Assembly (NCBI GenBank): GCA_028284155.1
Contig: JANQSF010000010.1
Coordinates: 62,001-126,000, forward strand
Length of the DNA: 64,000 nucleotides
Direction: 5' to 3'
DNA from: Phycisphaeraceae bacterium
GTDB taxonomy: Bacteria > Planctomycetota > Phycisphaerae > Phycisphaerales > Phycisphaeraceae
Both the position numbers and the translations under genes were made by a program. How positions within the stretch are numbered: the first letter of the stretch is position 1; the number at the start of each line of letters is the position of its first letter. Positions 1 to 64,000 of this stretch are shown here, piece after piece. The notes beneath the pieces are model-generated. The model did not search any database. It had not been told where the DNA came from and saw only the letters and a list, made by a program, of their open reading frames with translations.

Positions 1-985
1 CGTAATCCTCGTCCGACGCCCCGTGCAGCAGCATGCCCCACCAGAGCAGCGATGCGGCGAGCACGACGGCGATGGGCTTGCCAATAAGCAGGCAGACGAT
101 GATCGCGATCGTCAGCCCGAGTACGAGCTTGACGCCACGCGGCGCACCCGTCTTGGCCTTGCTCTGTTTGCCCTTCTTGACCTTTGTATGACTTGAACCG
201 GACGACCCCTCGCCCTCTGGCGAGGCCGATTCAGCGGCTGTGTCCGCCTGCTTTGAACCCTCGTTCTTCGATTCGTCAGCGTCCGGGACATCAAACCCGC
301 GCGGCAACACACGAGTCCACAACAGCACGTTTGCGATGACCAACCCGACCAATCCGCCTGCGACCATGAGCACGCGCTTGCCATCGACTTCCGGGCTTGG
401 CGTCGTGACCGTCCAGCTACCGGCGCCCGGCCGATCTACCGCGTTCACCGGCTCGGCTGTGCCCGGAAACCACAGCGCCGCCAGTGGCAGGACCACCAGC
501 GCGACCAGCGCCGCGACCAGCGGGATCGACAGCGGGATGATGAATAGCCGAGCGTCGATCATCGTCGCCGCGATCAGCGACGCCGCGAGCACGGCGTGCA
601 CGACATACGTCGGCCAGGTCTCATACAGCGCGATCAAGCGGATGTCGCCTTCGACGACGCCGGTCGTCCCGAACAGGCTATTGGTCGGCCAAACGTAATA
701 GGCCATGAACAGAGACGCGAAGACCGCGGCCGTCACCGCTTCGACGACGGGATATTGAAACGCGATCGGATCTTTGCACGACCTGCACTTGCCGCGCAGC
801 CAGAACCAGCCCAAGACGGGAACGTTGTCGTAGGCGGCGAGGCGGTTGCCACACTTGGGGCAGGTCGAAGGCGGGCTGACCAGGCTGACGCCGGCCGGCA
901 GGCGATAGATAACGACGTTCAGAAAGCTGCCGACGCACGCCCCGATGGCGGTTACGAATCCGAGGTAGAGCCAAAGCGGGTTCAA
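1..985 (-). CDS. Prepilin peptidase (A24 family), 3' end beyond window
   Basis: Membrane aspartic peptidase that cleaves and N-methylates type IV pilins/pseudopilins. About 328 residues are visible. It opens with a TM segment ([16 protein letters not shown]), followed by the two-CxxC zinc-type loop of prepilin peptidases (CPKCGN and CRSCKD, residues about 39-65), then further TM segments with a first candidate catalytic Asp in TMIDARLF. A long charged insert rich in E, K, S and G ([14 protein letters not shown] and onward) precedes another TM pair. The second catalytic motif (GxGD) is not visible and should lie beyond base 1. The start is TTG at 985-983, because the frame has an upstream TAG (which is the xseB stop) and no ATG or GTG between. 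It follows xseB by 39 nt, probably as one transcript. Confidence 0.85.
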
Positions 986-1024
986 GGTGCGTCGCTCGAT
1001 CCGGTGGGGCGGGTGAGTTTGGGA

Positions 1025-1297
1025 CTAATCCGAATCATCATCGGCCGATCCGTCGCCGGAGTCCGATTCGACGCGCAGTTTGCCGCCCGCGTCGGTCGTC
1101 AGCTTCGCGATCCGCGATTCAGCCTTTTCCAGCACCTTCCGGCAATGGGCGATCAGCTTGACGCCCTGTTCGTACTCGCCGAGGCATTGCTCCAGCCCGA
1201 CCTCGCCCGACTCGATGCGGTCGATGATCGCCTCAAGTTGGTCGAGGGACTGCTCGAACGACGGCTCTTGCTTGGATGACGCTTTCTTCTTGGCCAT
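1025..1297 (-). CDS. xseB: Exodeoxyribonuclease VII small subunit
   Basis: Small helical subunit that binds XseA to form exonuclease VII, which degrades single-stranded DNA in both directions. The protein has 90 residues, close to the usual 70-90. The core matches the family: SFEQSLDQLEAIIDRIESGE, then GLEQCLGEYEQGVKLI and a helix around CRKVLEKAESRI. The C-terminal 20 residues are an acidic S/D/G tail (SGDGSADDDSD). The partner xseA is not in the window. The gene lies just upstream of the prepilin peptidase on the same strand. Identification is confident from the helical pattern and the E-S/G-E motif. Confidence 0.9.
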   Translation of the reverse strand: MAKKKASSKQEPSFEQSLDQLEAIIDRIESGEVGLEQCLGEYEQGVKLIAHCRKVLEKAESRIAKLTTDAGGKLRVESDSGDGSADDDSD

Positions 1298-1445
1298 GGC
1301 GCGACAGTGTAGCGGGAACGCTCCTCGATCGGGCGTGGCATTGAACTTGGGCAGAGGATGCGCCGATGCCCCTTCCTGCGGTCTGGTCGCGGAAATGCCG
1401 ATCTCCTATCGTGACCGTCTGACCTGACTTACGGGAATCGCGATC

Positions 1446-2759
1446 GTGACGGACACACCCATTGGCGTCGGGATGATCGGCTGCGGCACGGTCGGTGGTG
1501 GCGTGGCTCACCTGCTGACCGAGCAGGCCGAGCTGTACGCCCGCCGCGTCGGGCGACCGATCGAGCTGCGCCGGGTGCTCGTCCGCGACGTCAAACGCGG
1601 CGACCGCGATTCGGCCGTGCCGACTGATCTGCTGACGGACGACGCCGACGCATTCTTCGCCACCGATGACATGCCGATCGTCGTCGAGGTCGCCGGCGGC
1701 ACGGGTGTGATCGGGCAGCATGTCCGACGCGCGCTCGAGACCGGTCGACACGTCGTCACGGCCAACAAGAGCCTGCTCGCCGCGGACGGGGCCGACCTGT
1801 TCGCGCTCGCTCGGCAGAACAACGTGTCGATCGCCTTCGAGGCGTCGTGCGGCGGCGGCATCCCGATCGTCACCGCGCTCAAGTTCGGCCTGATGGCCAA
1901 CCGTATCGACGCGATGTACGGCATCCTCAACGGCACGTGTAACTACATCCTCACGCAGATGACGCAGCGCGACACGGCCTACAGCGACGCGCTTAGCGAG
2001 GCGCAGGAGCTTGGGTTTGCCGAGGCCGACCCGACGCTCGATGTGTCCGGGCGCGACGCAGCTGAGAAGTTGGCCATCCTCGCGTCGCTCGGCTTCGGCG
2101 TCCGCGCGCACGAGAGCCAAGTCTGGTCGGAAGGTATCGACACACTCGACCTCGCTGACATCCGGTTCGGCGCTGAACTCGGGTACGACATCAAACTGCT
2201 GGCTATCGGTGAGCGCCGCAACGAGGGCGTGTCGTTGCGTGTGCACCCGTGCTTCGTGCACAAGGACGAGCCGCTGGCGCAAGTGCACGGCAGCTTCAAC
2301 GCGTTGAGCGTGTTCGGTCACGCGGTGGGTCACACCATGTACTTTGGCCGTGGGGCAGGCCGTCTGCCGACGGCCAGCGCGGTGGTGAGCGACCTGCTGA
2401 ACGTCGCGTCCGGCTGGTACACGCAGGCGTTCTCGACATTGAACATTTGGCCGGACCGCACCGAGCCGGTCGCGCCGCTCGACCCGGCCGACCTGATCAG
2501 CCGGTTCTACCTGCGCATCCAGGCGCTCGACGTGCCCGGTGTGATGGCGAAGGTGAGCACGATCCTGGGCGACTTCGGCATCAGCCTGTCCGCGATTCTT
2601 CAGCACGAGTCGGCCGCCGGCGAGTTCGTTCCGCTGGTCGTCACGACCCACGCCGCGAAGCAGGGCGACGTGCTTGATGCACTAGACCGCCTCACCGCGC
2701 TCGACGAGATCGACTGTCGGCCGGTGTGCATCCGGATTGTTGACTTGCCGGCTGGTTAA
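1446..2759 (+). CDS. hom: Homoserine dehydrogenase
   Basis: NAD(P)-dependent reduction of aspartate semialdehyde to homoserine, the branch point to threonine and methionine. The 437-residue protein starts at GTG. Residues 8-20 hold the Rossmann loop (GMIGCGTVGGGVA). The family motifs TANKSLLA, SCGGGIPIV and EADPTLDVSGRDAAEKL follow, the last holding the catalytic Asp and Lys region. A C-terminal ACT domain (ALDVPGVMAKVSTILGDFGI) suggests allosteric control, typically by threonine. It stands alone, divergent from xseB. A REP pair begins 14 nt after the stop codon. Start choice: the Rossmann strand begins at residue 6, so no later start fits. Confidence 0.95.
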   Translation: MTDTPIGVGMIGCGTVGGGVAHLLTEQAELYARRVGRPIELRRVLVRDVKRGDRDSAVPTDLLTDDADAFFATDDMPIVVEVAGGTGVIGQHVRRALETGRHVVTANKSLLAADGADLFALARQNNVSIAFEASCGGGIPIVTALKFGLMANRIDAMYGILNGTCNYILTQMTQRDTAYSDALSEAQELGFAEADPTLDVSGRDAAEKLAILASLGFGVRAHESQVWSEGIDTLDLADIRFGAELGYDIKLLAIGERRNEGVSLRVHPCFVHKDEPLAQVHGSFNALSVFGHAVGHTMYFGRGAGRLPTASAVVSDLLNVASGWYTQAFSTLNIWPDRTEPVAPLDPADLISRFYLRIQALDVPGVMAKVSTILGDFGISLSAILQHESAAGEFVPLVVTTHAAKQGDVLDALDRLTALDEIDCRPVCIRIVDLPAG

Positions 2760-2772
2760 GGCCGTCTGAGCA

Positions 2773-2845
2773 GTAGGGGGCGCTTTAGCGCACCACGGTT
2801 CAAGGACGGTTGCCCGCAACATTGGTGCGCTAAAGCGCACCCTAC
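2773..2845. repeat. Paired inverted REP (BIME-like), GTAG foot
   Basis: Two 23-nt arms (2773-2795 and 2823-2845) match as an inverted repeat at 22 of 23 positions around a 27-nt spacer. Each outer end is GTAGGG. Each arm is itself a hairpin; the right arm has an 8-bp stem GGTGCGCT/AGCGCACC. A GTAG tetranucleotide at the foot of a small palindrome is the hallmark of REP elements mobilised by REP-associated tyrosine transposases. The right arm ends one base before the stop codon of the 2847-3215 gene. It may also act as a bidirectional terminator for the convergent hom. Confidence 0.8.
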
Positions 2846-2846
2846 G

Positions 2847-3215
2847 TCACACCGGGTCGTGCCCATACGTTTCAAGAAGGTCCGGGAGTTGTGAGACAAA
2901 CGCGCTGCGTGCCATCACCTGATCCGCGCCGGCGTTGCTTGCCGCTTCGAGCACCTTGGTCGCGACGTGAGAGCCGAAGGCGATCACGGTGGGTCGTGAG
3001 TCGTGCGCGACGGCCATGCGGATCTGGTCGAGCACGTCATCGCCGGCGTCGAGATCGATGAACACGGCCGTCACGCGCTCGCCCGCGTCGCCATGATCGA
3101 GCAAGGCTTGCAACTTCTCAACGTTGTGTGCCGACTTGCGTGGGACGCCAGCCGCGTCGGCCGTCGTGTCGATCCGACTGGCGAACATCATGTCTGCGGC
3201 GCGGTAGACAATCAT
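2847..3215 (-). CDS. Receiver-like hypothetical protein
   Basis: 122-residue cytoplasmic protein of unknown role. The fold looks like a CheY-type receiver: an alpha/beta pattern with VTAVFIDLDAGDD (possible phospho-acceptor region), PTVIAFGSHV and GADQVMARSAF, where receivers have D, T/S and K motifs. There is no output domain, and the acceptor and lysine positions are not convincingly conserved, so phosphorylation is doubtful. Its ATG (3215) overlaps the nadD stop as ATGA, so it is translationally coupled and last in the operon with the dehydrogenase, phosphorylase and nadD genes. A REP pair touches its stop codon. Confidence 0.65.
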   Translation of the reverse strand: MIVYRAADMMFASRIDTTADAAGVPRKSAHNVEKLQALLDHGDAGERVTAVFIDLDAGDDVLDQIRMAVAHDSRPTVIAFGSHVATKVLEAASNAGADQVMARSAFVSQLPDLLETYGHDPV

Positions 3216-3856
3216 GATCCGTTCTCCCGGTAGAGGCCGTGCTCTGCGATGTACGTTGCGACGGCGGGCGGCGTCAGTCCATGGACCGGCTCGCCAGCCG
3301 CGACGCGTCGGCGGACTTCGGTTGAGCTGACGTCGATCGCAGGGACATCGACGAGTCGGTTTGCCCACGTGTCTCGATCGAATCCGGCGGGCAGCGCGTC
3401 CAGCACGCCGTCGCGTGTCTCAGGCGGCCTGACCATCACGACCGGCTCAGCCAACTCCAGGATCTTTTCATGTTCACGCCACCGGTCGAACGCGCGTGAT
3501 TGGTCGCTGCCGATCAAGAGTCGAAGCGTGACGTCTTCCGGCAACCGTGCGCGGAGGGTAGCTAGTGTGTCCACGGTGTAGCTCGGTTCGCCGGCCGCGG
3601 CGCGGTCGTACTCGTCTGTAAGAATGATGACGTGCTCGATGCCCTGCAATGCTGATTGCAACATGGCAAAGCGTTGCTCGAACGACGTGTCCGTCTGGCC
3701 AACTTTGAAGGGAGAAACCGCCGCGGGGATGTAAGCGACCAGGTCCGCGCCGACGGCCCGCGCCGCCAGCGGTGGGAGTCGGACGTGCGCGACCGTCGGC
3801 GGGTCGAACGAACCGCCGAAGACGAGCACGGTGTTGGCGTCAGCAAGGTTGGTCAT
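3212..3856 (-). CDS. nadD: Nicotinate-nucleotide adenylyltransferase
   Basis: Transfers AMP to nicotinate mononucleotide in NAD synthesis. 214 residues, normal length. The N-terminal nucleotidyltransferase motif reads FGGSFDPPTVAH: the first His of HxGH is Thr, as in eukaryotic NMNATs (GSFNPIT..H), and the Gly is Ala, while the second His is kept. IPAAVSPFK and the C-terminal SSTEVRRRV (ISSTxIR motif) are clear. Both ends overlap their neighbours by 4 nt (ATGA): upstream with the nucleoside phosphorylase and downstream with the receiver-like gene, so it is tightly coupled in one operon. The start at 3856 was chosen for that overlap and because the beta-1 strand begins at residue 8. Confidence 0.88.
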   Translation of the reverse strand: MTNLADANTVLVFGGSFDPPTVAHVRLPPLAARAVGADLVAYIPAAVSPFKVGQTDTSFEQRFAMLQSALQGIEHVIILTDEYDRAAAGEPSYTVDTLATLRARLPEDVTLRLLIGSDQSRAFDRWREHEKILELAEPVVMVRPPETRDGVLDALPAGFDRDTWANRLVDVPAIDVSSTEVRRRVAAGEPVHGLTPPAVATYIAEHGLYRENGS

Positions 3857-4569
3857 CCGGCGAGCATGGCTTCGACGCGGTCGGCCAGCGCGTTGGCGGC
3901 CGACTTGGCGTGCTGTTGCAGTTTCATCATCAGCCGCATCATGGTCGGCCGCATCATGACGTACCGCGTGGCGGCGGCGATGTCGGGCGAGCCGTCGGGC
4001 TTGACCCACTTGACCGCGTCGGCCGGCAGGGCCATGTCGGCCGTGTCGCTGACGGCGCGGATCGGCGTGTAAGGAATGCCTCGATCAGACGCCGTTTGAG
4101 CGACGTGAAACGACTCCATATCCACCAGCGCCGCGCGGTGTTGTTCGTGCAGCTCAGCTTTGACCTGCGGCGAGTCAGCGATGTAGTCGAGCGTTAGCAG
4201 GCTGACGGCGTCGGCCTGTCCGTTCACGTCAAACTGTGTCGCTTCGCCCATCGCCGTCATAATCTGGCTAATCGGCGGCGCATCGCCCGCGTTCAGCGAA
4301 GGGTCGAGCCCGCCGGCAAAGCCCAAATGTACGACCTGCGCGACGTCGTGTTGCTCGCACGCCCACGCCAGCCCGGCGGTGACACGGTCTGCGCCGATAC
4401 CACATGTGACAGCAACGACTTCAAGTTCGCCGGCGCGGCCGCGCTGCGTGGTCAGCGACGCGCCGTTGAACGACACGCGGTCAGACGCGGGCGTCAGCGC
4501 CAACCGCTTGACGGTTGGCTTGATCTCGTCCGCGATCGCGGCCAGCAGGATGGTGACACGGTCCGACAA
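3853..4569 (-). CDS. Nucleoside phosphorylase-superfamily protein (MTA/SAH nucleosidase-like)
   Basis: 238-residue member of the PNP/UDP phosphorylase fold, which cleaves N-glycosidic bonds of nucleosides. Family landmarks: TCGIGADRVTAGL, VVHLGFAGGLDPSLNAGD (the G-x-AG-L-x-GD loop), ALVDMESFHVAQ (VDMES, ribose-binding Met-Glu) and IRAVSDTAD (catalytic Asp region). Candidates are MTA/SAH nucleosidase, futalosine hydrolase (MqnB) or the hopanoid-linked HpnG; neither menaquinone nor hopanoid genes are nearby to decide. A Met-rich C-terminal helix (MMRPTMMRLMMKLQ) is unusual. It starts 10 nt after the dehydrogenase gene and overlaps nadD by 4 nt. Confidence 0.75.
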   Translation of the reverse strand: MSDRVTILLAAIADEIKPTVKRLALTPASDRVSFNGASLTTQRGRAGELEVVAVTCGIGADRVTAGLAWACEQHDVAQVVHLGFAGGLDPSLNAGDAPPISQIMTAMGEATQFDVNGQADAVSLLTLDYIADSPQVKAELHEQHRAALVDMESFHVAQTASDRGIPYTPIRAVSDTADMALPADAVKWVKPDGSPDIAAATRYVMMRPTMMRLMMKLQQHAKSAANALADRVEAMLAG

Positions 4570-4579
4570 TGGCGTTCCC

Positions 4580-5551
4580 TCACCTGTTGACGACGTTGAT
4601 GGGGCTCCCGCCGATGAATGCGCTGAGATTGTCAGCCGCGGTCGCCAGAAGCCGCTTGCGAGCCGCCTGCGCGTACCAGGCGATGTGCGGCGTGACGATG
4701 CAATTGGGTGCGCCGATCAGTGGGTTGTCGCGCGCGGGCGGTTCCTGTTCCAGCACATCGACGGCCGCGCCGCCGATCACGCCGTCTTGCAACGCCGCCG
4801 CAAGGGCCGACTCATCGACCAACGGACCGCGACTCGTGTTGATCAGGAACGCCGTCGGCTTCATTTTGGCCAATCGCTCGGCATTGACCATGTGTTTGTT
4901 CTGTTCGGTCAGTGGGCAGTGCAGGCTGACGACGTCGCTTTCGGCGAACAGTTCGTCGAGCACAGCCGGTTCGATCTTCAGCCCGGCGCGGCGTTCGTCG
5001 TTCGGCCAATGCCGCGTATGGCCGACGAGTTTCATGCCCATTGCCGCTGCGATGTGCGCGAACGCCAGACCGATTCGGCCGAGTCCGACGATCCCGAGCG
5101 TCTTGCCCGCCAGTTCGACGATGGGCGACAGGGCGAAGCAGAAGTCGTCGCTGCTCGCCCACCTGCCCATGCGCACGGCCTCGTCGTGAATCGACACACG
5201 CCGGGCCAATTCGAGCATGAGCGCGGCCGTGTGCTGCGCGACGGAGTCGGTCCCGTATGTCGGCACATTGGTCACGGGGATACCGCGTTCTTTCGCGGCG
5301 GCGACATCGACGATGTTGTACCCCGTCGCCAGCACCCCGATGTACTTCAGGCCTGGTAGTTGGTCGAGCGTATGCGCCGACAGCGGCGTCTTGTTGGTCA
5401 GCACATAGGGCGCCGCCGACGCACGCTCGACGATCAGGTCGGCCGGCGTGCGGTCGTACACCGTCAGGTCGCCCAGCGACTCGAAGGGCGACCAGCCGAT
5501 GTCGCCGGGGTTGAGCGTAAAGCCGTCGAGCACAACGATGGGGTCGGGCAT
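4580..5551 (-). CDS. D-2-hydroxyacid dehydrogenase (hydroxypyruvate/glycerate type)
   Basis: NAD(P)-dependent oxidoreductase of 2-hydroxy acids; the closest type appears to be hydroxypyruvate reductase/glycerate dehydrogenase. 323 residues. The Rossmann loop is LGIVGLGRIGLAFAHIA. Catalytic residues are recognisable: Arg in INTSRGPLVDE, Glu near LEQEPPARDNPL and His in VTPHIAWYA. The start MPDPIVVLDGFTLNPG (5551) was chosen over an upstream in-frame start because the catalytic domain begins there. It is the first gene of the minus-strand operon dehydrogenase-phosphorylase-nadD-receiver-like. Substrate is inferred from overall resemblance only. Confidence 0.85.
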   Translation of the reverse strand: MPDPIVVLDGFTLNPGDIGWSPFESLGDLTVYDRTPADLIVERASAAPYVLTNKTPLSAHTLDQLPGLKYIGVLATGYNIVDVAAAKERGIPVTNVPTYGTDSVAQHTAALMLELARRVSIHDEAVRMGRWASSDDFCFALSPIVELAGKTLGIVGLGRIGLAFAHIAAAMGMKLVGHTRHWPNDERRAGLKIEPAVLDELFAESDVVSLHCPLTEQNKHMVNAERLAKMKPTAFLINTSRGPLVDESALAAALQDGVIGGAAVDVLEQEPPARDNPLIGAPNCIVTPHIAWYAQAARKRLLATAADNLSAFIGGSPINVVNR

Positions 5552-5681
5552 GGTTTGGCCGATCTTCACGGGCTGAAACGTCGAGACGCATGGTATCACT
5601 CGCAACGCGAGACGGCCTGACCCAACGCGCAGTCGCACCGGCTGATTGGTGGCCTGCCGTCCACGCGGTTATGATCCTTTG

Positions 5682-6299
5682 ATGCCTGTGTTCCTCGACA
5701 ACGAACCGCTCGACGTGACGATGGGCGACCTGGCTGGCGTGATCGAGGCCGCACGCCAGCGGTTGGCCGACCGCAAGCGCATTATTGTGGAGGTTTCACT
5801 CAATGGTGAGCCGTTGGTTGGCGAAGCGCTGGCCAATCATGCGAATGAGGCGGTCGGCGATCAGGAGGTTCGGCTGGTCTCAGCCGAGCCGGGCATGATC
5901 GCCAGCGAAACGTTGACACAACTGCTCCGGCTGCTCGAGGCCGGCGAGGCGACGATGCAGCAGACGGCCGACCACCTGCAACGCGACGATTATGGCGAGG
6001 CCATGAAGTTGATGACCGCGCTGTTTGAGACCTGGCAGAGCGCACCCGTCGGCGTGTACCAGTCGGCTGAACTGGTTGGCATCGCGCCCGACTCCTTGCG
6101 GGTCGGGGACAAGTCGCTGACCGACCTGGCCAACGAGTTGGTCATCCAATTGCGGACGGTGCGCGACCTGCTGGAGAATCGGGATACGCTGGGGTTGGCC
6201 GACGTGCTGGCCTACGAAATGCCCGATACGGCCAAAGCTTGGAAGGCCGTGATCGAGGAGTTGCTCGACCGGATCGAGGACGCGGCAGGGGGCGATTGA
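5682..6299 (+). CDS. Hypothetical protein
   Basis: 205 residues, no recognised domain, no signal peptide and no TM segment. The N-terminal third looks like an alpha/beta unit (KRIIVEVSLNGEPLVGEAL, then DQEVRLVSAEPG) and the rest is all-helical, acidic and Leu-rich, ending in a helix around AVIEELLDRIEDA. It is probably a cytoplasmic partner-binding protein. The start ATG at 5682 (MPVFLDNEPLDV) is preferred over an upstream in-frame GTG. It is divergent from the dehydrogenase operon and followed by a terminator-like hairpin, so it is probably a single-gene unit. Confidence 0.6.
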   Translation: MPVFLDNEPLDVTMGDLAGVIEAARQRLADRKRIIVEVSLNGEPLVGEALANHANEAVGDQEVRLVSAEPGMIASETLTQLLRLLEAGEATMQQTADHLQRDDYGEAMKLMTALFETWQSAPVGVYQSAELVGIAPDSLRVGDKSLTDLANELVIQLRTVRDLLENRDTLGLADVLAYEMPDTAKAWKAVIEELLDRIEDAAGGD

Positions 6300-6311
6300 C
6301 CTGGTCTCGAT

Positions 6312-6333
6312 CCGGGCCTTCAGAAAGGCCCGG
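6312..6333 (+). terminator. Intrinsic terminator-like hairpin
   Basis: A perfect 9-bp stem, CCGGGCCTT/AAGGCCCGG, with a 4-nt loop (CAGA), followed by only three T residues. It lies 12 nt after the stop of the 5682-6299 gene. Confidence 0.6.
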
Positions 6334-6372
6334 TTTCGGGCTCGCTCTTACAGTCTTGGCGTCGGCGGTCTT

Positions 6373-6428
6373 TTGACCTTCGACTCTTGACTTTCGACCT
6401 TCGACTCTTGACCTTCGACCTTCAACCG
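6373..6428 (+). repeat. Heptamer tandem array TYGACYY, eight units
   Basis: Eight consecutive 7-nt units from 6373: TTGACCT, TCGACTC, TTGACTT, TCGACCT, TCGACTC, TTGACCT, TCGACCT, TCAACCG. Seven fit TYGACYY exactly and the last is diverged. The array ends one base before the nuoC ATG and occupies the place of a ribosome binding site. It resembles in design, not in sequence, the cyanobacterial short tandemly repeated repetitive heptamers. Confidence 0.9.
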
Positions 6429-6429
6429 T

Positions 6430-7002
6430 ATGCCCACGCCCGCTCCCAACCTCGACCACCCGACGCTGCCACTGCTCAAAGCGCAGTTTCCCGAGACGCG
6501 ATTCTTGGCCAGCGAATTTCGCGGCCGAACGACTGTGGTCGTGCCGGCCGAAGCGCTGCACGCCGTCATGCGATACCTGCGGCATGACGCGGCGTGCGCA
6601 TACGACTTTCTTTCGGACGTCGTCGGTGTTGACTACCTGAACTACCCGGTCGACAAGTCAGCCTTGCCGGCAGGGCGGTTTGCGGTTGTTTACAACCTGG
6701 TCTGCACGCGGGACGAGCGTCGGCTTTACATCAAGGTCATGCTCGACCCGTCCTTGCCGACCGACCGCATTGAGGACGACCCTGCGCTTCACCTGCCGAC
6801 GGTCACCGACCTTTGGCCCGGCGCCGAGTGGACGGAGCGCGAGGTGTTCGACATGTTCGGCATCCGCTTTGACGGCCACCCCGATCTGCGGCGCATCCTG
6901 TTGTGGGAGACCTACCCGGCCCACCCGTTGCGCAAGGACTACCCGCTGCGCGGGCGTGGTGAGCGCGAGACGTACGAGGTGGTCGAGCGGGATAGCGCGT
7001 AA
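6430..7002 (+). CDS. nuoC: NADH-quinone oxidoreductase subunit C
   Basis: 30-kDa subunit of the peripheral arm of complex I. 190 residues, typical for a stand-alone NuoC. The signature block is present: EWTEREVFDMFGIRFDGHPD then LRRILLWETYPAHPLRKDYP. The first part holds the usual beta sheet (FAVVYNLVCTRDERRLYIKV). No other nuo gene is in the window, so it is orphaned from its complex. There is no Shine-Dalgarno sequence: the heptamer array runs up to one base before the ATG. The next in-frame start would remove conserved sequence, so the ATG at 6430 is kept. Confidence 0.92.
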   Translation: MPTPAPNLDHPTLPLLKAQFPETRFLASEFRGRTTVVVPAEALHAVMRYLRHDAACAYDFLSDVVGVDYLNYPVDKSALPAGRFAVVYNLVCTRDERRLYIKVMLDPSLPTDRIEDDPALHLPTVTDLWPGAEWTEREVFDMFGIRFDGHPDLRRILLWETYPAHPLRKDYPLRGRGERETYEVVERDSA

Positions 7003-7061
7003 CAGACGGCTCTTGACGCGCGCCATGGTTCACACACGTTCAAGCGAACTGACCTGGAGGT

Positions 7062-7853
7062 TTAGCTGTTCTGACGCCGGTCTTGACCGCTTCGGCGTTC
7101 GGCCCGTTTCGGAAACGGTGTGCGTGGGTCGATGCCGACACGCGTGCCTTCGGCGGTGTGTTCGGTCATCTCGGGCGGCAGGTCGGGCGGGGCCGGGCCG
7201 AGTTGGCACTGCTCCTCGAAACACTCGGTGATGATCTGCACGGCCTCGTCAATGCTATTGGTGACCCGGAACAGATCCAGGTCATCGGGGCTGATGGTCT
7301 GGTACTGATCCCGCATGGTCGTCTTGATCCAGTCGATCAGTGGGTCCCAGAAGTCGTGGCCGATGCAGACCACCGGGAACGGGTCAACCTTGAGTGTCTG
7401 GATCAGCGTGAGGCTTTCCCAGAATTCGTCCATCGTCCCATAGCCGCCGGGAAAGATGATGAATCCCTTGGCGTACTTCACGAACATGACTTTGCGGACG
7501 AAAAAGTACCGGAACATCAGTTCGTGCGTCTGGTAGGCGTTCGGTTCCTGTTCCATGGGCAGGCTGATATTCAGGCCAACCGATTGGCCGCCCGCTTCCT
7601 GGCAGCCTTTGTTCGCCGCCTCCATGATGCCCGGTCCACCGCCGGTGATCACGGCGAAGTCGTTTTCCGCCAGGACGCGGCCGCAATCGACGGCGAGTTT
7701 GTAAACCGGGTCTTCAGGCGGCGTGCGGGCCGACCCGAAGACCGATACTGCCCGTCCGACGGCGCTCATCGTCTCGAACCCATCGACAAACTCACTCAGG
7801 ATTCGGAAGAGCCGCCAGGTCTCTTTGGAGAGGTTCAGTTCTTCGGTCGCCAT
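7062..7853 (-). CDS. LOG-family protein (nucleotide 5'-monophosphate phosphoribohydrolase type)
   Basis: 263-residue Rossmann-like enzyme of the LOG family (formerly annotated lysine decarboxylase-like). Members hydrolyse nucleoside 5'-monophosphates to base and ribose 5-phosphate; some release cytokinins. Motifs: VSVFGSART, AVITGGGPGIMEAANKG and the catalytic FPGGYGTMDE. The C-terminus is a charged tail (KRAERRSGQDRRQ). The start at ATG 7853 is fixed by AAGGAG at 7861-7866, 7 nt upstream. It is monocistronic or follows rplT in the same direction across a 150-nt gap that contains a small palindrome. The in vivo substrate is unknown. Confidence 0.88.
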   Translation of the reverse strand: MATEELNLSKETWRLFRILSEFVDGFETMSAVGRAVSVFGSARTPPEDPVYKLAVDCGRVLAENDFAVITGGGPGIMEAANKGCQEAGGQSVGLNISLPMEQEPNAYQTHELMFRYFFVRKVMFVKYAKGFIIFPGGYGTMDEFWESLTLIQTLKVDPFPVVCIGHDFWDPLIDWIKTTMRDQYQTISPDDLDLFRVTNSIDEAVQIITECFEEQCQLGPAPPDLPPEMTEHTAEGTRVGIDPRTPFPKRAERRSGQDRRQNS

Positions 7854-7860
7854 GGCTGGT

Positions 7861-7866
7861 CTCCTT
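7861..7866 (-). promoter_or_regulatory. Ribosome binding site AAGGAG
   Basis: A consensus Shine-Dalgarno 7 nt before the ATG at 7853. It decides the LOG-family start against an in-frame start further upstream. Confidence 0.75.
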
Positions 7867-8003
7867 GGCGCGGCAGTCACGCGCACCCGATGAGTCGGCT
7901 TGTGTATCTATTAGTGCGATGCCGATTCGACATTGCGGGGTTCGCGCGCGTCAAACCGGATGCCGATTCAATCGGCAATCGGTCAACGCAGATCGATAGT
8001 TGA

Positions 8004-8369
8004 TTATTTGTTTGCTTCGAGGGCCTGCTTCGCCAGTTCGACAATCTTGTCGAATGCCTCGGGGTCGTGGATGGCGACCTCGCTGAGCATCTTGCGATTG
8101 ACAATGACGTTCGCGAATTTGAGGCCCTGCATGAACCGGCTGTAGTTCATGTCGCGCGAGCGCACCGCCGCGTTGATGCGGGTGATCCACAACCGGCGGT
8201 AGTCGCGCTTGACAAGCTTGCGGTCTTTGGTCGCGTTGACGCCCGAACGGACGACGCGCTCCTTGACCCGGCGCCACTGTCGGCTGCCGGACCCGCGGTT
8301 GCCTTTTGCCTTCTTGAACCAACGAACCTTGGACTGACGCCGGGCGGCGCCTTTGCGTGCGCGTGGCAT
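8004..8369 (-). CDS. rplT: 50S ribosomal protein L20
   Basis: Binds 23S rRNA early in large-subunit assembly. 121 residues, usual length. It has the basic N-terminal extension (MPRARKGAARRQSKVRWFKK) and the globular domain with DYRRLWITRINAAVRS and NYSRFMQGLK. It is downstream of rpmI in the conserved rpmI-rplT order, but separated by a 166-nt gap filled by an inverted heptamer repeat. infC, commonly upstream, is absent. In enterobacteria L20 represses this operon through an mRNA site; whether the hairpin here takes part is unknown. Confidence 0.97.
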   Translation of the reverse strand: MPRARKGAARRQSKVRWFKKAKGNRGSGSRQWRRVKERVVRSGVNATKDRKLVKRDYRRLWITRINAAVRSRDMNYSRFMQGLKFANVIVNRKMLSEVAIHDPEAFDKIVELAKQALEANK

Positions 8370-8443
8370 GACGCGTGCTCCTGTTTCGCGGTGGCGGGGC
8401 TGGTCGAGGTGTTCGACGCAGACTTAGGGCCCGACCCGCGGGT

Positions 8444-8535
8444 CATTTTCGATTTGTGATTTTCGATTTTCGATTGGAGCCTCGGGGTGGGCCGTTAGTC
8501 TTCAATCGCAAATCGGAAATCGGCATTTGGCAATG
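8444..8535. repeat. Inverted pair of heptamer arrays forming a long hairpin
   Basis: Left block 8445-8472 has four units (ATTTTCG, ATTTGTG, ATTTTCG, ATTTTCG). Right block 8504-8531 has four units (AATCGCA, AATCGGA, AATCGGC, ATTTGGC). The two blocks are roughly reverse complements: 33-nt arms 8444-8476 and 8503-8535 match at 24 of 33 positions across a 26-nt spacer. The right block runs directly into the rpmI stop codon at 8536. It would form an imperfect hairpin in the rpmI-rplT mRNA. Confidence 0.85.
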
Positions 8536-8745
8536 TCATCCGGCCTTGAGCGGGCGGTGCAGCATCTTCGCGAGCCGGGTGATGTCTCCGGACTTGGCCA
8601 ACCGCTTGCCGCGCAGTTGCTGGCACTTTTGGCCTGTCTTGTGGCTCATCAGGTGGCCCGAAAACGCCCGCTTGAACTTGACCTTGCCCGAGGCCGTGAT
8701 CTTCACGCGCTTCAGAACCGCTTTATGAGACTTGACCTTGGGCAT
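8536..8745 (-). CDS. rpmI: 50S ribosomal protein L35
   Basis: Small basic large-subunit protein, 69 residues (usual 60-67). It opens MPKVKSHKAVLKRVKITASG and continues KVKFKRAFSGHLMSHKTG, the typical L35 pattern, with a C-terminal LRGKRLAKSGDITRLAKML. The start ATG at 8745 is preceded by AAAGGA. It is first gene of the rpmI-rplT unit, with a good sigma-70-type promoter at 8790-8817. Its stop codon directly touches the heptamer array at 8535. Confidence 0.95.
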   Translation of the reverse strand: MPKVKSHKAVLKRVKITASGKVKFKRAFSGHLMSHKTGQKCQQLRGKRLAKSGDITRLAKMLHRPLKAG

Positions 8746-8789
8746 ATCGGGATCCTTTTGGGCGACCGGCCGACACGGGCCGGGCGGGC

Positions 8790-8817
8790 ATTTTAGCGAC
8801 GTATCGTCACGAGACAA
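8790..8817 (-). promoter_or_regulatory. Sigma-70-type promoter for rpmI-rplT
   Basis: On the minus strand, -35 TTGTCT (8817-8812), a 16-nt spacer and -10 TAAAAT (8795-8790). Predicted start near 8782, about 37 nt before the rpmI ATG. Confidence 0.55.
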
Positions 8818-8915
8818 GTGCGGCCATGTTCTCATTTGGAGGTCGGTGCGGACTAGATGGTTGTGGGATCGTCGTCCGGATCGTTCAGTCCATAATTAAG
8901 GCGATTCTGCAAGGA

Positions 8916-8944
8916 TTGGCGGCCTTTGGCCAGTCGTCTAGAAT
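8916..8944 (+). promoter_or_regulatory. Sigma-70-type promoter for the PPi-PFK gene
   Basis: -35 TTGGCG (8916-8921), a 17-nt spacer and -10 TAGAAT (8939-8944). Predicted start near 8951, giving a leader of about 100 nt to the GTGATTC-context ATG at 9051. Confidence 0.5.
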
Positions 8945-9050
8945 GCTCGACGCGCGCTGCTGAGCGACCCGCACGGTCCAGGGGGGCCGCCGAGCTCGTC
9001 ATCGGCAGCGCGCTTCTTCGTACAAAACCCCCGACCATTCGAGGTGATTC

Positions 9051-10364
9051 ATGAGCGGTGATTCAACCCGCACAGGCGTTGGCAACGTCGTCATCGGACA
9101 GTCAGGCGGCCCGACGGCCGTCATCAACCAGTCGCTCGTCGGCGTTATCGAGGGACTGCGCGGCGACGAACGGGTCGGCAAGATCCTGGGCGCCCACCAC
9201 GCCGTGCGTGGCATTGTCAACGACGACTTCATCGAACTGCAGGACATCCCGCAAGACCGGCTCGACCGGATCGCACAGACGCCGTCGGCTGCGCTCGGCT
9301 CCAGCCGAGACAAGCCCAACCGCGAGTACTGCGAGAAGATTTTCGACGTGTTCGAGCGACGTGACGTGCGGTACTTTTTCTACATCGGCGGCAACGACAG
9401 TTCCGACACCTGCCGGATCGTGAATGACCTGGCAAAGGAGCACGGCTACGAGTTGCGCTGCTTCCACGTGCCCAAGACAATTGATAACGACCTTGTCGAG
9501 AACGACCACACGCCGGGGTTCGGCTCGGCGGCGAAGTTCGTTGCGCAGGCGTTCATGGGTGACAACCTGGACAACAAGGCGTTGCCCGGCATCAAGATCA
9601 ACATCGTTATGGGCCGACACGCCGGCTTCCTGACCGCGGCAAGCATGCTCGCCCGGCAGGGCAGCGACGACGGCCCGCACCTGATCTACGTCCCGGAGGT
9701 CGGGTTCGACGAAGACAAGTTCCTCGAAGATGTCGACCGCGTTTACAGCAAGTACGGGCGCTGCCTGATCGCTGTGTCGGAAGGGATCCACGACGGCACG
9801 CCGGTCGAGCAGCCGAACGGCAAGGTCGAGCCGACGCCGATGGCCGTCAAATTGGCTGTCGAGCAGGGCCACCACGTCGAGTACGACTCGCACGGCAATG
9901 TGCAGCTCTCGGGTTCGGGCGCTCTGGGCGACTTCCTGGCTGTCCACATCAAGAAGAACCTCGGGATGGTCAAGTACCCGCACCCGACCGAACCGGGCAA
10001 GACGACGCTGCGTGTCCGGGCCGATACCTTCGGCTACTCGCAGCGCAGTTTTGCGGGCTGTGTGTCAGCCACCGACCAGCAGGAAGCGCGCGAGGCCGGG
10101 CGGCAGGCGGCCCAGGCGGCGTTGATGGGCGACATTGACGGGTCGATCGCCATCCAGCGCGACCCGGGCGAGGCATACCGCGTGCACTATCAGGTGATCG
10201 ACCTGGCGGCCGTGGCCGGCAAGACGCAGCACCTGCACATGAAGTACATCGTGGACAACAACAACATCGCCGATAGTTTCCGCGAGTACATCGAGCCGCT
10301 GGTCGGCAAATTGCCCATCGTCGAGTCGCTGCGAATGCCGCAACCCGTCGAAGCGGGGGCTTGA
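9051..10364 (+). CDS. pfp: Pyrophosphate-type 6-phosphofructokinase
   Basis: Phosphorylates fructose 6-phosphate in glycolysis. 437 residues, longer than the roughly 320-residue bacterial ATP-PFK. The N-terminal donor loop is IGQSGGPTAVIN. Two positions point to pyrophosphate as donor: IGGNDSSD has Asp where ATP enzymes have Gly (E. coli Gly104), and the catalytic loop is PKTIDND, with Lys where ATP enzymes have Gly (PGTIDND). MGRHAGFL (substrate loop) and PEVGFDEDKF follow. Such PPi enzymes are reversible and usual in planctomycetes. Single gene, convergent with the aspartoacylase-like gene 12 nt downstream, with its own promoter candidate at 8916. Confidence 0.88.
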   Translation: MSGDSTRTGVGNVVIGQSGGPTAVINQSLVGVIEGLRGDERVGKILGAHHAVRGIVNDDFIELQDIPQDRLDRIAQTPSAALGSSRDKPNREYCEKIFDVFERRDVRYFFYIGGNDSSDTCRIVNDLAKEHGYELRCFHVPKTIDNDLVENDHTPGFGSAAKFVAQAFMGDNLDNKALPGIKINIVMGRHAGFLTAASMLARQGSDDGPHLIYVPEVGFDEDKFLEDVDRVYSKYGRCLIAVSEGIHDGTPVEQPNGKVEPTPMAVKLAVEQGHHVEYDSHGNVQLSGSGALGDFLAVHIKKNLGMVKYPHPTEPGKTTLRVRADTFGYSQRSFAGCVSATDQQEAREAGRQAAQAALMGDIDGSIAIQRDPGEAYRVHYQVIDLAAVAGKTQHLHMKYIVDNNNIADSFREYIEPLVGKLPIVESLRMPQPVEAGA

Positions 10365-10376
10365 GGACCGCCCATG

Positions 10377-11396
10377 TCACACCTGGTGCTGCGTCGCGAC
10401 GTCGCGCGCCAGGTGGACGACCGCGTCGCCCTGATTGACGGACGGGTTGTTTGTGTGGCCGATCACCATGCCGTCGTGCGGGCTTTTGAGGTCGGCCCGC
10501 TCGTCGCCGAACGCGTCGCGGATGATGCCAAGCGACTGACCTTTGCTGACCCATTGGCCGAGCTTGACCACGACGCGCAGGATGCCGCTGCGTTTGGCAC
10601 GCACCCACCTCGTGTCGTCCGCCTCCATCGACCGACGTCGCGGCTCGGCCCGTCGGCCCCACATGCCCAACTCGGCCATGACGCGCAGCACGCCCTTGAC
10701 ACCCAGGTCGATCGCGTCGGCGTTGAAACGCTGCGGCTCACCCGCTTCGTAGACGATGATTGGGATGCCTTTGCGGGCCACCGCGTGGCGTAACGACCCT
10801 TGCGGTGCCTCGCCCTGGATCATGATCGGCGCGGCGAACGCGGTTGCGATCCGCCGTGTTTCCTTATCCTTCAGGTCGGCACGCACCTGCGGCAGGTTGG
10901 TCCGGTGGTTCGATGCCGTGTGCAGGTCGATCCCGTGAGTGCACCGCCCGACGATCTGCTGCATGAATAGGTTTGCAAGCCGCGCCGCCAACGACCCGTG
11001 CGCCGAACCCGGGAACGACCGGTTCAGGTCACGCCGGTCGGGCAGGTAACGTTGCTGTTGAATGAAGCCGAACACGTTGACGATCGGTGCCGCGACAATC
11101 TCACCGCGCAGCCGTTTCGGGTCGATCTTCTGCATGACGCGATGGATGATTTCCAGGCCGTTCAGTTCGTCGCCGTGGATGGCCGCGCTGAGCCAAAGGC
11201 GCGCCCCGGGCCTGCGGCCGTTCACGACCTCGATCGGCAGCGCCAGTTGGGTCTGGGTCGCCAGCCGGGCGACCGGCAGGTCGATCCGCTTGCGCTCGCC
11301 CGGCGAGATGATCGTGTTGCCCACGAGCACGTCGTGCGCCTCAGGCTCGGGCGGCTTGGCGGTGCGTTTCTTTTGCGTCTTCTTTTTCGTGGACAT
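10377..11396 (-). CDS. Succinylglutamate desuccinylase/aspartoacylase-family protein
   Basis: 339-residue Zn carboxypeptidase-like amidohydrolase (AstE/AspA branch of the M14 clan). Zinc ligands and active site: AAIHGDELNG (H and E), RRDLNRSFPGSA (Arg-Asp-Leu-Asn-Arg) and HGIDLHTAS (second His). A C-terminal beta-rich barrel (RAKRSGILRVVVKLGQWVSK, GIIRDAFGD, SPHDGMVIGHTN) matches the family. The N-terminal 20 residues are Lys-rich and disordered. It lies 39 nt downstream of rimK and last in the chain Sua5-rpiB-rimB-rimK. Inference: it removes a residue added by RimK or trims a related N-acyl amino acid; the true substrate is unknown. Confidence 0.85.
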   Translation of the reverse strand: MSTKKKTQKKRTAKPPEPEAHDVLVGNTIISPGERKRIDLPVARLATQTQLALPIEVVNGRRPGARLWLSAAIHGDELNGLEIIHRVMQKIDPKRLRGEIVAAPIVNVFGFIQQQRYLPDRRDLNRSFPGSAHGSLAARLANLFMQQIVGRCTHGIDLHTASNHRTNLPQVRADLKDKETRRIATAFAAPIMIQGEAPQGSLRHAVARKGIPIIVYEAGEPQRFNADAIDLGVKGVLRVMAELGMWGRRAEPRRRSMEADDTRWVRAKRSGILRVVVKLGQWVSKGQSLGIIRDAFGDERADLKSPHDGMVIGHTNNPSVNQGDAVVHLARDVATQHQV

Positions 11397-11435
11397 GGCA
11401 GATTCTGTGCAACGCTAAGCCGCGAGCGACCGGAG

Positions 11436-12341
11436 TCACCCTTTCGCGCGGTCGCGTGTCTTGCCGGGGGCGGCGTTCTTCTCGATGAACTCGATGATCT
11501 TCCCGGCCACGTCGATCCCGGTCGCCGCCTCGATCCCTTCGAGTCCGGGTGAACTGTTGACCTCCATCACGACCGGCCCGTGGTTGGAGCGGAGGATGTC
11601 GACACCCGCGACGTTGAGTCCCATCGTCTTGGCGGCGCGCGTCGCGGTCGAACGTTCTTCGGGCGTGATCTTGATCTTCTGCGCCGACCCGCCGCGGTGG
11701 ATGTTGGATCGGAACTCGCCCTCAGCGCCTTGCCGCATCATCGCGGCGATGACCTTGTCACCGACAACAAAACAGCGGATGTCCGCCCCACCCGCCTCCT
11801 TGATGAACTCCTGCACGAGGATCTGCGCGTCCAGCCCGCGGAACGCCTCGATCACCGACTCGGCCGCCTTGTTCGTCTCGCACAAGACGACGCCGATGCC
11901 CTGCGTGCCCTCAAGCAGTTTGACGACCAGCGGCGCGCCGCCGACCTTTTCGATCAGCCCTTCGATGTCCTTCGTCGAGTGGGCGAAGGCTGTGACGGGC
12001 AGCCCGATGCCCTTACGCGCCAGCAGTTGCAGACTACGCAGCTTGTCGCGCGACCGGCTGATCGCGACCGACTCGTTTACCGGGTACGTTCCCATCATCT
12101 CGAACTGCCGAACAACGGCTGTGCCGTAGAACGTGTTCGACGCGCCGATACGCGGGATGACCGCATCGACCTTCGACAACTCCTTCTTCTGGTACATCAC
12201 TTTGGGCTTGTGGCTGGTGATGTCCATGTAGCACCGCAGATAGTCAATCACCGGCGCTTCGTGTCCGCGCTGCTCCGCGGCCTCTTTCAATCGGTTGGTC
12301 GAGTAGAGTGACGCGCGGCGGGAGAGGATTGCGATATTCAT
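11436..12341 (-). CDS. rimK: RimK-type ATP-grasp glutamate ligase
   Basis: ATP-grasp ligase; RimK adds glutamates to the C-terminus of ribosomal protein S6 and can make poly-glutamate. 301 residues, matching E. coli RimK (300). Landmarks: [74 protein letters not shown] (ATP loop), [12 protein letters not shown] and [15 protein letters not shown] (Mg-binding N/E). Its ATG overlaps the rimB stop by 4 nt. Because rimB and an aspartoacylase homologue flank it, it probably works as part of an add-and-trim module. Confidence 0.95.
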
Positions 12342-12907
12342 AACGACTCATGCTCCGAAGTGGGGTGTTCATTCTTGTGCGCCGGTGCTCGCTTGACCTT
12401 CTTTTTCTTCTTCTTTCGCCTTTTGCGTCGGCCGGCGGCGAACGACAACCCCGGATCGACGAGGAATCGACCGCGGACCGCTTCACGGCCGAGCAGCATG
12501 CGGAACCCCATGTCGTCGCGGCGCACCAACGTCAGTTCGATCGGCCAGGTCTGCCCCATCAACGTGACGTTGGTCAGGATGACGCAGCGGAACGACTTGT
12601 GTCCGCTGGAAGACTTGACCCAGCGTTGTTCCAGCAACGGTGTTTCGACCTTAACGGTGGTGTAGCCGTCATGCTGGATCGGGTGAACGCGGAATCGGAC
12701 CCAATGCTCACCGTCGCGCTCGAACGGCTCGATACCGTACGCGTGCAGCGACGACGTGCGGGCGCCCGTGTCAACCTTGGCCTTGATGCTGTCGATTCCC
12801 AGATCGGGAAGTGCGACCCACTCGCGCCAGCCTAATGCGGGCAATGGGGATGCCGACGGTATTTCACCGGAGGTGGGTGGGGCGGAGGCGTCGGTCAAAA
12901 CGTTCAC
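12338..12907 (-). CDS. rimB: RimB/RimK-associated retropepsin-like protein
   Basis: 189-residue aspartic-protease-like protein (older name: putative ATP-dependent zinc protease). The retropepsin signature is [16 protein letters not shown] (DTGA), followed by [19 protein letters not shown] and [18 protein letters not shown]. coli RimB is known to cleave poly-glutamate chains made by RimK. The C-terminus is an extremely basic tail ([14 protein letters not shown]) that could bind RNA or ribosomes, which fits a ribosome-linked role. Both ends overlap neighbours by 4 nt (rpiB before, rimK after), so the genes are translationally coupled. Confidence 0.88.
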
Positions 12908-13386
12908 TCGGTTGCGGCGCCGGAATCGGCGTGTTCGGTCGGGTCGGCGCCGTCTTCAATCATCGCGATTTTCTCGACCCGCCGGCTGTGTCGGCCGCCC
13001 TCGAACCCGGTCTTGATCCACATCGCGACAATGCGCTCGATGACGCGCTGGCCGAGCATGTCGGCCGGGATGCACAAAACGTTCGCGTTCATCTGCCGCC
13101 GGCTCATCTCCGCGCCGACTTCGTCGTGAACCAGTGCGGCGCGGACTCCCTTGACCTTGTTCGCGGCGATCGACATGCCGATGCCGCAGCCATCGACCAG
13201 AATGCCCATGTCAACATCGCCGTGCGCCACCGCAGCCGCCACGGGGAATGCCTTGTCCGGGTAGTCGCTTGGCCAACGGTCGTCAACGGCCAACTCGATC
13301 ACGTTGTGCTCGCCGGCGCGCAGGACGGTCGCGATCTGATTCATTGTGTCCTGCCCCCGGTGGTCAGCCGAAAGAGCGATCCTCAT
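12904..13386 (-). CDS. rpiB: Ribose 5-phosphate isomerase B
   Basis: Interconverts ribose 5-phosphate and ribulose 5-phosphate in the pentose phosphate pathway. 160 residues, usual 140-160. Motifs: MRIALSADHRGQ (ADHxG phosphate site), VDMGILVDGCGIGMSIAANK (catalytic Cys in GxGxGxxxxANK) and ANVLCIPADMLG. The C-terminal extension is acidic ([16 protein letters not shown]). Start ATG 13386 overlaps the stop of the upstream fusion gene by 4 nt. Its presence in a RimK operon has no obvious metabolic logic. Confidence 0.95.
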   Translation of the reverse strand: MRIALSADHRGQDTMNQIATVLRAGEHNVIELAVDDRWPSDYPDKAFPVAAAVAHGDVDMGILVDGCGIGMSIAANKVKGVRAALVHDEVGAEMSRRQMNANVLCIPADMLGQRVIERIVAMWIKTGFEGGRHSRRVEKIAMIEDGADPTEHADSGAATE

Positions 13387-14546
13387 GGTTGCTGTTCCTT
13401 GAGCCGTTGATCCAGCCGCCGACGGATCACTTCGGCACACCGCTGGTAGATCGTCAAGCCCGCGCCGATCGGGTCGTCCACGTCGCCGTTCGGGTCCAGC
13501 AGTTCCGTCTTGCTCGAGGCGGACGGGTCGATCGCCAGGATCATGTCACGGTGACCGCGCGTCATGCAGTAAATGACGTCGGCCTCGCGGATCATGTCGA
13601 GCGTGACGCGTCGCGACCGGTGCTGCGACAGGTCGATTCCGAACTTGGCCAGCGCCTCGATGCCCTCGGGCGCGGCCGGCAAACCGGGCGCGGCGTAAGT
13701 GCCGGCCGAGATGACGCGGAGGCCCGCGTCGTCGAGTTGATCGATCGGGACGCCGCGCTGTTTCGACAGCAGGTCTTTTGCGATGGCCTCAGCCATGGGC
13801 GAACGACACGTGTTGCCGCTGCACACGATCAGCATCGTCCAGCGCATGAGCTTGCGGATGAACCGCTCGTCGTACACACCCTCACGCACGACCGACACGG
13901 TTGGGCCTGTCTCGCCCTGCGTGACACGCACGATGGTGGAGGGTTTGGCGTACCGGCAGGGCCCGCCGTCGACGATCAGGCCTGCCGCGTCACCGACGGC
14001 CTCGGCCGCCGCCTCGGCGTTCATTGGCGGCGGTTGGCCGCGCCGGTTGGCGCTCGACGCCAGGATGGGGGCGTCGACCGACGCGAGAATCCGCTGGGCT
14101 GACGGGTCGTCCGGGCAGCGCAGGCCGATCGTTTGCCCGTGATACAGCCGCTGCCGCGGCGTGATCGACTCGCCGACGACCGTGGGCAGGTTCAACGCAC
14201 GCAGCTTGTCCGCGATCGTTTTCTCATCGGCGTCGACGACCAGCGTCACCGGCCCCGGGAAGACCTTCCGAACCAGCCGACGCATCAGCGGGCTGGACTC
14301 GACATCGACGTACCGGTTGGCTGAACCGGAAGTGGGCAGGTGGACGGTAAACGGTTGGCCGTCCTCGCGCTCTTTGAACTTGCGCAGGGCCTCGACACCC
14401 TCGACGCTCGCGGCCGAGGCGGCGATGCCATAGACCGTCTCGGTCGGGAACACGACCAGGCCGCCATCGGCCAGGATTTGGCCAGCCTGCGCCACGGTCG
14501 CGTCCAATTGAGCAGGGTCGTCGAGTTGAGCGGTTGGCACGGGCAT
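13383..14546 (-). CDS. Fusion: Sua5/YrdC threonylcarbamoyl-AMP synthase + LMW phosphatase
   Basis: 387 residues, two domains. Residues about 10-215 are Sua5/YrdC/YciO: GGLVVFPTETVYGIAASA (substrate loop), FPGPVTLVV, GLRCPDDP and ILASSANRRGQPPP; this family makes threonylcarbamoyl-AMP for tRNA t6A37. Residues about 237-387 are a low-molecular-weight protein phosphatase: VCSGNTCRSPMAEA (C-x5-R-S P-loop) and the general-acid loop LLDPNGDVDDP. Such LMW domains dephosphorylate Tyr or, in the YwlE branch, Arg. The start at ATG 14546 begins just before the Sua5 fold. It is first in the five-gene chain and overlaps rpiB by 4 nt. A 32-bp perfect hairpin lies in front of it. Confidence 0.88.
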   Translation of the reverse strand: MPVPTAQLDDPAQLDATVAQAGQILADGGLVVFPTETVYGIAASAASVEGVEALRKFKEREDGQPFTVHLPTSGSANRYVDVESSPLMRRLVRKVFPGPVTLVVDADEKTIADKLRALNLPTVVGESITPRQRLYHGQTIGLRCPDDPSAQRILASVDAPILASSANRRGQPPPMNAEAAAEAVGDAAGLIVDGGPCRYAKPSTIVRVTQGETGPTVSVVREGVYDERFIRKLMRWTMLIVCSGNTCRSPMAEAIAKDLLSKQRGVPIDQLDDAGLRVISAGTYAAPGLPAAPEGIEALAKFGIDLSQHRSRRVTLDMIREADVIYCMTRGHRDMILAIDPSASSKTELLDPNGDVDDPIGAGLTIYQRCAEVIRRRLDQRLKEQQP

Positions 14547-14605
14547 GAGGTGTGAATTATTGAGGACGCGAAGAGGCAAAGCAAACGGGGGGGAGTGCGG
14601 AAGGG

Positions 14606-14683
14606 ACCGAGGGATCAAGCGACCAAGCCAACAAGGGGTGCAAGATGGCAACCCTTGTTGGCTTGGTCGCTTGATCCCTCGGT
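14606..14683. repeat. Perfect 32-bp inverted repeat built of octamers
   Basis: Left arm 14606-14637 is four 8-nt units: ACCGAGGG, ATCAAGCG, ACCAAGCC, AACAAGGG. Right arm 14652-14683 is its exact reverse complement; the loop is 14 nt. Outside two mismatched positions the stem resumes with GGAAG/CTTCC. It lies between the stop of 14693-15172 and the start of the Sua5 fusion, so it would be transcribed as a very stable hairpin. Confidence 0.92.
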
Positions 14684-14692
14684 GGCTTCCCC

Positions 14693-15172
14693 CTATTCCA
14701 CCTCCGGTTCGACCTGCGTGGCGACGGCGCGCATGAAGCCGTCGAGGTATCGCTGCTCGAACACCTCGACCGCCGCCGAGGTCATGTCGTGGTCCATGCC
14801 CCAGACGCACGCTCGCAGATCGACGAATTCCGGGTCCATCTGGATGATGACCTCGTTGTCCGCGACCGTCGCCGCGTCGAGCTGTTGACCGAAGTAGGCG
14901 CTCAGGGCGTTTACGCCCGGCCCACCGATACAGATCGTCGGCCGAGCCTGGAGCGTTTCGTGGTTGAGATACCAGATGTCGCAGCACACCATGGGCGTGA
15001 TCGGCTCTTCCAGCGACTCCTGGTGCGCGTCGATCCAGCCCTCGATCGCGGCCTGCAACCGGTACGCCAGCGCTCGGTCCGCTTGCTCAGCCCGCAGGTG
15101 CGCACCGACTACGATCAGCACTAGGTGCGTCGGATCAAGCCCGGGATCGGCGATGGTTTCTTCGTCACTCAT
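14693..15172 (-). CDS. Hypothetical protein
   Basis: 159 residues, cytoplasmic, acidic, not recognised. Visible features: a strand LVLIVVGAHLRAEQADR, then EPITPMVCCDIWYLNHET, a Gly loop TICIGGPGVNALSAYF and a segment VIIQMDPEFVDLRACVWGMD. The pattern suggests a small alpha/beta domain with conserved Cys and Gly-Pro-Gly that could bind a nucleotide or metabolite. It lies between the HDAC-like gene and the Sua5 fusion, same direction, but is isolated from the latter by the large hairpin. Confidence 0.6.
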   Translation of the reverse strand: MSDEETIADPGLDPTHLVLIVVGAHLRAEQADRALAYRLQAAIEGWIDAHQESLEEPITPMVCCDIWYLNHETLQARPTICIGGPGVNALSAYFGQQLDAATVADNEVIIQMDPEFVDLRACVWGMDHDMTSAAVEVFEQRYLDGFMRAVATQVEPEVE

Positions 15173-15235
15173 GAGAGATCATCCGCCTTGGACGCGATGC
15201 GTCCTGCCCTCGTATGGCTTTGCGCGGGTCTGGGT

Positions 15236-16189
15236 TCACTTGGCCGCCTTCAGGAGCACACGTACCAGCCGCTCGACACCATCGCTGAGCGCGTCCAGGT
15301 CGTATCCACCCTCCAGGCAGGCGATCACTCGGCCTTGGCACAGGTCGTCTGCCGCGTCGATCAACGCCTTACTCATCTGCTCGAACCCGTCAGCCGAGAC
15401 GGTCATCTGCGCCAGCGGGTCGGCCTTGGCGGCGTCGAACCCCGCGCTGATAATCAACGCCTGCGGTTTGTAGTCGCGCAGCTTGGGCAGCACCTTGTCG
15501 TCGAACGCTCTCTTGTAGACCGTGTCGCCCCCGCCGGGCATGAGCGGGACGTTGAGCGTATAACCCTCGCCCTTGCCGCGACCGACCTCGCGTTCGAAGC
15601 CCGTGCCGGGGTAGAGCGTCTTGGGGTGCTGGTGCAGGCTGATGAACAACACGTCGTCACGCTCTTCGAAGATGTGCTGCGTCCCGTTGCCGTGGTGCAC
15701 GTCGTAGTCGACGACGGCCACGCGTTCGAGCTTGTGCTCGACCAGCAGGTATTCCGCCGCGATCGCGACATTGCCATACAGACAAAACCCCATCGACCGG
15801 TCGCGCTCCGCGTGATGGCCCGGCGGGCGCACGGCGCAGAACGCATTGTCCGCCTTACTTTTCATCACGGCGTCGGTCGTCGCGAGCACACCGCCGACGG
15901 CCAGCCGGGCGATGTCGGCGCTCTTCGGGCAGATGGCCGAGTCAGCCGCGTCGATAAACGGCTCGTCATTCTTGCACGCCCTTGCGAGTCGCTCGATGTA
16001 CGCGTCGTCGTGAATCCGCTTGATCCACTTCATGTCGGCCGGCTCGAACTTCAACGGCTCGAGTTGCTCGACGAGCTTGGTCGTTTCAAGCCGCTTCTTG
16101 ATCGCGCGCAGTCGGTCCGGCCGCTCGGGGTGGCCGCGCCCCGTGTCGTGTTTCGTGAAGTCGTCGTGATAAACGTACGCGGTGGTCAT
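15236..16189 (-). CDS. Histone deacetylase-family (AcuC/acetylpolyamine amidohydrolase-like) protein
   Basis: 317-residue Zn-dependent deacetylase fold. Active-site motifs are complete: AVRPPGHHAERDRSMGFCLY (tandem His), VAVVDYDVHHGNGTQ (zinc Asp and His), SAGFDAAKADPL (zinc Asp) and EGGYDLDALS (loop with Gly-Gly-Tyr). Bacterial members deacetylate acetyl-CoA synthetase, polyamines or other small acetyl compounds. Starts at ATG 16189 (MTTAYVYHDDF), just before the first strand. Downstream gene is the 159-residue hypothetical after 63 nt; upstream is DUF167 in the same direction. Substrate cannot be assigned from sequence. Confidence 0.9.
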   Translation of the reverse strand: MTTAYVYHDDFTKHDTGRGHPERPDRLRAIKKRLETTKLVEQLEPLKFEPADMKWIKRIHDDAYIERLARACKNDEPFIDAADSAICPKSADIARLAVGGVLATTDAVMKSKADNAFCAVRPPGHHAERDRSMGFCLYGNVAIAAEYLLVEHKLERVAVVDYDVHHGNGTQHIFEERDDVLFISLHQHPKTLYPGTGFEREVGRGKGEGYTLNVPLMPGGGDTVYKRAFDDKVLPKLRDYKPQALIISAGFDAAKADPLAQMTVSADGFEQMSKALIDAADDLCQGRVIACLEGGYDLDALSDGVERLVRVLLKAAK

Positions 16190-16251
16190 TCACTCATTAT
16201 GACGCGCGCGTCGCTCCAACGCGAACACACCCAGCCGCTTGCGTCCTGGTG

Positions 16252-16575
16252 CTACCCGAGGACCTTCTCCAATCGCTCCACGGCCTCGCACAGACCGACA
16301 CCGTCGACCTGCACCGTCTTCTGCGGCCGAGTCTGCCCCGCGGTCACGCGCACGTCGCGCGGCGGTACATTGAACACGTCAGCGAGCAACGCACACAATG
16401 CGTTGTTCGCTTTCCCACCCTCCGGCGGAGCGGTGACCGCGACCTTCAGCCGATCGCCCAGCACGCGCACGACCTTTGACCGGCTCGCGCCGGGCACGGC
16501 TTTCACGGCAATCGCGACCCCGCCATCGCACTTGATCAAAACCGCTGCAACACTGTCGTCTGTCGACATGGCCAT
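16252..16575 (-). CDS. DUF167 (YggU-like) protein
   Basis: 107-residue small alpha/beta protein of the conserved DUF167 family, function unknown. Signature: VKAVPGASRSKVVRVLGDRL, VAVTAPPEGGKANNALCALL and VRVTAGQTRPQKTVQVDG. The N-terminus MAMSTDDS offers two possible ATG starts 6 nt apart. It follows uvrC by 33 nt, in which a small hairpin occurs. Confidence 0.9.
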   Translation of the reverse strand: MAMSTDDSVAAVLIKCDGGVAIAVKAVPGASRSKVVRVLGDRLKVAVTAPPEGGKANNALCALLADVFNVPPRDVRVTAGQTRPQKTVQVDGVGLCEAVERLEKVLG

Positions 16576-16579
16576 TCCC

Positions 16580-16608
16580 CGCCGCTTGCGGCTTAGCGCT
16601 CCGCAAGC
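16580..16608. repeat. Short palindrome GCTTGCGG/CCGCAAGC
   Basis: 8-bp stem with a 9-nt loop containing CTTAGCGCT, between the uvrC stop (16609) and the DUF167 start. The core CCGCTTGCGGCTTAGCG recurs at about 29391-29407 downstream of the pseudopilin gene, so it may be a dispersed element or a terminator. Confidence 0.5.
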
Positions 16609-17979
16609 TCACTTTCCAATCACCTTCTTGCGTCGCAAGATGTGGTGATAGTGCTGCGCAAACCGGTGCGCCTCATCGCGGATCGCCTGGCACAGCCGCA
16701 ACCCCGCGTTGTTCCGACTCAAACGGATCGGCTCCCGTCTTGCCTGCATGTAAATCAGCTCTTCTTTCTTGGCCAATGAGATGACCATCGGCGGCTTGAC
16801 GTCCACATCGTCGAACGCCGCCAGCGCCGCGTGCAACTGACCCAGACCACCGTCGATGATGATGACGTCCGGGTACAGCTCATGCCCCTGCCCCGCCTCG
16901 CGGTAGCGTCGAGAAACGACCTCTCGGATCGCTGCGTAGTCGTCACCGGGCGTGGTGGGCCCGTCGTGCTCGACCGACTTGATCTTGTACCGCCGGTACT
17001 CGTTCTTGAATGGTCGACCGTCCACGAAACACACCTTCGACCCGACGGTTTCGTTGCCCTGCAGGTGCGCAATGTCGATGCACTCCAGGCAGCGGATCGG
17101 GCTGTCCAGCCCCAGCGTCTTGCGCAGCGACTCCAGACCCTTGCGCGGGTCAAGGTGGAACGACTCGGTCTCGGGCTGCCAGCCGTCCTTGCGCGATCCG
17201 CGTTCGTCCAGTTTCTCGATCGCGTGTACCTGGTCGCGAAGCACGGCCGCCTTCTCATACTCCTGCCCAGCCGACGCGGCTTGCATCTCCTGCTTCAACT
17301 CGCGCAGCATGACCGACCTTTTCGACTCGATGAAGCGGATGAACCGGTTGATGTCCTCGCGGTAATCGGACTTGCTGACCTTGGCTGCGCACGGCGCGGT
17401 GCACTGCTTGATCGGGTAGAGCAGGCAAGGCCGAAAGTGACGCCGCGGGTCTTTGTGCGGGTCGGCCCCTTCCGGGGGCTCGACGATGTCGAGCGTACAT
17501 GTGCGGAACTTGAAGACACGCTGCAGCAGTTGAACCGATTCGCGCAGCGCGTACACGCTCGTGAACGGCCCGAGGATCTTTGCTCCGCGGAACTCCGGCG
17601 CGCTCGGCTCGCGTGTGATGAACACGCCCGGAAAGTCGTCGCGCGTCGTGATCACCAAGTACGGAAACGTCTTGTCGTCGGTCAGCCGTTCGTTGAAACG
17701 CGGGTGGATATCCTTGATCAGCCGATTCTCGGTCAGCAGCGCTTCCCACTCGCCCTCGCACTCGATCGTGTCGAAGTCTTCAACAAGATCGAGCATCGGT
17801 TGCTTCTTCGCGCCCAGGTCGGCTGACGGAACAAAGTAGCTGCCCACACGGTCGGGCAGGCACGCCGCCTTCCCCACGTAAACGACTCGGCCTGCCGAGT
17901 CTTTCATGAGATAAACGCCCGGCACTTTGGGCAGCGAACGGGCCTTGTCTCGCAGACGTTCGAGGCGATCGTTGGCCAT
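16609..17979 (-). CDS. uvrC: UvrC-like excinuclease subunit lacking the C-terminal HhH domain
   Basis: Nuclease of the UvrABC nucleotide excision repair complex. 456 residues against about 600 in E. coli. Present: N-terminal GIY-YIG nuclease (LPKVPGVYLMKDSAGRVVYV), the Cys-rich region (RPCLLYPIKQCTAPC), the UVR motif that binds UvrB (YEKAAVLRDQVHAIEKL) and the RNase H-like nuclease domain (IECIDIAHLQGNE-type segment CLECIDIAHLQGNETV, VIIIDGGLGQLHAAL, RDEAHRFAQHYHHILRRKK). The protein stops directly after that domain, so the tandem helix-hairpin-helix DNA-binding domain needed for 5' incision in E. coli is missing. The start MANDRLERLRD (17979) was chosen over an upstream start. Confidence 0.9.
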   Translation of the reverse strand: MANDRLERLRDKARSLPKVPGVYLMKDSAGRVVYVGKAACLPDRVGSYFVPSADLGAKKQPMLDLVEDFDTIECEGEWEALLTENRLIKDIHPRFNERLTDDKTFPYLVITTRDDFPGVFITREPSAPEFRGAKILGPFTSVYALRESVQLLQRVFKFRTCTLDIVEPPEGADPHKDPRRHFRPCLLYPIKQCTAPCAAKVSKSDYREDINRFIRFIESKRSVMLRELKQEMQAASAGQEYEKAAVLRDQVHAIEKLDERGSRKDGWQPETESFHLDPRKGLESLRKTLGLDSPIRCLECIDIAHLQGNETVGSKVCFVDGRPFKNEYRRYKIKSVEHDGPTTPGDDYAAIREVVSRRYREAGQGHELYPDVIIIDGGLGQLHAALAAFDDVDVKPPMVISLAKKEELIYMQARREPIRLSRNNAGLRLCQAIRDEAHRFAQHYHHILRRKKVIGK

Positions 17980-18009
17980 CTTGAGATGATAGACAGCGCG
18001 CAACGAAAA

Positions 18010-18063
18010 CGGCGTTCGGCTGACGGACGGATGGGTGTGATCCGTCCGTCGGCGCGAACGCCG
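18010..18063 (-). terminator. Strong intrinsic terminator
   Basis: Long hairpin with arms 18010-18032 and 18040-18063, about 21 paired bases with one bulge and a 7-nt loop, followed on the minus strand by TTTTCGTT. It terminates the YHS-protein transcript before uvrC. Confidence 0.75.
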
Positions 18064-18099
18064 CTATCTGATCGGGCATCAGTGGTCGAGTCGATCGAG

Positions 18100-18612
18100 T
18101 CACCTGGCCGGTTCGTCAGCCAGCGTCTTCCAGTTGCGGTCAGCCTTGTCGATGTGGCCGGGCACGTCTTCGTTGAACAGCTTGGCGATGTTCCTGTCCA
18201 GGTTCAGGTAGAGCTTGCCGTCAACGATCTTCCAGACGGTCGGGTCGGACGAGAACTTCTTGTCCACCGCCACGCCGTAGGCGCAATACCCACCATACTG
18301 CGGCGCATACTGGGCGGGGCTTTTGCGGAATCGGTCGCGGTTGGATTCGTTCACAAATCGATAGACTGCGCCCTTGTATTCGTGTGTGATCTGGAAGTCG
18401 CCCTTGCGTGGCTCGCCAGCTGTGAAGTAGGTGACGGGGTCGTAGCCGCCGATCGCGAGGCCGGTCTTGTCGGCGTTGACGGCGTGAGCGCTGCTGGGCG
18501 GGGCGTCGGTCTTGGCCGCGCTGACCGCGACCAGCGCGCCGCCGGCGGTCAGAACGGCGATGATCAGCAGCGAAGCGACACGCCAGTTGATGCACTTGTG
18601 TTGGGAATCCAT
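18100..18612 (-). CDS. Exported YHS-domain protein
   Basis: 170 residues. One N-terminal hydrophobic segment (VASLLIIAVLTAGGALVAV) acts as signal anchor or signal peptide. The mature part is the YHS-type family: LAIGGYDPVTYFTAGEPRKG, YKGAVYRFVNESNRDRF, YAPQYGGYCAYGVAVDKKF and VWKIVDGKLYLNLDRNI. YHS domains are linked to metal handling, but this secreted branch is of unknown function. The start MDSQHKCINW (18612) gives a normal signal. It lies 221 nt downstream of the DUF488 gene and ends at the terminator at 18063. Confidence 0.85.
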   Translation of the reverse strand: MDSQHKCINWRVASLLIIAVLTAGGALVAVSAAKTDAPPSSAHAVNADKTGLAIGGYDPVTYFTAGEPRKGDFQITHEYKGAVYRFVNESNRDRFRKSPAQYAPQYGGYCAYGVAVDKKFSSDPTVWKIVDGKLYLNLDRNIAKLFNEDVPGHIDKADRNWKTLADEPAR

Positions 18613-18833
18613 GACGATACTCCTGCGGGTGGTGGGGTGAGTGTTCGGGCCGGGTCCGACATTCGGACGCCGAGCGTTTAGATTCATCGGTGTCGCGCGT
18701 GACACATGTGTGGCCGTGTTGCTTCGCATGTTTCGAGCAGAGTTGCCACACTCATCAGACGATGTGCGCAGCGAATGTCTTACCCCGTCCGCGCGTTTTT
18801 CTTCGTATGTTTGAGGCGATGCCTGAACGGACG

Positions 18834-19196
18834 TCAGTTGCGTTGACTGTCCAACTCTTCAAGGCATTCGCGCAGAATGTTCGCATGACCAATGTCAAGG
18901 TCGCGCGTCGCTGTCAGAAGGGTAAGTGTGTCGCTCGGCGCAAGGTCGAGCACCTGCACGGCCTCATCGACTAGGTCGTTCAGCTCGTCGCGATATCGTT
19001 GTTGAAAGGTCGGGTACTTGTCAGGTTCGTGATCGAACCAACGTCGCAGGTCGTTGGAGGGGGCGAGTTCGCGTGCCCAGTGGTCAAGCTGCGCGTCGTC
19101 TTTTGAGACGCCGCGCGGCCAGAGCCGGTCGACCAGGACGCGTGTGCCGTCGTCGTCGGCCGGCGGATCATAGATGCGTTTGACTTGAATCCGCAT
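18834..19196 (-). CDS. DUF488 family protein
   Basis: 120-residue soluble protein of the DUF488 (YeaO-like) family, function unproven. Signature: VKRIYDPPADDDGTRVLVDR, LWPRGVSKDDAQLDHWAREL and LRRWFDHEPDKYPTF, then LTLLTATRDLDIGHANIL. Its ATG (19196) overlaps the stop of the anti-sigma gene as TGATG, so it is the third gene of the sigma/anti-sigma operon. Stress-related use is inferred from that context only. Confidence 0.88.
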   Translation of the reverse strand: MRIQVKRIYDPPADDDGTRVLVDRLWPRGVSKDDAQLDHWARELAPSNDLRRWFDHEPDKYPTFQQRYRDELNDLVDEAVQVLDLAPSDTLTLLTATRDLDIGHANILRECLEELDSQRN

Positions 19197-19435
19197 CACG
19201 CGTCGTCCATGTGTTGCAGCGTCGCCTGGAGCGCCTCGTATTCCTCGCGGCACTCGCCGCAGACCGAAAGGTGGTGCTCGACGGCTTCGAGGCCCTGCGG
19301 CACGGTTTGGCCGGCCAAGACGTGTTCGGCGAACTCGGCGACGAGGGCGAGGCATTGCTCGCAGGTAATCTCGGCGTCGCGCGTCAGGCTGACCAGCCGA
19401 ATCAGTTCGTCGATCTCGTGTTTGGAAAGCGGCAT
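19196..19435 (-). CDS. Zinc-finger anti-sigma factor-like protein
   Basis: 79-residue small protein with CEQC near residue 24 and the zinc-binding HHLSVCGECREEY (H-x3-C-x2-C of ZAS anti-sigma domains). It lacks a TM segment, so it is a cytoplasmic, possibly redox- or metal-sensing, regulator. It follows the ECF sigma gene by 10 nt and overlaps DUF488. The start MPLSKHEIDEL (19435) is chosen because the sigma gene ends at 19446. By analogy it holds the sigma factor inactive through its zinc-binding helix. Confidence 0.8.
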   Translation of the reverse strand: MPLSKHEIDELIRLVSLTRDAEITCEQCLALVAEFAEHVLAGQTVPQGLEAVEHHLSVCGECREEYEALQATLQHMDDA

Positions 19436-19445
19436 GGGTCGATCC

Positions 19446-20057
19446 TCACATGGCGAAGGCCGATTGAATGTCCGACGCGACGTAGCCGGCCGATTCGAGT
19501 CCTTCTTTAAGTCGCTTGCGCGCGTCGTGCGTGAGTTTGTAAACGGCGTTGCGGTTGCTGCCAAGCTGCCGGGCGATTTCGTCCTGCGGCATGCCCTTGA
19601 GTTCAGCCAGCAACGCCGCCCGTTGTTTGGGCGTCAACTCGTTTTCAATGACGCCGTGCATCGCGTCGATGACCGATCGCCTTTCCCATTGCGTCGCGGG
19701 TCCGTCTTCGGGCGACGGCACTTGCGGCGTCGGCAGGCCTGCGTGGGCCACGACTTGGTCCAGCGACACGTCCTTCCAGCGGTGGCGGCGCAGCTCGGTC
19801 ATGGCGACGCGGATCGCGATAGCGGTCGCCCAGGTCAAGAACCGGCTGCGTCCTTCAAACTGCGTGAGCCGGTCGAGGACTCGCACAAGCGTGTCCTGCA
19901 CGGTGTCTTCGATGAACGCGTCGTCGGCCCTCGGCCGATCCGACAACGCCCGCCGCAATCCGCCGACCAACGCGTCGCGCAGGTCGTTGAGCGCCGCGGC
20001 TTGTTTTGCGCCTTGTGCGCTCAGGTCGGCCATCCACTGGTCGTTGGTTCGACGCAT
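19446..20057 (-). CDS. ECF-type RNA polymerase sigma factor
   Basis: 203 residues, sigma-70 family regions 2 and 4 only. Region 2: FIEDTVQDTLVRVLDRLTQF then SRFLTWATAIAIRVAMTELR. Region 4: LTPKQRAALLAELKGMPQDE followed by IARQLGSNRNAVYKLTHDAR, a helix-turn-helix. The linker carries a Pro-rich stretch (PTPQVPSPEDGP). It is co-directional with the AhpD-like gene upstream (105-nt gap with a GC-rich hairpin) and the anti-sigma gene downstream, so the cluster looks self-regulated and stress-responsive. The signal is unknown. Confidence 0.9.
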   Translation of the reverse strand: MRRTNDQWMADLSAQGAKQAAALNDLRDALVGGLRRALSDRPRADDAFIEDTVQDTLVRVLDRLTQFEGRSRFLTWATAIAIRVAMTELRRHRWKDVSLDQVVAHAGLPTPQVPSPEDGPATQWERRSVIDAMHGVIENELTPKQRAALLAELKGMPQDEIARQLGSNRNAVYKLTHDARKRLKEGLESAGYVASDIQSAFAM

Positions 20058-20121
20058 CGGCAGAGCCTCGTGTGCGTGTGGGTTGACCTGTTGGATGCCG
20101 GTGTCGCGACACTAGTTTCAA

Positions 20122-20149
20122 CGGGCCGGGGCGCAGCGACCCCGGCCCG
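20122..20149 (-). terminator. GC-rich hairpin between AhpD-like and sigma genes
   Basis: Perfect 10-bp stem CGGGCCGGGG/CCCCGGCCCG with an 8-nt loop, 14 nt after the AhpD-like stop. No T tract follows, so it may attenuate rather than end transcription. Confidence 0.45.
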
Positions 20150-20162
20150 ATGATCTGGCCGG

Positions 20163-20708
20163 TCATGCGGCGGCCAACGCCGGCGCGGCCGGGAAGTCGA
20201 CCTGTGTCTGGGCGACGTGGTTGAAGTAGTTGGTGAAGATGTTCAATGCAACGTGTGCGACGACCTCCGCGATGTCGCCGTCAGTCAGGCCGGCATCGCG
20301 AGCGGCTTGCAGGTCGTCGTCGCTGACGTGGCCGCGGGTCTCCATGATCTGGCGTGCGAGGGTCAGCGCGGCCTGCGCCTTTGGTTCATCGGCCGAGGCG
20401 CGGCGGGCGTCGAGCGCGGCCTCGTCGGTCAGGCCGGCCGCTTTGCCCAGCATCGTGTGCGCGGCCAGGCAGTAGTCGCAGCCGTTGGCCTCGCCCACAG
20501 TCAACGCCAATTGTTCGCGCAGTGGGGTGGGCAGCCCGCCGCCGGCCAGCGCGCCGCTCATACCAAGGTACGCCTTGGCGACGGCCGGCGAGTTGGCCAT
20601 CGTCGAGATGAGATTGGGGACCGAGCCCATCTGCTTGCGCACGTTCTCAAGCAGGCTGGCGGCCGGGGCGTCGGCGGTCTGTGCGTTGATTGGTTGGATG
20701 CGGGGCAT
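20163..20708 (-). CDS. AhpD/carboxymuconolactone decarboxylase-family protein
   Basis: 181-residue all-helical protein of the alkylhydroperoxidase AhpD-like core. The catalytic pair is GEANGCDYCLAAHTMLGKAA (E-x-CxxC-x3-H), as in peroxidase-active members. The start MPRIQPINA (20708) follows AAAGGA by about 9 nt. Genes of this family often sit next to ECF sigma factors of the SigJ type, and an ECF gene follows here, which supports an oxidative-stress role (inference). Confidence 0.88.
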   Translation of the reverse strand: MPRIQPINAQTADAPAASLLENVRKQMGSVPNLISTMANSPAVAKAYLGMSGALAGGGLPTPLREQLALTVGEANGCDYCLAAHTMLGKAAGLTDEAALDARRASADEPKAQAALTLARQIMETRGHVSDDDLQAARDAGLTDGDIAEVVAHVALNIFTNYFNHVAQTQVDFPAAPALAAA

Positions 20709-20828
20709 GGTGCACGTCCTTTCAGGAAGGGGTGAAATCGCGTTCTTCACCCATTGGACGCGGTGGGTTGATCCGTTCTTACTTGGTCATCGATTAAAAA
20801 TGTGATTGACGGTCAGACTGCAAGACAA

Positions 20829-20877
20829 CGCTCAGCCGACAGGGCAGATCAATGAGATCCGATCCGTCGGCCGAGCG
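20829..20877 (-). terminator. Terminator-like inverted repeat after the lipoprotein gene
   Basis: 12-nt arms 20829-20840 and 20866-20877 pair at 11 of 12 positions with a 25-nt loop. It lies 67 nt past the lipoprotein stop on the minus strand, followed by GTTGTCTTG. Confidence 0.4.
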
Positions 20878-20944
20878 ATAGGTGTTTCATTGGTTCCAGG
20901 CGACTTGCGGTCAATTGTTACCGCGTCGATCTTCGAAGAGAGTT

Positions 20945-21409
20945 TTACTGTTTCTCGTAACCTTCGCCTTTGACGGTCGTGCCTAGACCAGATTGCTCGA
21001 GGGTCAGTTTGCCATCGGCGATCTTGATGACGGCTGAACCTTTCGCGCCGCCCAATGTCTGATCGGTAATCGTAACCGTGTCCGATGCGGTCACCGTACC
21101 CGGCACCTTGTCGGGATTTTCGAATGATGAGTGCAGCGTCACCATCACGTCCAGATCCCCTTCGCCCTTCTCGATCACCATCTCGTCGTCAAGCCCTGAG
21201 TACTTGCCTTTCCACGTACCGACAAACGCGTCGCGATCCGCCGCGGTGGGGGCTTTAGCGCCGCCGTCCTTCTTGTCGTCACCGCCGGAGTCGGCTTTCT
21301 TGTCGTCGCCGCCGGTCTTCTTGTCGCCATCTCCGTCGCCACAGCCGGACAGCAGCGCAAGGCCAAGCGACAGGCAAAGGATCAACGTCAGGGTGAGGGT
21401 CTTGTTCAA
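20945..21409 (-). CDS. Putative lipoprotein
   Basis: 154 residues. Signal peptide MNKTLTLTLILCLSLGLALL with lipobox LLSGC (Cys at about residue 23), so lipid-anchored. Then a low-complexity G/D/K linker (GDGDKKTGGDDKKADSGG) of about 30 residues and a small beta-rich domain starting AFVGTWKGKYSGLDDEM and ending LTLEQSGLGTTVKGEGY. The beta pattern resembles lipocalin-like or NigD-type small domains but no family is certain. It is downstream of murD in the same direction, separated by a hairpin. Confidence 0.7.
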   Translation of the reverse strand: MNKTLTLTLILCLSLGLALLSGCGDGDGDKKTGGDDKKADSGGDDKKDGGAKAPTAADRDAFVGTWKGKYSGLDDEMVIEKGEGDLDVMVTLHSSFENPDKVPGTVTASDTVTITDQTLGGAKGSAVIKIADGKLTLEQSGLGTTVKGEGYEKQ

Positions 21410-21486
21410 GGGAGTCTCCAGTTAAACAGGGGTCGGGGTGAGACAGGTCATCGACGAATCGAACGGATGTTACGGACTAGGTACGT

Positions 21487-21502
21487 CCCGCCGACGGGCG
21501 GG
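21487..21502. terminator. Small GC hairpin downstream of murD
   Basis: CCCGCC/GGCGGG stem with a 4-nt loop inside GTACGTCCCGCCGACGGGCG, 26 nt after the murD stop on the minus strand. It has no clear T tract and may be a dispersed palindrome. Confidence 0.4.
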
Positions 21503-21527
21503 AAGCTAACGAAAAGCCGATCGTCAG

Positions 21528-22886
21528 TCAACCGGGCAGCGGGGCGCCCTCGCCCGTGCATCGCAGCACGGCCGCGGTGAACGCGTCGCCGCGTGCCGCG
21601 TAGTGCGGGAACTGGTCGTGAGAGGCGCACGCGGGGCTGAGCAGGACGACGTCGCCACGCCGGACGCGTCGCACGGCATGCTCCACGGCCGCGTCGACCG
21701 TGTCGCACCGCACGACCTCGGCGTCGCCGGCGTCGGCGACCTGGGCAATCGACTCGCCGGTCTGGCCGACCGTGTAGATCGCCCGGCAGTGCAGCGCGGC
21801 GAACCCGACTAGCGGATTCAGATCGACGCCTTTGTCCGAGCCGCCGAGGATCAGGTGGACGATCCCCGGCGCGAACCCGCTGAGCGCGGGGTAGGTCGCG
21901 TCAGGCGTGGTGGCTTTCGAGTCGTTGTAGAAGAGGACACCGTTGTACTCGCAGACCAATTGTGTGCGGTGGGGGAGGCCGGTGAATGTTGAGAGCGCGG
22001 CCGCAGCTTGGTCTGCATCACAAAGATCGCGGCACGCGGCGATCGCCAGATGGGCGTTGATCAGGTTGTGTCGTCCGGGCACGGGCAGTTGCGGGATGTC
22101 CGGCAGGCCGTCCGTGTCGTTGATCAACTCGATGTGTTGGATGCGCGGCGTGAGCAGGGCGGCCGCGTTGCCGGTTAGCACCGCCCGCGCGTCGTCGCCA
22201 CTTTGAAGGTCGAAGACGGTCTGTTTGGAAGCGACGTAGTCGGCGAAGGCATTGTACCGGTTCAGGTGGTTGGGCGTGACGTTGGTCACGGCCGCGACGT
22301 TCGGCGACCACGCGGCGTCGCCCAGCCAATCGAGCATGAAACTGGACAACTCCAACACAACGACGTCGCCGGCAGTCACGTCGTTCAGCGACTGAAGCAA
22401 TGAGCCGCCAAGGTTCCCGCCGACCCAGACGCGTCCCGCTTCGGATGAGCGTGCGTGCTCAAGGATGTGGCCGATCATCGTGACGACCGTCGACTTGCCG
22501 GTCGATCCGGTCACGGCGATGGTCTTCACGTCGGCCGGCAGGGACTCGACCAGCAATCGCATTTCGGTTGTGAACGGGACGCCGGCCTGCCGCGCAGCCT
22601 CGACGTATTCATTCTTGCCCGGCCGAGGGTCGACCGCCGGGTTGACGACGATAATGTCGGCCGAGGTGAAGTCTTCGACCCGGTGTTCGGTCAGCCGTAA
22701 CTCGATCGACCGATCTCCGAGCGCCGCGACGCTGTCGCGCAGGTCGTTGGCGTCGGCCAGGTCGGTCACCGTGACGGCTGCGCCCCGGTCGGCCAAGTAT
22801 CGCGCCACACCCACGCCGCCGCCGAATCGGCCGAGCCCCATGACCAGCACACGCCGCCCGACCCACGATGTCGCGCTGTCTTGCAT
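21528..22886 (-). CDS. murD: UDP-N-acetylmuramoylalanine--D-glutamate ligase
   Basis: Adds D-glutamate to UDP-MurNAc-L-Ala in peptidoglycan synthesis. 452 residues, normal. N-terminal UDP-binding Rossmann (VLVMGLGRFGGGVGVARYL), central ATP site VTGSTGKSTVVTM, HNLINAHLAIAA and VLFYNDSKATTPDAT (Mur-ligase signature), C-terminal LILGGSDKGVDL and VLLSPACASHDQF. Its presence shows the host makes a peptidoglycan precursor, as now accepted for planctomycetes. No other mur gene is nearby; it follows the CvpA-like gene by 24 nt. Confidence 0.95.
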   Translation of the reverse strand: MQDSATSWVGRRVLVMGLGRFGGGVGVARYLADRGAAVTVTDLADANDLRDSVAALGDRSIELRLTEHRVEDFTSADIIVVNPAVDPRPGKNEYVEAARQAGVPFTTEMRLLVESLPADVKTIAVTGSTGKSTVVTMIGHILEHARSSEAGRVWVGGNLGGSLLQSLNDVTAGDVVVLELSSFMLDWLGDAAWSPNVAAVTNVTPNHLNRYNAFADYVASKQTVFDLQSGDDARAVLTGNAAALLTPRIQHIELINDTDGLPDIPQLPVPGRHNLINAHLAIAACRDLCDADQAAAALSTFTGLPHRTQLVCEYNGVLFYNDSKATTPDATYPALSGFAPGIVHLILGGSDKGVDLNPLVGFAALHCRAIYTVGQTGESIAQVADAGDAEVVRCDTVDAAVEHAVRRVRRGDVVLLSPACASHDQFPHYAARGDAFTAAVLRCTGEGAPLPG

Positions 22887-22910
22887 GGGCTGCGCCGCGG
22901 CGGAGCGTCG

Positions 22911-24662
22911 TTACTCAATCACGATGTCGAGTTTCGTCAGCTCCTTGTCACCGACCCGTAACGACTTGATCGTCTTCGGTACGGGGAATCGGAAGTAGAT
23001 GCAGAGCGTGTCGCCCGCCCCCATCTCATCGACCGCGATATCGCCGACCTTCTTGATCGGGTTCAGCGGGTCGATGTGGATCAACAGCGAGCCTTTCTTC
23101 CGCAGGATGACAAAGCCCAGCGGCTCGATCGGTTGATCGAAGTCGTCCATCAGCACGATGGGCTCGTTCCGCGTGCTTGACGACGCCGTGCCGAAGTAGA
23201 TCTGTGCGGATGGTGTGGACATTCTCACGCGGACGATGTCGTTCTGGCGGGGGAGGAAGAAGATGTTGACGACGCGATTATTCTTGCCCACGCCAGGCGA
23301 ATGCTTGACATCGTCTTTGCCGGAAATCAGGAAGTTCGTCCCACCCCGTTCGGTGTATTTAAGGTTCTGTGCCTCAACCTTGTTCAAGACACCGGGCAGC
23401 AGATTGTTGTGCGCGACTTCCAGGATTCGTTCGTCTTGGCCGTTGGGGTCGTCCTTAGCGTCCTCGAGAAAGCCGATGGCCTTGGTTCTCATGCTGTCCG
23501 GGTCGTCAATGGGCTGTTCCGTGAGCGAGAATCGGACGCCTCGGATGACGATGTACTTCGCCTCCTGTGACTTGGGGAATGCGAAAGTCCACGCGAAGGT
23601 CGCTTTGGTGTTGTGTTCCGCGACCGTGGTGTCGTCGACGATCGGTGAAAAGATGCGTTTGCCGGTGTTGGGGTTGATCTCATTGCTGATGCCGATGGGG
23701 GCGTGCAGGTGCGCTTCGGTCCCCTCGTGGGCCAGGAGCCTCACCTGTGCAGGTGGGAATCGCACCAGGCCGTCAAGGTCGAACGTTGGCACCATGTTGG
23801 CAACCGTCGTTTCGACCGCCATCAGCGTCAGGCCCTCTTCACTGAGCGCCTGTTGTAGAGCCTTCCCCTGTGCGGATTGCTGTTGGGGTTCGTGTGAGTC
23901 GGGATCAATCTGGTCCACCAATGCACTGTACTCAAGGGCGCCGATCGGGCTTGGGTTGCGCAGGTCGCTCGGGTCGATCGGTGTGTCATGCACGTAGACG
24001 GCCGTTACGGAAACACTCTCAGGAGTGAGTGTTGTCGAGATATTGACGTCCGGGCGAATTCGATGCACGATCGCCTCGCGTGCCAGGTCGGGGTGGAGCA
24101 TCGCCATGGGCGTGCCCGTGTTGAACGAGCCGCCGCCCAAGCCGGGTGCGTGTGACACGGTGCGGTACAGCGTGGCCGTCATGCGGTCAACGGGGATCCA
24201 CAAGCCCGTGCCGCCATCGACGATCTCCGCCCGCGCACCGGGGGTTCGGCTGACGCTCAATGGGTTGTACCCACCGATGCTCTGTCCTAGCGGCAGGAAG
24301 CCGAACGCGATGATTGTGATGCCCGATGCCACGATGCCTGTGACCAGCCCGCAAGCGCCGCCGGCGATCTGATTGACGATCTGCGCGAAGTCGAGGTTTT
24401 TGGGGACGAACTTGTCGAGCAGCAGCCGCGGCACGAGCATGAAGAGGATGAACGGCACGAGCAGGCCGAGTGTCCACGCCTGGTATGAGAGAAATGTCTT
24501 GGTGCCCAGGAACATGTATGCGATCGGTTCCCACAGGGCGAACGCGATCGCGCCGCCGATGATCACCGTGACCATGTGCAGGAACGCGCTGAACCACCCT
24601 TGCGTTCCCCACCAATAGACCATGCCGCCGATGAAGATGATGATGAGGATGTTGGTGAGCAT
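22911..24662 (-). CDS. CvpA-like membrane protein with large C-terminal domain
   Basis: 583 residues. Residues 1-130 hold four hydrophobic segments in the CvpA pattern (GWFSAFLHMVTVIIGGAIAF, LGLLVPFILFMLVPRLLLD, GGACGLVTGIVASGITIIAF). CvpA proteins are linked to colicin V export and envelope homeostasis. The remaining 450 residues are soluble and beta-rich, with repeated segments around TLTPESVSVTAVYVHDTPID and VIRGVRFSLTEQPI, with no recognised family, presumably outside the membrane. It lies between the pseudo-GspE and murD genes, suggesting an envelope role; function unknown. Confidence 0.7.
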   Translation of the reverse strand: MLTNILIIIFIGGMVYWWGTQGWFSAFLHMVTVIIGGAIAFALWEPIAYMFLGTKTFLSYQAWTLGLLVPFILFMLVPRLLLDKFVPKNLDFAQIVNQIAGGACGLVTGIVASGITIIAFGFLPLGQSIGGYNPLSVSRTPGARAEIVDGGTGLWIPVDRMTATLYRTVSHAPGLGGGSFNTGTPMAMLHPDLAREAIVHRIRPDVNISTTLTPESVSVTAVYVHDTPIDPSDLRNPSPIGALEYSALVDQIDPDSHEPQQQSAQGKALQQALSEEGLTLMAVETTVANMVPTFDLDGLVRFPPAQVRLLAHEGTEAHLHAPIGISNEINPNTGKRIFSPIVDDTTVAEHNTKATFAWTFAFPKSQEAKYIVIRGVRFSLTEQPIDDPDSMRTKAIGFLEDAKDDPNGQDERILEVAHNNLLPGVLNKVEAQNLKYTERGGTNFLISGKDDVKHSPGVGKNNRVVNIFFLPRQNDIVRVRMSTPSAQIYFGTASSSTRNEPIVLMDDFDQPIEPLGFVILRKKGSLLIHIDPLNPIKKVGDIAVDEMGAGDTLCIYFRFPVPKTIKSLRVGDKELTKLDIVIE

Positions 24663-24725
24663 AATGGATTCTTGATCGTCGGGAATTGATGTTCAAGGTC
24701 GATCCGTGGAAACCCGCGCCGCCCT

Positions 24726-26372
24726 TTACTTCTCTTTTGATAGTCCCCGCTGCACCTCGCTGATGCTGGTGACCCCCTCGACCACGCGCGACAGCGCGGC
24801 CTCCTGCAGCCAGAGTGTCTTGCGCTTCCGTAGATAGGCCCGCAGCGGGTCGAGTTGGCCGGCGGCGATGAGCTTGCGGCCCTGGTCGTCCAGCGCCATG
24901 ACCTCGAAGACCGCAAGTCGGCCGCGGAAGCCCATGCCCATGCAGGTGGGGCAGGTCTGCGGTTTGTCTTTGATCACGACCTGGCCGGACTCCTTGTAGA
25001 GCTGCTGAATCCGGTCGGCCGGCAGGTTCATCTTGCGCAACGCATCCGGGTCGGGCGAGAACGGCGCTCGGCATGCGATGCAGAGCTTGCGCACCAGGCG
25101 TTGCGCGATGACGGCCCGCAACGATTCGGACGCGGTCTTCGCGTCGCCGACGGCCTTGATCCACGCACGCAGGGCGGTAAACGTGTCGGCCATGGGCAGG
25201 CCGACGTACACGCGCGGGCCGTCCGTCGCGGCGTCGGCCAACAGTTGTGCCGTCGAGGCGTCGCCGACCCGGCTGAGCATGACGACGGTCGGGTCTTGGC
25301 GCAGCATGCGTGTCAACTGCGTGTTCGTCCATTTTGAGTCGCTGCCAGGCTCGATCAAAGTCTGCTCTGCCCCTTCGATCTCGAACGCGATCTCATCTTC
25401 CAGCGTCATGACGCTTTCGGTGTATGCGTCGTGGCGTTGCAACAGGCTGTAAAGCGTTGTCGTCATGCCGTGGTGCAGCGGGCAGGCGGCGATGACGATG
25501 CCGTGCGGCTCTTCAAGCGCGGGCGCGAGCGCGTTCTTTTGCGAATCGAGCAGGCCCAGGTCGTTGAACGCGGCGGTGAAGCGCTTGTCCGGGTCGATCC
25601 GGACGATCATCTGGGCCTCGCGTGTCGAGCCGACGGTCTGAACGCCGATCGTGTGTTTGCCCTGTTCGCCCGCGTCGATCTGTGTCTTGCCGAGTTGTCG
25701 CTTGCGCAGGTCGGAAACGTCGAGCCCGGCGTGCTTCTTGACGTACTCCATCAGCCCCATGGCCGATTGCGGGTCGATCTCCGGCTGCTCGTACCGGACG
25801 CCGTCGATCTGCACGGTCATCGTCGCCTTCTCGGACGAGAGGGTGACGTCGATCCGGTCAGCCCCGCGCGGCAGGGCGAAGTCCATGATCGTTTCGAATT
25901 GCTTGTGCGCCGCGGCCGCCGGGTCGCCGCTTGCCGGCACGTCCAGCCGTTGACCGTCCTTGGCCAGGAATGCCAGGCTGGCCTGTTTCTGCGCCGTCGC
26001 GTGGTCGCGTTCAGCCAGGAACTCCTTGAGCCCTTCGAGGGTGGGCTTGATCACTTTGTCCGGGGGAACCTGCGGGTTGCGATACATGATGTACGCGACG
26101 ACACCGCCCATCATCGTCGCCAGCATCAGCGGGTATCCGATCAGGAACGCCGGCACGAATAGCAGCAGGGCGAAGCCGCCCATCCCGCAGCCCATCTGCA
26201 CCGTGTTGAACATGCGGCGCTTGAGATAGAAGTAGGCCGCGTCCTTGTCGAGGTTGCTGACGACCCAGGCCCATCCGCCGATGGTGATCGCGGTCAGGAG
26301 CGGCTTGAAAATGCTGACGAGGACGGCCGACTGAGCCTCTGCGAGCGTAAACATGGACATCGCCGTTTCCAT
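24726..26372 (-). CDS. GspE/PilB-like membrane-anchored pseudo-ATPase
   Basis: 548 residues. Residues about 15-100 contain hydrophobic segments (LLLFVPAFLIGYPLMLATMM), unusual for this cytosolic family. The rest follows secretion ATPases closely (LEEPHGIVIA, TTTLYSLL, TLEDEIAFEIEGAEQ, RMLRQDPTVVML, IAQRLVRKLCIACR, TCPTCMGMGFRGRLAVFEVM with the tetracysteine zinc site). Catalytic motifs are lost: Walker A GPTGSGKT reads CPLHHGMT (residues 297-304, no Lys), the Walker B GE reads SR (VVMLSRVGD, 363-371) and the His box reads GLPMAD. Predicted not to hydrolyse ATP. It is co-directional with an intact pilT 137 nt upstream and with cvpA-like downstream, so it may regulate or anchor the pilus machinery. 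Confidence 0.85.
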   Translation of the reverse strand: METAMSMFTLAEAQSAVLVSIFKPLLTAITIGGWAWVVSNLDKDAAYFYLKRRMFNTVQMGCGMGGFALLLFVPAFLIGYPLMLATMMGGVVAYIMYRNPQVPPDKVIKPTLEGLKEFLAERDHATAQKQASLAFLAKDGQRLDVPASGDPAAAAHKQFETIMDFALPRGADRIDVTLSSEKATMTVQIDGVRYEQPEIDPQSAMGLMEYVKKHAGLDVSDLRKRQLGKTQIDAGEQGKHTIGVQTVGSTREAQMIVRIDPDKRFTAAFNDLGLLDSQKNALAPALEEPHGIVIAACPLHHGMTTTLYSLLQRHDAYTESVMTLEDEIAFEIEGAEQTLIEPGSDSKWTNTQLTRMLRQDPTVVMLSRVGDASTAQLLADAATDGPRVYVGLPMADTFTALRAWIKAVGDAKTASESLRAVIAQRLVRKLCIACRAPFSPDPDALRKMNLPADRIQQLYKESGQVVIKDKPQTCPTCMGMGFRGRLAVFEVMALDDQGRKLIAAGQLDPLRAYLRKRKTLWLQEAALSRVVEGVTSISEVQRGLSKEK

Positions 26373-26509
26373 TGGGCCGAGGGATATTCCGGGCAGGTCG
26401 TTGCGCCCCGCGGGGGCCCTGCATCATCGGTATCTGGCCGATTCTGTCAAGCTTTGTACTGCCGCGGCGGCCACCGCGGTTCGACGCGAATCAGGCGGCC
26501 GACACCCGC

Positions 26510-27670
26510 TCAACCCGTGCCCGTGACGATGCCGCGCAACCGCATCCGCACCTCTTCAGGGCTGGCGGCGTGCGATTGCGCCTCTTTCGGGTGGACATAC
26601 TCTTTTTGCACGAGTTCGACGAGGCTGTCGGTGAAAGTCTGCATGCCCGCCTCGCGCTCGCCCTTGATGACCTCATCCAGTTCGTGTTCACGGCCTTCGA
26701 GGATGTACTTGCGCGTCGACGGGCTTTGCAGCAGCACTTCGACGGCCGGCACACGCTGGATGTCTTCACGGATGGTCGGCAGGAGTTTCTGGTAGATAAA
26801 CGCCTGCGTCTGGTACGCGAGCATGTTGCGGATCGCCACACGTTCGTCAGCCGGGAACAGATCGTAGATTCGGCCGAACGCCTGCGACGCGCTGGAGGCG
26901 TGGATCGTCCCGAACACGAGGTGACCGGTCTCAGCCGCCTGCAACGCCGCCTCGAACGTCTCCTTGTCGCGCATCTCGCCGATCAGCACGACGTCCGGGT
27001 TCTCACGCACGAGCGCCCGCAGGCCTTCGGAAAAGTTCGGCACGTCGATGCCGACCTCGCGCTGGTTGATGATCGCCTTGGAGTCCTGAAAGAGATACTC
27101 GATCGGGTCTTCGATCGTGACGATGTGGCACGCACGTTGTTGGTTGATGTAGTCGAGCATCGACGCGATCGTCGTGCTCTTGCCCGAGCCGGTGACGCCG
27201 GCCAACAGGACCAGCCCCTGGTGGTGTTTGGAGACCTGCTCCATGACGGGCGGCAGACGCAGGTCCTCGAAGTTCAGGATCGTGTTGTTGACCCGCCGGG
27301 CGGCGATGGCGCTTCGGCCGCGGGTCCGAAACACGTTGATACGGAATCGGTGTGTGCTGCCGTCGCCCAGTTGGAAGTCTTCGCCGATGTCGATCGACCC
27401 GCGCTCCGCGTAATGCGCCCACCGCCCCGGGCTGAGCGACTCGCGGATCCACTGCTCGAACTCAGTTGCGGACAAGTCGTCGACCTTGAGTGATTGCAGC
27501 GCGCCGCGCACGCGCAGGCGCGGCGCTTGACCGCCGCGCAGCAGCAGGTCGGACGCTTCGAACTTCACCGCCGCCTCGAAGAACCGACGCAGTGGCGTGT
27601 CGGCCATCGTCTTACGCTCGGCGGTGGGGTCGTCGGGGATGTTGTCAGCCAGTGTGTCGACCTCGGGCAT
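26510..27670 (-). CDS. pilT: PilT-type pilus retraction ATPase
   Basis: 386-residue hexameric ATPase that disassembles type IV pili for twitching or surface sensing. Intact motifs: Walker A AGVTGSGKSTTIASML, Asp box TIEDPIEYLF, Walker B VVLIGEMRDKETFEAAL and His box GTIHASSASQ. C-terminal AGMQTFTDSLVELV matches PilT (AIRNLIRE is replaced by AIRNMLAYQTQAFIYQKLLP). The start MPEVDTLADN (27670) is taken; an in-frame start 36 nt upstream would overlap hisF. It is between hisF and the pseudo-GspE gene, on the same strand. Confidence 0.9.
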   Translation of the reverse strand: MPEVDTLADNIPDDPTAERKTMADTPLRRFFEAAVKFEASDLLLRGGQAPRLRVRGALQSLKVDDLSATEFEQWIRESLSPGRWAHYAERGSIDIGEDFQLGDGSTHRFRINVFRTRGRSAIAARRVNNTILNFEDLRLPPVMEQVSKHHQGLVLLAGVTGSGKSTTIASMLDYINQQRACHIVTIEDPIEYLFQDSKAIINQREVGIDVPNFSEGLRALVRENPDVVLIGEMRDKETFEAALQAAETGHLVFGTIHASSASQAFGRIYDLFPADERVAIRNMLAYQTQAFIYQKLLPTIREDIQRVPAVEVLLQSPSTRKYILEGREHELDEVIKGEREAGMQTFTDSLVELVQKEYVHPKEAQSHAASPEEVRMRLRGIVTGTG

Positions 27671-27702
27671 GATGTCGTCCCCTTTGGGGTAATGCGGATT
27701 GC

Positions 27703-28581
27703 TCAACGCTTGGCCCGAACGGGCACGCCTTGCTCAGCCAGGTACTGCTTAGTCGCTTCGATCGAGTATTCACCGTAGTGGAAGATGCTCGCCGCCAACG
27801 CCGCGTCAGCCCCCGCGTCCACGATCACGTCGCGCATGTGCGCCGGCGAGCCGCACCCGCCCGACGCAACCACCGGCACGTCAACCGCGGCTGACACCGC
27901 GCGCGTCATCTGGACGTCGTATCCGTCTTTCGTCCCGTCAGCATCCATGCTTGTGAGCACGATCTCACCCGCGCCCAGTTCAACGACGTGCTTCGCCCAC
28001 GCCACGGCCTCCAGCCCCGTCGGTGTTCGGCCGCCGTGCGTGTGGACTTCGAAGACGTAGTCGGCGTCGTGATGCTCAAGGTCGTCGGGCGTGGCGCGCG
28101 GCCTGCCGCCCGGCGTTCCTCCTGTCCCCTGTCCCCTGTCCCCTGTCTCCTGTCGCCTTGCTTCATGCTCCGCACGCGGCACCCGCTTCGGGTCGATGTT
28201 GACGACCGTCGCACACCGCCCGAACCGCCGTGCCGTTTGTGTCACGATCTCGGGCGTCACGACAGCGGCCGTGTTGATGCTCACCTTCTCGGCCCCGGCC
28301 TGCACCAGCCGCGTCACGTCATCGATCGTGCGGATGCCGCCGCCGACGGTAAACGGCATGAAGCACTGCTCAGCCACCTGTCGCACGACGTCGAAAATGA
28401 TCGACCGGTCCTCGTGGCTTGCGGTGATGTCCAGAAACACCAACTCGTCGGCGCCGGCCTCGTCGTACTGCCGGGCGATCTCGACCGGGTCGCCCGCGTC
28501 GCGCAGGTTGACGAAATTGACGCCCTTGACCACGCGGCCGGCTTTCACGTCGAGGCACGGGATGATGCGGTGGGTCAGCAA
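27703..28581 (-). CDS. hisF: Imidazole glycerol phosphate synthase cyclase subunit with repeat-derived insert
   Basis: TIM-barrel cyclase that uses ammonia from HisH to make imidazole glycerol phosphate in histidine synthesis. 292 residues against about 255. Catalytic Asp11 ([15 protein letters not shown]) and Asp130 (VVNIDPKR) are present, as are [12 protein letters not shown] and [20 protein letters not shown]. Between beta-5 and the [14 protein letters not shown] loop, residues about 136-174 are an insert absent from other HisF. Residues 143-154 of it ([12 protein letters not shown]) are the translation of a CCTGTCC heptamer array at 28121-28155. No other his gene is in the window; pilT follows. 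Confidence 0.93.
28121..28155. repeat. Heptamer array CCTGTCN inside hisF
   Basis: Five consecutive units: CCTGTCC, CCTGTCC, CCTGTCC, CCTGTCT, CCTGTCG. The reading frame stays open through it, giving the [10 protein letters not shown] segment of HisF. Confidence 0.92.
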
Positions 28582-28651
28582 AGCGGCGGGATTATAACGG
28601 CAGCGAGCCGATTGCGCACCGCGGGATTCGCCACACTCTCTGTTGCCCCGA

Positions 28652-28680
28652 TCTTGAGCGGTCGGGGGGTCACATACAAT
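28652..28680 (+). promoter_or_regulatory. Promoter giving a nearly leaderless pseudopilin mRNA
   Basis: -10 TACAAT (28675-28680) with a possible -35 TCTTGA (28652-28657) at a 17-nt spacing. Transcription would begin near 28687, 3 nt before the ATG at 28690. TTGAGC at 28654 is an alternative -35 with a 15-nt spacer. Confidence 0.45.
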
Positions 28681-28689
28681 GGAATAGTC

Positions 28690-29376
28690 ATGCGCGGCTC
28701 AGAGCATCCCACCGGCGGGTTCACCGTCATCGAACTGCTCGTCGTCATGTCGATCATCATTCTGTTGATCGCCATGCTGCTGCCCGCGCTGCGCAAGGGT
28801 CGCGAGTCGGCCCGCCAGGCGATCTGTCAAAGCCACATGCGCCAGTACGCCCACGCCAACGAGTTGTACGCCGACGAGCACAACGACCTGTACCTGCCCA
28901 TCCGCTCAGCCGACGGCGGGTTCTGGATGTGGAACGACCAGTACCGCGAATTGCTCGGCGAACGCGTCGGCGACGACGACTTCGAACTCATGCGCTGCCC
29001 GAGCATTCACCCGCAGGCTGTCGGCTCCGGCGGCCTGCTGCACAACTCATACGGCTGGAACCGCACGCCGCACGCCTGGTGCGACAAGGGCATCTTCATC
29101 CGCCGCCACCAAGTGCTCACGCCAAGCAAGACCTGCCAGAACATCGACGGCACGGATTGGCACATCACGTCGAGCTACGCGAACTATGTGGTCAACTGGG
29201 ACGTCTACCGCCACACCCGTCTCTGGGCCGTCGCCTATCGACACGACGAGGGCGCGAACATCCAGCACTTCGACGGCCACGTGTCGTACTATCCCAAGGA
29301 AGAGGTCTGGTCCATCGACGACGGCGCGCCGTACGAACTGTGGACCACCTTCGCCCGCAGCGACCCGTGCCAGTAG
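28690..29376 (+). CDS. Type II secretion/pilus-like pseudopilin (prepilin-type N-terminus)
   Basis: 228 residues. The prepilin leader and TM helix are clear: [20 protein letters not shown] then [17 protein letters not shown]; cleavage is expected before Phe in GG/FTVIE, by a peptidase like that at 1-985. The rest is a globular secreted domain with several Cys and Trp, ending in [16 protein letters not shown], the H-x-D-G motif of planctomycete DUF1559-like pseudopilins. These are very numerous in planctomycetes and of unclear role. Single gene; probably nearly leaderless. Confidence 0.88.
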
Positions 29377-29451
29377 CGCTCCCGCTTCGGCCGCTTGCGG
29401 CTTAGCGCGGCGTCCCCGAAACCCAATCGACAACCAGAGCAAGTAGATTCC

Positions 29452-30288
29452 ATGCATCACACTCGGCGCATCACCGCTCTGTTCCTGCTCGTCGCGCTGC
29501 TCGCACCAACGACACGCGCGGACGACCAGGCTGCCAACCCGCCCAAACTCGACCTGCGCATCGCCAAGTCCGGCTGGGGCGACGTGCGGACCACAACGGT
29601 CGAACGCCACCTCCAATCCGTCGCGCGCGAGCTGCTGCCACACTTCGCGGGCAAGCAATTGCCCCCGATCAATGTCGAACCCAAGGGCGGGCCGATCGTC
29701 CTGTTCAAACGCGCCAACGACGGCGCGATTCGTATGAAGCTCAACACCGGCGGTACGCTCTGGGCTCAGTACGCCTTCCAGTTTGGCCACGAACTCTGCC
29801 ACGTCCTGTGCAACTACGACGCCGACCCGCACGGCAACGACTGGTTCGAGGAGTCGCTTTGCGAGGTCGCATCGCTCTATGTCCTTCGACGCATGGGCCA
29901 GACGTGGAAGACCGACCCGCCGTTCGACCACTGGAAGAGCTACGCCAAACATCTCACGTCGTACGCGGCCGACCGCTTGAAGGTGACACACCTGCCCGAG
30001 GGCCAAACCCTCGCCCAGTGGTACAAGGCCAACCGGTCCAAGCTCCACAAGTCGGCCACGAAACGCCACCTCAACCGCATCATCGCCTCGGCCCTGCTCC
30101 CGCTGTTCGAGGCGCAGCCGCGGCACTGGGAAGCCGTCTGGTCGCTCAACGCCGCGAAGCCGAAAAAGGCGCAAACCTTCGAGCGGTTCCTGGCAGACTG
30201 GCGCAAGAACACGCCCGCCAAACACCACAAGTTCATCGACCGCATCGCCAAGGAGTTCGGCGTGACGATCGCCGGCGATACGCCTTGA
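29452..30288 (+). CDS. Secreted gluzincin-like metalloprotease
   Basis: 278 residues with signal peptide MHHTRRITALFLLVALLAPT (cleavage near TRA-DD). The zinc site is FQFGHELCHVLCNYDADPHG followed by NDWFEESLCEVASL: HExxH with a Glu about 20 residues later, the gluzincin pattern. The remaining helices are basic (YKANRSKLHKSATKRHLNR). No named family is assigned. It follows the pseudopilin gene by 75 nt containing the CCGCTTGCGGCTTAGCG palindrome core. Substrate unknown; periplasmic or extracellular. Confidence 0.75.
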   Translation: MHHTRRITALFLLVALLAPTTRADDQAANPPKLDLRIAKSGWGDVRTTTVERHLQSVARELLPHFAGKQLPPINVEPKGGPIVLFKRANDGAIRMKLNTGGTLWAQYAFQFGHELCHVLCNYDADPHGNDWFEESLCEVASLYVLRRMGQTWKTDPPFDHWKSYAKHLTSYAADRLKVTHLPEGQTLAQWYKANRSKLHKSATKRHLNRIIASALLPLFEAQPRHWEAVWSLNAAKPKKAQTFERFLADWRKNTPAKHHKFIDRIAKEFGVTIAGDTP

Positions 30289-30755
30289 CGGCGCCGCCCG
30301 CATTGCCCCTACGACGCCGACAGTCCCCCCTCCCCTCGATCCTCTTCGGATCGCTGTAAGAATTGTGATGTAAATGATTTGCATGGCAAGGCGTTGAATG
30401 TCCGCCGGGTGGCCGCCCCCTATGCGCAGCCCGCCGGTGCGGGTGAGCGGACACGTCGTGAGACCGCCCACGCGGCTTTCGGTCACGCGCGCGTCCGCCT
30501 CGGTTGCGATCGGGCTGGGAGCATGAGCATCTCGCACGCCAGGGCGTGCGCGGCGCGGGCCGTGCGCGCGCCCACAGACCAAATCCGCCGTAGCGCGTCG
30601 GAATCGACACAAATCATCCCGGCCCGCCGCTAGAAACGCGGTCGTTTTGATGCGCGGCGCTTCTCGCATGGCGCAGTCCGACGGTTCTGAATCACACCGA
30701 CCCGATCACGCCCGGCCGGCGTATCAGCAACATGGCTGGCCGCGATCCATCGGCG
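30289..30755. other. 467-nt region without a recognised gene
   Basis: Begins with a weak terminator-like hairpin (CGATCC/GGATCG near 30338-30356) after the gluzincin gene, followed by a short AT-rich patch (30357-30385), then GC-rich sequence with no credible ORF, RNA gene or repeat on either strand. A long minus-strand ORF here is an antisense shadow. Confidence 0.5.
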
Positions 30756-31781
30756 ATGTTCTGCAAACGGTGCGCGTACCCGCTGCGCGGATTGCGTCAA
30801 GACGAGTGCCCCGAATGCGGTCGGCCGTTCGACCCCGACGCGCCCCATACCTTCCTGCGCGCCCCGCGCGGGCAGACGGCGCGGCGCTGGCTGTTGCGCA
30901 CGCTCATCGTCGTCCTTCCGGTCGCGCTGCTGATCGGCGGGTGGCGCGGGTATGACTACTGGCGGGCACAACGCGTCGCGGCGGCCGAGGCGGCGCTGAG
31001 TCAACTCAACGCGGAGTTTGAATACGAGAAACGCGCGGACGGTTTTCAGTACGACGCGCCGGTCTCAGTCGCTTGGCCGAATTGGTGGGACTACCGTGAC
31101 TTCAAGAACGGCGCGCCGGCCCCGCCCAATGTCTTCACCGAGTTGGTCGCACACGCCAACGAACTGGGGCCCTGTTCGTTCACACTCCGGGGCGCGCGGC
31201 CGGATAACAACGCGATAGCCGATCTCGCGCGGTTCGACGACCTGCGCGGCCTGATGTGCATCGACGGCTCACAAGAGCAGGTCGCCGACCTGCGGGCGTT
31301 GCCCACGCTTGAGGCGTTGGTCCTCTCCGACATGGCCGTCTCTAACGAGACATTAGATGGAATCGCGTCGCTGACCGGCCTCGAATGTCTGGTCTTGTGC
31401 GACACAACCGCGACGGACGAGGACTTGCGTGCGTTCAGAGAGAAACGCCCTGACGTCTTTCTGATCGCTGGTAAGTTCCGATCGTACAACATAGAACCAC
31501 AAGCCATCGAGTTGGGCGGTGGATCGATGCTTTTGTTGCAGATTGACGGTGTTTCAAACGGTGGAGTACGCGCTCATTGCACGGACGGCCCAGACGCCAA
31601 AGTTGTCTGGGACGTTTGGTCTGACGCATTTCACCTCGGCGGTAACAACAAGTACTCCGAAAGCGGATTGGCGCGCGTCGCCGGCGATCGATTGGGGATC
31701 GTCGTTAGCGGGAGCTACGGCACATTTGTTGAGTTACGACGACTATCAGATGGGAAACTGATCAAACGCTGGCGATTTTGA
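30756..31781 (+). CDS. Zinc-ribbon, single-TM hypothetical protein
   Basis: 341 residues. N-terminal zinc ribbon MFCKRCAYPLRGL then DECPECGRPFDP (two CxxC pairs), common in Phycisphaerae membrane proteins. One TM segment (LLRTLIVVLPVALLIGGW) at about residues 49-66. The outside part contains leucine-rich-repeat-like stretches (LARFDDLRGLMCIDG, LPTLEALVLSDMAVS, LTGLECLVLCDTTAT), each about 22-24 residues, then a beta-rich C-terminal half. LRR-like surfaces usually bind proteins. The start at the MFCKRC Met is preferred to one 24 nt upstream. Function unknown. Confidence 0.65.
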   Translation: MFCKRCAYPLRGLRQDECPECGRPFDPDAPHTFLRAPRGQTARRWLLRTLIVVLPVALLIGGWRGYDYWRAQRVAAAEAALSQLNAEFEYEKRADGFQYDAPVSVAWPNWWDYRDFKNGAPAPPNVFTELVAHANELGPCSFTLRGARPDNNAIADLARFDDLRGLMCIDGSQEQVADLRALPTLEALVLSDMAVSNETLDGIASLTGLECLVLCDTTATDEDLRAFREKRPDVFLIAGKFRSYNIEPQAIELGGGSMLLLQIDGVSNGGVRAHCTDGPDAKVVWDVWSDAFHLGGNNKYSESGLARVAGDRLGIVVSGSYGTFVELRRLSDGKLIKRWRF

Positions 31782-31796
31782 ATGGGGTGTGCGGAC

Positions 31797-33206
31797 TCAC
31801 ACCAACGCCGGGATCACCGGCGCTTCCGTGATCGCGTCGACCACGTCTCGGGGCAGGCCGGGCGTGATGCGCAGCTCGCCGACGTCAAACAGCGAGTGCA
31901 TGACCGTGCCCATGAGGTGGTGTGGGTTGTAGCGATCGGTGGCCGGCTCCGACGCGGTGCGGTCGGATTGGCCGATGACCTGGCCCATCTTCAGGCCGCC
32001 GCCGGCGACCAGCAGGGACGTGAGGTTGCCGTAGTGATCGCGGCCGCCGTTCTTGTTGATGCGCGGCGTTCGGCCCATCTCGCCGGTGACGACCAGCAGG
32101 ATCTTGTCGCTCAACCCGCGGGCGTGGCAGTCTTCGATGAACGCGGACACGGCGTGGTCGACCTGGCCGCCCATCGGGTAGATGCCGGCCATGTTCTTCG
32201 GGCTGTTGTTGTTCGCGTGGTAGTCCCAGCCGCAGTCGCTGACGGTGACGAAGCCGCAGCCGGCCTCGCAAAGCCGGCGGGCCATCAGCATCTGCAGGCC
32301 GAGCTTGTTCGACGCGCGCTTCATGTCGTGCCAGCGCTGTAACTTCTTCTCGTCGAACAGCGGGCGCGTGTCGTAACGCGCGATCGTTTGCGGGTCTTCC
32401 TTCGTCCAGTCGAACGCGTCGGCTACGCCGCCGGTGACCGTCTCGAACGCCTGCTGGTGGTACTTGCCGGCCGACTCGGCTGCGCCGCTGGCGTCGATAT
32501 CACGGCGCAGCGCGTCGAGTTGGCCGAGCAGGCCGCGCCGGTCTTCAAACCGGTCGGCCGAGACGCGCATCTCGAGGTTCTCTTTCAGTTGCCCGCCGCC
32601 GGCCGGGTCGAACGCGCGGTACGACGCGCCCAGCGGGCCGGGGTCGGTCAGCGTCGGCAGCGCGCCCGTTTCAAAGTTGCTGTTGAGCTTGAGCTTCGGG
32701 TCGATCGCCTCCGGCTTGACCAGCACGTTGGTTGGCATGCCCGAGTCGCGGTCGTTGATACCGACGAGCTTCGCGTACATCGCGCTCATCGCGGCCTTAA
32801 GCGGGTTGTCACCGCTGGTCGTTTTCAGGTACGTGTGACCCGAGTTGCCCGACGCGTACGAACGGACGATCGAAAACTTGTCCGTCATCGACGCCAGCCG
32901 CGGGAACGTCCCGCCGAACGTCACCCCCGGTGACTTGGTTTTGATCTCACCCGTGATCGAGCGGAACTCCGCCGGCGCGGTCATCTTCGGGTCGAAAAAC
33001 TCGATGTGCGGCGGGCCGCCCTGCAGGAACAACAGGACGACGGCGCGGTCGTGCACCGGGATGCCCAACTGGCTCGCGGCGGCCTTGGCGGCGAGCATGT
33101 TCGGCAGCGTCAGCCCGCCGACCCCCAGCGCCCCGACGCGCAGAAAATCGCGACGTGAATACCCCGCACACGTCTTGTTCGGCCGACGGTCGCCCAGCGT
33201 AAACAT
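31797..33206 (-). CDS. DUF1501 protein with twin-arginine signal
   Basis: 469 residues, sulfatase/alkaline-phosphatase-like fold of the DUF1501 family, abundant in planctomycetes. Tat signal: CAGYSRRDFLRVGALGVGGL. Family motifs: VVLLFLQGGPPHIEFFDPK, FSIVRSYASGNSGHTYL, DNPLKAAMSAMYAKLVG and LLVVTGEMGRTPRINKNGGR then DHYGNLTSLLVAGGGLKMG. Usually paired with a DUF1553/DUF1549 cytochrome-type partner gene, which is not adjacent here. The direction is convergent with the zinc-ribbon gene 15 nt away. Role probably in exported polysaccharide or phosphate/sulfate ester metabolism (inference). Confidence 0.93.
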   Translation of the reverse strand: MFTLGDRRPNKTCAGYSRRDFLRVGALGVGGLTLPNMLAAKAAASQLGIPVHDRAVVLLFLQGGPPHIEFFDPKMTAPAEFRSITGEIKTKSPGVTFGGTFPRLASMTDKFSIVRSYASGNSGHTYLKTTSGDNPLKAAMSAMYAKLVGINDRDSGMPTNVLVKPEAIDPKLKLNSNFETGALPTLTDPGPLGASYRAFDPAGGGQLKENLEMRVSADRFEDRRGLLGQLDALRRDIDASGAAESAGKYHQQAFETVTGGVADAFDWTKEDPQTIARYDTRPLFDEKKLQRWHDMKRASNKLGLQMLMARRLCEAGCGFVTVSDCGWDYHANNNSPKNMAGIYPMGGQVDHAVSAFIEDCHARGLSDKILLVVTGEMGRTPRINKNGGRDHYGNLTSLLVAGGGLKMGQVIGQSDRTASEPATDRYNPHHLMGTVMHSLFDVGELRITPGLPRDVVDAITEAPVIPALV

Positions 33207-33338
33207 CGATACACAACTCCGTTCGGGCCCCCAAACTGCCCGGTGCGTCAGACTATTGCTAGGTCGGCTGGATGAGTTACGAAGGTTGAGCCGGGAGGTG
33301 TAGGGAAATCCGAATATGCGAGGTTAAGCAATTGTCAT

Positions 33339-34694
33339 TTAATGAGTTGCATTGTCAATACTCGCGGCGAGGGAACGATTCGCTGTAGGGTGGGCCAAGG
33401 CTTTGCGCGGCCCACCAATCCACGCTCCGATCGTGTATTTGAGTCGAGGCTTCGTGCGGATGCCAAGCGGTGGGCCGCGCCGAGCCTTGGCCCACCCTAC
33501 CTCGCCGAGACCGCGCGTTACTCCGGAGTCACCCTTCGCGTCGAGCGACGCGTACAGACGCGCCAACTCGAGCAGCAACGGCTCGAGCGCCGCGTAGTAC
33601 GCGTCCTCGCCCAGTTCCGACTTGCGGTCGCGCAGCGTGGCGATGCGCAACTCGAGGTCGTCACGCTGGGCGCGTACGGCCGGCGGCATTCGTCGTTCAC
33701 GTTCGCTGGGCACGAGGTGGAACTGGTGCGCCCGCAGGCCGTCGAGCGACGCGCCGTCGGCCGCACGCTTCGTCGCGCGGATGCCGCGGAAGAAGTCGGC
33801 CGACGTGCCCTTGCCGTCGCCGTTGTCGTCCAGCAGTGCGTGCTCGGTGACGAGCCGGCCGTCGGCCTCGTAAAACTCGGTCGTCGCACGCGAGGCGGAA
33901 AGGTATGCCTCCAGCAATGAGACCTGCCCGTCCTTGTCGAGATCGGCCGTGTTCTGCTCGTCGGCGACGGCCTGCGACAGGTACTCGCCGAACCGCGCGA
34001 AGTTCAACTCGTACCCGCTGCGCGTCGCCGTGACGACGACACGGTTCGACTTGGCCAATTTGACGAGGAACGGCGCGCTGGCCGAGGCGCAGTTGATCAC
34101 CGCGACGGGCCGCTCGACCGGTTTCAACCAGGCGTTCAGTTCCTCGGCCGACACGTCCTTACCACGCAGGTTGAACATCGCACGTTGGCCGTCGAACGTG
34201 CCGTGGCCGATCAGGACGATCCAGACCGGCGCGTGCCCTTTACGCGGCAGGTCGTCGAGCGCGGCTTTGAGTTGCACGTGGTCGGCGTCGTCCGATTTCG
34301 GTTCGGCGGTATTGGATGGGTCGTTGATGACGACGAAGGCCGCGCCGCCGCGCTTGGCGGCGGCCTGCCAGCGCGCGGCCCATTCGGCGAACAGCTTGCC
34401 GTACGCCTCTTCGCCGGGCGCGCCGACGGCCAGGATGACGGTGGGTTTGGTGTTGTCGGTTGCCTGCACGTTTTCAGCGGGCGTCGGCGCGGGTGCTTGG
34501 GCGAGCGCGGAGCCGCACGTCATGTACAACACGGTGAGCGCGACGGACAAGATCAGACGCAGCGGCCGAAAACGGGGAGGGCGAGGCTCCGTCCGAGCCG
34601 TGGTGAAACCTGTGAGATCGACGCGCCCCGCGGCTCGGACGGAGCCTCGCCCTCCCGACTCAACGTGTGCATCGTTCAGTTGGCACATGAACAT
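33339..34694 (-). CDS. Secreted C13 (legumain)-like peptidase with EF-hand-like loops; both ends REP-derived
   Basis: 451 residues. The catalytic pair of clan CD peptidases is visible: WIVLIGHGTFDG (His164) and VAVINCASASAPF (Cys202). Two Ca-binding-like loops follow, DLDKDGQVSLLEAY (251-264) and DDNGDGKGTSADF (289-301). The signal peptide is internal, residues 43-66 (RPLRLILSVALTVLYMTCGS then ALAQA). Residues 13-40 are translated from the GGAG-foot inverted repeat and about 398-437 from the GTAG-foot pair, so both termini look remodelled. Start ATG 34694 overlaps the vWA gene stop (TGATG). Last gene of the MoxR/vWA cluster; probably a secreted caspase-like protease. Confidence 0.75.
   Translation of the reverse strand: MFMCQLNDAHVESGGRGSVRAAGRVDLTGFTTARTEPRPPRFRPLRLILSVALTVLYMTCGSALAQAPAPTPAENVQATDNTKPTVILAVGAPGEEAYGKLFAEWAARWQAAAKRGGAAFVVINDPSNTAEPKSDDADHVQLKAALDDLPRKGHAPVWIVLIGHGTFDGQRAMFNLRGKDVSAEELNAWLKPVERPVAVINCASASAPFLVKLAKSNRVVVTATRSGYELNFARFGEYLSQAVADEQNTADLDKDGQVSLLEAYLSASRATTEFYEADGRLVTEHALLDDNGDGKGTSADFFRGIRATKRAADGASLDGLRAHQFHLVPSERERRMPPAVRAQRDDLELRIATLRDRKSELGEDAYYAALEPLLLELARLYASLDAKGDSGVTRGLGEVGWAKARRGPPLGIRTKPRLKYTIGAWIGGPRKALAHPTANRSLAASIDNATH
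33385..33500. repeat. Paired inverted REP (BIME-like), GTAG foot, inside a CDS
   Basis: Arms 33385-33416 and 33469-33500 match at 30 of 32 positions across a 52-nt spacer. Each outer end is GTAGGGTGGGCC and each arm is itself a hairpin (GGTGGGCC/GGCCCACC). It is translated as the C-terminal tail of the C13-like peptidase. Confidence 0.85.
34575..34656. repeat. Paired inverted REP-like element, GGAG foot, inside a CDS
   Basis: Perfect 26-nt arms 34575-34600 and 34631-34656, spacer 30 nt. Each arm has GGGAGGGCGA followed by the hairpin GGCTC-CGTCC-GAGCC. GGAG is the second foot tetranucleotide known for RAYT-type REPs. It encodes residues 13-40 of the C13-like peptidase. Confidence 0.8.
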
Positions 34695-37129
34695 CACGGC
34701 AACCCCCTCCACCGCCGCAGGCCCCATTCGCCGACGAGGCAGGCCAGCGCCGCGGCGAGCATCCACCACGTGTGCCACAGCGGCGTGATCGACTGTTCCA
34801 TGTGCTCGGCCTGCCGTGTGGGCAGGTCGGTCACGAGGTCGGCCAGGTCGTTTGCCAGAACGACCTCGCCGCCGGTCTGTTGGGCGATCGTGTCGAGCAG
34901 CGCGTGATTCGGCTGAACCGAGCGGAACTCGTCGCCGGCCGGGTCGGCTGTCCAGCCCGTCTCGGTCTCGCCGACCCGCTGGCCCGAAGCGTCGTCGACG
35001 GTGATCGTCGCGCGGTACGCGCCGGCGACACGCGGCAGGTACGTCGCGCGGTAGTGGCCGGACTCGTCGGCCGTCGCGTCGGCGTCGATCGAAACGGTCT
35101 TGCCATCCGGCGTCTTGACCTGGATGGTCACCTTGGCGTTGTCCATCGTGACAAACGTCTTGTCGCGCACGCGCACGGACAGGTCGAACGGCGCGTCGGG
35201 GTGGTCGGTGCGCCGTCGGGCGTCGACATCGACACGGGCGGGCACGTCGGCGACGAGCCAGCGCACGGCCTGCCGCCAGGCCTTGGGCTGGTCGCGGTCT
35301 TTCTCGGCGACGGGTGTGTCGTCGTCGTCATCGAGTTGCCACAGCCGCCACCGCCAAAGGTCGCCGACGGTCATCGCGGCGACGCGCCCTCGGCCGAACC
35401 GCTGCGCGACAAGCGCCGGCCAACGTGTGCCCTGTTCGTCGCGCACCTCGGCCAACACCTGCGCGCCCGGCTTGATCCCGCGGACGGCGTTGAACGTGAC
35501 GAACGGCGGCATGTTGGCCAGCCGTACGCGTTCGGCGTCTTCGGTCTTGCGCAGGCGGACCCACGGCTGGAGCCACCCGTCGCGCGTCAGTTCCAGCGCG
35601 ACGCGCGAGGTCGGCCGATCGGGCGAACGGTCGAGGTAGACCGGCAGCATGCGCGCGACCGACGTGTGGACGAACGCGCCTTTCTCGAACGACTCGGTCC
35701 CGCCGAGCATCATCAGGCCGCCGCCGCGCTCGCTGACGAAGCGTTCGAGCAGCACGAGTTGGTCGGCTGTGAACGCGTCGCGGTCGATGTCGTCGAGGAT
35801 CACGGCGTGGAACTTGAACAGGTCCTGCGGCGTCGACGGGAAGCCCTTGCGCAGTTCCTCGGCGTCGGCCGTGTCGAGGCGGACGAACACGGCCTCGTCG
35901 AACCGCTCGGTTGCTTCGTCCTTGCGGTCGAAGCCCTGGAACAGCGGGTTCGTGCCGTCGTCCTTGTGGCCGCGGAAGGTGAACTTGGCCTGCTTGTCGG
36001 CGATGCGGATGAGGCCGGTCAGGTTGAGCTGGTCGTCCTTGGCCAGCGCGCGGCGCAGGAACTTGTACTCCCAGTTGGGTCGCCCGCTGAAGTAAAGGAT
36101 GCGGTACGGCCCACCGCCGCGGTCGACAACGACCTGCCGCGTGTTGTTCGCGAGCGTCGCTTCGGGTGAGGGCGCTTTGTTGGCGGGCGTGTCGTCGTTG
36201 TCGGCGGTTGTGTTTGCGCTTGTGGCCGAGACGACAGCGTCGAGTTCGTCCTGGGCCGCGACGCGGACGGTGTAGAACGACACGCCGTGGCCGGTCGGTT
36301 TGACCTGGAAATCGAACGCCATCGGCGAGCCGTCGGTCGGCGCGTCGCGCACCTGTTGCTGAACGACCTTGCCGTCGCCGTCGACCAGTTGCGCGACGAC
36401 GGGCTTTCCGCCGTAGCCCTGGTGCTCGGCCTCGCAGCGGACGCTGACCGGCGCGTCCTCGAACGACGATTGCGTGGCGGCCAACTGCGTGACGGCCAGG
36501 TCGCGTGCGTCGGCCGCGTCGCCGATGACGACGGGGTAGACCGGCGGCAGCGACTTGAGCAGGGCGGCGGCCTGCGGCGCGGGGAGCACGTCGGTCGCGT
36601 TGCCGTCGGTGATCAGCAGGACGCCGGCGACGGGCCGATCGCCCAGCCGTTGCTTCAAGTCGGCCAGTGAGCCGAACACGCGCGACGCCCGACCGTCGAA
36701 TGTCAGGCTGTCGAACTTGTCCACGGCGCGCACGCGCGTATCGAAGAGGTACCGCCGCACGTCGAAGTGTTCGGCCAAGCGGGGCGACCAGTCTTCGGCA
36801 TTGTCGACGACGAGCGTGCGCATTACGTCGCCGCGCGACTTGTCGTTGTCCGCGTCGATGATGGCGAGGCTCTGGCTGTTGTCCGTGACGACCAGGAACA
36901 GGTTCGCGCCGGGCCGCACGCGCATACCCGACCACATCGGCTCGAGCAGGAACGCGGCGAGCAGGGCGAGGCCGAGGGCCTTGAACACCGCGGCCGTGAT
37001 GCGCACGGGCCGGTCGGCCGGCGCCCGGCGGTAGGCCTGCCATATGAGAGCGAACAACACGGCCAGCCCGATCAGCGCGGGCCAGACCCAGTCACGTCCG
37101 GCGAAGAGGATGGCGCTGAGTGTGGTCAT
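34694..37129 (-). CDS. vWA/glutamine-amidotransferase-like membrane protein
   Basis: 811 residues. Two N-terminal TM segments (PALIGLAVLFALIWQAY, LGLALLAAFLLEPMW), a vWA-like domain without a canonical MIDAS (NLFLVVTDNSQSLAIIDADN; VAGVLLITDGNATDVL), a GATase1-like domain (PYRILYFSGRPNWEYKFL, AVILDDIDRDAFTADQLVLL, GGGLMMLGGTESFEKGAF), Ig-like beta domains (DAPFDLSVRVRDKTF) and a C-terminal TM (MLAAALACLVGEWGL). This is the standard large partner in planctomycete MoxR/BatA clusters. It is 6 nt downstream of the Q/N-rich gene and overlaps the peptidase gene, so it is in one operon. Probably assembles in the envelope. Confidence 0.82.
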   Translation of the reverse strand: MTTLSAILFAGRDWVWPALIGLAVLFALIWQAYRRAPADRPVRITAAVFKALGLALLAAFLLEPMWSGMRVRPGANLFLVVTDNSQSLAIIDADNDKSRGDVMRTLVVDNAEDWSPRLAEHFDVRRYLFDTRVRAVDKFDSLTFDGRASRVFGSLADLKQRLGDRPVAGVLLITDGNATDVLPAPQAAALLKSLPPVYPVVIGDAADARDLAVTQLAATQSSFEDAPVSVRCEAEHQGYGGKPVVAQLVDGDGKVVQQQVRDAPTDGSPMAFDFQVKPTGHGVSFYTVRVAAQDELDAVVSATSANTTADNDDTPANKAPSPEATLANNTRQVVVDRGGGPYRILYFSGRPNWEYKFLRRALAKDDQLNLTGLIRIADKQAKFTFRGHKDDGTNPLFQGFDRKDEATERFDEAVFVRLDTADAEELRKGFPSTPQDLFKFHAVILDDIDRDAFTADQLVLLERFVSERGGGLMMLGGTESFEKGAFVHTSVARMLPVYLDRSPDRPTSRVALELTRDGWLQPWVRLRKTEDAERVRLANMPPFVTFNAVRGIKPGAQVLAEVRDEQGTRWPALVAQRFGRGRVAAMTVGDLWRWRLWQLDDDDDTPVAEKDRDQPKAWRQAVRWLVADVPARVDVDARRRTDHPDAPFDLSVRVRDKTFVTMDNAKVTIQVKTPDGKTVSIDADATADESGHYRATYLPRVAGAYRATITVDDASGQRVGETETGWTADPAGDEFRSVQPNHALLDTIAQQTGGEVVLANDLADLVTDLPTRQAEHMEQSITPLWHTWWMLAAALACLVGEWGLRRWRGLP

Positions 37130-37135
37130 TGAGGA

Positions 37136-40100
37136 TTACTGCCCGCTCCCCAGCCGCTCGTAGTACTTCTTGACCGCGTCGTCGTACTTGCGCGGCACGG
37201 GGTCGCGGTCGATGGGGACCAGCGCATCGTCGCCTTGTTTGCGGGCCAGTTCCTCGTCGAGTTGTTCCTGCAGTTCGACCAGCGGCTCGGCGATCATCTT
37301 GCGGATCATGTCCCAGTCCGGCGGCTTCGAGTGACGCTTGAACTCGGCCCGGGCCCGGCGGGCGCGGTCGCGCACCTGCGCGACGCGGTCGCGGAGTTGC
37401 GGCGAGTCGAGCATTTCCTCGACGTCACGCAACTGGTCGGACCACTCGCGGAAGTCCTCGCCGGTGATCGGCGCATGCGGCCCGCCGTTGCCGCCGACGC
37501 CCGAACGCGCCTGGTCAAAGAAGCGGGGTGGTTGATTGGTCGGCCGCGGCTGACCTTGACGATTCGCCTGCTGTTGACCCTGTTGCTGACCGGGTTGGCC
37601 CTGTTGATTGGCCTGTTGCTGGCCCTGTTGTTGGCCGGGTTGACCTTGCTGGTTGGCTTGCTGTTGGCCTTGTTGCTGACCCTGCTGCTGACCGCGCTGG
37701 CCTTGCTGGTTCGCCTGCTGTTGACCTTGCTGTTGTTGGCCGCGTTGGCCTTGTTGTTGGCCCTGTTGATTGCCCTCCTGCTGGCCACGCTGCCCCTGTT
37801 GGTTGGCCTGTTGCTGCCCCTGCTGGCGCTGGCCGGGCTGGCCCTGCTGGTTGGCCTGTTGTTGACCTTGCTGTTGGCCACGCTGACCTTGTTGATTCGC
37901 TTGTTGCTGACCTTGTTGTTGCTGGCCACGTTGGCCTTGCTGGTTGGCCTGCTGCTGTCCTTGTTGCTGTTGGCCCTGTTGATTGCCTTGCTGTTGCTGG
38001 CCTCGTTGGCCTTGCTGGTTGGCTTGCTGCTGACCTTGTTGCTGTTGTCCCTGTTGCTGTTGGCCGCGCTGGCCTTGCTGATTCGTTTGTTGTTGCTGAG
38101 CGGAACGGCGTTGGCTGTTGTTGTCCGCCCGTTGCTGGCCCGGCTGCGCTTGGCCTTGCTGCTGTTGGTCGTTTGCCGCGCGGCGTTGCGTGTTCGCGTC
38201 GCCGGGGCGTTGCTGTCCCTGTTGCGACGGGTTGTTTGACGCAGCGCGGCGCTCGCTATTGTTGGCCTGTTGACCTTGCTGGTTGGCCTGCTGCTGACCT
38301 TGTTGTTGTTGTTGTTGTTGTTGCTGCTGCTGATTGGGCTGACCCTGTTGATTGGCCTGTTGTTGGCCCGGCTGCCGTTGCCCGTTCTGTGGTTGACGTT
38401 GACCTGCTTGACTATTCCGGGGGGGGGCGTTCTGCGCCAACTCTTCGTCGAGTTGCCGGGACAATTCCTTGACCGTGTCGCGGGCACGACGCAATGCCTC
38501 GCCCTCGTCGCCCAGCACGCTCTCGGCTGCACGTTCGACGTTGCGCTTGAGGTTGTTCACACCCTGCCGTGCCTGGCGCTCGACCTGTTGCGCCTCGCCG
38601 GTGAAGCTGCGTTCGAGTAGGTTCGACGCGACTTCCAGCGCGTCGCCGACTCGGTCTTCCTGTGCCTTACGCCACGTGTCGTAGAGCTGGCGTGACAGCA
38701 GCGGCTCGGTGCGTTCGGCGTCTTCGGTCGTTCGGCGGACGCGGTCGAGCAGGGCGTCGGTGTCCTGCTTCTGCTGCTTGAGTTCCTGCGCGATCTTCAG
38801 GCGTTCGCCGGAGTCGCGCAGCGTCTTGCGTTTGGGGCTGTCGGTCGCTTCAAGTTGCTTGGCCAGGTCGTCCTGCTTGTCCGCCAATTGGCGGGCGTCG
38901 TTGCGCATCTGGCGGACGGCCTCGTCGAACTGCCCCGACGCCTTCTTGCGCATCTGCTCTTTCATCTGTTGCAGGTTCTGCTCGGCCCGCGTGCCGGCCG
39001 TCAGGGCCTTATCGACCATGCCCTTTTCCAGCGCCTCGGACGCCCGGCGGACCTGTTGCCTGGTCTGCTCGGCCTGCTGGCGGGCGTCGGCCATCTGCTC
39101 CTGGTTCTGAGGCTGGTCCATGCGCTGGCGCAGCTCGTCCACGTCGCGGAGCATCTGCCGCTGTTCCTCGCGCAGCCGCTTCAAGCGTCGCTCGATCTCC
39201 TGTTTCTGCTGCTCGTCCTCGGCTTGCCGCAGCGCGGCCTCGAGTTCCTTGAGCTGCCGGTTCAGGTCGCCCTGCCGTTGCGCCAGTTCGCGCAGGCGGT
39301 TGAGCACCTGACGCGTCTCGCGTTGCTGAGGGTTCTGTTGCTGTTGTTGTTGCGCCTGCGACTGCTGCTGGTAGCGGTTGTCCTGGTTCGACAGCTTGAG
39401 TTGTTGAAGTTGCTGCTGTCGCCGTTGCGAGCCGGCGCGTTGCTGCTGCTGCTGGCCGTTCTGTTGTTGTTGCTGCTGCTGTTGCCTAATGACCATGTGC
39501 TCACGGGCCCGCAGGCGGAGCAGCGACTGGTACGCGGCCTGTTCGGCCGGCAGGGCGGTCTGCAACTCGGCCGGCTCGTTCTGCTCGGCCGCGTCGGCCA
39601 ACGCCTCGAGCGCGCGTTCCATGTAGGTGCGCGTGTCGGTGATGATCCGCAACGACTTCTCGTCCTCGGTCTTCTCCTTCAGGGCGTCGAGCTTCTCGAT
39701 CACCGCCTCTTGCGACGCGCGGAGCAGTTCGGCATCCTCGGCGAACTCGGCGGTCGGCTTGTCGCCGATCTCGCGACGGATCAGGTTCCACGTGGCCGTG
39801 ATGATCTGCTTCTGGCCTTTGACCAGCTCCTGGATCTGCTGCATGTTGCCCTGTTGCTGCTGCTGCTGCTGTTGCTGTTGCTGCTGCTGTTGGCCGGGCG
39901 GGGCCTGCCCCTCGCGGAAGATCTCTTCAAACGGGCGGACCTCGGCGAAGTAAATGTCGCTGTAGGTGCGCCGCACCTTGCCGTCCGGGCCGACGTCGTC
40001 CGCCCAGACGTGGTACGACAGCAACTGGTCGGGCGTCGCCTTCAGCGCCTCGAAGGCGATCATGTGCTCGAGGCCGTGCTCCTGCTTGCCCGGCGCGTCG

Positions 40101-41488
40101 GCGCCGAGCGTCACCGTGTGCGGCTTCTGGCCGGCGATCGAGAACGTCACGCCGTATGCCTTGACGCCGAAGTCGTCGTAGACGCTGGCCTGCACGTACA
40201 TCTGTTCGATCGGCGAGACCTCGACGTCACGCTTGGGGAACACGAGCTTGATCGTCGGTGGGCGGTTGGCGAACACGTCCATCGACAGGCGCGGCGGCTG
40301 TTTGTTCTGTCGGCCGTCGGCGTCAGTCAGGTGCAGGCGGTACTGCCGCGTAGCGTCGAGTTGCATCGATGTGGTCAGCCGGGTGCCGTCGCCGTCGGGC
40401 GTGCCGGCCGCGTCGAGGTTGATGACATCGCCATCGTCCGCGACGAGCTTGGCTTCTTTGACGGGCTTGTTCAGGTGCAGCGTCCACGTCGCCTCAGTGC
40501 CCTCGACCGCGCCGACGTGACGGGTGTCTTCGATCGTCTGCGGCTTCAGGCCGGTGTAAGAGGGGTACGCCAGCGACGCGTCGGCGCGAAGCAGTTGCGG
40601 GAACTCGAATACCGTGATGGTGTACTCATCGCTGCGGCCGCCGACGTATTGCACGCGGTATTTCAGGTCGGCCTCGACGGCGGGGATGCGCCCGCCGAAC
40701 ACCGGGTCGCTTAGCGCCTTGGCCAATGCGAGCTTGCTCACGCCGTCGCCGCGGCTGTCGGTGACGAGCAGTTCGACGCCAGCGGGGATCGGACCGTCGA
40801 AGCGCGCCATGACCAGCAGCGGCGCGCCGCGCTCGACCAGAATGTCGCCCGGTTCGACGGTGAGTTTGTAGGTCACGTCACCGGGTTGATCGCCGTCGAC
40901 CGACGGATCGGAAACGGGCTGCGCCGGCGCGGGGCCGTTTGGCGAGCCGACGGGCGGGAGCAGCCACAGCGTGACCGCCAGCGCGAGCATGGCCGTGAGC
41001 GCCAGGGTGTTCGCAAAACGCGCGGTGCGCAGCCGCGCCAGCGGCGCCAGCGCGTCCCACTTGCTGTCCGAGTCGTGCGTCATCGTCTGCGTGATGACCT
41101 GTTCCTGCAGGTAGCCCATCGGCTGCGCCGCTTCGGCCGACTCGACCTCTTCGACCGCGGTGAGCAGGCGTTCGTTCAGGTCCGGGTGCATCGCCTCGAT
41201 CCGCCGCGCGGTGATCCGACGGTTGCGGCCCACGGCCGCCGTGGCCAGCGCGATCAGCAGCATGGCGAACCCCATCACCGCCGCCACGACCCACGCCACA
41301 CCGCGCGCCCCCGCGTCACCCTGGAAGTGCGCGACGATCAGGCCGGACAAGGCGACGGCGCCGACCATCCAGCACCACGTCAACGCGCGGTAGCGTCGCA
41401 GCCAGCGCAGCCGATTGCCGATCGCGTCGAGCCGGTCGCGGAGACGTTGCGGGGCCTGGGGTGTGTGCATGAGGTGTTCCTCTTTCAT
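37136..41488 (-). CDS. Giant DUF4175-like membrane protein with Q/N-rich prion-like region
   Basis: 1450 residues. N-terminal TM segments (LTWCWMVGAVALSGLIVAHF, GVAWVVAAVMGFAMLLIALA, TLALTAMLALAVTLWLL), beta-rich extracytoplasmic part (to about 530), then coiled-coil helices rich in E, R and Q (RELAQRQGDLNRQLKELEAA). Poly-Gln runs begin near residue 531. Residues about 1030-1315 are almost only Q, N, G, A, R and P in near-repeats such as GQQQANQQGQRGQQQ. A charged helical C-terminus follows (DQLRDVEEMLDSPQLRD). The start ATG 41488 overlaps the BatA-like stop (ATGA). Inference: a stalk or self-associating scaffold of the vWA complex. The plus strand reads as poly-Leu, an antisense artefact. 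Confidence 0.8.
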   Translation of the reverse strand: MKEEHLMHTPQAPQRLRDRLDAIGNRLRWLRRYRALTWCWMVGAVALSGLIVAHFQGDAGARGVAWVVAAVMGFAMLLIALATAAVGRNRRITARRIEAMHPDLNERLLTAVEEVESAEAAQPMGYLQEQVITQTMTHDSDSKWDALAPLARLRTARFANTLALTAMLALAVTLWLLPPVGSPNGPAPAQPVSDPSVDGDQPGDVTYKLTVEPGDILVERGAPLLVMARFDGPIPAGVELLVTDSRGDGVSKLALAKALSDPVFGGRIPAVEADLKYRVQYVGGRSDEYTITVFEFPQLLRADASLAYPSYTGLKPQTIEDTRHVGAVEGTEATWTLHLNKPVKEAKLVADDGDVINLDAAGTPDGDGTRLTTSMQLDATRQYRLHLTDADGRQNKQPPRLSMDVFANRPPTIKLVFPKRDVEVSPIEQMYVQASVYDDFGVKAYGVTFSIAGQKPHTVTLGADAPGKQEHGLEHMIAFEALKATPDQLLSYHVWADDVGPDGKVRRTYSDIYFAEVRPFEEIFREGQAPPGQQQQQQQQQQQQQQGNMQQIQELVKGQKQIITATWNLIRREIGDKPTAEFAEDAELLRASQEAVIEKLDALKEKTEDEKSLRIITDTRTYMERALEALADAAEQNEPAELQTALPAEQAAYQSLLRLRAREHMVIRQQQQQQQQNGQQQQQRAGSQRRQQQLQQLKLSNQDNRYQQQSQAQQQQQQNPQQRETRQVLNRLRELAQRQGDLNRQLKELEAALRQAEDEQQKQEIERRLKRLREEQRQMLRDVDELRQRMDQPQNQEQMADARQQAEQTRQQVRRASEALEKGMVDKALTAGTRAEQNLQQMKEQMRKKASGQFDEAVRQMRNDARQLADKQDDLAKQLEATDSPKRKTLRDSGERLKIAQELKQQKQDTDALLDRVRRTTEDAERTEPLLSRQLYDTWRKAQEDRVGDALEVASNLLERSFTGEAQQVERQARQGVNNLKRNVERAAESVLGDEGEALRRARDTVKELSRQLDEELAQNAPPRNSQAGQRQPQNGQRQPGQQQANQQGQPNQQQQQQQQQQQGQQQANQQGQQANNSERRAASNNPSQQGQQRPGDANTQRRAANDQQQQGQAQPGQQRADNNSQRRSAQQQQTNQQGQRGQQQQGQQQQGQQQANQQGQRGQQQQGNQQGQQQQGQQQANQQGQRGQQQQGQQQANQQGQRGQQQGQQQANQQGQPGQRQQGQQQANQQGQRGQQEGNQQGQQQGQRGQQQQGQQQANQQGQRGQQQGQQQGQQQANQQGQPGQQQGQQQANQQGQPGQQQGQQQANRQGQPRPTNQPPRFFDQARSGVGGNGGPHAPITGEDFREWSDQLRDVEEMLDSPQLRDRVAQVRDRARRARAEFKRHSKPPDWDMIRKMIAEPLVELQEQLDEELARKQGDDALVPIDRDPVPRKYDDAVKKYYERLGSGQ

Positions 41489-43839
41489 GTAGTCCCGGTT
41501 GAGACGGCGGCATCGGGCGCGGCACTCGGGGCGGCGGGCAGGCGTGAATAGCGCCCGGCCAACCACGTCTCGACGCCCAACACCGCCAGGGCGGCGACAA
41601 TCAGCCACCGCCATATCTTATGTTGCTGCTCCAACTCCACCGCGAGCAGGTCGGCCTGGCGCTTCGCCTCGGCCGCGGCCGCCTCCGGGTCGTCGCGGTC
41701 CAGCGTCACGCCCAGCGACTCGAACAGGTCGGCCGAAACAGGCGTCACGTCGCTCTCACGCGGGTCAAGGTTGACCGCGAACCGCCACGGCGGGTCGGTA
41801 GCGTCTTCACTATTCACCGCATAGACGCCCGGCATGTCGGCCTGATCGAAGTGCGTCGCGCCGGGGCCGAGTTTGAACGTCCGCCCGTCCGGCGCGGTGA
41901 CGGTGAGGCGCGCCTCATCAACCCGCGAGCCGTTCGATTGATCGGTGCTCTCTTCGTCACGCCGGTCCTTCCCGTCGACTGTGCCCTCGGTCGCGTCGTC
42001 TTTTTTAGTCTTCGCGTCGTCGCGTGCAGCTTCGCCCTCGCCCGCGCGCGCGACGAGCGGGACGCGGTCGCCCACGTGGTATGTGTCGGTCGTCTCGACC
42101 ACGCCCATACTGCGTTCGAGCAGGGCGAGCATCATCGGCACGAACTTGGTCGACAACGCCAGTTGGCTGTCGCGCTGCCGCCAGGTCGACGTCAGGATCA
42201 CGACATGCCCGCGCCCCAACGGCGCCTCGATCAGCGCCGGGTCGTCGCCGGCCGTATCGAACCGCGCCAGCGCTCGCGACTTGGGCATCTTCGCCTCGAT
42301 GCTTTCCATGTCGACGCGGTGGTAACGCGCAAAGCGTACCTTGGAGAAGTCGCTGAACTGCGCTTCGGCCAACGGCGCAAACACGGGGTGGTCGAAGTCG
42401 ATGCCGACCAGCAGCGCGTCCTGCGGCGGCGCGACCGGCTCGGTCGACAAGTCTTCGAGGCCGAGCAGTTGCGCGGCGGTCGTCGCGACCGCGTCGTCAC
42501 TCAAAACGACCAGCGCGGTGTGGCCTTTCTCCACGAAAGCGCGCAGCGTCTTGACCTGTGCTTCGTTCATCGGTTCGGTGACCACGACCATTTCGACGGG
42601 GCTGTTTTGCGCGCCGCCCGGGCCACTTCCGGGGGCGAACGGGCCGTCGAGCGTCAGCGCCACCTCGCCTCGCACGGCCTCGACGCGCACGTTCAGACGT
42701 TCGGTCGTGGGGTAAGCGCGTTGCAGGAAAAACAGGCCTTGCGTGGGGTCGTTCGCGTCTTCGCCGCCGATGTAAACGACCGTGGCGCGCCGCGCCTGCG
42801 GGGCGGCCCGCCAGGCGTCGTTGTCGAAGTCGTGGTCGTCGCCGGCCACTTCGACCCGCACAATCTTCCCCCCGGAAGCCCCCCCGGACGTGCTGTCGCG
42901 CATCGCGGCCGGCGGCGCTTTGACGACTCGCGACTCGCCCGGTGGGACGTAAACGGTCGACGTGATCGGGTCAGGCTCATCGTCCGCCTCGCCGGCCCGT
43001 CGCCAGCGCAGCTCGAACTGCTCCGTCGCCGATCCGGGCGCGTTCGTGACGCGCAGGCGCAGCGCCTTGTCCTCGGCCGAGTCGTCGTGACGCACCCATT
43101 GGGCCGAGGCGTTGCCGGCCCGCTCGCTGGCGACCGTCGCCAATTCGAGCGTCACGTCCTTCCGCCAGTCGTAGCCGCGCAGCGCGTCGGTCGTCGCGCC
43201 GTGTTGCGCGTCGCTGATCAGCACGACCCGCCGCGGCCCCATCGCCTTGTCCCGCCCGCGCGCGACGGCCAATTCCTCCAGCGTGTCCGACGCACGCACC
43301 AGCGCCGCGCCCAGGTCGGTCGCCCGCCACGACGGGGACAGGTCGTCGACCGCCTCGCGGGCCAGCGCCGCGCGGTCGTCCGGCGGCGCTTGCGACCATT
43401 GCTCAAACGTGACCAGCTCCCGCACGTCGCGGTCGAACGCGAACACAGCCAACCGGTCGCCCGGCCCGGCCTCGTCGATCAACTCATTGGCCTGCTGCAT
43501 GGCGTCTTCCCACACGCCCGCCCGGCGCATGCTCGCGCTGGTGTCGATCAGGACGACTGTCGATCGCCCCAGCAGCGCATCGCGGTCGGCCTCCGACGCG
43601 CCGCGCAGGAACGGCCGAGCGAACGCCAACGCGAGCAGGACCAAGGCAAGCACGCGCAGCAGCAGCAGCGGCCAATTCTCGAGTCGCTTCTTCTTGGTCA
43701 GTCTCGGCGGCGACGGCTGAAGGAACATCAGCGAGCTGAAGATCTGCCGCCCGCGCGGCGTGCGCCGGATCAGGTGGAACAGGATCGGCAGCGACACGGC
43801 CGCGGCCGCGGCCAGGAAGAGCGGGGCGAGGAAACTCAT
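41485..43839 (-). CDS. BatA-like vWA-domain membrane protein
   Basis: 784 residues. N-terminal BatA domain and TM (FLAPLFLAAAAAVSLPILFH, then PLLLLRVLALVLLALAFARP), vWA with a partly canonical MIDAS (TVVLIDTSASMRRAG; RVVLISDAQHGATTD), a second alpha/beta domain (VVYIGGEDAND, VVVTEPMNEAQVKTL, HVVILTSTWRQRDSQ), an acidic/basic linker (AKTKKDDATEGTVDGKDRRD) and a C-terminal TM (WLIVAALAVLGVETWLAG). It is co-expressed with DUF58 upstream (ATGA overlap) and the Q/N-rich gene downstream. In other bacteria BatA/BatB act with MoxR in envelope stress resistance. Confidence 0.88.
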   Translation of the reverse strand: MSFLAPLFLAAAAAVSLPILFHLIRRTPRGRQIFSSLMFLQPSPPRLTKKKRLENWPLLLLRVLALVLLALAFARPFLRGASEADRDALLGRSTVVLIDTSASMRRAGVWEDAMQQANELIDEAGPGDRLAVFAFDRDVRELVTFEQWSQAPPDDRAALAREAVDDLSPSWRATDLGAALVRASDTLEELAVARGRDKAMGPRRVVLISDAQHGATTDALRGYDWRKDVTLELATVASERAGNASAQWVRHDDSAEDKALRLRVTNAPGSATEQFELRWRRAGEADDEPDPITSTVYVPPGESRVVKAPPAAMRDSTSGGASGGKIVRVEVAGDDHDFDNDAWRAAPQARRATVVYIGGEDANDPTQGLFFLQRAYPTTERLNVRVEAVRGEVALTLDGPFAPGSGPGGAQNSPVEMVVVTEPMNEAQVKTLRAFVEKGHTALVVLSDDAVATTAAQLLGLEDLSTEPVAPPQDALLVGIDFDHPVFAPLAEAQFSDFSKVRFARYHRVDMESIEAKMPKSRALARFDTAGDDPALIEAPLGRGHVVILTSTWRQRDSQLALSTKFVPMMLALLERSMGVVETTDTYHVGDRVPLVARAGEGEAARDDAKTKKDDATEGTVDGKDRRDEESTDQSNGSRVDEARLTVTAPDGRTFKLGPGATHFDQADMPGVYAVNSEDATDPPWRFAVNLDPRESDVTPVSADLFESLGVTLDRDDPEAAAAEAKRQADLLAVELEQQHKIWRWLIVAALAVLGVETWLAGRYSRLPAAPSAAPDAAVSTGTT

Positions 43840-44846
43840 GCCTGCACCCTCGCTTTCCGCGACCCGGTGCGCGAACTCTTGACGCCCTTGGAAAGACGCG
43901 CGCTGAGGAAGTCGAACAACGCCAATTCGAGCGGCCGATCGGTCGGGCAGCGCTCGTAGTCGATGCCCAGTTTCTCGCAGGTCGCCTCGACCTGCGCGAT
44001 ATGGTCGGTGAACTGGTCGACGTACTGCTTGCGGATGATGTCCGGATCGACGTAAAGCGTTTTACCCGACTCGACGTCTTCGAACAAAGCGGGCTGATCA
44101 AAGTCGAACGACAGCTCAGCTGGGTCGAGGACGTGGAAGACGATCACCTCCTGCCCGCGCCCCCGGATATAGCCCAGGTGTTCTTCGAGCTTTTCAATCG
44201 GGGCCAGCAGGTCAGACACGAGCACGAGCAGGCCGCGCTTCGTGACCATCTCGGCGACGCGCTGCAACGGCCCGGCCAGGTCCGTGACCTTGCCCTCCAA
44301 CGGCCGTTCGAGCGCGACCATGATGCGGCGCAGGTGACCCGGCCGGAAACGGGCGGGCAGGTAGTCGCGGATCTGGTCGTCGAACCGCATCAGGCCGACC
44401 GCGTCGCGCTGCGTCGAAAGGAAATAGGCCAGCGTCGCAGCCAGCGTCGCGCCGTACTCGGCCTTCGTGTAGCCCGTGCTGCCAAACGTCATCGACTTGC
44501 TCGCGTCGAGCAGCACGTGGCAGCGCAGGTTCGTCTCGTCCTCGAACCGCTTGATGTAGTACCGGTCGCTGCGCGCGTAAAGCCGCCAGTCCAGGTAGCG
44601 CAGGTCGTCGCCGTCGGTGTACTGGCGGTACTCGGTAAACTCGACGCTGAACCCGTGGTACGGGCTGCGGTGCAGGCCGGTCATGAACCCTTCGACGATC
44701 GCGCGGGCGCGGACCTCAAGCCCCTTGATGCGCATCAGCGTCGCCGGGTCAATGAGATCAAAGTTCGCCCCCGCCCCCGGAAGCGGGTCCGGTGCCGCAG
44801 GAACGTCGTATGCGGGTGCATCGTGTTGTGCTGAGTCAGTGCTCAT
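43836..44846 (-). CDS. DUF58 protein
   Basis: 336 residues. Core DUF58: RSPYHGFSVEFTEYRQYTDG, DDLRYLDWRLYARSDRYYIK, RFEDETNLRCHVLLDASKSM, then a degenerate vWA (LLVLVSDLLAPIEKLEEHL). DUF58 proteins are obligate neighbours and presumed clients of MoxR AAA+ ATPases. No TM segment is present, so it is cytoplasmic. The start at ATG 44846 (MSTDSAQHDA) is preferred over a GTG 12 nt upstream. An octamer array separates it from the moxR-type gene. Ends overlapping the BatA-like gene. Confidence 0.92.
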   Translation of the reverse strand: MSTDSAQHDAPAYDVPAAPDPLPGAGANFDLIDPATLMRIKGLEVRARAIVEGFMTGLHRSPYHGFSVEFTEYRQYTDGDDLRYLDWRLYARSDRYYIKRFEDETNLRCHVLLDASKSMTFGSTGYTKAEYGATLAATLAYFLSTQRDAVGLMRFDDQIRDYLPARFRPGHLRRIMVALERPLEGKVTDLAGPLQRVAEMVTKRGLLVLVSDLLAPIEKLEEHLGYIRGRGQEVIVFHVLDPAELSFDFDQPALFEDVESGKTLYVDPDIIRKQYVDQFTDHIAQVEATCEKLGIDYERCPTDRPLELALFDFLSARLSKGVKSSRTGSRKARVQA

Positions 44847-44858
44847 ACCCAATTCCAC

Positions 44859-44898
44859 AAATCACCAAGTCACCACATCACGACATCGCCAAACACCA
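44859..44898. repeat. Octamer tandem array, five units, 3' of the moxR-type gene
   Basis: AAATCACC, AAGTCACC, ACATCACG, ACATCGCC, AAACACCA from 44859, strict 8-nt period, with consensus AMRTCRCC. It ends 2 nt before the stop codon of the MoxR gene at 44901 and fills the gap to DUF58. Confidence 0.85.
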
Positions 44899-44900
44899 AC

Positions 44901-45959
44901 TCACTCCGTCGTCGGCGGCGTCACGCTTTCCAGGAGACGTTCGATCAGCGTTTCCACCGTCACGCCCTGCGCTTCCGCCCGGTAGTTCAACAGGACTCGG
45001 TGGCGCAGCGTCGGCAGCAGCACGGCCCGGATGTCGTCCAGTGACACGTGCGCCCGCCCGTCGAGCAGCGCGCGGGCCTTCGCGCCCAGCACGAGGTATT
45101 GCCCCGCACGCAGCCCCGCGCCCCAACTGACCCAGTCGTTGATGTAGTCGCCCGACTCCGGCCGACCCGGCCGGGTCGCCGCGGCCAACCGCACGGCGTA
45201 CCGCGCTACGTCTTCGGCGATCGGCACGCGCTTGACCACGTCGTGGAAGCGGGTCACGTCCTCGCCGGTGAACAGCGGCTGGATCGGGTCGTTCGTCCGC
45301 GAGGTCGTCTGCATGACCACGGACACCTCGTCGTCTTCCGGGAGGTAGTCGATGTGGATGTTGAACATGAACCGGTCGAGCTGCGCCTCGGGCAGCGGGT
45401 ACGTGCCTTCCATCTCGATCGGGTTCTGCGTGGCTAGAACGAAGAACGGCTCTTCAAGTTTGTGTCGAACACCGGCTGCCGTGACCTGGTGCTCCTGCAT
45501 CGCTTCGAGCAACGCGGCCTGCGTCTTAGGCGGCGTGCGGTTGATCTCGTCGGCCAGGATGACGTTCGCGAAGATCGGCCCCTGCACGAATCGCAATTCG
45601 CGGTGGCCCTCGTGCGTCTCTTCGAGGATCTCCGTGCCGGTGATGTCGGCCGGCATCAGGTCGGGGGTGAACTGAATGCGCTGAAACTTCAGGTCGAACG
45701 CCTGCGCGATCGAATGGATGAGTAACGTCTTCGCGAGTCCGGGGGCGCCAGTGATCAGGCAGTGCCCGCCGGCGAACAGACAGTAGAGCAACTGCTCGAT
45801 CACCTCGTCCTGCCCGACAATGACCTTGCGCAGTTCGGCGAGGATGCGGTCGCGGGCGCCGCGTAACTGTTCGACGGTCTGGCGTTCGGATTCGTACGCG
45901 CTGACCGCGTCGGCTGCGCCCGTCTCGTCGGTCGCCGTCGTTTCAAGTTCGGTGGTCAA
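44901..45959 (-). CDS. MoxR-family AAA+ ATPase
   Basis: 352-residue AAA+ chaperone ATPase that activates vWA-containing partner complexes. Walker A CLITGAPGLAKTLLIHSIA, Walker B NVILADEINRTPPKTQAALL, sensor 1 FFVLATQNPIEMEGTYPLPE, sensor 2 region RLAAATRPGRPESGDYI. The start is taken as TTG 45959: AAGGAG lies 6 nt upstream (45966-45971), better than the upstream in-frame GTG at 45986. It is flanked by octamer arrays on both sides and followed by DUF58, BatA-like, Q/N-rich, vWA-like and peptidase genes, its likely partners. Confidence 0.93.
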   Translation of the reverse strand: MTTELETTATDETGAADAVSAYESERQTVEQLRGARDRILAELRKVIVGQDEVIEQLLYCLFAGGHCLITGAPGLAKTLLIHSIAQAFDLKFQRIQFTPDLMPADITGTEILEETHEGHRELRFVQGPIFANVILADEINRTPPKTQAALLEAMQEHQVTAAGVRHKLEEPFFVLATQNPIEMEGTYPLPEAQLDRFMFNIHIDYLPEDDEVSVVMQTTSRTNDPIQPLFTGEDVTRFHDVVKRVPIAEDVARYAVRLAAATRPGRPESGDYINDWVSWGAGLRAGQYLVLGAKARALLDGRAHVSLDDIRAVLLPTLRHRVLLNYRAEAQGVTVETLIERLLESVTPPTTE

Positions 45960-45965
45960 TGTGAT

Positions 45966-45971
45966 CTCCTT
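45966..45971 (-). promoter_or_regulatory. Ribosome binding site AAGGAG
   Basis: Consensus Shine-Dalgarno with a 6-nt spacer to TTG 45959. It decides the MoxR start. Confidence 0.7.
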
Positions 45972-46026
45972 GCCGATGGGTTGCACGCGGAAGGTGGCAC
46001 TTCGGGCCGACCTCTAAACGGCGCGC

Positions 46027-46066
46027 TTGCCTTGATTTCCTGTCTTCTTGTTTTACTGCTTTCCTG
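46027..46066. repeat. Octamer tandem array, five units, 5' of the moxR-type gene
   Basis: TTGCCTTG, ATTTCCTG, TCTTCTTG, TTTTACTG, CTTTCCTG from 46027; a partial sixth unit follows. Period 8, consensus NTTTCCTG (CAGGAAAN on the coding strand). It lies in the gap between DUF4159 and the moxR-type gene. Confidence 0.82.
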
Positions 46067-46106
46067 CTTTGTTACTGCCCCGATTGCGCAGCGAGAACTC
46101 GTACTG

Positions 46107-46952
46107 TCAATGCGTCATCGCATAAAACACGATGTTGATTCCCATGGGATACGCCTGTTTCTCGCTGAACTCTTTGAAGTAGTACTCGTGTTCGCCCTCG
46201 CGTTCCCAGCCGTCGCCCAGGTCGGTGTTGTGGCAGATGATGACCATCATCCGCCCGTCGTCGTCGAAGATCGCGCGGTAGTGCACCTCGCTGCCGTCGT
46301 CCGGGCCGGGGCGGGACTCGTACGTCCGCCCGCTCATCCCGTGGCTGATCGACGGGACCTGCGGCTTCTTTTTCAGGTCGTACACGATGTGGAAGATCGG
46401 GTGGTCGATCTCCAGGTCGACCGGCTCGCGGTCGGGGAACACGCGTTTGATCTCGTCGTAGAAGTTGTCGTACTCGTCGCCGCCCCAGAAGTCGTCGACC
46501 ATGAGGAACCCGCCGTTGAGCAGGTAGCGGCGAAGCCGTTTGACCTCGTTCTCCGAAAAGTACAGCGACCCAGGTTCGATCATGTAGATGAACGGGTAGT
46601 CGAAGATCTTGTCGCCATTTAGGTCGACGATGACCGGGTTGGGGTTGACCTTCATCGTGGTCAACTGTTGAAGCCGGAACGAGAAATTCAGGTCGCTGTC
46701 GGGGTGGTCGGTCGCCCAGCCGCCCCGGCCGCGCCACGAGTCGTAGCGCAGGCGGGCGAATGTGAACACGTCTTCCTTGTAGTCGGGGTCGACCTTCCAG
46801 TCCGGCACGCCGTTGCGGTCGTAGATGATGCCGTCGCGGTCCCGCCCGCGCCGGTCGCGGAACTGCGCGATGACGACCGTCGCGCACAGCATGAGCGTGA
46901 AGGCGACGGTCAGCGCGGCGACGATGCGCGGGCGACGTGAGGGTCGGGTCAT
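46107..46952 (-). CDS. DUF4159 protein
   Basis: 281 residues. N-terminal signal or anchor (PRIVAALTVAFTLMLCATVV). DUF4159 core: FTFARLRYDSWRGRGGWATD, LNFSFRLQQLTTMKVNPNPV, YPFIYMIEPGSLYFSENEVK, RLRRYLLNGGFLMVDDFWGG, FHIVYDLKKKPQVPSI and ICHNTDLGDGWERE. This GATase-like fold is constantly associated with MoxR/vWA loci in planctomycetes and Bacteroidota. It overlaps the TPR-gluzincin gene by 4 nt (ATGA). Exported or periplasmic, biochemical role unknown. Confidence 0.93.
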   Translation of the reverse strand: MTRPSRRPRIVAALTVAFTLMLCATVVIAQFRDRRGRDRDGIIYDRNGVPDWKVDPDYKEDVFTFARLRYDSWRGRGGWATDHPDSDLNFSFRLQQLTTMKVNPNPVIVDLNGDKIFDYPFIYMIEPGSLYFSENEVKRLRRYLLNGGFLMVDDFWGGDEYDNFYDEIKRVFPDREPVDLEIDHPIFHIVYDLKKKPQVPSISHGMSGRTYESRPGPDDGSEVHYRAIFDDDGRMMVIICHNTDLGDGWEREGEHEYYFKEFSEKQAYPMGINIVFYAMTH

Positions 46953-49615
46953 GGTGACGGCCTCTTGGGTTCATCGGGCTCGGCCGGGGGCGGCGCTTGC
47001 GACTTTTCCGGCTTTTCTTGTGGTTCGACTTGTTTCGTGATCTGGAGCAACATGCGGTGCGCGTCGCGGTAACGCGGCGCTTCCTCGAGCGCCTTGAGCA
47101 AATGACGCTTCGCGGACGGGTCGTCTTTGGCGTGCAGCAGCCGCGCCAGGGCAAAGTGAACGCCGGCCGGGTCGGGCGTGTCGAGCGTGACCAATGTGCG
47201 GTAGGCGTCGATGGCCGTGTCGTGTTCGCCAAGCTCTTCCGCGGCGCGGGCCAGTCGGCGGTGCGGCTCGGGCAGCAGGGGGTTGACAGCCAACATCTGC
47301 TGCGCGTGGTCGCGCACTGCGGACCACTGCTCAGCCTCGGTCGCGAGTTCCATGAGCCGCATGTACACGTCGACGGCGTCGGCGTCGAGCGTGGCGATGG
47401 TTTGAAGCGTCTTGCGCTCCAGTTCGGTCTTGCCCAACTCGCGGTAGAGCTGCGCGAGCATCGCGTACGCGCTGCCACCGCCCGTCTCCGTCGGGTAGAG
47501 TTCGATCGCCTTCGTCAGGACGGCGACTGCTTCGTCGTACCGCTCCTGCGAGGCGAGCCAACTCGCGTAAACACGCAGGCCGGGGTAGTGGCTGGGGTGA
47601 TCCTCGACCCACTGCTTCAGCGCATCGGGGTCGCGCTGCACGTCGCGGGTGAATGCTTCGTCTTCAAAAGTCGCGCCCGGCGCAAGCTGCTCAGCCCGTT
47701 TGCGTGCGAAGTCGTCGAACGCCTTATCAATCTGCTTCATCGGGCCCATGTGGTTCTCGATGGCCTGATTGATATAGATGCCCTTGCCCAGGTCTTGCAG
47801 AACGGCCCGCAGTTTCTCCAAGCCAAACTCTTGGATCATGTACTCGACGACGAGCGACGACTCGTAGTACGCGAAATTCAGGTGCAGGCCGCTCTTGGGT
47901 CGCAGGAACGCGGCGCTGAGTCGGCTGATCGGCGTCAGCTCGCCGTCCATGATCATCTTGCGGTAGCGGGCATTCATCGCCTGCCCCCACGTCTTGTTCG
48001 CCTGCTTCTCCTCGTACACGCTGATGCCCTCGCTCAGCCAGCGCGGCATCTTGTTGTTCGTCAGGTTCAGCGTGACGACGTGGCAGAACTCATGCCATAA
48101 GACCGCCTCCCAGTTGCTCGGCGACGCGCCCTGCGACGCCGGGCTGTTGGCCGTCACGACGTTGCCGAAGCAGACGCCTAGATACCCCACGCCGCCCGGC
48201 AGGCCGAACGTGCGGATGGCGAAGTCCTTCTGATCGGGAAAGATCTCGACCGTCACCGGCCCGTCAAGTGTCAGGCCGTACTTGTCGCACAACGCTCTCT
48301 TGGCGCGGTGCAACAGCGCCATGACGCGTCGGCCGTAAATCTTCGCTTCCGACGCGCTCATGCGGACGATGAAGTCGTCGTCGCGCAACGTCGTGAACTC
48401 GGCCATGCGGTCGTGCAGGGTGACCAAGTTGAACGCGACCACGTCGTAGCCGTCGTCTTCGTAGACGGCGTGGACGAGTTTCCAGCCTTCTTCGACGTTG
48501 CCTAGTCGCAGCAGGTCTTGCGCCAGTTGCTTGCGCGCGGGCAGGTAGTTGGCCTGCATCGCCAGGGCGGCGCGTTGATAGGCGGCGCCCTCACTGAATC
48601 GGTAGTTGCGCGACAGCTTTCGGCCGATCAGGTGGTCGACAGCCGGGTCGTCGGCCCGGCGTCGCAGGGCAAAGTCGCGGTACTCGTGCTCGCCGATCGC
48701 GTCGGCGTCGAGGTGCGCAAGCACGGCGAAGTAAGCCCAGGCGCTCGGCTCGATCGGGTTGACCGCCAGCACCTTGTCGAGCAACTCGACGGCATGCTCG
48801 TACCGCTCTGAGTCGATGAAGTGGTCGGCCTGCATGAGCAGCGCGCCGGCGTAGTTCGGGTTGATCTCCAGCAACTTGTCGAGTGTCTCGGCTGTGCGCG
48901 GGCCGTCGCTCGACGCCAGCGCCTGCGCCAGGCCGAACAGCAGATCGGGGTGCTCCGCGTCGTGCCGCAGACCTCGCTCGAATGCGCGGGCCGCTTCGGC
49001 GTCGTCGTTCTTGTCCAGGGCGAGCTGACCGCTGGCCAGGTACGCGTCCGTGTTCTCTGGATCCAGTTTGATCGCCCGGTCGTAGAGCAGTTCGAGCACC
49101 TGCCGGGCGTCGGCCCCCATCGCCAGCGCAACGCGGCCCTGCGTGACCAGTTCTTCGCTGTCCGAATACCGCCACGGCGCAGCGACGATCATCCGGTTGA
49201 TCCGCTCGAGCACCAGCAACGCGTCGTGCTTGCGCCCGACGCGTTCGTACGCCTCGAACTGCGTGTGCCGCACGAGGATGCTCAGGCTGAATCGCAGCGC
49301 CGCCGCGTCGAGCACCTTGATCGCCTCGTTGTCCTGCCCGATCGCCGTGTGGGCCTTGGCCTTGAGCAGGTACCAGTCGTCGAGGTACGTGCCGTCCTCA
49401 ATCGCCGCGTCCGCTTCCTTGATAGCGTCGGCGTATCGGCCGTGCCGTACGTGGTCGCGGCAGGCCTTGAGGTCGGCCGCCCGGGCGGTTGCGGGGATCA
49501 AGAAGAGAAGAATGCCCAACAAACAGGCGAGCGTGCTCAGAAATGCGTCGGTACGAAAGGTGTCGCTCCCCAATCGATTGCCGCGACTACCCGACCGTAC
49601 GACAAACGCCATCAA
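46949..49615 (-). CDS. Secreted TPR-rich gluzincin (peptidase MA-like)
   Basis: 888 residues with signal peptide AFLSTLACLLGILLFLIPAT (cleavage near ARA-AD). Roughly residues 45-400 are TPR repeats (AIKVLDAAALRFSLSILVRH, ARAFERGLRHDAEHPDLLFG, AVELLDKVLAVNPIEPSAW). The peptidase centre is EAVLWHEFCHVVTLNLTNNK (HExxH, about residue 505) and WLSEGISVYEEK (downstream Glu). More TPRs fill residues 640-860, followed by a Pro/Glu/Lys tail. First gene of the cluster, coupled to DUF4159 by a 4-nt overlap. Probably a periplasmic protease or scaffold; substrate unknown. Confidence 0.85.
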   Translation of the reverse strand: MMAFVVRSGSRGNRLGSDTFRTDAFLSTLACLLGILLFLIPATARAADLKACRDHVRHGRYADAIKEADAAIEDGTYLDDWYLLKAKAHTAIGQDNEAIKVLDAAALRFSLSILVRHTQFEAYERVGRKHDALLVLERINRMIVAAPWRYSDSEELVTQGRVALAMGADARQVLELLYDRAIKLDPENTDAYLASGQLALDKNDDAEAARAFERGLRHDAEHPDLLFGLAQALASSDGPRTAETLDKLLEINPNYAGALLMQADHFIDSERYEHAVELLDKVLAVNPIEPSAWAYFAVLAHLDADAIGEHEYRDFALRRRADDPAVDHLIGRKLSRNYRFSEGAAYQRAALAMQANYLPARKQLAQDLLRLGNVEEGWKLVHAVYEDDGYDVVAFNLVTLHDRMAEFTTLRDDDFIVRMSASEAKIYGRRVMALLHRAKRALCDKYGLTLDGPVTVEIFPDQKDFAIRTFGLPGGVGYLGVCFGNVVTANSPASQGASPSNWEAVLWHEFCHVVTLNLTNNKMPRWLSEGISVYEEKQANKTWGQAMNARYRKMIMDGELTPISRLSAAFLRPKSGLHLNFAYYESSLVVEYMIQEFGLEKLRAVLQDLGKGIYINQAIENHMGPMKQIDKAFDDFARKRAEQLAPGATFEDEAFTRDVQRDPDALKQWVEDHPSHYPGLRVYASWLASQERYDEAVAVLTKAIELYPTETGGGSAYAMLAQLYRELGKTELERKTLQTIATLDADAVDVYMRLMELATEAEQWSAVRDHAQQMLAVNPLLPEPHRRLARAAEELGEHDTAIDAYRTLVTLDTPDPAGVHFALARLLHAKDDPSAKRHLLKALEEAPRYRDAHRMLLQITKQVEPQEKPEKSQAPPPAEPDEPKRPSP

Positions 49616-49729
49616 GCGGTCCTTGCACGGGTGACGTCCCGCAATTGTAGCGAAACGTTCATGTCATGTGAATGTTGCAGCCCGCACACCCCTGGTAAGC
49701 AATCGAGCAAAGAGCATGCCACGAGCGGC

Positions 49730-50548
49730 TCACGCGACGGCAAAAACCTGCCGCAGATAGGCGATCGAATCGCGGGCAATCGTGTCCGCGTCGGGCGTGT
49801 AGTCGAACACCTCGACCGACACGAATCCGTCGTAAGACGCGTCGTGTAAGGCCGACACGATCGGCTCGTAGGTGACCTTCCCCGTGCCCGGCCCGCGGCG
49901 GTTCGGGTCGTTGGCGTGGAAGTGGGCCAGCGTGTCGGCGTGGTCGCGGATGACCTGCGGGATCGGGTCAGATTCCGTGCTCATCGCCTTGACGTCCAGG
50001 TGCAGGCGGCAGGCCGGGTGATCCACCGCAGCGATGATCTTTTCCGTCTCGTCGGCCGTGACCATGAAATCGCCCTCTTCGGGGCCGAGCGGCTCGAGTG
50101 CCAGCGTCACGCCGAGCGGGCCGGCCGTCTCGCTCACGGCCCGAAAGACCTCGGCTGCGCGGTCGAACGCGTGCTCGTATGTCACGCCCGGTTCGAGGTT
50201 GCGCTGCTTCGGGCTGCCGAACACCATGACCCGCCCGCCCATCGCTTTGCAAAGGTGGGCCAGGTGTTTGAGGAATTCGGTCGTCCGGTCGCGGACCGCG
50301 TCGTCGTCCGTCGTGATGTGCAGCCCCGGCGGCTTGACCAGCAGCCAATGCAGTCCGACGACCTCCAGTCCCGCGTCGGACGCAACCTTCGCGACGTGCT
50401 GCGCGTCAGCCTCGGTCAGGTCGCTTGGGTCGTCTTTCAGCGTGAACGGGGCGATCTCGATCCCGTCATAGCCATGCGACTTGACGGCCGCGCAGACCGT
50501 TTCAATGGGCGTGTTCTGCCACGTCTCATTACAGATGGCGAACTTCAT
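49730..50548 (-). CDS. Sugar phosphate isomerase/epimerase-like TIM barrel
   Basis: 272 residues of the AP-endonuclease-2/xylose isomerase-like TIM barrel. Characteristic metal-binding positions: GYDGIEIAPF (strand 2), LGVTLALEPLGPEEGDF (Glu), RLHLDVKAMSTE (Asp/His), HFHANDPNRRGPGTGKVTYE (His-x-Asn-Asp) and GFVSVEVFDYTPD (Glu). Related enzymes are hydroxypyruvate isomerase, tagatose epimerase and IolE-type dehydratases; the actual sugar cannot be called. The start MKFAICNETW (50548) follows GGATGCC-type sequence weakly. Monocistronic, divergent from the glycan cluster. Confidence 0.85.
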   Translation of the reverse strand: MKFAICNETWQNTPIETVCAAVKSHGYDGIEIAPFTLKDDPSDLTEADAQHVAKVASDAGLEVVGLHWLLVKPPGLHITTDDDAVRDRTTEFLKHLAHLCKAMGGRVMVFGSPKQRNLEPGVTYEHAFDRAAEVFRAVSETAGPLGVTLALEPLGPEEGDFMVTADETEKIIAAVDHPACRLHLDVKAMSTESDPIPQVIRDHADTLAHFHANDPNRRGPGTGKVTYEPIVSALHDASYDGFVSVEVFDYTPDADTIARDSIAYLRQVFAVA

Positions 50549-50719
50549 GAGGATGCCTTTCTCAATGATTAAGGGCAGGTCGCCGCATCGCGAGTTTCTG
50601 GGTGACGCCGCGCGTGGGTGACGCAAGCTATCACGCGACGTGGTCGCCCGCAACGGCCTGTTTTTCACCTCCCGACTCCAGCCCGCCCGATACCAATCAC
50701 GTTGAAGTAGGCCGATAAC

Positions 50720-53101
50720 ATGACGCCTCGCGCGATCAGTACGACCCCCCAGGCCTCCCAGGCCGCGTCGTCGCCTCCTGTGGAATGCGACTCATCGCTG
50801 CCGTATGCGCTGGCGAGCCTCGATCCTGAGCAGGCTCGCGACCTGATTGCGCGTCAGGCCGACGGTCTCTCGCCCCGTGATCTTCGCTTCGCGGCCGACG
50901 CCTGCCTCGCACGTCGTTGGTGGAAGCTGGCGATCGGCCTGTTGACGCGCGTGCCGGATGACGAAGCCGACCTGATGTTGCAACTCAAGCTTCGGCTGGC
51001 TCGAAACCTGGAGGCGATGCGCATCGCCCGGCCGACTGTCCACGACACGCTGACCGGTTCGACCATCCCGTTGGCCGACGCCACCGCGCGTGTCCGTTAC
51101 CGCGTGATGGAATGCCCGTCAGGCCTGATGACCTTGGCCGACTGTGCCAACCCCAATCAGCCGATGGTCCTCTCACCCGCGGGCGACCCGGCCCACGGCC
51201 TGCGACAGGTCGTGGGGAGCCTGAGCGCAGCGATGAAGAGCGGTTCGGCCTTGGGCCTGTGCGGCCTCGGCGACGGATACCTGCTCAGCCACCTTTCCCG
51301 CAACCCGCCCGACCTGTTCATGGACCAGCAGCAGGTCGTTCATGTAATCGAGCCCGACCCGCATCTGCTGGTCATGTGCTTTGCATTGCACGACTACACC
51401 GGCCCGAGCGGGCCGATCGCCGACGAGAGGTTCCGCTGGTACGTCGGCCCGGGTTGGTCGTCGGACTATCGCGCCGCCGTCTTCGCCGACACGATGCTTC
51501 CGCCGCCGGTCACCTGCGTTCAGGTCGGTCCGACCGCCAGTGCGATCAAGTCGGTAATCGACCGCGTGACCGTTGAGTACGACCAACTCTGCGAGCGGCT
51601 CCGCCTGAAGGTCCGCACACGCGACGCCTCCCGCTCAACTGACGAGTTGATCGACCTGTTCAGCGACGACCCGCCGCGTCGGCCGCGCGTTTTGCTGTTG
51701 ACCAGCCGGTTCACCACCGTCCTGCAGTACGCGACACGTGACGCGGCCGCGGCGTTCACGCAGCTCGGTTGGGACACGCACACCATCATCGAGCCTTCCC
51801 CCCGCCATCGGCCGATGCACCTGGCCATGCTCGAACAGCTCGACGCGTTCGACCCCGACGTCGTGTTCATGATCGACCACTTACGTCGCGAGCAGGGCCA
51901 ACTCCTGCCGCCGAACATCCCCGTCATCACGTGGGTGCAGGACCACCTGCCCAACCTGACCAGCCGTGAAGCCGCCGCGAGCATCACGCCGCGCGACTTC
52001 ATCCTCACCTTCGCTTCGCCCCTGTTCATCGACCAGCACGGCTACCCGCCGACGCAGTGCATCGACGTGCCGATGATGTGGACGAGCGCACTCAAGCGGC
52101 GCGACGAAGATACGTCGCAAACAGGCGACGACCTGGTTTATGTCTCGAATGTCAGCGGCGTGCCGAGCGAGTTGGCTGCGCGGATTGTCGACGACGCCGC
52201 AGGCTCAACGGCCGACCTGACTCGAGTGTGTGTTGAATGTCTGCTTGCGCTGTACGAGGCCGGCGACGCCGTTCCAACGCTGCACGACCTGCGCGCGCTG
52301 GTTGGTAAATGTGACGCATCAAATCTCAATGCGCAATCGGTTGAAGATGTCGTGCAACGGCTCTGGAACCCGCTCAACATCGCGTTGTATCGGCAGCAGG
52401 CATTGGGCTGGGTGGCCGAGTCGGCTGATGCACTAGGGCTATCGCTGGCATTGTTTGGTCAAGGGTGGGAGAACAATCCGAGATTCGCGGCGTTCGCGCG
52501 CGGGCCGGTCGAGCACGGCAAGGCGTTACAGGGCGTGACACGGCTGGCGAAGGTCAGCCTCGTGCTCGAGCCGTACCCGTGTTTTGTGCACCACCGCATG
52601 CTTGACGGGCTTGCGGCCGGCGGTTTCATGCTTGTGCGTGACCATCCGGCAAACAGGTTGCTACAGCGCTTGGCCAACAAATTGGACGACGACCGCTTGT
52701 GTGACGTGCAGTCGCGGGACGACGCGCTCCGCGCCGTCGCGGACGATCAGCGTGACGCGCTGGAGGCGCTGATTGACGAAGCGGCGGGCCTTGACTTCAG
52801 CAACGCCGCGGACCCCGTCCGACAGGTGCGCTGCTGGCAGCGGGCCGGCGCAATCGTCGCTCAGTCGCAGGCCTTGCCGCGCCTCGATGAGGTGACCTTT
52901 GCCGGCCCGGCCCAATGCCGAGCGCGGATCGAATCGCTCATCAACAACCCCGCGGCGCGACGCACGATCTGCGACGCGCAGTGGGCAAACGTCAAAGACC
53001 GACTGACCTTCAATGCGGGCTTGCGACGGGTCGTTTCGCAGATGCGTGAACGACTTGCAGCCGAGGCCGGGTCGGTCGAGCAGGATCGGTCGGCTGCGTA
53101 G
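50720..53101 (+). CDS. CgeB-like glycosyltransferase-family protein
   Basis: 793 residues. Residues 1-300 are a less conserved helical/alpha-beta part (SLGLCGLGDGYLLSHLS-type loop ALGLCGLGDGYLLSHLSRNP). Residues about 315-690 resemble the CgeB/spore-maturation glycosyltransferase family: RVLLLTSRFTTVLQYATRDA, FDPDVVFMIDHLRREQG, VITWVQDHLPNL and, in the GT-B donor region, VSLVLEPYPCFVHHRMLDGL then AAGGFMLVRDHPAN. The helical C-terminus (NVKDRLTFNAGLRRVVSQM) matches the family end. First gene of the plus-strand cluster, so probably the transferase for the sugar made downstream. Donor and acceptor unknown. Confidence 0.78.
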   Translation: MTPRAISTTPQASQAASSPPVECDSSLPYALASLDPEQARDLIARQADGLSPRDLRFAADACLARRWWKLAIGLLTRVPDDEADLMLQLKLRLARNLEAMRIARPTVHDTLTGSTIPLADATARVRYRVMECPSGLMTLADCANPNQPMVLSPAGDPAHGLRQVVGSLSAAMKSGSALGLCGLGDGYLLSHLSRNPPDLFMDQQQVVHVIEPDPHLLVMCFALHDYTGPSGPIADERFRWYVGPGWSSDYRAAVFADTMLPPPVTCVQVGPTASAIKSVIDRVTVEYDQLCERLRLKVRTRDASRSTDELIDLFSDDPPRRPRVLLLTSRFTTVLQYATRDAAAAFTQLGWDTHTIIEPSPRHRPMHLAMLEQLDAFDPDVVFMIDHLRREQGQLLPPNIPVITWVQDHLPNLTSREAAASITPRDFILTFASPLFIDQHGYPPTQCIDVPMMWTSALKRRDEDTSQTGDDLVYVSNVSGVPSELAARIVDDAAGSTADLTRVCVECLLALYEAGDAVPTLHDLRALVGKCDASNLNAQSVEDVVQRLWNPLNIALYRQQALGWVAESADALGLSLALFGQGWENNPRFAAFARGPVEHGKALQGVTRLAKVSLVLEPYPCFVHHRMLDGLAAGGFMLVRDHPANRLLQRLANKLDDDRLCDVQSRDDALRAVADDQRDALEALIDEAAGLDFSNAADPVRQVRCWQRAGAIVAQSQALPRLDEVTFAGPAQCRARIESLINNPAARRTICDAQWANVKDRLTFNAGLRRVVSQMRERLAAEAGSVEQDRSAA

Positions 53102-53140
53102 TCAGCGGACCCACAACGTGGGGGCCAACCACACCGCGAC

Positions 53141-54835
53141 GTGCAGCCGCGCACGTCGCACGTTGCCGTATGGAGCACCCGCGTGAGCCGCGCGTCGCAA
53201 CTGGTCAAACCGCTCAAGCCTTTGACGCCCAGCGCGCCGGTCGCCGTATCGACGCCGCCGGCACGCACGGGGCCGCCGCAAGGTCAGGGCAAGATCCACT
53301 CGTTGGCCGAATTGGCTGAACGCCTGCCGCCCATGCGCACCGGCAAGACCGTCGTTCACTGTCACGGCGTGTTCGACCTGCTGCATATCGGCCATATCCG
53401 CCACCTCGAAGAAGCCCGGTCGATGGGCGACCTGCTGGTGGTGACGGTCACGCCCGACCGATTCGTCAACAAAGGCCCCGGCCGACCCGCGTTCGGCGAA
53501 CGGCTGCGAGCCGAGGCGCTGGCCGCGCTGAACTGTGTCGACTACGTGGCGATCAACACCGCGTCCAAGGGCGACGTGCCGATCAGAGCACTGCGGCCCG
53601 ATCTATACGTCAAAGGGCCGGATTATAAAGACGCGCAGCGCGACCAGACCGGCGGTATCTCGATCGAGCGCGAGGCTGTCGAGTCGGTCGGCGGCAGACT
53701 AGTCATCACCGAAGACGTCTCATTCAGTTCATCAACACTAATCAACCGTTATCTCGACCACCTTTCGGACGACGTGCGCCGGTACACCGCCGCGTTCGCC
53801 GAGCGTTTCACCATCGACGACGTGCTCGGCAGCCTCGAGGCCGCGCGGGCGCAGCGCGTGTTGATCGTTGGCGAGGCGATCATCGACGAGTACCAGTACT
53901 GCGAGGCGATCGGCAAGTCGTCGAAAGAGCCGACGCTGGCTGTCAAGCAACGCGAAGTCGAGCGTTTCGCCGGCGGGGCGGTTGCTGTAGCAAACCACGC
54001 CGCTCAGTTCTGCGACCACGTTGGCCTGTTGACCGTGCTGGGCGAACGCAAGCCCACCGGCGACTCGGTGGTCGCGACCGACCCCGACCGCGACGCGGCG
54101 TTTGTCCGCGACAGCCTCGACCCGCGCGTGGACGCGACGTTCATTCGTCGGCCGGACGCGCCGACGATCGTGAAGCGGCGATACGTTGACAGCTACTTTT
54201 TTCACAAGCTGTTCGAGGTCTATCAGATCGAAGACTCGCCGATGGTCGGCCCGGCCCGCGATGCGCTTTGTCACACGCTGGACACGACGTTGGCCGACTA
54301 CGACGCCGTGATCGTCCTCGACTTCGGCCACGGCATGATTGGGCGTGAGGCTGTCACGTTGTTGTGCGACAAGTCGCCTTGGCTGGCGGTCAACGCGCAG
54401 TCGAACGCGGGCAATCTTGGCTACCACACGGTCAGCAAGTACCCGCGGGCCGACTACGTCTGTGTCGCGGAAAAGGAAATGCGGCTCGAAGCCCGCGACC
54501 GCGGCGGCGACCTGCGCCGCATCATCGAACAGGTCGCCGCTCGACTGAATGCGCGGCATGCGGTCGTGACACGCGGGTCGCATGGGTGTCTGTGCTACGA
54601 ACGCGATGAGGGCTTCAGCGAAGCGCCCGCCCTGGCCGATCAGGTTCGCGACCGCATGGGCGCAGGCGACACGTTCCTGAGCGTGACCGGCCCGCTGCTC
54701 GCGGCCGGCGCGCCGATGCCCATCACTGCGCTCGTCGGCAACGCGGCGGGGGCGCAGGCCGTCGCGACCGTCGGCCACCGAACGTCACTGGACCGTGTCG
54801 GTTTGATCCGGCATTTGGAGTGTTTGCTTAAGTAA
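53141..54835 (+). CDS. HldE-like bifunctional enzyme with reversed domain order
   Basis: 564 residues. Residues about 70-205 are a nucleotidyltransferase: VHCHGVFDLLHIGHIRHLEE (GxFDxxHxGH), GPDYKDAQRDQTGGIS and SFSSSTLINRYL. Residues about 235-564 are a PfkB/ribokinase sugar kinase: VLIVGEAIIDEYQYC, FAGGAVAVANHAAQFCDHVG, VVLDFGHGMIG-type IVLDFGHGMIGREAV and DRMGAGDTFLSVTGPL (GAGD catalytic, about residue 510). In E. coli HldE the kinase is N-terminal and the adenylyltransferase C-terminal; here the order is swapped. Likely makes an NDP-sugar (heptose-type by analogy). Start GTG 53141; a GTG at 53183 is an alternative. Confidence 0.8.
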   Translation: MQPRTSHVAVWSTRVSRASQLVKPLKPLTPSAPVAVSTPPARTGPPQGQGKIHSLAELAERLPPMRTGKTVVHCHGVFDLLHIGHIRHLEEARSMGDLLVVTVTPDRFVNKGPGRPAFGERLRAEALAALNCVDYVAINTASKGDVPIRALRPDLYVKGPDYKDAQRDQTGGISIEREAVESVGGRLVITEDVSFSSSTLINRYLDHLSDDVRRYTAAFAERFTIDDVLGSLEAARAQRVLIVGEAIIDEYQYCEAIGKSSKEPTLAVKQREVERFAGGAVAVANHAAQFCDHVGLLTVLGERKPTGDSVVATDPDRDAAFVRDSLDPRVDATFIRRPDAPTIVKRRYVDSYFFHKLFEVYQIEDSPMVGPARDALCHTLDTTLADYDAVIVLDFGHGMIGREAVTLLCDKSPWLAVNAQSNAGNLGYHTVSKYPRADYVCVAEKEMRLEARDRGGDLRRIIEQVAARLNARHAVVTRGSHGCLCYERDEGFSEAPALADQVRDRMGAGDTFLSVTGPLLAAGAPMPITALVGNAAGAQAVATVGHRTSLDRVGLIRHLECLLK

Positions 54836-54864
54836 TTCATTCAGCCAATCACGGGAAGGCGGCG

Positions 54865-55896
54865 ATGCATCCATCGATACAACAAGTACTCGTCACCGGC
54901 GGCGCCGGCTACGTCGGCTCGGTCCTCGTGCCCAAGCTCCTGGCCGATGGCCGGCACGTGCGCGTCATCGACTGGTATCTCTTTCATCACGACCCGCTCG
55001 CCGACTACGTCAACGACCCACGCCTCGAGCAAGTGCGCGGCGACATCCGTGACGAGGTCGCGTTGCGACGTGCGTTGCAGGGTTGTGACGCGGTGATTCA
55101 CCTCGCTTGCGTCGCTAACGACCCGTGCTTTGAACTCGACCCGCAGTTGAGCAGGTCGATCAACTTCGACGCGTTCGAGCCCCTCGTTCGGCTGGCCAAG
55201 GAGGCGGGCGTTAAGCGTTTTATCTACGCTTCGACGTCGAGTGTCTATGGCGTCAGCGACGAGCCGGAGGTCACAGAAGACCACCCGCTCGTGCCGATCA
55301 CGGATTACAACCGGTTCAAGGGCATGTGTGAGCCGGTGTTGTTTGATCACACGTCGTCGGATTTCGTCGGCACGGTCATTCGCCCGGCCACGGTCTGCGG
55401 CATCTCGCCGCGGCAACGGCTTGACCTGACGGTGAACATCCTCACGACGCACGCCGTCGAGCGCGGCCGAATCACCGTGTTTGGCGGGTCTCAGCAGCGG
55501 CCGAACATCCACATCGACGACATCACCGACCTCTATGCGAGGCTCTTGCGTGAGCCGGCCGACCGCGTCGCCGACCGCACATGGAACGCGGGTTACCAGA
55601 ACATGCGCGTTGATGAGATCGCGCAACTCGTCCGACGGGTGGTGCTCGAGGCGTGTCCCGACGTGAACGACATCGCCATCGACACGACGCCGAGCGACGA
55701 CCTGCGCTCTTATCACATCTCGTCGAAGCGGATTGAACGTGATCTTGGTTTTCGGCCGAGGCACACGATTGAAGACGCCGTACGCGAAGTGACGGGTGCG
55801 CTGCTGGCCGGTGACCTGCCGGGGGCATTGGAAGACCCGCGTTACTACAACGTCAAGACGATGAAGGCGCAGTTGGCGTCGTTGCTTGCGGCGTGA
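54865..55896 (+). CDS. NAD-dependent epimerase/dehydratase (extended SDR)
   Basis: 343 residues. Cofactor loop VLVTGGAGYVGSVLVPKLL, Asp in RVIDWYLF, catalytic ASTSSVYGVSDEPEVTED and YNRFKGMCEPVLF (YxxxK), RPATVCGISPRQRLDLTVNI. Similar enzymes in glycan clusters epimerise or dehydrate NDP-sugars. It is 29 nt after the HldE-like gene and 19 nt before the transketolase N-subunit, in the same operon. Product cannot be determined from sequence. Confidence 0.88.
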   Translation: MHPSIQQVLVTGGAGYVGSVLVPKLLADGRHVRVIDWYLFHHDPLADYVNDPRLEQVRGDIRDEVALRRALQGCDAVIHLACVANDPCFELDPQLSRSINFDAFEPLVRLAKEAGVKRFIYASTSSVYGVSDEPEVTEDHPLVPITDYNRFKGMCEPVLFDHTSSDFVGTVIRPATVCGISPRQRLDLTVNILTTHAVERGRITVFGGSQQRPNIHIDDITDLYARLLREPADRVADRTWNAGYQNMRVDEIAQLVRRVVLEACPDVNDIAIDTTPSDDLRSYHISSKRIERDLGFRPRHTIEDAVREVTGALLAGDLPGALEDPRYYNVKTMKAQLASLLAA

Positions 55897-55915
55897 TTAG
55901 CGAACGGTGGACGCA

Positions 55916-56743
55916 ATGAATGCCTCTCATGCGCAACACGACCTGCAAGATATCGCCCGTCGGATTCGGCGGCGCGTGGTGCGCATGTCGCACGACGGCC
56001 GAGCGCCGCATCTTGGGTCGTCACTGTCGTGCATCGACATCCTCGTCGCCGCGTATTGGGGCGCATTGCGGATCGACCCGGCGCGACCTGACGATCCGGA
56101 TCGAGACCGATTCATCCTGAGTAAGGGGCACGCGGCGGCGGCCTGGTACGCGACACTCGCACAGCGCGGCTGCTTTCCCGACGCGCTGCTCGACACATAC
56201 AACCAGCCGGGCGGGGCGTTGCCGGAACAGCCGTCGCCGAATTGCGCGCCGGGGATCGAAGCCGCGACAGGCTCGCTGGGTCACGGCCTGTCGCTCGGAT
56301 TGGGCATGGCGCTGGCGGCGCGGATGCGGCGGCAGCCGTCTCGCGTCTTTGTATTGCTCAGCGACGGCGAATGCAACGAGGGCAGTGTTTGGGAGGCGGC
56401 GATGCTCGCGTTAGCGCAGCGGGTCGGCCGACTGTGCGCGGTCGTTGACTACAACAAGTGGCAGGCGACGGGACGGAGCAACGAGGTGATGGCGCTTGAC
56501 CCGCTGGCTGACAAGTGGCGGGCGTTCGGCTGGTCGGTCTGTGAGGTCGACGGGCACGATGTAGACGTGTTGGTCGACGCGATGAAGGCGGTTGGCGAGC
56601 ACGGCGAGCAGCCGAGTGTGATTGTCGCGCACACTGTCAAAGGTAAGGGTGTGTCGTTCATGGAAGACGACAACAACTGGCACTACCGCGTGCCGGACGA
56701 CGCGGAACTGGCCGCGTCGTTGACAGAGTTGACTCCGACGTAG
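55916..56743 (+). CDS. Transketolase, N-terminal (ThDP-binding) subunit
   Basis: 275 residues: half of a split transketolase, carrying the thiamine diphosphate/Mg site. RAPHLGSSLSCIDILVAAYW, DRFILSKGHAAAAWYATLA, ATGSLGHGLSLGLGMALAA, FVLLSDGECNEGSVWEAA (GDGE-x-N type ThDP motif) and VVDYNKWQATGRSNEV. It moves two-carbon ketol units. The start ATG 55916 (MNASHAQHDL) follows GGTGG by 7 nt; a GTG at 55907 is possible. Its stop TAG lies inside the GTAG foot of a REP pair. The second half follows at 56922. Housekeeping transketolases are usually single chains, so this is a cluster-specific enzyme. Confidence 0.9.
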   Translation: MNASHAQHDLQDIARRIRRRVVRMSHDGRAPHLGSSLSCIDILVAAYWGALRIDPARPDDPDRDRFILSKGHAAAAWYATLAQRGCFPDALLDTYNQPGGALPEQPSPNCAPGIEAATGSLGHGLSLGLGMALAARMRRQPSRVFVLLSDGECNEGSVWEAAMLALAQRVGRLCAVVDYNKWQATGRSNEVMALDPLADKWRAFGWSVCEVDGHDVDVLVDAMKAVGEHGEQPSVIVAHTVKGKGVSFMEDDNNWHYRVPDDAELAASLTELTPT

Positions 56744-56811
56744 GGTGGGCATTGCCCACCAAGGAGTACGGTGACGCAACGACAAGCGATGGTGGGCAGT
56801 GCCCACCCTAC
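56740..56811. repeat. Paired inverted REP (BIME-like), GTAG foot
   Basis: 22-nt arms 56740-56761 and 56790-56811, 21 of 22 matching, spacer 28 nt. Outer ends GTAGGGTGGGC; each arm is a hairpin (GGTGGGC-ATT-GCCCACC on the left). The left GTAG contains the transketolase N-subunit stop codon. Confidence 0.85.
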
Positions 56812-56858
56812 GACAAGACAAGCCACATGCTCACAAGCGCCACGACACACGACTCCTC

Positions 56859-56885
56859 ATCCGCGCTATCCGCGTAATCCGCGGT
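56859..56885. repeat. Nonamer tandem array, three units
   Basis: ATCCGCGCT, ATCCGCGTA, ATCCGCGGT, period 9, in the gap between the two transketolase genes, 48 nt downstream of the REP pair and 36 nt before the ATG at 56922. Confidence 0.75.
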
Positions 56886-56921
56886 CCATTCCTTTTCCCC
56901 TTCCGGCCCGCCACAAGCCCT

Positions 56922-57884
56922 ATGCGTAACGCCTTCGCCGACGAGATCACGCAGCTAGCCGCACGCGACCCGCGCGTCGTGCTGTTGTCCGGCGACATCG
57001 GCAATAGGTTGTTCAACCCCTTCAAGGAGTCGTTCGGCGACCGTTTCATCAATTGTGGCATCGCCGAGCAGAACATGGTCAGCGTCGCCGCCGGCTTGGC
57101 GATGGGCGGGATGCGGCCGGTGGTCTATACGATCGCGCCGTTCGTGACCGCGCGATGTCTTGAGCAGATCCGGATCGACTTGGGGTATCACCGTCAGCCG
57201 GTCGTGGTCGTCGGCGTCGGCGCGGGGTTGAGTTACGCGAACCTGGGCGCGACGCACGAGACGCTGGACGACCTGGCGATGCTGCGCGCGATCCCGGGCT
57301 TGACGATCGTTTGCCCGGGTGACGCGATGGAAGTCCGCGGGTTGCTGCGCGCGTCGCTGGCGCACGACGGGCCGGTCTATTTGCGACTGGGCAAGAAGGG
57401 CGAGCCCGTCGTGCATGAAAGCGTGCCAGACATCGCCATCATTCGGGCGCTCGACGTGCGCCGGGGCGACGATGTCTGCCTGTTGAGTGTTGGAAACGTC
57501 CTGCCGATCGTCGTGCAGGCGACCGACCTGCTGGTTGAACGCGGCATCTCGCCGCGCGTCGTGAGTCTGCACACCGTCAAGCCGTTGGACGAAGCGATAT
57601 TGCGCGACGTGTTTGCACAGCATGTCGTGGTTGCGACGGTCGAGGAACACAGCGTCGTCGGCGGTGCGGGCGGCGCGGTGGCTGAGTGGCTGATTGATCA
57701 GCCGACGCCGGCATCGGCGCGGCTGTTGCGCATCGGTTGTGACGACCGATACCTGTGTGAGGCGGGCGGTCAATCGCACGCGCGTGAACGGTATGGACTG
57801 ACGCCGGCGTCGATCGCTCAGCGGGTCGAAGCCGCATACCGACACGCACGCCCTTTGACCATGACGGAGTGGGTCGCATCATGA
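56922..57884 (+). CDS. Transketolase, C-terminal subunit
   Basis: 320 residues, the pyrimidine-binding and C-terminal domains of a split transketolase. RVVLLSGDIGNRLFNPFKES, FINCGIAEQNMVSVAAGLAM (catalytic Glu), YTIAPFVTARCLEQIRIDLG, GVGAGLSYANLGATHETLDD and VVATVEEHSVVGGAGGAVAE. The start MRNAFADEITQLAA (56922) is chosen because upstream sequence is repeat-rich intergenic DNA. Follows the N-subunit after a 178-nt gap holding a REP pair and a nonamer array, and overlaps the dehydrogenase gene by 4 nt. Confidence 0.9.
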   Translation: MRNAFADEITQLAARDPRVVLLSGDIGNRLFNPFKESFGDRFINCGIAEQNMVSVAAGLAMGGMRPVVYTIAPFVTARCLEQIRIDLGYHRQPVVVVGVGAGLSYANLGATHETLDDLAMLRAIPGLTIVCPGDAMEVRGLLRASLAHDGPVYLRLGKKGEPVVHESVPDIAIIRALDVRRGDDVCLLSVGNVLPIVVQATDLLVERGISPRVVSLHTVKPLDEAILRDVFAQHVVVATVEEHSVVGGAGGAVAEWLIDQPTPASARLLRIGCDDRYLCEAGGQSHARERYGLTPASIAQRVEAAYRHARPLTMTEWVAS

Positions 57885-58966
57885 AAACGGTTGCCGCGGT
57901 GCTGGTCGAACTCGGTCGGCCGCTTGAGTTGTGTGAACTGGAACTGCCGACGCTTCGGCCTGGGCAGGTGCTGGTCGAAATCGCGTACTCCGGTGTTTGC
58001 CACACGCAGGTGCTTGAAGCACGCGGTCGGCGCGGGCCGGACGATTACGTGCCGCACTGCCTCGGCCATGAGGGCAGCGGTGTCGTGCGTGATATCGGGA
58101 CGGATGTGACGCGTGTTCAGCCGGGCGACCGGGTGATCCTGTCGTGGATCAAGGGCGGCGGGCTGGACGTGCCGGGCACGGTTTACGAAGGGCCGAGTGG
58201 CAGGGTGAACGCGGGCGGCGTGACGACGTTTCAGACGTTTAGCGTGGTCAGCGAGAACCGGTTGACACGGTTGCCCGACGGCGTGCCGATGCGCGAGGCG
58301 GCATTATTGGGTTGCGCTGCGCCGACGGGTATCGGTGCGGTATGGCACGCGGGTAACGTGCGGCGCGGACAGACCGTCGCGGTGTTCGGCGTTGGCGGTG
58401 TCGGCTTGTGCGCCGTCGCGGCCGCTGCGGAGCGCGGCGCTGAACACATAGTCGCGATCGATCGCCGAGCCGATCGACTGAATTGTGCGACGCAACTGGG
58501 CGCGACCGACACCATTAACGTCGATGACGACGACGCATTCGAACGCCTCAAAGCGTGTGCACCCGGTGGATTCGACGCCGCCATCGAGGCGACCGGTCGG
58601 CCGAGCGTCATGCGGCAGGCCCTGGAGTGCGTTCGGCCACGCGGCGGTCGGGCCGTGGTCATCGGCAACGCGCCGCACGGTGAGTCGTTGTCGATCGACC
58701 CGCAACAGCTCAACCAGGGCAAGCAACTGCTCGGCACGTGGGGCGGCGACAGCGAACCGGACCGCGACTATGCCGGCTATGCGTCGCTGATCGCAATAGG
58801 CCGACTCGACCTGTCGCCGCTCGTCGGTGCGACGTACACACTGGACCAGATTAATCAAGCGTTGGACGACCTGGAATCAGGCCGAGTGGTTCGACCGATG
58901 GTTGAGGTGAATGCAATTGGTTCTTGCGACAGGCAAATCGTCGAATCGAGTGCCCAGGTCGCATGA
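57881..58966 (+). CDS. Medium-chain dehydrogenase lacking the structural zinc site
   Basis: 361 residues of the zinc-type alcohol dehydrogenase superfamily. Catalytic zinc residues look present: YSGVCHTQVLEARG (Cys) and PHCLGHEGSGVV (His-Glu). NAD-binding GVGGVGLCAVAAAAERGAEH and VAIDRRADR. The four-cysteine structural-zinc lobe usually seen after VILSW is replaced by IKGGGLDVPGTVYEGPSGRV, with no Cys. The family resembles nucleotide- or sugar-oxidising members in glycan clusters. Overlaps the transketolase gene by 4 nt (ATGA). Substrate unknown. Confidence 0.85.
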   Translation: MKTVAAVLVELGRPLELCELELPTLRPGQVLVEIAYSGVCHTQVLEARGRRGPDDYVPHCLGHEGSGVVRDIGTDVTRVQPGDRVILSWIKGGGLDVPGTVYEGPSGRVNAGGVTTFQTFSVVSENRLTRLPDGVPMREAALLGCAAPTGIGAVWHAGNVRRGQTVAVFGVGGVGLCAVAAAAERGAEHIVAIDRRADRLNCATQLGATDTINVDDDDAFERLKACAPGGFDAAIEATGRPSVMRQALECVRPRGGRAVVIGNAPHGESLSIDPQQLNQGKQLLGTWGGDSEPDRDYAGYASLIAIGRLDLSPLVGATYTLDQINQALDDLESGRVVRPMVEVNAIGSCDRQIVESSAQVA

Positions 58967-59075
58967 TTCAGCCGCAGGTCAATGCGGATGCACGCGAACA
59001 GACATGACTCGCTAACTCGTAGTTTGTGCGAGTCCACATGTTCCCACGAAGTGGTGAGCCGTCAGAGGTTTAGAC

Positions 59076-59696
59076 ATGCGAATCGGTATCGACCTTGACA
59101 ACACGATCGTCTGCTACGACGGCCTGTTCCACGACGAGGCGGTCGCGCGTGGCTGGATCGAACGTACCGTCTCGACCGACAAGGAGTCGGTTCGCCGCGC
59201 GTTCTGCGATGCAGACCGAGAAGATCGATGGACGGCGATACAGGGCGAGGTGTATGGCCGACGTATCCGCGATGCCAAGCCGTTTCCCGGTGTGCGCGAC
59301 GCGATGGTCGCCTGGCGGTCGGCGGGTCACGACCTGTTCATCGTCAGTCATAAGACCCGTCGGCCTTACGCCGGTCCGCCTTACGACCTGCACGAGGCGG
59401 CGCGCGATTGGTTGACGGCTAACCGTATCCTCGCCGACGAGGCCGTCGGTTTGACCGATGATCGGGTATGGCTTGAGTTGGCCCGCGAGGCGAAACTCAG
59501 CCGAATCGGAGCGTTGGGCTGCGATGTCTTCATCGACGACCTGCCAAGGTTCCTGGCAGACCCGGCGTTCCCGAACGAGGTTCGACCTGTCCTGTTCGAC
59601 CCGACCGACCGTCACGACGACGGTTCATTCGCGTACCGTACGACGTCGTGGGCGGGCCTGCGGGAATGGGTTCTTCACGAAACGGTGTTGCATTGA
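59076..59696 (+). CDS. HAD-like phosphatase
   Basis: 206 residues. HAD motif I IGIDLDNTIVCYDG (DxDxT), motif II-like LFIVSHKTRRPY (Ser), Lys/Arg region LAREAKLSRIG and motif IV DVFIDDLPRFL (DD). The cap appears small. Probably removes phosphate from a sugar phosphate or is a cytidylyltransferase-linked phosphatase; the GmhB zinc loop is not seen. Starts 109 nt after the dehydrogenase gene; stop overlaps the next gene (TGATG). Confidence 0.82.
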   Translation: MRIGIDLDNTIVCYDGLFHDEAVARGWIERTVSTDKESVRRAFCDADREDRWTAIQGEVYGRRIRDAKPFPGVRDAMVAWRSAGHDLFIVSHKTRRPYAGPPYDLHEAARDWLTANRILADEAVGLTDDRVWLELAREAKLSRIGALGCDVFIDDLPRFLADPAFPNEVRPVLFDPTDRHDDGSFAYRTTSWAGLREWVLHETVLH

Positions 59697-60778
59697 TGTT
59701 GCCCGCGGCTAGGACTGAATCGATCGAGTCGTGCGATGAGGTGACGCTTGCGCACATTGAGCGGCTGTTGAATGGTGCGGGCCTACAGGGTCCGATGACG
59801 TTACAGCGGCGGACCGGCGGGCGAAACAATCGCACTTACCGTGTCACCGTGGGCGGGGCTGACCACGTGGTCAAAGCCTATAGCGACCGCGCGTTCGACC
59901 GACGAGACCGGCTTTCCGCGGAGGTCGGTTTCGCGGGGTTTGCTTGGCGGCATGGCGTGTGTTGTGTGCCTCGGCCGATCGTCAGCGACGCGGCGGCACG
60001 ATTGGCGCTATTCGAGTTCGTCGAGGGGCGGAAACTGCGGCGCGATGAGGTCGACGCCCGCGCGGTCGCTCAAGCCCGGCATTTTGTGCGGCGTCTGAAC
60101 AGACACCGCTTTAACGACGACGCGGCCGACCTGCCCGAGGCGGCGGAGGCCTGTTTCAGCATCGAGCAGCACTTGGCCTGCGTCGATCGCCGGATCGAGC
60201 GGTTGTGGCGGGCGTTGCCGCTGGAGTCGATCGGGATCGACCACGACGCGGCGGTGTTCGTGATGTCGGAACTGCTGCCTTTCTGGCGGCGTGTTCGGGC
60301 TTGGGCGACCATCGCGGCGAGGCGGGCCGGCGTCGCGATCGATCAGATGCTGCCCGCGCAAGACCGCCGGCTCTCGCCTTCCGATTTCGGTTTCCACAAC
60401 GCGCTGCTGGGCAGCGACGGTCGGCTGCGGTTTCTCGATTTTGAGTACGCCGGGTGGGACGACCCAGCCAAACTCGTCTGCGACTTTTTCTGTCAGCCCG
60501 ACCTGCCTGTGCCGATGCGGTACTTGGAGTCGTTCACTGATCGGCTGGTGGCGGACCTCTCCGACCCGCCGCTTCACCGCCTCCGGATCGGCCTGCTGTT
60601 GCCGGTCTACCGCGTCAAGTGGGCGTGCATCCTGCTCAATGAGTTCCTGCCCGAAGGGGCTTCGCGGCGATCTTTTGCCGGGTCGAACCCCCGTGATGTC
60701 GATAAGAAGAGGGCGCAGCTCGACCAGGCCAGGCACGTCCTCGACACGGTGGACGATGTCCGCGGCTTCGGTTTGTGA
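59696..60778 (+). CDS. Aminoglycoside phosphotransferase-like kinase
   Basis: 360 residues. APH-fold: GGRNNRTYRVTVGGADHVVK (nucleotide loop and Lys), LALFEFVEGRKLRRDEV (hinge), SPSDFGFHNALLGSDGRL (catalytic loop where the usual HGD is PSD, keeping Asp and Asn) and RFLDFEYAGWDDPAKLVCDF (Mg-binding Asp). Probably a sugar or small-molecule kinase rather than a resistance gene. The start MLPAARTESI (59696) overlaps the HAD stop; next gene starts 44 nt after its stop. Confidence 0.78.
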   Translation: MLPAARTESIESCDEVTLAHIERLLNGAGLQGPMTLQRRTGGRNNRTYRVTVGGADHVVKAYSDRAFDRRDRLSAEVGFAGFAWRHGVCCVPRPIVSDAAARLALFEFVEGRKLRRDEVDARAVAQARHFVRRLNRHRFNDDAADLPEAAEACFSIEQHLACVDRRIERLWRALPLESIGIDHDAAVFVMSELLPFWRRVRAWATIAARRAGVAIDQMLPAQDRRLSPSDFGFHNALLGSDGRLRFLDFEYAGWDDPAKLVCDFFCQPDLPVPMRYLESFTDRLVADLSDPPLHRLRIGLLLPVYRVKWACILLNEFLPEGASRRSFAGSNPRDVDKKRAQLDQARHVLDTVDDVRGFGL

Positions 60779-60822
60779 CCTGCGGTCGGCCGGTCCTTCA
60801 TGAAACGCAAGGGCGGGCCGGG

Positions 60823-61896
60823 ATGAATCCGACCACAGCCGCCCGACTCCCCAAGGGCACGGACGCTTTGCCTGCGCACCGAACGATCATGGAAAATCGC
60901 GACACCATTGTAGTTCTCGGCGCCAACGCCTTTTCAGGTCAGGATTTCGCCGACCTGTTGTTGGATGAAACGCCGTGCCGCGTCGTCGGCGTGAGCCGGT
61001 CGCCGCAGCGGTCGCCGATGTTCATCCGGGCGCTGGCTCGGACGAACGGTGCGCTATCGAGGTATGCGTATCACCAGCTCGACATGAATCGCGACATGCC
61101 CCGGTTGCTCGACCTGCTCGACGCCGAGCGCCCAAGCTACATCGTTAATTTCGCCGCGCAGAGCGAGGTCGCGCCGAGTTGGGAACACCCCGAGCACTGG
61201 TATCAGACCAATACCGTCGCGCTGGCGGAACTGGTCAATCACCTACGACGGCGGGAATACCTCAAGCGCTACGTCCACATTTCGTCGCCCGAGGTGTACG
61301 GCACTTGCGTCGGAACGGTGCGCGAGGACGCGCCTCTGAACCCTTCGACGCCTTACGCCGCGTCGAAGGCGGCGGCGGACATGTTGCTGGAGACGTACCG
61401 GCGGCAGTTTGGCTTTCCCGTCATGTGGGTGCGCGCGACGAACGTGTACGGCGCGCGGCAGCAGCTCTTCAAGATCATCCCGCGCAGCGCGATCTACCTG
61501 AAGCTGGCCAAGACGATCGAGTTGCACGGCGGCGGACGGGCGGTCAAGTCGTACATCCACATCCGCGACGTGTCGCGCGGCGAGTTGGCCGTGCTGCGCG
61601 ACGGGCGGATCGGCGACGTGTACCACCTGTCTCCTGACGGCGGCGTGGCCGTGCGCGACGTCGTGAGTGCGGTTTGCGAACGTGCCGGCCGACCATTCGA
61701 CGAGGCGACGCGCGTCGTCGACGAACGCCCGGGACAGGACGCCGCGTACGTCATCGACTCGGCCAAGGCCCGCAACGAACTGGGCTGGTCACCGATGGTC
61801 GACCTCGCAGACGGGTTGGGTGAGGTTGTCGATTGGGTTGACCGGCATTGGGACACAATCCGAGACTTGCCATTGGAATACGAGCATCAGCCATGA
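60823..61896 (+). CDS. NDP-sugar 4,6-dehydratase-like extended SDR
   Basis: 357 residues. Cofactor loop is atypical, VVLGANAFSGQDFADLLL (G-x2-A-F-S-G rather than GxxGFIG). YIVNFAAQSEVAPSWEHPEH and HISSPEVYGTCVGTVREDAP match 4,6-dehydratases (SSPEVYG for T-DEVYG). Catalytic YAASKAAADMLLETYRRQFG (YxxxK). RPGQDAAYVIDSAKARNELG is the substrate-binding C-terminal motif. Candidate starts are ATG 60823 (used; GGGCGGGCCGGG precedes) and ATG 60889. Dehydration to a 4-keto-6-deoxy sugar would feed the DegT aminotransferase at 63416. Overlaps the next gene by 4 nt. Confidence 0.85.
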   Translation: MNPTTAARLPKGTDALPAHRTIMENRDTIVVLGANAFSGQDFADLLLDETPCRVVGVSRSPQRSPMFIRALARTNGALSRYAYHQLDMNRDMPRLLDLLDAERPSYIVNFAAQSEVAPSWEHPEHWYQTNTVALAELVNHLRRREYLKRYVHISSPEVYGTCVGTVREDAPLNPSTPYAASKAAADMLLETYRRQFGFPVMWVRATNVYGARQQLFKIIPRSAIYLKLAKTIELHGGGRAVKSYIHIRDVSRGELAVLRDGRIGDVYHLSPDGGVAVRDVVSAVCERAGRPFDEATRVVDERPGQDAAYVIDSAKARNELGWSPMVDLADGLGEVVDWVDRHWDTIRDLPLEYEHQP

Positions 61897-62672
61897 GCGC
61901 AACATTCACTACGACCGACATCCTCGACCTCTACCGCAATGAGGCGCAACGCCACGGCGACGCCGGCACGTCGACCATTCAGGACGCGCGCACCCGCCGG
62001 CTTGAACTCGACGCGCTGGCGTCGTATATCCGCGACGGCCAGCGTGTGCTGGAGATCGGTTGCGGCAACGGCTACGTCGCGCAGGAACTGGTCAGCCGAT
62101 TTGACATCGACCTGGAGGCGGTGGATCTGTCGCCGGACATGATCGACGTCGCCAAGGAACGCGACGTGTCGTCGTCCCTCGGCCGAGTGACGTTCGCAGT
62201 CTGCGACGTGTTGAAGCTGGTCGCGCCCGAACAGTTTGACCTGATCTTTACCGAGCGATGTTTGCAGAATCTGCCCACGTGGGGCGACCAGTCGGCAGCG
62301 CTTGCGAATATTGCGTCGGCGATGAAGCCGGGCGGCGAGTTTGTCATGCACGAGTCGTTTAACAGCGGGCATGACAACCTAAACACCGCCCGTGAAGAGG
62401 TCGGCCTGCCGCCGATCGGGCCGCCGTGGCACAACTTGTTCTTCGACGAGGCGCAGGTCGACGGTCGCATGGCTGAATTGGGTTGCAAACGGGTCGACCA
62501 GAACGCGTTTCTGAGCGGCTACTACTTCGGCTCGCGCGTGCTGATGCCCAAGCTGTTGGACGACCCGACAAAGGCCAAGTCGTCTTCCGTGTTGAATGAT
62601 TTTTTCTGCGCCCTGCCCGCGGCGGGCGACTTCTGCCCGATGAAGATTGTGCGCTACCGCAAGGACGGGTGA
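61893..62672 (+). CDS. SAM-dependent methyltransferase
   Basis: 259 residues, class I fold. Motif I RVLEIGCGNGYVAQELVSRF, acidic AVDLSPDMIDVAKERD, motif DLIFTERCLQNLPTW, post-motif GGEFVMHESFNSG. The N-terminus TTTDILDLYRNEAQRHGDAG and the C-terminal half are helical and likely recognise the sugar or acceptor. The start ATG 61893 overlaps the dehydratase stop (ATGA). Next methyltransferase starts 19 nt after its stop. Probably methylates the cluster product (O- or C-). Confidence 0.85.
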   Translation: MSATFTTTDILDLYRNEAQRHGDAGTSTIQDARTRRLELDALASYIRDGQRVLEIGCGNGYVAQELVSRFDIDLEAVDLSPDMIDVAKERDVSSSLGRVTFAVCDVLKLVAPEQFDLIFTERCLQNLPTWGDQSAALANIASAMKPGGEFVMHESFNSGHDNLNTAREEVGLPPIGPPWHNLFFDEAQVDGRMAELGCKRVDQNAFLSGYYFGSRVLMPKLLDDPTKAKSSSVLNDFFCALPAAGDFCPMKIVRYRKDG

Positions 62673-62690
62673 CACACGCGAGGATCGCAT

Positions 62691-63419
62691 ATGTTTGAGA
62701 CCGCACGACAGAGCAAGTACGACCTCGACCCGGAGCTTTACGCCAAGTTGGTGGATGAGCTTTACGCGGCCTATCCGGACGGTGTGACATTGCCGCCGGA
62801 GTATGCGTCATTCGTTGACAACAACCTGATGCGGTTCCTGATCCGGTTGGCACGCTACAAGTTCGTCGCGCGCATGCTTAAGAAGACCGACCGCGTGCTC
62901 GAGGTCGGCAGCGGCTCGGGGCTCGGGTCGATGTTCCTGGCCCAGCACGCGGCGCGCGTCACGGGGCTGGACGTCAAGGAACACGAGGTGTTCGAGGCCC
63001 GCGCAATGAATCGGCGGGATAACGTCGAGTTCGTCGCGGGCGACTTCTTCGAGATGGACGCCGACGACCGTTACGACGCGATCGTCATGCTTGACGTGAT
63101 CGAGCACATGGACGTGCCGCTCGGCCGACGGCTGGTCGAAACGGCGGCGCGTCATCTGGAGTCGACCGGCATGTTGGTCATCGGCACGCCGAGCGCCGCG
63201 TCGTACCCGCATCAGGGTGCGTTGAGTCGGGCGTCGCATGTGCACTGCTACGAGCAGGGCGAACTGCTCGGCCTGATCGGGGAGTCGTTTGGGCGGACGC
63301 TGCCGTTTTCGATGAACGACGAGGTCGTTCACACGGGACATCCGAACATGGCGTGGTACTACTTCGTCGTCGCTTTGTGTCCGAATCACAACGACTCGAA
63401 AGGGGGACGGGGGGCTTGA
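62691..63419 (+). CDS. SAM-dependent methyltransferase
   Basis: 242 residues, class I fold of the Methyltransf_23/UbiG-like type. DRVLEVGSGSGLGSMFLAQH (motif I), VTGLDVKEHEVFEARAMNRR, DAIVMLDVIEHMDVPLGRRL (HxExHM-like DVIEHM) and STGMLVIGTPSAASYPHQG. The N-terminal helix holds YAAYPDGVTLPPEYASFVDN. A second methyltransferase in series suggests two methylated positions or one each on sugar and linker. The stop TGA overlaps the DegT TTG start. Confidence 0.85.
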   Translation: MFETARQSKYDLDPELYAKLVDELYAAYPDGVTLPPEYASFVDNNLMRFLIRLARYKFVARMLKKTDRVLEVGSGSGLGSMFLAQHAARVTGLDVKEHEVFEARAMNRRDNVEFVAGDFFEMDADDRYDAIVMLDVIEHMDVPLGRRLVETAARHLESTGMLVIGTPSAASYPHQGALSRASHVHCYEQGELLGLIGESFGRTLPFSMNDEVVHTGHPNMAWYYFVVALCPNHNDSKGGRGA

Positions 63420-64000
63420 CCGCAGCCACGTCACAAACTGTTTCGGCATCGTCCGCCCGCGTCCGTTTTCTTGACCTGAGTGTGCCACGCGACGAACGGG
63501 CGGCGATGCTTGAGGCGATGGATCGTGTGTTGTCACACGGTCAGTTGCTGCTTGGGCCGGAGGTTGAGCAACTCGAATCTCGACTGGCCGCGAGATGCGG
63601 TGTGCGTCACGCGGTGGGTGTGGGCAGCGGGTCGGCTGCGCTCTACTACGCGCTGCGGGCGGCGGACATCGGGCCGGGCGACGAGGTGATCACGTCGGCG
63701 ATCTCGTTCATCGCCACGGCCAACGCGATCGTCCTGGCCGGTGCGAAGCCCGTGTTCGTTGACGTGGACGACGATCTGAACATTGACGCGCGTGCGGCCA
63801 CGGCCGCAGTGACGCCGCGCACGCGCGCGGTCGTGCCTGTGCATTACACCGGCCGAGTGTGCGATATGGGCCGTTTGCTCGACACGGCTGCGGGGCATGA
63901 CCTGCTCGTGATCGAGGACGCGTCGCAGGCGTTCGGCGCGACGCACGAAGGTCGGCCGGTCGGGTCGCTGGGCGACGCGGGGGCGATCAGCTTGAATCCG
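63416..64000 (+). CDS. DegT/DnrJ/EryC1-family aminotransferase, 3' end beyond window
   Basis: 195 codons are visible. PLP-dependent sugar aminotransferase, typically adding an amino group to a 4-keto or 3-keto NDP-sugar. Family motifs: SHGQLLLGPEVEQLESRLAA, GSGSAALYYALRAADIGPGD, SAISFIATANAIVLAGAKPV, VVPVHYTGRVCDM and LLVIEDASQAFGATHEG, then SLGDAGAISLNP, so the catalytic Lys should follow just beyond base 64000. It starts with TTG 63416, overlapping the methyltransferase stop. The acceptor is probably the product of the dehydratase-like gene. Confidence 0.88.
   Translation, partial: MTAATSQTVSASSARVRFLDLSVPRDERAAMLEAMDRVLSHGQLLLGPEVEQLESRLAARCGVRHAVGVGSGSAALYYALRAADIGPGDEVITSAISFIATANAIVLAGAKPVFVDVDDDLNIDARAATAAVTPRTRAVVPVHYTGRVCDMGRLLDTAAGHDLLVIEDASQAFGATHEGRPVGSLGDAGAISLNP

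Follow-up and report, generated by a model that had tools for sequence, protein, structure and literature searches.

An ATPase-dead, membrane-anchored GspE/PilB-type protein adjoining an intact pilT gene in Phycisphaerae

In type IV secretion, a DotB/VirB11-type ring is stacked on a membrane-linked ATPase ring of the VirB4/DotO type, and both rings are ATPases. TadZ and CpaE are atypical ParA-like proteins of Tad pili, in which the ATPase fold is reused as a positioning factor for the pilus motor. The GspE/PilB ATPases such as EpsE, PilB, and PilF have the N2D and C-terminal ATPase fold, a tetracysteine, an Asp-box Glu, and an LR[RQ]DP element, all in common with the protein described here (TM-GspE). 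Unlike them, TM-GspE lacks the Walker A Lys, the Walker B Glu, the His-box His, and the conserved gamma-phosphate arginines; it has three transmembrane helices where they have the N1 domain. According to a review (PMC11656802), the catalytic Glu is present in every PilB-type extension ATPase. PilU, an accessory motor of type IV pili that depends on PilT, is described as a retraction ATPase (PMC13142100). It resembles TM-GspE as a second family ATPase working with PilT, a partnership which for TM-GspE is a proposal; however, PilU is PilT-type, whereas TM-GspE is PilB-type, membrane-anchored, and dead. The two-ring arrangement of type IV secretion, with a PilT/VirB11-family hexamer docked on another ring at the membrane, is the architecture proposed below, except that one of the rings would be dead. 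TadZ and CpaE belong to a different fold family from TM-GspE and are not anchored by helices of their own.

The window, i.e. the whole stretch of DNA that was analysed, comprises 64,000 nt of a Phycisphaeraceae bacterium genome (GCA_028284155.1, contig JANQSF010000010.1, positions 62,001-126,000, forward strand). In what follows, the class is Phycisphaerae and the phylum is Planctomycetota, according to the lineage of the source genome. The features of the locus are listed in Table 1.

Table 1. Features of the TM-GspE locus, with positions counted from the first nucleotide of the window
Feature	Position	Strand	Basis
TM-GspE, membrane-anchored GspE/PilB-type pseudo-ATPase, 548 aa	24726..26372	-	ORF, profile, alignment, fold
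Three predicted transmembrane helices, residues 22-47, 52-72, and 76-101 (codons 22-101), kept in dead and active homologues	26070..26309	-	model
Degenerate Walker A, ACPLHHGMT, codons 296-304, Lys position = M303	25461..25487	-	alignment
Degenerate Walker B, VVMLSR, codons 363-368, GE replaced by SR	25269..25286	-	alignment
Former His box, PRVYVGLPMADTF, codons 386-398, catalytic His gone	25179..25217	-	alignment
Zinc-type tetracysteine, C431, C434, C474, and C477, retained	24942..25082	-	alignment
Operon PilT-type ATPase, TIGR01420, 390.1 bits, all catalytic motifs intact	26510..27706	-	profile and alignment
CvpA-like membrane protein, 583 aa, four predicted transmembrane helices (residues 2-120) and a beta-rich domain	22911..24662	-	profile, model
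hisF-type gene overlapping the pilT start	27703..28581	-	assigned from sequence

The frame of TM-GspE is open across all 548 codons. Residues 158-542 matched the Pfam family T2SSE (PF00437) with 154 bits (cut-off 24.9, E 5.6e-45), structures of EpsE and PilB were matched in sequence with E down to 3e-40, and the alignment to EpsE is unbroken over residues 147-544. Profile and fold (N2D and CTD) together place the protein in the type II/IV secretion ATPase superfamily. It scored 160-177 bits against the GspE and PilB profiles (TIGR02533 and TIGR02538), far under the equivalog cut-offs (177 vs 630). Against the PilT-type profile TIGR01420 it reached 44.8 bits where the subfamily cut-off is 319.1, and so it is not a PilT-type retraction ATPase.

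Motif positions were read from the alignment to Vibrio cholerae EpsE, and they bear out an earlier note on this DNA, which had claimed that the Walker A Lys, the Walker B Glu, and the His box were lost. GPTGSGKST of the EpsE Walker A corresponds to CPLHHGMTT, which departs from the pattern GxxxxGK[ST]; VMVGEIRD of Walker B corresponds to VMLSRVGD, in which the catalytic Glu is missing; and HTNT of the His box corresponds to PMADT, with P393 at the position of the His. The N2D arginines R210 and R225 of EpsE correspond to G243 and R258, and both positions are variable in the dead homologues and 100% Arg in the active ones. The zinc tetracysteine, the Asp-box region with its Glu (TLEDEIAFEIEG), and the C-terminal domain within the T2SSE fold are all retained, as the same note had held. 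G302, R428, C431, C474, E490, G533, E539, and D315, which are non-catalytic positions, are fixed in dead and active groups alike. In three loci of one genus (L067, L084, and L085) the dead protein has lost its zinc cysteines as well, with A, S, and S at positions 431, 434, and 477.

A model of TM-GspE was obtained with AlphaFold2 from 52 homologues (mean pLDDT 92.6). The three helices stand before the N2D and ATPase domains and are predicted with high confidence; they take the place of the N1 domain, by which a soluble GspE/PilB protein would dock to GspL/PilM. A fold search with the model retrieved PilB and GspE at Z 34-39 over 364-382 residues, the best solved structures being PilB, PilF, and GspE with TMt up to 0.88. 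Nine other GspE/PilB-type paralogues are encoded in the same genome, all with an intact GxxxxGK[ST] and all without such membrane segments. Therefore, the motif loss is not a genome-wide sequence artefact. A sequencing or frame error was ruled out by the same losses in 97 homologues of other genomes. Judged from its sequence, TM-GspE is an ATPase-dead, membrane-anchored protein of the GspE/PilB type adjoining an intact pilT, and the loss of its motifs is real.

A search across 61 genomes from the family and order of the source genome yielded full-length homologues at 30-49% identity, which are clearly set apart from other GspE-type proteins (E < 1e-69 vs about 1e-44); the Walker A Lys was missing in all 53 sequences of an alignment. 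The 52-row alignment was too diverse, and the N-terminal alignment A4 was usable. A class-wide search recovered a homologue in 144 of 148 genomes, a count that includes one copy cut by a contig end (G280), and found paralogues only, with no TM-GspE homologue, in G246, G252, G283, and G306. A single-protein scan of named genomes gave no match. Among 97 class homologues, not one retains the Walker A Lys, and most have other residues in place of the Walker B GE and the His-box His. The Lys position is occupied by L, R, V, T, M, I, Q, S, A, or G without any pattern. The residues for hydrolysis have been lost in the class, and very probably productive nucleotide binding as well.

The architecture, membrane helices included, is also found in other classes of the phylum. 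At the same locus there, 27 homologues keep the Lys, GE, His, and N2D arginines without exception (27/27), and a second dead group of 23 sequences has lost all of these. The earlier note took homologues with an unbroken Walker A at this locus as evidence against its reading; they thus exist outside the class, and no exception is seen among the 97 sequences within it. The same note regarded the N-terminal segments as gained: their presence is supported by the three predicted helices, but a gain together with the motif loss is contradicted by the fully active homologues that have them. Since the active, membrane-anchored form occupies the same locus in other classes, the anchor predates the loss of the motifs. 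Three intermediates (L161, L181, and L165b) keep the Lys and have lost other motifs, and L188 stands apart as a dead copy close to active ones. Locus L165 (G463:C37:110064-121749) carries two degenerate GspE copies in tandem, at 3869-5689 and 5721-7037 (+), and in the second of these the membrane helices are missing, GE and His are lost, and the Walker A Lys remains.

In a tree rooted on the own-genome paralogues, the active forms are basal and the two dead groups are each supported at 100/100. All dead rows tested group together in a 53-row tree (support 93/95), with which a single origin of the loss for the two main dead groups may be compatible; a 98-row quick tree needs at least four changes of the Walker A state and at least three of the combined Lys and Glu state. 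Long-branch attraction is possible. The root, together with the fact that members of the superfamily generally have the motifs, points to a direction from active to dead. Values of dN/dS (Nei-Gojobori) were 0.05-0.30 in close pairs of dead homologues from other genomes, where dS could be estimated; in some other pairs dS was saturated. They were mostly somewhat higher than those of the neighbouring pilT, with which they ran parallel, and lower than those of the CvpA-like gene. By these measures the dead protein is under purifying selection, which maintains its fold, zinc region, and anchor, and the relaxed decay that the earlier note had proposed to look for is not seen.

The missing catalytic motifs might be taken as the mark of a pseudogene, or of a copy that is decaying in one lineage. 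This explanation deserves almost no credence in view of class-wide intact frames, dN/dS well below 1, fixed scaffold residues, and kept synteny; it is regarded as refuted by class-wide conservation under purifying selection, and the earlier claim that the gene is not a simple pseudogene holds. Rather than relaxed decay, the locus shows the conversion of a conserved part from active to dead. Because the same dead protein has been kept throughout the class, TM-GspE very probably serves a structural or regulatory purpose and is not a broken gene. At the level of sequence, it is nearly certain that TM-GspE represents a phylum-wide family that is catalytically dead in the class and whose scaffold and anchor have been selected.

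The gene order (hisF)-pilT-TM-GspE-CvpA-like is kept across the phylum. The pilT gene lies directly upstream of TM-GspE in 16 of 17 loci of the own family and 55 of 67 other class loci (71/84 in all), and in 22 of 23 loci of the second dead group, where the median gap is 2 bp. Loci with an active copy have it there in only 11 of 27, a contrast between dead and active that rests on few independent lineages. The neighbouring pilT was called intact by the earlier note, rightly so, and the catalytic motifs are intact in all 112 aligned PilT sequences covering the site, including five own-genome paralogues. The operon PilT has RKYILEGRE (residues about 323-345) where a same-genome PilT paralogue has AIRNLIRE, and HASS after the catalytic His; because of these features, a distinct PilT subfamily is suggested. 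In three genomes with an active copy and no local pilT (G110, G190, and G194), the closest PilT relative lies about 10 kb off. Six genomes with a dead copy and no local pilT (G012, G032, G201, G208, G227, and G237) have no clear operon-type PilT elsewhere, the best matches being at 39-43% identity. Therefore, the dependence of the dead protein on this PilT is not strict.

The CvpA-like gene follows TM-GspE in 83 of 84 class loci and, judged from membrane-segment content, is adjacent in most loci elsewhere. Its product in the window has a beta-rich extension of more than 400 residues, and relatives in other classes are mostly about 200-250 aa long. A fold search with the model of this protein matched no solved structure at E <= 0.001. 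In the nine genomes checked, no PilC/GspF platform gene (T2SSF) is present at the operon, and all nine have such genes elsewhere.

The likeliest scheme is that TM-GspE still forms all or part of a PilB-type ring lying on the inner membrane, where it would be held by its own helices and by the CvpA-like protein. Such a ring or adaptor, unable to hydrolyse ATP, would be a fixed docking and assembly platform for a live PilT-type hexamer: PilT would supply the work, and the dead protein would give position, specificity, and coupling to its CvpA-like membrane partner. Ring formation, the docking of PilT, an interaction with the CvpA-like protein, and the side of the membrane on which the extra domain lies are all conjectural here. 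On the sequence data, the docking role taken by itself has an even chance at best, and the dead family and the PilT platform taken jointly fall just short of even. More tentative, and somewhat doubtful, is the full evolutionary scheme, namely that in the whole class, and separately in other lineages of the phylum, a self-anchored PilB-type motor became a dead ring in the membrane, by which a live PilT-type ring is positioned and coupled to the CvpA-like membrane protein, giving a two-ring machine with one motor and one fixed base. The operon of locus L118 (G291:C11:397741-407375) encodes in order pilT, a soluble active GspE (2116-3864 (+)) whose N-terminus reads by eye as FHA-like, the dead TM-GspE, and the CvpA-like protein, and it fits a sharing of tasks between a working motor and an inactive anchor.

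The true partner may instead be the CvpA-like protein, with TM-GspE as a membrane platform independent of PilT and the pilT link mainly inherited gene order. That the CvpA-like gene is more constant than pilT at class loci speaks for this, as does a whole family (f63) which has no local pilT and retains TM-GspE and the CvpA-like gene. Nevertheless, pilT adjacency is kept across the phylum, the gap in one dead group is very short, and pilT is never degenerate, so this explanation seems unlikely, though it carries some weight. The dead protein could also co-assemble with active GspE/PilB, or with PilT, as a regulatory subunit that tunes or seeds a mixed hexamer. Nine intact paralogues are available in the own genome, L118 encodes an active GspE directly before the dead one, and the fold and many non-catalytic residues of TM-GspE are conserved. 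However, in most cases such a partner would be encoded elsewhere, the ATPase encoded alongside is of the PilT type with a distant sequence, and an anchored subunit among soluble ones is geometrically awkward. Mixed hexamers are less likely also because TM-GspE is PilB/GspE-type and its neighbour clearly a separate PilT-type, and because the CvpA-like gene is the more constant partner; overall we consider them distinctly unlikely. Of the functions suggested in the earlier note, that of a receptor for PilT, or docking, suits the synteny better than the seeding of mixed hexamers. A sensor, in which the degenerate pocket binds a nucleotide or another small ligand without hydrolysing it and acts as a gate on PilT or secretion, would agree with the invariant P-loop Gly302 and the nearly invariant T304/T305 and E325. 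Yet the patternless Lys position and the variable gamma-phosphate arginine positions are unlike a selected nucleotide pocket, which makes a sensor improbable.

The fold family is known, and in the open-licence literature no description was found of a dead or membrane GspE/PilB, nor of PilT with CvpA; as far as that literature goes, the class-wide, membrane-anchored dead branch appears to be new. With both an active and a dead version of a single membrane-anchored protein at one locus in one phylum, a natural comparison is available for the roles of such rings beyond burning ATP. The finding also marks a conserved pilT / TM-GspE / CvpA-like operon in planctomycetes, including strain ZRK32, which is in culture and in whose description the main text makes no mention of pili (PMC10945688).

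The hisF-type gene is found in the same upstream place in 43 loci across the phylum. It is odd company for a pilus motor and perhaps a mere positional neighbour.
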